24,320 bases of DNA from a virus. The translations under genes and the position numbers were made by a program. The stretch lies in IMG/VR virus record IMGVR_UViG_3300034062_004697, positions 1-24,320 of that record. One strand, 5' to 3'. Shown here piece after piece: positions 1 to 24,320 of the stretch. Each line of letters begins with the position of its first letter. Positions within the stretch are counted from its first letter, which is position 1. Under the pieces are notes generated by a model. It saw nothing but the letters and a program-made list of their open reading frames with translations, was not told the DNA's origin and made no database searches.

Positions 1-10
1 TTATTTTAAT

Positions 11-20
11 CTATTTATAA
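11..20 (+). promoter_or_regulatory. Candidate phage late promoter element, copy 1 (CTATTTATAA)
   Basis: The ten-base core CTATTTATAA lies 29 bases before the ATG of the gp25-like gene. The same ten bases occur at 2436-2445 and 11149-11158, each time in a short spacer just before a gene. A similar TATTTATA follows at 39-46. T4-type late promoters have the consensus TATAAATA; this core holds that octamer exactly only on the complementary strand (TATTTATA), so the match to T4 is suggestive and not decisive. Promoter function is inferred from recurrence and position. Confidence 0.4.
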
Positions 21-49
21 GGAAAAACGAGGGTATTATATTTATAGTT

Positions 50-520
50 ATGGCAGATGGAACTACATATGGTATTAATTTTCCTTTTAGAGATTCTAAA
101 AGAGGAGATTATTTACAATTAACAGAGCTTGAAGCTCAACAGATTAAAGCGGATTTAGTTCATTTATTGTTAACAAGAAAAGGTACAAGATATTACTTAC
201 CTGATTTTGGAACAAGACTATATGAATTTTTATTTGAACCTTTTGACGGACTTACGTTTGATGCGATTCAATCTGACATCAGAGAAGCTGTTTCGAGATA
301 CATGCCAAATTTATTATTAAATAATATCTCAATCACACCTGCAGACCCAATGGAAGAGGTTGATATCGCGGAAGGACAAAACATCGTAGGAAGTAGCGAA
401 TCACCAGTATATAGATTTCCAGGTAAAGGGACATCAGAATATACTGCAAAAATTAAAATCGATTACTCAGTAGAATCAAATACGTTTGCTCAGAGTGATT
501 TTGTAATTATCAATATTTAA
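50..520 (+). CDS. Baseplate wedge protein, gp25/W-like (GPW_gp25 family)
   Basis: This 156-residue protein fits the small baseplate proteins T4 gp25 and P2 gpW, which form part of the wedge core around the tail hub and help link it to the sheath. The family hallmark is visible at residues 39-64: a helix, then RKGTRYYLPDFGTRLYEFLF, where the P-(D/E)-F-G-(T/S)-x-L and L-F-E-P elements are those conserved in this family. The length is slightly above the usual 110-140 residues because of an insertion around residues 98-130. The ATG at 50 is the first plausible start and has no clear Shine-Dalgarno sequence. The gene precedes the gp6/J-like gene by five bases, which is the expected partner and order. 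Despite the old name 'gp25 lysozyme', nothing here supports catalytic activity. Confidence 0.9.
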   Translation: MADGTTYGINFPFRDSKRGDYLQLTELEAQQIKADLVHLLLTRKGTRYYLPDFGTRLYEFLFEPFDGLTFDAIQSDIREAVSRYMPNLLLNNISITPADPMEEVDIAEGQNIVGSSESPVYRFPGKGTSEYTAKIKIDYSVESNTFAQSDFVIINI

Positions 521-525
521 TATAG

Positions 526-2364
526 ATGGCGAATCGTAAAATATCATATACAACCAGAGATTATCAGGGAATAAGAACTGAGTTACTTAACTATTGCAAA
601 ACATACTATCCTGAATTAATTCAAGATTTTAATGATGCTTCGGTATTCTCAGTATTCTTAGATTTAAACGCAGCCGTTGCCGATAACCTACATTATCATA
701 TTGATAGAAGTATTCAAGAAACGGTACTTCAATACGCACAACAAAGGTCTTCAATATATAACATTGCAAGAACCTACGGTTTAAAATTGCCAGGTCAAAG
801 ACCTTCAGTTGCTCTTGTTGACTTCTCAATCACAGTTCCTGCGTTCGGTGATAAAGAAGATGAAAGATACTTAGGAACTCTAACAAGAGGGTCTCAAGTA
901 ACAGGGGCGGGTATTGTATTTGAGAATATCTATGATATTGATTTTACATCACCATATAATGCTCAAGGGTTTCCGAACAGATTAAAGATTCCAAATTTCA
1001 ACTCCAACAACGTATTAATTAACTATACTATCACCAAAAGAGAGTTAGTTGTTAATGGTATAACTAAAGTATTCAAAAAAGTAGTTAGTCCAAATGACGT
1101 TAGACCATTCTTTGAATTATTCTTACCTGAAAAAAATGTATTAGGTATTACAAGTGTATTACTTAAGAGTGGTACCGAGTATAGTAATATACCAACAAGT
1201 GCTGAGTTTATCGGAGCATCTAATAGATGGTACGAGGTAGACGCATTAGCCGAAGATAGAGTTTTTGTTGAAGACCCTACAAAAGTATCTGACCAACCTG
1301 GTATTAAAGTAGGAAGATACATTCAAACACAAAACAGATTTATTAGCGAATACACACCTGAAGGATTTAAGAAAATGACTTTCGGTGGTGGTACCAATAC
1401 CGCTCAAGATGCTTTAGACCAATTTACAACAGTAGGGACAACATTAGATTTACAAAGATATACAAACAACTTCTCTTTAGGTTCGGCATTAGTTCCAAAC
1501 TCAACACTATTCATACAATATAGAGTTGGTGGGGGATTGGCATCAAACTTAGGAACGAATGTTATTAATCAAATAGGCACTGTTTCATTCTACGTTAATG
1601 GTCCTTCAGAGTTAACAAACTCTTCAGTAGTTAACTCGTTAAGATGTACTAACGTAACCGCGGCAATTGGTGGAGCAGGACTTCCATCATTAGAAGAAAT
1701 AAGAAACTATGTATCGTTTAACTTCTCCGCTCAAAAAAGAGCAGTGACAGTCCAAGATTATGAGGCTCTTATTAGAAACATGCCAGCGGAATTCGGAGCA
1801 CCTGCCAAAGTTTCAATTACAGAAAATAACAACAAAATATTAATTCAATTACTATCATACGATACTTCAGGTAAATTAACCAATATTGTTTCTGATACTT
1901 TAAGACAGAATGTGGCAACTTATCTATCAAACTATCGAATGATAAATGACTACATTTCTATCTTAACCGCTGAAGTTATTGACCTTAGTGTTGATGTTCA
2001 GATTGTATTAGATGCTGCTCAGAATTCAGGACAAGTTATTGCTGATGTGGTTGACAAAATATCAGCGTATTTTAATCCTCAAGTAAGACAGTTAGGGCAA
2101 AACGTATACCTATCTGAACTTAGAAGTATTGTTCAAAATCAAAATGGTGTAATCACTGTTGCAGGAATGAATGTTTACAATAAAGTTGGGGGGCAATATT
2201 CTTCGGCTGAAACATCTATGGAGTATTCCGACCCTGAAACTAAAGAAATATTACCTGTGGATGATACGGTGTTTGCTCAACCTTCACAAGTTTACCAAAT
2301 CCGTTATCCAAACAAAGATATTAGAGTTTCGGTTAAAAATTTCCAATCAGTTACCTTCTCTTAA
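526..2364 (+). CDS. Baseplate wedge protein, gp6/J-like (baseplate J family)
   Basis: This 612-residue protein is close in size to T4 gp6 (about 660 residues), the wedge protein that dimerises into the continuous ring of the inner baseplate. The N-terminus (residues 1-95) has the typical pattern: a TTRDYQGIR-type opening, an acidic D-A-S segment, a helix rich in small residues (LDLNAAVADNLHYHIDR), then QQRSSIYNIARTYGL, matching the A-x-x-L-G element of the family. A second family element lies at about residues 385-416, where a helix is followed by RAVTVQDYEALI, the 'R-A-V-T-x-x-D-Y-E' motif of gp6/J proteins. The C-terminal part is alpha/beta with VDVQIVLD-like strands. It follows the gp25-like gene by five bases with no intervening signal, so the two are probably cotranscribed and interact directly. 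Confidence 0.88.
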   Translation: MANRKISYTTRDYQGIRTELLNYCKTYYPELIQDFNDASVFSVFLDLNAAVADNLHYHIDRSIQETVLQYAQQRSSIYNIARTYGLKLPGQRPSVALVDFSITVPAFGDKEDERYLGTLTRGSQVTGAGIVFENIYDIDFTSPYNAQGFPNRLKIPNFNSNNVLINYTITKRELVVNGITKVFKKVVSPNDVRPFFELFLPEKNVLGITSVLLKSGTEYSNIPTSAEFIGASNRWYEVDALAEDRVFVEDPTKVSDQPGIKVGRYIQTQNRFISEYTPEGFKKMTFGGGTNTAQDALDQFTTVGTTLDLQRYTNNFSLGSALVPNSTLFIQYRVGGGLASNLGTNVINQIGTVSFYVNGPSELTNSSVVNSLRCTNVTAAIGGAGLPSLEEIRNYVSFNFSAQKRAVTVQDYEALIRNMPAEFGAPAKVSITENNNKILIQLLSYDTSGKLTNIVSDTLRQNVATYLSNYRMINDYISILTAEVIDLSVDVQIVLDAAQNSGQVIADVVDKISAYFNPQVRQLGQNVYLSELRSIVQNQNGVITVAGMNVYNKVGGQYSSAETSMEYSDPETKEILPVDDTVFAQPSQVYQIRYPNKDIRVSVKNFQSVTFS

Positions 2365-2404
2365 TAGGTTTATTATCGTTACGTTTAGTTTATTATTAAA
2401 AAGA

Positions 2405-2432
2405 GTGTGTTAGTACTTTAAAAATAACACAT
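2405..2432 (+). terminator. Weak hairpin in the 95-base spacer (possible terminator)
   Basis: TGTGTTA (2406-2412) is complementary to TAACACA (2425-2431), with an added G-U pair outside, giving a stem of about eight pairs and a 12-base loop. It sits after the gp6/J-like stop and directly before the CTATTTATAA element. There is no clear T-run after the stem, so termination is uncertain; it may only separate two transcription units. Confidence 0.25.
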
Positions 2433-2451
2433 AAACTATTTATAAATTAAA
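2433..2451 (+). promoter_or_regulatory. Candidate phage late promoter element, copy 2 (AAACTATTTATAAATTAAA)
   Basis: The 19-base string AAACTATTTATAAATTAAA ends nine bases before the ATG at 2460. An identical 19-base string occurs at 11146-11164, ten bases before the ATG at 11174. Such long identity in two otherwise unrelated spacers, both at the same distance from a start, argues for a functional element: a promoter or a shared translation leader. On the + strand it holds TATAAATT, one base off the T4 late consensus TATAAATA. Confidence 0.5.
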
Positions 2452-2459
2452 GGTAATAC

Positions 2460-5400
2460 ATGGGTCAATCATATAGGATAAAAACCGAACTCGGGTCTAA
2501 TAAGACAATCAACGTCCAATTAGACCAAGAGTTTGAATTCTTAGAAATCTTATCGTTAAAAATACAACAAGCGGATATCTACACAAGAAGTTGTGCGGAC
2601 TATGGTGTTATTGTTGGTAGAGTTACCGCCAATAATGGGTTGGGTATACCTAATGCGAGAGTTGCGGTATTCGTCCCAATAACCAATGTTGACGAATCTA
2701 ATCCTTTAATATCAAGTATCTATCCTTATGAATCTCCTTCAGATAAAAATGAAGACGGATATCGATACAATCTTTTACCTTACGAAAAATCATATTCAAA
2801 GCACTCAGCGACAGGTACACTACCAACAAGAGCGGATTCTCTTACGGGGATAACTGCAGTTGAAATATATGACACGTATTACAAGTATACTGCCAAAACA
2901 AACGAAAGTGGGGATTACATGATAATGGGGGTTCCGTTAGGGGACCAAGCGATTGTTATGGATGTTGACTTATCCGATATTGGAGAGTTCTCACTAACAC
3001 CTCAGGATTTAATTAGAATGGGGTTGGCAACCGAAGCACAAGTTGCGGGTTCTAAATTTAGAACTTCAACAGATTTAAATTCATTACCACAAATAGTTAA
3101 TTTAGTTAAGAACGTTGAAGTTTCTCCATTATGGGGTGATGCGTCACTTTGTCAAATTGCAATAAATCGATTAGATTTTGATTTAAGAGATGATGCCAAT
3201 GTTGATATACAACCGACATCGGTGTTTATGGGATGTATGTTTTCTTCACCTGACACTCTAAGAGTAAGGAATAATGGAAGACCAAAAGATAACATGGGTA
3301 ACCTATGCGGTTTAACAACATCACCAGGTCAAATATTAGCGTTAAGACAAACAATACAACAAGATATAGATGGTAACCCTGTTTTAGAACAATATGAGTT
3401 AGAACAATCAGGAAATGTTATTGATGGTTCAGGAACATGGTTAATAGAATTACCAATGAACTTAGATTATTTTATAACTAATGAATTTGGTGAAAAAGTA
3501 TTGTCAAATGACCCAACTGTTGGAGTTCCAACAAAGGCCAAGTACCGTTTTAAGGTCAAATGGACTCAACCAAATGATTTAACTTTACAAACAAGAAGAG
3601 CTTATTATTTAGTTCCAAACGTTAAAGAATACGGATGGACAACATCATCATCAGACCCGTCAACTAGAAGTATTCCAACAACAAATAATTCTAAACAACA
3701 ACAGAGTTCTTATTATTTTGGATTGGCTTGGAGTGGTTATACTGATGGATTTATTGGACAGAAAAAAATAGAGAGACTTAATGAGATTATCGATTGCGAA
3801 GATACATTCTACGAATTTCAATTCAATAAAGTTTATACGGTGTCTTCTTTGATTGACCAATACAAAAGTGGTAGAAATATTATTGGGTCCGCGCCAGGTA
3901 GGTTTATTGGTATTAAAGAAATTGATGACCAAGATTGTGAAGATAGTGTTAACAAATTTCCTGTTAATGACGGGTTTAGAAACTTTGATTTTTTATTTTT
4001 CCTCTTCTCAATTTTAATGACGGTAATACAACCAGTAGCGTTAATCTTATTAACTATTGGGCATATTTTATTATTTTTATATAATTTAGTTTTAGACTTT
4101 TTATGTTGGCTTTCCTATGTTGGTATTAGAGTGAAAAGAGTTTTTTCTTGGTACCCATTTAAAAAATGGAGAAAGTATTGTACTAAAAAAGATTATACAA
4201 TAAGGTTACCAATGATTACTTATCCTGATTGTCAGGCTTGTGATTGTAAACAAACCCTTAAAGATAGTTCAAATAACCAAGCAACTTCAGGTGTAGATGG
4301 TGCAGGTGTTTTATCTTATCTTTCATCTTCAGACCTTTATTACGATGGATTAGCATCTAGTTATTTCTCAGGAGATACAGAAAATGGTGAGGATTGGTCC
4401 ATCATGTTTAGTGAAGCGATAGCAGGACTTGGGTTAACTTCTAATATTGGAGACCCATCAAGATATAAGTTACCTCTTTCACAACAATTAAACATTGGAG
4501 GAGGTAGATTTGTTGCATCATATGATTTACCTATTGGTGAAAGAATTAATATTTTTAATTTAAGAGAAAGTTATTTTTCAAATATTAATAAAATTAAAGT
4601 AACATTCGCAAAAGATTCCAATTTTGGAAAACATCATTATGATAATACCATAACGGTGTTATCGCAGGAGCAATTTGCTGCGGGAGATTTATTAACTTTT
4701 ATTAATATAACTGGAACTACAGATACAAATTATCTTTACAGTGCATCAACTGCCGACGGTATTATTACGGGTATTAGTGGTGAAACTTATAATGGTAGTG
4801 GAGCAACAACAATAGACGTATCTTATGCAACAACACAAGTATCAAATATTGTAACACCTGTTAGATATAACTTACCTTATGGTTCATCTGAAACTAATTA
4901 TAGATTCCCTGCGGATGTTGAGTATTACCAAGTTATTACTGCGATAACAGTATCGGACGCCGCCAAAATATGGAATACAGGTACGACACAATCTTTTGGT
5001 AATATTCTTAACAGTGTTGGTACATACATACCAGCTAAACCAAGTTTTGGAGGATGGTCGGTTGACAATGCCGTAATCAATTTTAATGCTTTTGAATATT
5101 TTGAAGGAGCAAGTTCTCAGTTTATATTAGTTTTACAGAGAGGAGTTGACCCATACTCTCCAAAATATGTTAATGAATATTCGTTAGGTAATTTATTTGG
5201 TACAAGTGAATTTGATTCGAATTGGACTGTAACCGCAGCAACAAGAGTTAACATACCAATACAAAAATTAAATAATAGTAGTATATCGGTACAATCTTAC
5301 AATCAAAATGATATGTATAATCAATCGTATTTCTTTAAACCTGGAACCACAACATCGTCAATTGCGGGACAATCGTTTTCAGGATTTAATACAACAAATA

Positions 5401-7547
5401 CGGCATATTACGGTTCGTTAGATGCAAGTATAAACCCATTACCTGTAGGGGCAACATTAGATGGTGTAGCTCCAAACAACCCTGGTACTTTAGGTTCTGC
5501 GAAAAGGATTACTCGAAGTGGGGTTTCTGCGTCTTCAGATGTTTTGGGATGTAATGCCCCATATCTGAATACCGATAGTTTATTTGTACCAAATGTAGCA
5601 GCAAATGCCACGCCAAGACTTGGGTTGACAATGTATAATAATTATGACTCATTTTTTGGGTATACAAGTAGGTTTGATGGAAACAATCGTTGGTGGAAAA
5701 TGAATTGGGGCGGTATTTTCTATTCTGTTAAAGTTAATACTTCAGGTGTTATAGGAGGGTTCATATCGTGCGTTGATTTATCTACTTTACCTAAAGTAGT
5801 ATCGATATCTTCAAATGGATTTTATAGTCCATTTTCTTCAAGTATTAAATATGATAACAGTGAAGACCTATCTGGTAGTGCGGTTATGAAAGTTAATAAT
5901 AGTGGTCTTGTTTTTGCAAGTAATTATGTTAACGACTTAGGATATTATTATACAACAAAAACTTTTTTTAGTTACAACCCATCAATGTTAATTGATAACG
6001 CTCAATTGAACGTACTAAGGACTGATAGACTACCATCGTCAGACGGATTAGATGGTGGTTCTTGGACATTAAATCCATCATTATTACAACAAAACGTTAA
6101 TTTTAATGTCTACCTAATAAATACAGACTCGGAAGATATTACATCTGATGCGTTTCAAACAGGTGCTCAAACTGTAACTGCAGATTTAGAGGGGTTACCA
6201 AACTCTATTAAAGTTTTGGAAAGTTTCGATTGTGAGGCAATGGTTGGGTTAGAATGTTACGAAGGATTTGGAGATACTTTTGGTATTAACCAATCATGTA
6301 CTACTAAAGATGCTGTTGAAAGTGGGTGTTATATGTTTTTAAGAAGACCAATAACTGACTTAGTTAAAGATTTACGTAATTTTGGAGAATGGGGATTTAG
6401 GTTTAGATTTTTTTACGGATTATGTCGAGGAGTATTATCCCAATCATTTATGAATAATTGGATTAATGGTTCACTATACGCATTCCCAATACAAGTTAAC
6501 ACATATTATAATAATAAAAATAAACCAGAGTACCCTAGTTTCCCTCGAGAAATAGTGTACTTCAATATGGATAGTAATAACTTCTATTATAGAAGTAGTC
6601 CTTGGAATGACACGTCAAATAAATTTGTTGGCAAAAGAGCAACGGACACGGGAAGTGTAAATGCCTCGAATCTTTTATACCCAACAACAATTATTAATTT
6701 AGGGATGAAAGATTATTTTTATTCTGAAATAACCTTTGACCCATCAACAAAAGGATATGTTCTACCAAATATTAATCCAACTAGTTATGGGGACACTTCA
6801 GATTTAATTAATTTATTTGTTATTTCAAGAATTACTGATGATAGTTTTTTAAAACAATTAATCCCTGCAGGTGATAATGGTATAGACCAATTATTTAGCC
6901 GACCACAAAAAAGAATCGATGGTGACTTGGCTCAATTATTATCGATAAATTCTGAAATAGGGAATGTTAATTTTTCACCTGAATTTTATGAAATTTTTCC
7001 TGGGGCAATTAACCCGACAACAATATTAGGAACTCCTAGTGACCCGATTATGGCTGTGTGGTTTTCATCTACAACAGAAGACCTTCAAACCAAAGATTAT
7101 TTAACACCAGGAAGAATTAATTTTAGAGGAACCGACAACGTCGGGTATTACCCATATCCATATGGTATTAAATCGCAATTAGTTCCGTTCTATCAATGGA
7201 GACTAGCGTCGGGTTCATCAACAATATTTGGAAATCAAAATAACACATGGGCAACAAATAGTCAGGATATTATTCAAAGTAAGTATCAATCTTTAGATAG
7301 GTCAACAACAGATACTAAATATTATTTAAATGGAACGTCCGTAGCGAATGATTTAACCGCGAGAGGGTACATATATAGTGTAGATGGGAATGTTGTAAGT
7401 TACCCAACTGTGGGTGGTCGATATACCTCAACACCACAAACTTCAAATAGATTTTTAGTGGGAGCACCATATCAATTCTATTTTGGGGTTGTTAAAGGTG
7501 AATCGGCATTAGATAGGTTTAAAACAAAATACTCATTAGATGAATAA
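2460..7547 (+). CDS. Giant structural protein with carboxypeptidase-regulatory-like domain and internal membrane hairpin; role unknown
   Basis: This 1695-residue protein lies between the J-like and I-like baseplate genes, so a structural role in the tail is likely, but the family is not recognised. The N-terminus (about 48-170) resembles a carboxypeptidase-regulatory or CnaB-like beta-sandwich: GVIVGRVTANNGLGIPNARV, then TNESGDYMIMGVPLGDQ. Residues about 511-556 are almost wholly hydrophobic (FLFFLFSILMTVIQPVALIL and onwards), long enough for two membrane helices, with P525 near the turn. They are followed at once by a strongly basic stretch (557-577, with RVKR and KKWRKYCTKK). A CxxCxC cluster follows at 591-596. 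The remaining 1100 residues look beta-rich, with Cys clusters around 1255-1290. The stop overlaps the next start by eight bases, so the two genes are probably translationally coupled. Roles such as wedge extension, tail-tip component or membrane-inserting protein are inference. Confidence 0.7.
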   Translation: MGQSYRIKTELGSNKTINVQLDQEFEFLEILSLKIQQADIYTRSCADYGVIVGRVTANNGLGIPNARVAVFVPITNVDESNPLISSIYPYESPSDKNEDGYRYNLLPYEKSYSKHSATGTLPTRADSLTGITAVEIYDTYYKYTAKTNESGDYMIMGVPLGDQAIVMDVDLSDIGEFSLTPQDLIRMGLATEAQVAGSKFRTSTDLNSLPQIVNLVKNVEVSPLWGDASLCQIAINRLDFDLRDDANVDIQPTSVFMGCMFSSPDTLRVRNNGRPKDNMGNLCGLTTSPGQILALRQTIQQDIDGNPVLEQYELEQSGNVIDGSGTWLIELPMNLDYFITNEFGEKVLSNDPTVGVPTKAKYRFKVKWTQPNDLTLQTRRAYYLVPNVKEYGWTTSSSDPSTRSIPTTNNSKQQQSSYYFGLAWSGYTDGFIGQKKIERLNEIIDCEDTFYEFQFNKVYTVSSLIDQYKSGRNIIGSAPGRFIGIKEIDDQDCEDSVNKFPVNDGFRNFDFLFFLFSILMTVIQPVALILLTIGHILLFLYNLVLDFLCWLSYVGIRVKRVFSWYPFKKWRKYCTKKDYTIRLPMITYPDCQACDCKQTLKDSSNNQATSGVDGAGVLSYLSSSDLYYDGLASSYFSGDTENGEDWSIMFSEAIAGLGLTSNIGDPSRYKLPLSQQLNIGGGRFVASYDLPIGERINIFNLRESYFSNINKIKVTFAKDSNFGKHHYDNTITVLSQEQFAAGDLLTFINITGTTDTNYLYSASTADGIITGISGETYNGSGATTIDVSYATTQVSNIVTPVRYNLPYGSSETNYRFPADVEYYQVITAITVSDAAKIWNTGTTQSFGNILNSVGTYIPAKPSFGGWSVDNAVINFNAFEYFEGASSQFILVLQRGVDPYSPKYVNEYSLGNLFGTSEFDSNWTVTAATRVNIPIQKLNNSSISVQSYNQNDMYNQSYFFKPGTTTSSIAGQSFSGFNTTNTAYYGSLDASINPLPVGATLDGVAPNNPGTLGSAKRITRSGVSASSDVLGCNAPYLNTDSLFVPNVAANATPRLGLTMYNNYDSFFGYTSRFDGNNRWWKMNWGGIFYSVKVNTSGVIGGFISCVDLSTLPKVVSISSNGFYSPFSSSIKYDNSEDLSGSAVMKVNNSGLVFASNYVNDLGYYYTTKTFFSYNPSMLIDNAQLNVLRTDRLPSSDGLDGGSWTLNPSLLQQNVNFNVYLINTDSEDITSDAFQTGAQTVTADLEGLPNSIKVLESFDCEAMVGLECYEGFGDTFGINQSCTTKDAVESGCYMFLRRPITDLVKDLRNFGEWGFRFRFFYGLCRGVLSQSFMNNWINGSLYAFPIQVNTYYNNKNKPEYPSFPREIVYFNMDSNNFYYRSSPWNDTSNKFVGKRATDTGSVNASNLLYPTTIINLGMKDYFYSEITFDPSTKGYVLPNINPTSYGDTSDLINLFVISRITDDSFLKQLIPAGDNGIDQLFSRPQKRIDGDLAQLLSINSEIGNVNFSPEFYEIFPGAINPTTILGTPSDPIMAVWFSSTTEDLQTKDYLTPGRINFRGTDNVGYYPYPYGIKSQLVPFYQWRLASGSSTIFGNQNNTWATNSQDIIQSKYQSLDRSTTDTKYYLNGTSVANDLTARGYIYSVDGNVVSYPTVGGRYTSTPQTSNRFLVGAPYQFYFGVVKGESALDRFKTKYSLDE

Positions 7548-9231
7548 GTATACAATAGTTCCAAGCGGTTTAAGGTATAAAGGGGCACCATCTGTCAATC
7601 AAAAAATTTCGATAAATCTTGATGAACAAAGTCAGGAAATTACTGAATACGACAGAAGTGCAACGGTTAACCTTGCTCAAGTATATGACGACGAAAGACA
7701 GGCTTGTACTATTTTTAGACCTACTTTTAAAGTTACTTATTTGTACGACAACGCTTATACTGGTACCACAGGTTATATACCATTTAGAGATAATCTTTAT
7801 TACACATCACCCGAGGCTTCTAAACAAAGTGGTATTTGGAAAGGATTTCCACAATACTACGAGTTTGATTTTTATAGACCTGATGTCGGAGACCAACATT
7901 TTCAGTACAAAGCCAAAAGTGCATATACGTACAATTGGACATACTATTTAACCTATCCATCAGATAATAATTATGATAAGGAATTAACATATTATTCAAG
8001 TAACTCTAACGACATTACTTGGAAGGCGAGTGATGGTATTGCGTTTACAATAACAAATACATCACAAAATGGTAATGGGTTAATTTCATTTACTTGTGTT
8101 GCTCCTCACGGATTAACTCCAAACGAATATGTTGAGTTATCATTAACTTATAGAAATTCAAACATCTTCCAAGTGTATTCGTTAGGAACTGGATTATTTG
8201 GTACGGATGTATACACATTTAATGTGTTGAATATTGGATATACGGGTACGACATTTAATAATGGCACCACAGGTACTTTTAAAAGAGTACTTAATCCTGA
8301 TAATTTAACGGAAACAAGGTCAGAATATTATGTTAAACAATATAAAGTTTTAACTAATCTAACTGACTTAGCGGTTACTAAAGTTGGTTTTGAAAAGAAT
8401 GTTTTTGGGGAACAAATGAAGTTAGAGTATAGTTCTATTACTCCAAATAACGTTACAAGAGTTTCTCAGAAATCTAGTAGTAATGCTTACAACTTCACAT
8501 CAAATTATGACATTGATTTGGCGGGATATAGAGACAACCAAATGAGACCATTATCTGAGATTAATCTGACAATCGTAAATAAAGGGTTTTCAGGGTATTT
8601 TAATATGCCTTTTGATGGTATTGGATTAAAACAAGGGTGGGGATTTAATTTATCTAAAGTTGTAAATCCGTGGTGGAGTAATAATAACCAAAAATCAAAC
8701 ACATCAATTCCTGTTTCAGGGTATACTTTAACTAATGGTCAAACCAAAAGTTTCTTCTATAATTTGGATTTGAAAAAGGATGACATTATGGATGGGGACT
8801 TCTGTGAGTGGAACAACTACGAACAAATAGAAAGAACCGTGTCACCATATTATCACAAAATGAAGTTCAACCAAACTGTATTTGCAACAACTACGGTCCC
8901 AACTAACAATGCGCCAGGATATTATTATAAACCACATAACCCAATGACTCTAAGAGTATTCTCCGATTATGTTGAAACAGGAGGAGTAGGGTTCTTAGAC
9001 CAAGTTCCAAATTGGGCATTTTATTCTTCATCAGACGAACAGTTTAGATGGAGAGATTTGTTTAGTTATGGGTTTAAAGATAACACAGGGTTAGGGGTAG
9101 ATTATCCATTTTTTAATACAGCACATTATCCATTTCAAAATGTTGTGTTTAGATTAATACCTGAAGGAATAAACTATAACGAGGTTCAGAGTGACTTCTC
9201 ATTTAAACCGTTAATTGATGAGTGTGAATAA
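7540..9231 (+). CDS. Putative baseplate-associated structural protein, 563 aa, family not recognised
   Basis: The ATG at 7540 overlaps the end of the preceding giant gene by eight bases (ATGAATAA). The product is rich in Tyr, Asn, Thr and aromatic residues and appears mostly beta-stranded, as expected of a phage structural protein. No signal peptide, membrane segment or catalytic motif is seen. The middle part has short sequences such as GYTGTTFNNGTTGTF that look like surface loops. There are only three Cys residues (near the N-terminus, at about 190, and close to the end). Its place between J-like and I-like genes, and its coupling on both sides, suggest that it assembles with the giant protein and the following 273-aa protein, but no family was recognised. 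It could be a wedge protein in the position of T4 gp8 or gp10; this is not supported by any motif. Confidence 0.65.
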   Translation: MNKYTIVPSGLRYKGAPSVNQKISINLDEQSQEITEYDRSATVNLAQVYDDERQACTIFRPTFKVTYLYDNAYTGTTGYIPFRDNLYYTSPEASKQSGIWKGFPQYYEFDFYRPDVGDQHFQYKAKSAYTYNWTYYLTYPSDNNYDKELTYYSSNSNDITWKASDGIAFTITNTSQNGNGLISFTCVAPHGLTPNEYVELSLTYRNSNIFQVYSLGTGLFGTDVYTFNVLNIGYTGTTFNNGTTGTFKRVLNPDNLTETRSEYYVKQYKVLTNLTDLAVTKVGFEKNVFGEQMKLEYSSITPNNVTRVSQKSSSNAYNFTSNYDIDLAGYRDNQMRPLSEINLTIVNKGFSGYFNMPFDGIGLKQGWGFNLSKVVNPWWSNNNQKSNTSIPVSGYTLTNGQTKSFFYNLDLKKDDIMDGDFCEWNNYEQIERTVSPYYHKMKFNQTVFATTTVPTNNAPGYYYKPHNPMTLRVFSDYVETGGVGFLDQVPNWAFYSSSDEQFRWRDLFSYGFKDNTGLGVDYPFFNTAHYPFQNVVFRLIPEGINYNEVQSDFSFKPLIDECE

Positions 9232-10039
9232 ATTTGTAATTAGACAAGACGGAGATACTGACAAGCAAATCAATATTCCTGTAGAACTTAAGTGGGACTA
9301 CTTGGGATTAGATATGGCAATTCAAGAGTACGAAAAAGAAGTAATAACGGAAGTTATTGGGGTTGGACGCGATTTTGAAATATCAAGGTTTGCACACGCA
9401 CCTGCCACAGGAACAACAAACAATACAGAGATTAATTACGAGTTTTATTTCTATTCAGGAGGTTCAATGAGTGATATTAACAATTGGAGAGTTAATTACC
9501 TAAGTGAAGGGTTTACACCTCAAGAGGTTTATTACTATGAAAACAATTTCACTAACTCATTTTTTAAATTAGATTTTTACGATACTCCTGATGACAAAAA
9601 ACAAACAAATTACCTAACAGTAATTTTACCAACACAACAGGGGTTGAAGATGGATGCTCAAATGCAAAGAACATTAGTGTCGATTAAAAAACCTGAATTT
9701 ATATTAGACTATGTTGGAGATAAAGAAGGTTTCTTTCTTTATTGGTTAAAGAAAAGAACATTTTTAGACATTGACACATTCTATATGAGTGCCAAATTCT
9801 ATAACGCCAAGACAGGTCAGTTTACAACTATGATGACTGGAAGAGGGACCACACCATTTGACCTGACTGAAGGACCACAAGCTCTAATGGAAAATAAGTA
9901 CTCGTTTGATGGTACTCAATTATTATACTACAAAGTTAAATTAGATTATCCAACACAAACATATCAAGTGTTTAACACTTACGGTCAAAGATTAGGGACA
10001 AATTTACCCATAAAATGGTATGAATATGTAAATCAATAA
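9218..10039 (+). CDS. Putative structural protein, 273 aa, family not recognised
   Basis: The start chosen is the ATG at 9218 (protein begins MSVNKFVIRQDGDTDKQINI), which overlaps the preceding stop by 14 bases. A TTG directly before it (9215) would add one residue and is less likely. The first 30 residues (FVIRQDGDTDKQINIPVELK) read like a short beta-rich docking segment. The rest contains acidic and aromatic stretches (YYYENNFTNSFFKLDFYDTP). There are no Cys residues, no membrane segments and no recognised motif. Its tight overlap with the 563-aa gene and two-base gap to the PKD-domain gene put it in the same baseplate transcription unit. It is most simply a small wedge or connector protein; this is inferred from context only. 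Confidence 0.6.
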   Translation: MSVNKFVIRQDGDTDKQINIPVELKWDYLGLDMAIQEYEKEVITEVIGVGRDFEISRFAHAPATGTTNNTEINYEFYFYSGGSMSDINNWRVNYLSEGFTPQEVYYYENNFTNSFFKLDFYDTPDDKKQTNYLTVILPTQQGLKMDAQMQRTLVSIKKPEFILDYVGDKEGFFLYWLKKRTFLDIDTFYMSAKFYNAKTGQFTTMMTGRGTTPFDLTEGPQALMENKYSFDGTQLLYYKVKLDYPTQTYQVFNTYGQRLGTNLPIKWYEYVNQ

Positions 10040-10041
10040 GA

Positions 10042-11130
10042 ATGTCAGATTATTATAAAATAACGGTATCGCCTGAAAACGTTGCAAGAGATTTATCCGT
10101 CGTTAATTACGATGGAACTTCTGTTGGGGTGTATTCTGCTATGACCAAAGTTGTTAGTTCGGGTCCAAACGGGGCTTCATTATTAACAAACTTAAGTGTC
10201 CCATTATTGTTCAGACAAACCGCTGTCGATGCGGGATACTATAGTCCATTTGACGGAGCGGTATTACAGAAAAATGTAGTTGCAAATTTTATATTTTCAT
10301 CCACAACGGCAAACCCATACGTATACAATATCTACAATACTTCAGACGAGTTCCAAAAGTTTTTAAACCTATCATCTTATAGAGTTGATTGGGGTGATAA
10401 CACTCCAAAACAAATAATAACGGGGTACACACCGAACACTCTTAATCATACATACGCATCTGCGACTCGTGAATACACAATAACCTTGGAACAAACAAAT
10501 CCATGGGGAGTGACAAAAGTTTCTAAAAAAATAAGTACTCCGTTCACTAACCCAACAATTTATAACCCAAAAGGAGAGGCGTTTTTTGCTCCTTCGTCAG
10601 GTAACTGGATAGGAACACCAGTATCGTATGATTATATATTTTCAGGAGATGCTGTTAACGTGGTATCGGCTCAAACATCGATTAACTACGTTACAATCCC
10701 ATTTACAGTTTCAGGATTGACCAAGTCAAGGGTGAACGAATTGGCTCAGTACGGGTCACCTAAGTTCCAAGTAGGGGTACCCGTAATTGCTAATGGACAA
10801 ATATGGGGAGCAATTTCCAACATGAATCCAACATTTACTGCTTACACTATAACAGGTGTTGATTATTATGACTATACAGATGGTACAACAATATTCTTCC
10901 AAGAATCTTCAGGATTGACTCAAAACAATTTACAGGCAAGTCCAATAACAAAAGACGAAGTTTTATTGAAAGTTGTTGACCAAGCTCAAATACAAACTGA
11001 CGTTTTTATTGAGAGAGGTAAGAATAGTGCGTATGAAAGGGTGATGAGAATAGGTGAGGTTGATAACTTAGGAGACATGATAAATTATGGTTACGGATTT
11101 TTTAATGTTATTAATAAAGAAAGAACGTAA
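10042..11130 (+). CDS. PKD-domain structural protein, 362 aa
   Basis: Residues about 80-165 fit a PKD-type beta-sandwich. The signature W-G-D-N (117-120, within YRVDWGDNTP), the N-H-T-Y element (135-138) and the following strand REYTITLEQTNPWG are typical of PKD repeats. PKD domains are carbohydrate- or protein-binding Ig-like folds, common on Bacteroidota surface proteins and on phage virion proteins. The regions on either side (1-80 and 170-362) are not recognised. The C-terminus (YERVMRIGEVDNLGDMINYG) reads as a conserved docking segment, possibly attaching it to the baseplate. The gene starts two bases after the preceding stop and ends the second transcription block: a spacer with a repeat of the promoter-like element follows. 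A role as a decorated baseplate arm or glycan-contact protein is inference. Confidence 0.65.
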   Translation: MSDYYKITVSPENVARDLSVVNYDGTSVGVYSAMTKVVSSGPNGASLLTNLSVPLLFRQTAVDAGYYSPFDGAVLQKNVVANFIFSSTTANPYVYNIYNTSDEFQKFLNLSSYRVDWGDNTPKQIITGYTPNTLNHTYASATREYTITLEQTNPWGVTKVSKKISTPFTNPTIYNPKGEAFFAPSSGNWIGTPVSYDYIFSGDAVNVVSAQTSINYVTIPFTVSGLTKSRVNELAQYGSPKFQVGVPVIANGQIWGAISNMNPTFTAYTITGVDYYDYTDGTTIFFQESSGLTQNNLQASPITKDEVLLKVVDQAQIQTDVFIERGKNSAYERVMRIGEVDNLGDMINYGYGFFNVINKERT

Positions 11131-11145
11131 ATGAAAAAAAGAACT

Positions 11146-11164
11146 AAACTATTTATAAATTAAA
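11146..11164 (+). promoter_or_regulatory. Candidate phage late promoter element, copy 3 (AAACTATTTATAAATTAAA)
   Basis: This is identical over 19 bases to the element at 2433-2451 and sits at nearly the same distance from its gene (ten bases before the ATG at 11174). The 43-base spacer holding it is one of only a few noncoding gaps in the window. The identity of element and spacing is direct observation; promoter or leader function is inference. Confidence 0.5.
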
Positions 11165-11173
11165 TAAGACAAA

Positions 11174-12082
11174 ATGGCAATAGGCTCATACGGTACAATA
11201 AGACCATCAGATGTCTCACCACAAGATGTTGAGATTATCATGAACTACACTCCAACAAGGGATGTGACAGACCAGTTCGTGCTTACGCAATTGGATGCAC
11301 AGACTTTACTTAGACCTTATTTCAATAATACTGAGACAGGTGGAAATGCAGGAGTTGAAGTATTAGGAGGATTATATAATCTAACATTACCTGCAAATCA
11401 ATTTAATGCTTTAGGTATCTACACATTATACATAAGACCAGCCCAAATAAGAACTGTAATCACTGATTGTGGTGTTTTAAGTGCGTTACCAAACGTAAAA
11501 GGTATTATAATTGATATTACTAACGTACCAACAGAATACCAAAACAAGTTTGTACCTCAAGGGCTTGTTGGATTCAGAATTGAATACTTAAATCCTGACG
11601 GTTCCAAAATACCTAACTTTTTTAGAGTTGTAACTTCAAGTTTCTATTGTGAACCTGTTGTAACTAATGAAGTTAATACGACTCAAAAATCAATTAGATA
11701 TAGATATGTTGATGGAGATTCAAATCTTATTTTCTTAACACTATCACCATCATCTTCACCAACAAACAAACCAAACGCAACTCCATTTATTGGGCAGCCG
11801 AATCAAGACATTATTATTACTAATACGTTCTTCAATCCAATAACGTTAGAAGTAGAAATGGTTGAATACGATATATCATCTCTTGCAATTGCTCTTTACG
11901 GTAATCAAACTAAATCTATTGATGATGGTATCTACACAATCTACGATAGTCAAAACAATATCTACAGACAATACAACTTGTATGAGATTAGAGACCAATT
12001 TAATGCATTGTTATATGAGGTTAGACAGAATAGAAATGATAATATTGATTTCAGTAAAAACTTTACAAATATAACAACCTAA
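11174..12082 (+). CDS. Putative baseplate structural protein, 302 aa, family not recognised
   Basis: This is the first gene after the third promoter-like element. The product has no Cys-rich, membrane or catalytic motif. Its N-terminal half contains alternating hydrophobic strands (LYTLYIRPAQIRTVI and IKGIIIDI-like patterns), suggesting a beta-rich fold. A Ser/Pro/Asn linker (about 193-207, LSPSSSPTNKP) divides it from a C-terminal part. The end looks helical (IRDQFNALLYEVRQNRND), possibly for oligomerisation. The stop overlaps the next start by one base (TAATG), so it is probably translated together with the I-like protein and may be its wedge partner. No family was recognised, so the assignment is from position. 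Confidence 0.6.
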   Translation: MAIGSYGTIRPSDVSPQDVEIIMNYTPTRDVTDQFVLTQLDAQTLLRPYFNNTETGGNAGVEVLGGLYNLTLPANQFNALGIYTLYIRPAQIRTVITDCGVLSALPNVKGIIIDITNVPTEYQNKFVPQGLVGFRIEYLNPDGSKIPNFFRVVTSSFYCEPVVTNEVNTTQKSIRYRYVDGDSNLIFLTLSPSSSPTNKPNATPFIGQPNQDIIITNTFFNPITLEVEMVEYDISSLAIALYGNQTKSIDDGIYTIYDSQNNIYRQYNLYEIRDQFNALLYEVRQNRNDNIDFSKNFTNITT

Positions 12083-15069
12083 TGGCGATAACGCAAAAGA
12101 CGACAAAATACTTTTACCCTCCAAGACCTGGTAGTGGTGCTGCAACCTTCTCTGACAATATTGTAGGATTACAAACAGTTGAGGGTGGTGGACTTACGCA
12201 AGGTAACTTTGAGTTCACAACTTCAGTGGTTGAAAAGGTTAATAGAACTTTTAGTGTTGGAGCGTTTTCTGAACCTATTAATTTAGGTGATTTAAATATT
12301 AATGATTTAGCTGAGAGTAGAAGAATTATGGCAACACAGTTTAGGGTTTATCCTAACTACGATGTGTCACAAGTCTTAAACTTCTCAATGTATGGTTCGT
12401 TGAGTAAAAGATTTCAAGTATCTATTACAAAAATTATTAATTATTTTCCAGCAGCGTTAGATGTTATTTTCACTAACTTGGATTTTACTACAGGCGCCAC
12501 TGCAACTAATATTCTTTACGACCCTGTCGAAGATGAAACTTACTTTCAAGTGAATGTTGATAGGATTAACAATCCTTTTGATATTGATTACTCAGTAAGT
12601 GCTGCAACCAACTTATCGGTTAGAGAAATACTTGTTTCTCCTTATAGAAATTTATATAACACTTACTTAGATTACTCTGTTAGTATTAATGATAACATAT
12701 ACAATATTGTCTCATTCTTACCATCGGAAAATTTAACGACAGGGTTTATTCAATTCTATGTTTCGGGGGCTCCTTTTGGTACTACCGCAACAACAACCAA
12801 TGAAAATTTTCAAATAAGACCAAACGACTTAATTACAGATAAAATATTTTCCGAAGATTTCGATGAGGTTGAAAAATTTTTATTAAATAGATTGGTAAGA
12901 CCAGAATATACAGCAGCATTCCAAGTACCCGCTCAAACTGAAAATGGGGAATTTTATGTTAAGTATCAACAAGTAACATGGCCAAAAGACGGTGGATGGA
13001 ATTTAGATATTAGGTCTTTCTTATTCGACGATTATTTAACGACATTGGAGACAATTGCCGTTGATTTAGATTCTTTTAAAAGTAATTTAATATCAAGATT
13101 TTTAGTTACAGATTCTTTAAAAGAGTTTGACACCTTAGGACAAAAAGTTGAAAAAATATTTCAAATTTATGGTAGAAGTTTTGACCAAGTAAAACAGTTT
13201 ATTGATGCGTTGTCATATATGAATTCGGTTAACTATAATCCGTCAAACGACATTCCATCACAATTACTTGTAAACTTGTCTCAAACTTTAGGATGGACTT
13301 CAAATTTTTCTCCAATTACAAATGAAGATTTTTTAAGTTCTGTGTTTGGAAATACAACAACTCCAACATACCCTGGTTATGCAAGAGCTCTAACTCCTAC
13401 GGAATTAAATTATGCTTTTTATAGAAACTTAATTCTTAATGCTGCTTATCTATTCAAATCTAAAGGTACGAGAAGGTCGATTGAGTTTTTAATGAGATTA
13501 ATAGGTGCTCCTGAATCGTTAATTGAATTCAACGAACACATATATCTTGCAGACCAAAGAATTAATTTAGACCAATTCTATACTCAATGGGCTAGTATTT
13601 CGGGAGGAACCTATGTTGAGGACACTCCAACATTTTTACCTGGTGAGACATATAAAATTAAAGGTAAGATATATTCAGGGTTTACTTCAACTTCAACATA
13701 CGAAGATGTTAATGTTAGATTAGAAGATTATCCTATTGATGCTTTAGGGTTCCCTGCCGCACCTTTAAATACAGAAGACTATTTCTTCCAATTAGGTGCG
13801 GGATGGTATGAAGTCACACCACAACACAGAAGCCCTGACCAAGTTAGAATAACAGGTAGTGTTTATACAGGTCAAAACTATGATATTCAAACAACCTTAA
13901 CTCCATTCTCATATGGTCAACCCTACTTGGATAGGTTTAGAGATTTTCCTTATATGACTGAAGGATTTAAACTAACTCAAGTAGTGGATAATAATAAATC
14001 ATGGTTAGAAGAGGACAATAGAATTAGGGTTTCTACTAACGCTGACTATAACGCCTACTATTATGTGGATAATGAAAAATTAGTATTAAACGTTAAAAAC
14101 GTTGACCTTTTCTTAAATCCATCACAAGGACTTGTTTATGACGTTTGGGAACAGTCAAAAAGATATGACTATCCGATACCTGAATCAGGTTTAACTGTCG
14201 GATATCCTGTCCCAGGTGGAGTAGATTGGACTTTTGTTAAGCCAGAACCAAAAAAGAAAACATTCTTTGAATTTTCTCAAACATTTTGGGAGAATATGAT
14301 TAATGTTAGAAATAGACAATACATTAGTGATGGTAAAACTGGAGGGTACCCAACACTTCAGTCAATATGGTGGAAGTACATTGAACAAGAACAAACAATC
14401 AATATTCCAAATAACAAGTATACGTATCAAAAATTAATTGATTACGTAGATGGTATTGGGCCTTATTGGATGAAGTTAGTGGAACAGATGGTTCCCGCAA
14501 CAACAATATGGAATACAGGGGTTAGAATGGAAAACTCTGTATTACACAAACAAAAGTTTGTTTATAGAAGACAAAGAGGATGCCAGTTCATACCAGTACC
14601 TGTTGACCCTTGTTATATTATTTCAAACATATTTGATTACACCTGTACCACGGAATTTACAGACTTTAATATATACCCATGGTTGAATGGGGATATTCAG
14701 GTTAGTAACTTCAATAGTATCTTATCAAACAGAGTTAATTCAATGTTGGCATCTAGTGGACTTACCCTAAACGATTGTATTCAAAATTCGGTTGAAAGTA
14801 ATTGGTATGTTGATTTACGAATAGCTGGTGATATTATTATACAAGAACTATTCTACACAGGGTATGGTTTAACAGACGTACCTTCAAACAGAGCTTGGAG
14901 AAACGCCTTAATTCAATACCTACCACAATTATATGACTTTGGTTATACGTATTACTTGAATGGTAATGTTTTAACAATAACTAGTCTAACGTGTACGGAT
15001 AGAAATCTTGATGAAATTCTATCATTAAATTCAGGAATAAACATCAGCATAAATTGTAAGGCTAACTAA
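12082..15069 (+). CDS. Large baseplate wedge protein with P2 gpI-like segment (gp7-like role)
   Basis: This 995-residue protein contains a segment at about residues 330-480 that fits the P2 gpI / phage tail protein I family. Residues 395-405 read LLVNLSQTLGW (compare the family's L-L-x-x-L-A-x-x-L-G-W/L), and 459-475 include KSKGTRRSIEFLMRL, the highly conserved K/R-G-T-R-R-x-(I/L)-x-x-L-L element. P2 gpI acts next to gpJ in the baseplate; in T4 the larger gp7 has an equivalent place in the wedge, and the length here is close to that of gp7 (about 1030). Flanking regions of over 300 residues on each side are unrecognised. The Cys-bearing C-terminus (from about 833) could contact the fibre proteins encoded next. 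Both gene junctions are TAATG one-base overlaps, which suggests coupled translation. Confidence 0.78.
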   Translation: MAITQKTTKYFYPPRPGSGAATFSDNIVGLQTVEGGGLTQGNFEFTTSVVEKVNRTFSVGAFSEPINLGDLNINDLAESRRIMATQFRVYPNYDVSQVLNFSMYGSLSKRFQVSITKIINYFPAALDVIFTNLDFTTGATATNILYDPVEDETYFQVNVDRINNPFDIDYSVSAATNLSVREILVSPYRNLYNTYLDYSVSINDNIYNIVSFLPSENLTTGFIQFYVSGAPFGTTATTTNENFQIRPNDLITDKIFSEDFDEVEKFLLNRLVRPEYTAAFQVPAQTENGEFYVKYQQVTWPKDGGWNLDIRSFLFDDYLTTLETIAVDLDSFKSNLISRFLVTDSLKEFDTLGQKVEKIFQIYGRSFDQVKQFIDALSYMNSVNYNPSNDIPSQLLVNLSQTLGWTSNFSPITNEDFLSSVFGNTTTPTYPGYARALTPTELNYAFYRNLILNAAYLFKSKGTRRSIEFLMRLIGAPESLIEFNEHIYLADQRINLDQFYTQWASISGGTYVEDTPTFLPGETYKIKGKIYSGFTSTSTYEDVNVRLEDYPIDALGFPAAPLNTEDYFFQLGAGWYEVTPQHRSPDQVRITGSVYTGQNYDIQTTLTPFSYGQPYLDRFRDFPYMTEGFKLTQVVDNNKSWLEEDNRIRVSTNADYNAYYYVDNEKLVLNVKNVDLFLNPSQGLVYDVWEQSKRYDYPIPESGLTVGYPVPGGVDWTFVKPEPKKKTFFEFSQTFWENMINVRNRQYISDGKTGGYPTLQSIWWKYIEQEQTINIPNNKYTYQKLIDYVDGIGPYWMKLVEQMVPATTIWNTGVRMENSVLHKQKFVYRRQRGCQFIPVPVDPCYIISNIFDYTCTTEFTDFNIYPWLNGDIQVSNFNSILSNRVNSMLASSGLTLNDCIQNSVESNWYVDLRIAGDIIIQELFYTGYGLTDVPSNRAWRNALIQYLPQLYDFGYTYYLNGNVLTITSLTCTDRNLDEILSLNSGINISINCKAN

Positions 15070-17204
15070 TGGCATCATTTGATTATAACTTATCGATAAC
15101 AGGAGACTGTAGTAATACCAATAATGGTATTATAAGTTTATCCTTATTAGGAGGTACTCCTCCATACACTGTACAATGGCAGTCACCTTTGACTCAAGTT
15201 GATTTGGTTACAACAGGGGCTTCGATAGTGACAGGATTATCTGCGTCAACATATACCGCCAGAGTTAACGATAGTACATTACCTACCAACCAAGAATTCT
15301 ATATTAATGTACCCGTTTCGAGTGGAGTTTGTGCGTCAATTCTTTCAGTACAAGATACAACTTGTAATTCGGATAATGGGTCGGTTGTCGGTACATCAAC
15401 ATCACAATATTCGTCAACAAATTTCTATTTGTTGGGGATGGATAATAGTTTAATTCAATCTGGTGTTACAAACACACCTGAATTTACTTTTGGGGGATTA
15501 AGTGCGGGTACCTATTTCCTTCTTGCTGAAGATTTGGGAGGATGTTCAGGTATAACACAAAGTTTTATTATCGATACTTCTGAAGAGTTTAGTTTTGGTT
15601 TGTACGTAGTTCCTAACTCTAGTTGCGGTGGAGTACCTATTGGTAAAATTACCGTAACAGGGGAAACAGGGTTAGCTCCTTTTACTTATCTGTGGAGTGA
15701 TGGTCAAACGGGTAGTACTATTACAGGGTTAACAAAAGGTAACTATTCAGTCGCTGTGACAGATGCTTACGGATGTACAAAATCAATGGAAGGGTCGGTA
15801 ACTGACGTTAACGTTATTGGACTTGGACTTATAACTTCAGTATCACCATCATGTTTACAAAGTAATGGGTCAATTAGTTTAACCATTACAGGTGGAACCG
15901 CGCCATTTTACTATTCAGCCTCAACAGGTAATGTTGAAATATCTTATGGTAGAACATTCTCAATATCAGGATTATCTGCGGGAGATTATAACTTCCAAGT
16001 AACTGATGCAGGATTTTGTCAGACATTTGCGGGAACGACTTTACAAACGCCTGGAGGAATAACTTCAGTATCTGTAAATAATCAAAATTCAACTTGTTCA
16101 AGTACTGATGGCTCAATTCAGATTTCAGTTGTTGGAGGAACAACACCTTATACATATACTTTAATCTATCCATCAGGAGCACAAACAAACATCAACAATT
16201 CACAAACAACTCAATTATTTGACGGATTAGGAAGTGGAACTTATACAGTTGCGGTTTCTGACAATTCGGGATGTTCGTATATTCAAGAGATAACAATAAT
16301 CACTGAGAATAAATTTACGATATCTACAGACGTTGTGTCAACAAGTTGTAACCAAAATAATGGACAAGTTACCATCTATTCAACAACAGGGGGAACAATG
16401 CCTTTGGATTATTCTGTTGACGGAATTTTCAATGTGATAGACACAAACTTAAGTGCGGTAACCTTTAATAATTTATCCGCAGGAACACATACCGTTTCAG
16501 TGACAGATTCTGATGGGTGTACTCAAACTGCAAATATTTTAATACCATTTAGCCAACGATTAGATTACTCATTATTCACAACATCTTGTGGTAGTGGTGA
16601 TAGTGGTAAAATAACTGCCTTTATTAGTTCAGGTGAACCACCGTTTAGTTTTAATTGGTCGGACAACGTACCGAATGAACCACAGCAAATACAAGTAACA
16701 GGTTTAACAGGGGGGTCATATAGTTTAACTGTTGTTGATGCTAACGGATGTACACTTTCGAGAAACGCTACAATAACTTGTAATAAAAACTATGCTTCTT
16801 ATCAAACATATGTAATGGGTGCAGAAGTATTCAATATTACGTCACCAACTAAATTTGGTTTATTACAAATGTTAAACGAAGGATTCTTTGATTTAACAAC
16901 AGGAAATACTAGTTGTGATTTAATTAGTGCAACATTCACTGCGAAAGTGTCGGTAAACCCTGCAGGACTAACTGCACAACAAGAATTTTTTACTTCAACA
17001 TCTTTGGTACAGGCTCCAAGTGATAATACATGGTACAACACAGTCAAATCTTTGTTACTAAGTATTCCTGGTGTGGGTAACGTAACTATAGACCAATTAA
17101 ATAATCAAATAACGATTGAAACAAGTAGAAATAATACTTCATTAGAAGGACAAGAAATTGTTTTAGACTTAGTAATTGTTTATGACATAATCTGTTTATC
17201 ATGA
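15069..17204 (+). CDS. SprB-repeat surface protein, seven Ig-like repeats
   Basis: Residues 5-571 form seven tandem repeats of 76-87 residues, each led by a Cys (14, 99, 186, 262, 343, 427, 507). The pattern is C-x(4-6)-G-x-I-x(5-6)-G-G-T-x-P-(Y/F)-x-(Y/V)-x-W/S, then G-L-(S/T)-x-G-x-Y-x-(V/L)-x-V-x-D-x-x-G-C. This is the signature of SprB repeats, known from the mobile adhesin of gliding Flavobacterium and related Bacteroidota. The last 140 residues (572-711) are a different domain without the pattern and may anchor the protein to the tail. There is no signal peptide or type IX secretion signal, which fits a virion protein rather than a cell-surface adhesin. The gene starts with a TAATG overlap and ends with an ATGA overlap into the next gene. 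A role in host contact is inference. Confidence 0.8.
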   Translation: MASFDYNLSITGDCSNTNNGIISLSLLGGTPPYTVQWQSPLTQVDLVTTGASIVTGLSASTYTARVNDSTLPTNQEFYINVPVSSGVCASILSVQDTTCNSDNGSVVGTSTSQYSSTNFYLLGMDNSLIQSGVTNTPEFTFGGLSAGTYFLLAEDLGGCSGITQSFIIDTSEEFSFGLYVVPNSSCGGVPIGKITVTGETGLAPFTYLWSDGQTGSTITGLTKGNYSVAVTDAYGCTKSMEGSVTDVNVIGLGLITSVSPSCLQSNGSISLTITGGTAPFYYSASTGNVEISYGRTFSISGLSAGDYNFQVTDAGFCQTFAGTTLQTPGGITSVSVNNQNSTCSSTDGSIQISVVGGTTPYTYTLIYPSGAQTNINNSQTTQLFDGLGSGTYTVAVSDNSGCSYIQEITIITENKFTISTDVVSTSCNQNNGQVTIYSTTGGTMPLDYSVDGIFNVIDTNLSAVTFNNLSAGTHTVSVTDSDGCTQTANILIPFSQRLDYSLFTTSCGSGDSGKITAFISSGEPPFSFNWSDNVPNEPQQIQVTGLTGGSYSLTVVDANGCTLSRNATITCNKNYASYQTYVMGAEVFNITSPTKFGLLQMLNEGFFDLTTGNTSCDLISATFTAKVSVNPAGLTAQQEFFTSTSLVQAPSDNTWYNTVKSLLLSIPGVGNVTIDQLNNQITIETSRNNTSLEGQEIVLDLVIVYDIICLS
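15081..16781 (+). repeat. Seven SprB-like protein repeats (diverged at DNA level)
   Basis: Leading cysteines at residues 14, 99, 186, 262, 343, 427 and 507 mark seven units. The GGT-x-P-(Y/F) element is clear in units 1, 4 and 5 (GGTPPYTVQW, GGTAPFYYS, GGTTPYTYT) and altered in others (ETGLAPFTYLW, GGTMPLDY, SGEPPFSFNW). DNA identity between units is low, so the duplications are old, unlike the collagen-like repeats further right. Confidence 0.75.
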
Positions 17205-17560
17205 CACAAGTTAGAATAACCGAAATATCAGGGGGTACTTACCCTATTCAAGTTTACATAGCAGATATCTATGGTAACAACAGTACTTTAATAGGTACTA
17301 TTAGTTCGGGACCTGTTCCACCAACAGTGAAATATAATACTGTTATACCTAGTATTTTTCAGAATGCGCCACAAATAATGTTAACATTAGTTGACTCAAA
17401 TAATTGTGTTGTCTTTAAAATATTAGATTGTACTTTCGGATGTGACTTCCAAATCACAATTGAATTAGCATCTTGTGTTGTTAACATCGACATCCAAGAA
17501 TCAAATTGTAATTTTAATATATATTCTTCCGATGCGTCGTGTGAAATATATCTCGCATAG
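17201..17560 (+). CDS. Small Cys-periodic protein, 119 aa, unknown
   Basis: The ATG overlaps the previous stop by four bases (ATGA), so the gene is coupled to the SprB-repeat gene. The first 68 residues look beta-stranded (TYPIQVYIADIYGNN). The last 39 residues are unusual: Cys at 81, 92, 103 and 114 are exactly 11 residues apart, with strand-like I-x-I or V-x-I stretches between them, and further Cys at 69 and 77. This may be a small stacked-strand fold with regular cysteines, or a minor attachment protein for the fibres. The PIQVYIADI stretch resembles PFNIYVDDV in the 541-aa protein, so the N-terminal parts could be related. It ends with TAG, the only TAG stop of the window. No family was recognised. 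Confidence 0.6.
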   Translation: MTQVRITEISGGTYPIQVYIADIYGNNSTLIGTISSGPVPPTVKYNTVIPSIFQNAPQIMLTLVDSNNCVVFKILDCTFGCDFQITIELASCVVNIDIQESNCNFNIYSSDASCEIYLA

Positions 17561-17590
17561 TTAAAAATAAATTCATTTTATTATTTTTAA
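17561..17590 (+). terminator. Perfect 10-bp inverted repeat, possible terminator
   Basis: TTAAAAATAA (17561-17570) is the exact reverse complement of TTATTTTTAA (17581-17590), with a ten-base loop. It begins directly after the TAG of the 119-aa gene and lies in the 84-base spacer before the fibre gene. The stem is all A/T and no T-run follows it, so it would be a weak terminator; it could also be a protein-binding or RNA-processing site. Confidence 0.4.
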
Positions 17591-17620
17591 GATAGTTGGT
17601 AAGGAAATAGAATACTTGCG

Positions 17621-17637
17621 GTATTTATTTAATAAAA
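17621..17637 (+). promoter_or_regulatory. Candidate promoter element, variant (TATTTATTTAATAAAA)
   Basis: The TATTTAT core shared with the elements at 11, 2436 and 11149 occurs here as TATTTATTTAATAAAA, ending eight bases before the ATG at 17645. It follows the inverted repeat at 17561-17590, a sensible order of terminator then promoter. The match is weaker than between the other copies. Confidence 0.3.
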
Positions 17638-17644
17638 ACAGCGG

Positions 17645-19270
17645 ATGTCCATATATTCTATTCTTGTAACTAATAACGCCCCAGGATGTGATACTGAAAT
17701 TGAACAACAATTAACAGTAACAGGGTGTACAACATATATTGTTAGACTTGCTTCTAACTCAAACGCTCTTGGGCCATTTAATATCTATGTCGATGACGTT
17801 CTTTATTATGCAAATGCGTCAAGAAATGACATGTTTAATGGTATTGTAGTTGCGTTAGAATGTGTTACTCCAACACCAACTGCAACTCCTACTCCAACAC
17901 CAGGTGCAACAAACACCCCAACACCATCAGAAACTGCGACTAATACACCGACTCCATCAGAAACGGCAACTAGTACACCAACACCTACTGAAACTCCAAC
18001 TCAAACACCTTCAATAGGTGCTAGCCCTACGCCAACTGAGACTCCAACTGAAACTCCAACAGAGACTCCAACAGAGACTCCAACTGCGACACCTACAAAT
18101 ACTTCTACAGTAACACCAACTAATACTGAAACACCTACTGAGACTCCAACTGAGACTCCTACAAACACGCCAACTAATACCGAAACATCTACCCCAACTC
18201 CAACAGAGACTCCAACAGAGACTCCAACAGAGACCCCTACTCAAACACCTACTAACACAGAGACCCCTACAAATACACCAAGTGAGACTCCAACTGAGAC
18301 TCCAACATCAACTCCAACTGAGACTCCAACAAATACTCCAAGTGAAACACCTACGGAAACTCCTACAGAGACTCCTACGGAAACTCCTACGGAAACTCCA
18401 ACAAATACTCCGACTCAGACGGAAACTCCAACAAATACACCAAGTGAGACGCCTACAAATACTCCAAGTGAAACTCAAACATCGACTCCAACTCCTACTG
18501 CAACCGAAACACCTACACCAACTAATACCGCAACAATAACGGCAACTCCAACTGAGACGGCAACACCTACGGCAACCGCAACAATGACTCCTACCGAGAC
18601 GGCAACTCCTACGGCAACCGCAACTGAAACACCTACACCAACTAACACCGCTACTACAACTGAAACACCTACACCAACTCAAACTCAAACACCTACACCG
18701 ACAAACGCACCGTTACTTGCTTACTTAACAATTGAACCTCAAGGACTTACATCAAGCTTTAATGGATGGATGTTGTCTCAAGGAAGTACATGGAGAGGAT
18801 ATTTCATTAATGGTCCAACAACGGCTAATTCAGTAACGTTTAACCAACAAATGAACGCTTACTTACAATACTCAGGTTGGGGAGGTAATGCACCTGCAAT
18901 TATTACAGGTACAATTTCGCCAACAACAGGGGGAGTTGATGCATATGGTAATCCAATCAACGCATATCTGTTCCAAACAACTCAAGTTGCGGCAGGAACA
19001 ACACCAACAAACGCTTGGTATACTTGGTACGTTTCAACAGGAGCAACAAATGGTCAAATTATGACTCAAATTGGTACGAATACCGCAGGTAATCCAAACG
19101 CATTAACAGCAAGAAACTTAAATTCAACTATCGCAACAATTCCTGTTGGATTTACAGGTTCGACAATTCCACCAGGAACTTATCGAGTTTACACAACATA
19201 TAGTAATACCGAATTTAGAATAAACGCGTCAGCGAATAATGTTTACTTCAAAGGAAACACCTTAATATAA
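17645..19270 (+). CDS. Thr/Pro-stalk tail fibre or adhesin protein, 541 aa
   Basis: The protein has three parts. Residues 1-74 are a small beta-rich head with Cys at 15, 28 and 73 ([13 protein letters not shown]). Residues 75-353 are a low-complexity stalk built of T-P-T, T-E-T-P and T-N-T-P units with a few G, A, S and Q variants. Residues 357-541 are a globular, Gly/Thr/Asn-rich C-terminal domain ([32 protein letters not shown]) that may be the receptor-contact tip. No signal peptide or membrane segment is present. Such Thr/Pro stalks form extended, rigid, often glycosylated rods in surface proteins; glycosylation here is speculation. The gene lies between the SprB-repeat block and the collagen-like fibres, so it is most likely a short fibre or head-to-tail decoration protein. 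The ATG at 17645 is preceded by CAGCGG, too close to act as a normal Shine-Dalgarno sequence. Confidence 0.7.
17867..18703 (+). repeat. Thr/Pro-rich tandem repeat ([11 protein letters not shown] units)
   Basis: About 279 codons encode a near-continuous series of four-residue units such as [12 protein letters not shown] and TATP. The DNA repeat is imperfect: Thr is written as ACT, ACA, ACC and ACG, and Pro as CCA, CCT, CCC and CCG, so 12-base units vary by synonymous changes. The longest clean runs are TETP series around 18030-18080 and 18340-18400. Open frames on the other strand and in other frames here are by-products of the repeat. Confidence 0.9.
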
Positions 19271-19287
19271 AAAAATAAAAAAAGAAC

Positions 19288-22200
19288 ATGAGCTTTAACT
19301 ATCAAAATCCATTAGCAGGAACAATCTACGAAGCACCAGTCGGAGTTGCTCTTGACAATAGTACAGGTACGAATTTCAGTGTATACAACATAGGTGGATA
19401 CATGGAAGTATATTCGTATGCTGACTTAAATTATGTTATCCCGCCAGGTACTGAAGGAACAGTACTTTATTCGGGAAACACAATCCCAATATCATTTGCA
19501 TATAACGCACCTTTTAGTATACCCAACGTATTAACTTTATATAGTGATGAGATATCATCAGGAAGAAGAAGGTTAGGTATGATGGTGTATGTTATTTCAG
19601 CAGATACTACCTATCAATATGTCATAGACAACTATGTAACATTATGGAATAATGCACAAACCTCTGGAGCTCTTGGATTTGACGGTACAAACTGGACATG
19701 TGAAGACAGTACCGAAGCGGGAGCTTTGTTTTTAAATGCTTGGACAGGGTCAACAATTGAAGGTGTTAGTGGGGCGACTCATGAAAACGCAAGATGGAAA
19801 GTTGCAAATATGAACGACACTGTTATTACAGGAGGAACATATTTTTCTGCAACAACTACTTTACAATTATATGAAAACAACGGACAAACAGTAACAATCA
19901 CAGGATTTACAGGTACAGTAACGGGAGGGACTTATGATAGTGGAACTTCAACGTTAACCCTTAATAATAGTGATGGTTTAAATGTCTCAATAACAGGAAT
20001 TACTTCAGGTTCTGGTTCAGCCTTATCGGTTGGTGACGGGATTACGACAGTTAACCCTGTATCAGGAATAACATTCAATGGTGCAACAGTAACAAACGAT
20101 GGTGGTGGAAATATTACCGTAACAATAACAGGAGGTACTTCAGGTACAAGTGGTACATCAGGTACTTCAGGAATAGACGGAACTAGTGGAACAGATGGTA
20201 CTTCAGGAACTTCAGGTTCATCAGGTACAACAGGAACTAGTGGTACTTCAGGAATAGATGGTACATCAGGTACTGACGGAACAAGTGGAACAGATGGTAC
20301 ATCAGGTACTGACGGAACAAGTGGAACAGATGGTACATCAGGTACTTCAGGAATAGATGGTACTAGTGGAACAGATGGTACTTCAGGTACAACAGGAACT
20401 AGCGGAACAGATGGAACAAGTGGAACAGACGGTACTTCAGGTACAACAGGAACTAGCGGTACTTCAGGAATAGACGGAACTAGCGGTACTTCAGGAACAG
20501 ATGGTACTTCAGGAACAGATGGTACTTCAGGAACAAGTGGAATAGATGGAACATCAGGTACAGATGGTACTAGCGGTACTTCAGGAATAGATGGAACAAG
20601 TGGAATAGACGGTACTAGTGGTACTTCAGGAATAGACGGAACTAGCGGAACAGACGGTACTTCAGGTACAGATGGAACTAGCGGAACAGACGGTACTTCA
20701 GGAACTAGCGGAACAGACGGTACTTCAGGAACTAGCGGAACTGATGGAACATCAGGTACTTCAGGATTAAGTGGGGTTAACGGAACAAGTGGTACTTCGG
20801 GAACAACAGGAACTTCGGGAACAACAGGAACATCAGGTTCAAGTGGAACAACAGGAACTTCGGGAACAACAGGAACATCAGGTTCAAGTGGAACAACAGG
20901 AACATCAGGTACTAGTGGAACTTCAGGTACTGACGGTACTAGTGGAACTTCAGGAATAGATGGTACTTCAGGTACTACAGGAACATCAGGTTCGTCAGGT
21001 ACAACAGGAACTAGCGGAACTTCAGGGACAAGCGGTACAGATGGTACATCAGGGACAACAGGAACATCAGGTAGTTCAGGTACAACGGGAACTTCAGGAA
21101 CTAGCGGTACAGATGGAACTTCAGGGACTAGCGGAACAGACGGTACTAGTGGAACAGATGGTACTTCAGGTACAACAGGAACTAGTGGTACATCAGGAAC
21201 AGATGGTACTTCAGGTACAACAGGAACTAGCGGTACTTCAGGAATAGATGGAACTAGTGGAACAGATGGTACTTCAGGTACTTCAGGAACTAGCGGTACT
21301 TCAGGTATAGATGGAACAAGTGGTATTGATGGTACATCAGGTACTTCAGGAATAGATGGTACGAGCGGAATAGATGGTACAAGTGGTACTTCAGGTATTG
21401 ATGGAACATCAGGAACAAGTGGTATTGATGGTACATCAGGAACAAGTGGAATAGATGGTACTTCAGGAACAAGTGGAATAGACGGTACTTCAGGAACAAG
21501 TGGAATAGACGGTACTTCAGGAACATCAGGAATAGACGGTACTTCAGGAACATCAGGAATAGACGGTACTTCAGGAACATCAGGAATAGATGGTACTTCA
21601 GGTACAAGTGGTACTTCAGGTACTTCAGGAACAAGTGGAATAGACGGTACTTCAGGAACATCAGGAATAGACGGTACTTCAGGAACATCAGGAATAGATG
21701 GTACTTCAGGAACAAGTGGAATAGACGGAACTTCAGGTACTTCAGGAACTAGTGGAATAGACGGTACTTCAGGAACATCAGGAATAGATGGTACTTCAGG
21801 AACAAGTGGAATAGACGGAACTTCAGGTACGAGCGGAATAGATGGTACAAGTGGTACTTCAGGTATTGATGGTACTTCAGGAACAAGTGGAATAGACGGA
21901 ACTTCAGGAACATCAGGAATTGATGGTACTTCAGGTACTTCAGGAATTGATGGTACTTCAGGAATTGATGGTACTTCAGGAACAAGTGGAATAGACGGAA
22001 CTTCAGGTACTTCAGGAATAGACGGAACTTCAGGTACTTCAGGAATTGATGGTACTTCAGGAACAAGTGGAACAGATGGTACTTCAGGAACAAGTGGAAT
22101 AGACGGAACTAGTGGAACAGATGGTACTTCAGGTACAGACGGAACTAGCGGTACTTCAGGTACAGACGGAACTAGTGGAACAGATGGTACATCAGGAACA

Positions 22201-23919
22201 GACGGAACAAGTGGAACAGATGGTACATCAGGAACAGACGGAACAAGTGGTACTTCAGGCACTTCAGGTACTTCAGGAATTGATGGTACTTCAGGTACTT
22301 CAGGAATTGATGGTACTTCAGGAACTAGCGGTATAGATGGTACGTCAGGAACAAGTGGAATAGATGGTACATCAGGTACTTCAGGAATAGATGGAACATC
22401 AGGAACTACAGGTACTTCGGGTACTTCAGGAATAGATGGAACGTCAGGAACATCAGGAACATCAGGAATAGATGGTACATCAGGTACTAGCGGAACTTCA
22501 GGAATAGACGGTACTTCAGGAACTAGCGGTACAAGTGGTACTTCAGGAACTAGCGGTATAGATGGCACGTCAGGAACAAGTGGAATAGATGGTACATCAG
22601 GTACTTCAGGAATAGATGGAACATCAGGAACTACAGGTACTTCGGGTACTTCAGGAATAGATGGAACATCAGGAACATCAGGAACATCAGGAACATCAGG
22701 AACATCAGGAACATCAGGAACTACGGGTACTTCAGGGATAGATGGAACATCAGGAACTACAGGTACTTCGGGTACTTCAGGGATAGATGGAACATCAGGA
22801 ACTACAGGTACTTCGGGTACTTCAGGGATAGATGGAACATCAGGAACTACAGGTACTTCGGGTACTTCAGGAACTACAGGTACTTCAGGAACTAGCGGAA
22901 CAAGTGCTGAGTATATTGGAATATCAAATGATACAATATCATTATCAGGATTAACAGTCGGTAATAATATTACATTAACAACAAGTGTTGGATTATCTTA
23001 CACAACAGCACAACATGTGATTGTTGCAAATAGTACTGTGAATAACTTTCACGGAAACGTTGTTTCGTACAATCCTGTTTCAGGTTCTCTAACACTACAA
23101 GTTACGGACATTAGTGGTTCAGGAGTATATTCAACGTGGGATACTAATTTAGATGGACCTAAGGGTGATAACGGTACTTCAGGAACTAGTGGAACTTCAG
23201 GAACTAGTGGAACTTCAGGAACTAGTGGAATAGATGGTACTTCAGGGACAACAGGAACAAGTGGTTCATCAGGAACTAGCGGAACATCAGGGTCTTCAGG
23301 GACAACAGGAACAAGCGGTACTTCAGGTTCATCAGGAACTAGTGGTACAAGTGGTACATCAGGTTCAACAGGCACAAGTGGTACCTCAGGAACTTCAGGA
23401 ACAGATGGAACAAGTGGTACGGATGGAACATCAGGTTCATCAGGAACAACAGGTACAAGTGGTACAACAGGTACAAGTGGTACAAGTGGTACAACAGGTA
23501 CATCAGGTACTTCAGGTACTAGTGGTTCGTCAGGAACTTCAGGTACTTCAGGAACAACAGGAACAAGTGGAACTTCAGGTACAACAGGTACTTCAGGAAC
23601 CTCAGTTGCAGTAGGAGGAACACTTAACACAATTGTTAAATTCACTTCAACAGATACTATTGGAGATACTACAACACCAATTGCTGAGGTAACAGGAGGA
23701 ACAGGAAATACAATAGTTATAGGACAAACAACAAGAACAACCGCAAACGCAATATTCGAAATATTTGGAACAAGAGGAATCATGTTCCCAAGATTAACAG
23801 AAACTCAGAGAAATGGTCTAACGATGTCAGCAGTTGATGTGGCTTTAATAGTATATCAAACGGACGGAGACGAAGGACTATATATCTATAAATCAGGTGG
23901 ATGGGTACAAATTATATAA
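19288..23919 (+). CDS. Giant collagen-like tail fibre protein, 1543 aa
   Basis: Five parts can be seen. Residues 1-282 are a globular N-terminal region, with repeated strand motifs ([20 protein letters not shown]), that probably attaches to the baseplate. Residues 283-1206 are 308 uninterrupted Gly-X-Y triplets, mainly [12 protein letters not shown] and GSS. Residues 1207-1289 are a non-repeat island ([20 protein letters not shown], ending [14 protein letters not shown]) of a type I recognise from other collagen-interrupting phage fibre domains. Residues 1290-1439 are 50 more triplets starting GPKGDN. Residues 1440-1543 are a C-terminal tip with [15 protein letters not shown] and [12 protein letters not shown], as seen at the ends of many tail fibres. 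Homotrimeric triple-helix assembly is the expected structure. The start is an ATG after an A-rich spacer (AAAAAAAGAAC). A long antisense open frame across it is a repeat artefact. Confidence 0.85.
22312..22693 (+). repeat. 157-base segmental duplication inside the collagen array (22312-22468 and 22537-22693)
   Basis: The two copies, 225 bases apart, agree at 155 of 157 positions by eye. The differences are GGT versus GGC near the start (22339-22341 versus 22564-22566) and ACG versus ACA further on. Both substitutions are synonymous. The shift of 225 bases equals 25 Gly-X-Y triplets, so the reading frame and the triplet phase are preserved. This is a recent duplication compared with the rest of the array. 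Confidence 0.85.
22663..22716 (+). repeat. Six perfect copies of the nine-base unit GGAACATCA
   Basis: Six identical Gly-Thr-Ser units stand in direct tandem at 22663, 22672, 22681, 22690, 22699 and 22708. This is the only such pure nine-base run in the array that I found, and it is the likeliest site for slippage of whole triplets. Confidence 0.9.
22735..22869 (+). repeat. Three perfect copies of a 45-base unit in the collagen array
   Basis: Copies at 22735-22779, 22780-22824 and 22825-22869 are identical base for base. Each encodes five triplets: [15 protein letters not shown]. Complete identity, including rarer codons such as GGG and TCG, shows very recent tandem expansion. Adjacent sequence on both sides holds further partial copies. 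Confidence 0.92.
23155..23604 (+). repeat. Collagen-like Gly-X-Y array 2: 50 triplets
   Basis: The array begins GPKGDN, the only classical collagen-style opening seen here, and continues with [12 protein letters not shown] and GTD units, ending just before the C-terminal fibre tip. Unlike array 1 it has a Pro and a Lys at its first triplet. Length is 450 bases, 150 codons. Confidence 0.93.
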
Positions 23920-23922
23920 CAT

Positions 23923-24320
23923 ATGGCACTTAATAAAGGTTTTTTCTATTCGATTGACGATGAATTATTTTTATCAACGGATGGAATTAAAAGAATAAAA
24001 CTCGGAAGCGCAGGAGAAATTTTCATCTCAGGGTTGACCCAATCGGTCGACCCTTTGGTGGTTACTATTGACGCTAATGGACAATTACACACAATAAGTG
24101 CCACAACATTTAATGGTACTTCAGGAACATCTGGTACTTCAGGAACCTCAGGGTCAAGTGGTACTTCAGGAACCTCAGGGTCAAGTGGTACTTCAGGAAC
24201 ATCTGGAACTAGTGGTTCATCAGGGACGAGTGGGGTAGACGGTACTTCAGGAACAAGTGGAACATCAGGTTCAACAGGAACTAGCGGAACTTCAGGTTCG
24301 TCAGGAACAAGTGGAACAAG
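23923..24320 (+). CDS. Second collagen-like tail fibre protein, cut by the window edge
   Basis: An ATG three bases after the previous stop opens a frame that runs off the right edge after 132 codons without a stop. The protein starts [20 protein letters not shown], with a 64-residue N-terminal region that ends [13 protein letters not shown], and passes at residue 65 into Gly-X-Y triplets (GTS, GSS, GST, one GVD). This repeats the plan of the gene before it: a short head, then a collagen-like shaft. The heads are not obviously similar, so this is not a simple gene duplication, but the shafts share codon patterns. It is probably another fibre of the same receptor-binding complex. The C-terminal tip is not in the window. 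Confidence 0.8.
24133..24186 (+). repeat. Two perfect 27-base copies in the second collagen-like gene
   Basis: The units 24133-24159 and 24160-24186 are identical and encode GTS-GTS-GSS. Further similar units follow to the window edge. They show the same style of triplet-phase tandem growth as the preceding fibre gene. Confidence 0.88.

Follow-up and report, generated by a model that had tools for sequence, protein, structure and literature searches.

We found that a giant protein encoded among baseplate wedge genes carries a long internal hydrophobic segment, which is predicted to form a single helix, is kept across a large family of phage proteins and is absent from one clade. It may belong to a two-protein membrane-gripping module, consisting of the wedge-cluster giant with its lipid-facing helix and Cys-rich base and of a small CxC helix protein, which would insert into the host envelope at infection and would have been discarded as a unit by one lineage of huge phages. 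We give this reading somewhat less than an even chance, and it is undescribed in the literature and libraries searched. Phage baseplates are viewed as soluble machines that contact the cell through fibres and spike. If the reading is true, many environmental huge phages hold the bilayer directly, by means of a conserved lipid-type helix and a matched small partner, and the clade devoid of the module provides a natural comparison for asking what role the module plays.

The window, that is, the whole stretch of viral DNA analysed, spans 24,320 nucleotides and contains the ORF of the giant protein (1695 aa; nt 2460–7547), which belongs to an unnamed family. The gene lies directly 3′ of those for a gp25-like baseplate wedge protein (nt 2–520, its 5′ end cut by the window; PHROG 261, E = 2.2e-18; Pfam GPW_gp25, E = 4.8e-11) and a gp6/gpJ-like wedge protein (nt 526–2364; PHROG 6, E = 2.5e-23; Pfam Baseplate_J, E = 1e-7; TIGR02243, E = 1.6e-16, below its cut-off). 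These genes, and all features of the giant protein given below, are on the plus strand. The arrangement is that of a contractile-tail baseplate cluster, and a distant relative (L081) keeps the same gp25–gp6–giant order. Phage_sheath_1 matches were found in five of seven relatives, although weakly (E = 2.4e-7 to 5.8e-6, below the curated cut-off); they are compatible with a contractile tail. A baseplate role of the giant protein is likely from its gene position, and it is placed among the wedge proteins by gene order alone. It resembles T4 gp7 and P2 gpI in being encoded with gp25 and gp6 homologues and in being a large multidomain protein with cysteines. It differs in having no detectable sequence or fold match to T4 gp7, P2 gpI or Cis12 in PHROG, Pfam, profile-versus-PDB or Foldseek PDB searches, and a separate, weakly gp53-like protein is encoded elsewhere among the tail genes.

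The protein matched nothing in PHROG, Pfam or NCBIfam, its profile matched no PDB sequence at E below 0.01, and tblastn with two seeds returned no relatives among INPHARED phages. Relatives in IMG/VR number at least 488 by one seed and at least 593 by profile, on contigs reaching 412 kb. They include a second clade from rumen and gut, approximately 30% identical to the window protein, which was reached via one contig of a Paludibacteraceae MAG. A public family member with a name is UniProt A0A8S5LA66 (34% identity; Foldseek E = 2.5e-49), an uncharacterized protein of Myoviridae sp. ctPuP5 whose entry records no function.

The hydrophobic stretch that the sequence-only reading had noticed at residues 511–556 (nt 3990–4127) is real: it reads FLFFLFSILMTVIQPVALILLTIGHILLFLYNLVLDFLCWLSYVGI, with D546 as the sole charged residue and P525 where it was claimed. 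Its 46-residue Kyte-Doolittle mean of 2.03 is the maximum of the protein and exceeds the highest value among 2000 shuffles of the protein (1.70), while some shuffles equal or surpass the best 19-residue window of 2.44 (shuffle maximum 2.98). Thus, it is the length of the stretch, and not its peak, that goes beyond chance. No comparable segment occurs in the other ORFs of the window, where the next best is gp6 with 1.67. Both parts described as following the stretch are also present, namely a basic run with nine K/R and no D/E at residues 557–577 (+9; nt 4128–4190) and a CxxCxC cluster at C591, C594 and C596. The positive flank was nevertheless rejected as a conserved feature, since the 25 residues immediately past the segment have a median net charge of +2 among window-clade members and +1 among those of the rumen clade; the basic run is strong in the window phage, weak across the family and mostly particular to this phage.

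To the N-terminal side, residues 1–490 (nt 2460–3929) form the most conserved core of the family, with 80–90% column agreement over most of its length and a well-folded, beta-rich AlphaFold2 model that includes an Ig/transthyretin-like region (Foldseek: CNA-B pilins and PA1324, 3qec). Foldseek against the PDB yielded just Ig/TTR-like and generic beta-rich matches; those to pilins and cholesterol-dependent cytolysins have query TM-scores of at most 0.12 and were taken as generic beta-rich similarity. The core is followed by a near-invariant lead-in motif at residues 498–510 (nt 3951–3989; NKFPVNDGFRNFD), which in rumen relatives takes the form N-x-P-x-P-[YF]-N-N. Beyond the helix, a conserved Cys motif occupies residues 583–596 (nt 4206–4247; LPMITYPDCQACDC), in which Y588, P589, C591, C594 and C596 do not vary among 16 diverse members of the window clade. 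Further downstream, NNWING at residues 1332–1337 (nt 6453–6470), in which W1334 and G1337 are invariant, resembles D-W-x-N-G, a motif found after the module in rumen relatives (as DFYNDWxNG); this correspondence was read by eye. Residues ~1001–1100 (nt ~5460–5760) are a lineage-specific insertion of about 100 residues, which most relatives lack (column agreement near 0).

Counting the segment as kept when a 19-residue window at the same place exceeds 1.6, we found it in 271 of the 280 relatives, including those with as little as about 30% identity. In 50 of 50 aligned close relatives the order is NKFPVN[DE]GF[RK]NFD, hydrophobic stretch, YP[DE]C; four window-clade members have approximately 38 extra, largely hydrophobic residues inserted at the segment. 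In the rumen clade, the segment likewise comes after the N-x-P-x-P-[YF]-N motif, and all 72 aligned helix-bearing sequences have C517 and N531 (window numbering). Between these two clades of ~30% identity the sequence of the segment varies and its hydrophobicity stays constant. The segment is thus real and under selective maintenance.

To describe its shape, we used an AlphaFold2 monomer model of residues 1–760 (127 sequences; mean pLDDT 76.5). As the model shows, residues 511–552 (nt 3990–4115) form one continuous helix of 42 residues with pLDDT around 78–87, bounded by low-confidence linkers on both sides, while the N-terminal 490 residues are mostly strands. A helix of at least 20 residues, nearly uncharged and uniformly hydrophobic, is therefore predicted by this model and not the buried core strands of a soluble domain, which had been named as the outcome that would speak against a membrane segment. 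In each clade, the moment of column-mean hydrophobicity peaks at exactly 100 degrees (shuffle p ≤ 4e-4), and it holds one phase over 40 residues, indicating a single helical phase through P525. Hence the proposed two-helix hairpin with a turn near P525 was rejected on the grounds of both the model and the moment. Polar or small residues occur at 517, 521, 524, 528, 531, 535, 542 and 546, spaced mostly by three or four and lying on one face, with S517, T521, Q524, H535, N542 and D546 constituting the conserved stripe and the remainder being hydrophobic. This pattern is the reverse of that in a soluble coiled coil; it characterizes helices that pack within a membrane or else within a hydrophobic bundle, and it does not discriminate between these two.

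In most rumen-clade loci, the interval separating gp6 from the giant gene encodes a protein of about 80 aa with an M-x-C-N-C-K start and a long hydrophobic helix (examples at L232:4758-4991, L251:4748-4987 and L081:7736-7999). AlphaFold2 models residues 23–61 (about 39) as one continuous helix, with pLDDT 87–96 over most of it; the protein has no convincing family match and is absent from Pfam and PHROGs. In the window clade, a profile search found no copy in four long contigs. A DNA pattern found none in five contigs; being strict, it failed to pick up known copies in other places, and the profile result therefore carries more weight. By way of speculation, ACDCK (593–597) of the window's giant protein may replace the ACNCK start of the small protein, CxC alone being common to the clade. 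At L284:4666-4983 and L208:5550-5996, the slot where the small protein is expected is occupied by an ORF carrying an ECQGEQH-type endonuclease-like motif, which looks like an insertion.

The position of the small protein, immediately upstream of its presumed client, would also suit a role in assembly, in which helix and small protein dock the baseplate under construction to the inner membrane of the infected cell, on its cytoplasmic side, or the small protein is a chaperone covering the helix until assembly. There are precedents: hydrophobic parts of the TP901-1 tape measure have been linked to chaperone binding (PMC5099701), T6SS baseplates are recruited to a membrane complex (PMC4604203), and the Streptomyces CIS needs the membrane protein CisA (PMC12237407). 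However, a single spanning helix, as modelled by AlphaFold2, would place the conserved C-terminal 1100 residues across the membrane, finished virions must be soluble, and a chaperone does not require such strong hydrophobicity; overall, we regard an assembly role as improbable, though membrane docking during assembly is still a serious rival.

Next, we identified nine contigs of large rumen phages (L217–L225, up to 401 kb) whose giant protein is devoid of the hydrophobic segment; L221 is cut by its contig end and was assigned to this set through the tree. In a quick, midpoint-rooted tree of the N-terminal domain, which has eight helix-less tips (L217 being a near-copy of L218), the eight fall together in one clade (SH-aLRT 97), nested within a larger supported group (99) that also contains 27 helix-bearing members. 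Since the helix-less sequences form one nested clade, the simplest reading is that the helix was lost once. The linker in this clade is 59–67 aa long with zero Cys, versus 121–259 aa with at least four Cys in 35 helix-bearing proteins. The small protein is affected as well, its best hydrophobic window being 0.8–1.5 versus 1.7–3.5 elsewhere, and most members retain its Cys start. As the helix, the Cys-rich linker and the hydrophobicity of the small protein changed together, the two hydrophobic helices are tied to each other; the joint loss is, however, a single evolutionary event. A compensating hydrophobic segment was sought in the 2100–2570-aa tail protein of this clade, but compensation is not supported. 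One genome alone, that of the helix-less phage G006, has such a segment, at residues 1053–1076 of its 2208-aa tail protein (L299:394-7014; Kyte-Doolittle 2.16), which is not seen in clade members with a readable ORF.

These observations suggest that helix and small partner act as one baseplate module, either membrane-engaging or tightly packed and hydrophobic. For the latter, the helix copies, joined in the rumen clade by the helix of the small protein, would form a hydrophobic bundle inside the baseplate that never meets lipid; we consider this unlikely, yet a serious candidate. Spacing of the polar and small residues by three or four suits helix packing, and a helix buried in the baseplate would be conserved to the same degree and be lost jointly with the partner helix in the same way. 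In addition, both helices have about 40 residues, more than a bilayer requires, and the excess of the window helix over bilayer thickness counts against a lipid-facing reading. On the other hand, the helix is hydrophobic around most of its circumference, so that greasy surface would remain exposed even with two or three helices bundled together; AlphaFold2 puts the helix between low-confidence linkers, although a monomer model is unable to show a partner.

By analogy with known systems, we tentatively favour the segment as a lipid-facing helix of a membrane-engaging baseplate module in a large group of uncultured, probably contractile-tailed huge phages, an assignment whose odds we put somewhat short of even. 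In the closest working parallel, the thylakoid-anchored injection system of the cyanobacterium Anabaena, the baseplate protein Cis12 contacts the thylakoid membrane and helices of Cis13 penetrate it (PMC8894136). There, too, a baseplate-cluster protein bears an extra membrane-directed segment (a putative amphipathic helix in Cis12), a second, separate protein has a real membrane helix (Cis13), and the two, both at the baseplate, are often conserved together. Unlike in that system, it is the giant protein that bears the hydrophobic helix here, with the CxC protein of about 80 aa as its partner; similarity in sequence or fold was not detected, and the machine here belongs to a phage, which has to exit the cell. 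A further likeness is offered by CisA, which crosses the membrane once and also serves a contractile machine (PMC12237407). Tape-measure proteins with transmembrane helices (diffocin CD1366 and TP901-1; PMC10996793, PMC5099701) are similar as virion proteins whose membrane-type helices are sheltered until infection, whereas they lie in the tail tube and get ejected, and the giant protein is encoded with wedge proteins. We rejected the giant protein as a tape measure itself, for it is encoded after gp6 and its N-terminal part is rich in beta strands, not coiled-coil.

With the segment read as a lipid-facing helix, the helices of several copies, together with the small partner where present, would pack via their polar and small faces and would be sheltered on flexible linkers in the virion. 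Once the baseplate opens on the cell, they would enter the facing bilayer, most likely the host outer membrane, and keep the baseplate pinned there as the sheath pushes the tube across. The Cys cluster would stabilize the helix at its base, possibly by means of a metal ion. The outer rather than the inner membrane follows from a wedge ring on a Gram-negative host, the position of the ring and the type of host each being presumed.

The sequence-only reading had instead proposed that the segment enters the host inner membrane after contraction and lines the DNA path. A polar stripe could line a pore, and no other strongly hydrophobic segment was seen in the window ORFs or, within the tail region of G001, in those structural ORFs that we examined. 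The geometry is nonetheless unfavourable: in T4, wedge proteins of the gp25/gp6 type ring the tube at the cell surface and the tube itself is driven inward (PMC3004832), so a helix of the wedge ring would stay at the surface. The hairpin is unsupported by the model and the helical moment, and phages of Gram-negative hosts, T4 and T5 among them, function with little or no transmembrane region in the tape measure (PMC10996793). Moreover, homologues without the stretch, which that reading had accepted as counter-evidence, do exist as one clade of large phages; since the helix is absent there, it cannot be universally needed for DNA entry and is non-essential to the machine. We therefore hold an inner-membrane DNA channel to be very improbable.

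Two other genes of the window deserve mention. A 711-aa tail-region protein (nt 15069–17204) contains SprB repeats (Pfam E = 4.3e-27), a name that comes from a gliding adhesin of Bacteroidota; the repeats hint either at the identity of the host or at an adhesin acquired by borrowing. One GTDB genome contig, binned as Paludibacteraceae, matched the giant family, which gives weak evidence for a Bacteroidota host. A 1543-aa protein (nt 19288–23919) has repeated stretches matching many tail-fibre and collagen-like PHROG families, and inside its gene lies a minus-strand ORF of 878 aa (nt 19932–22568).
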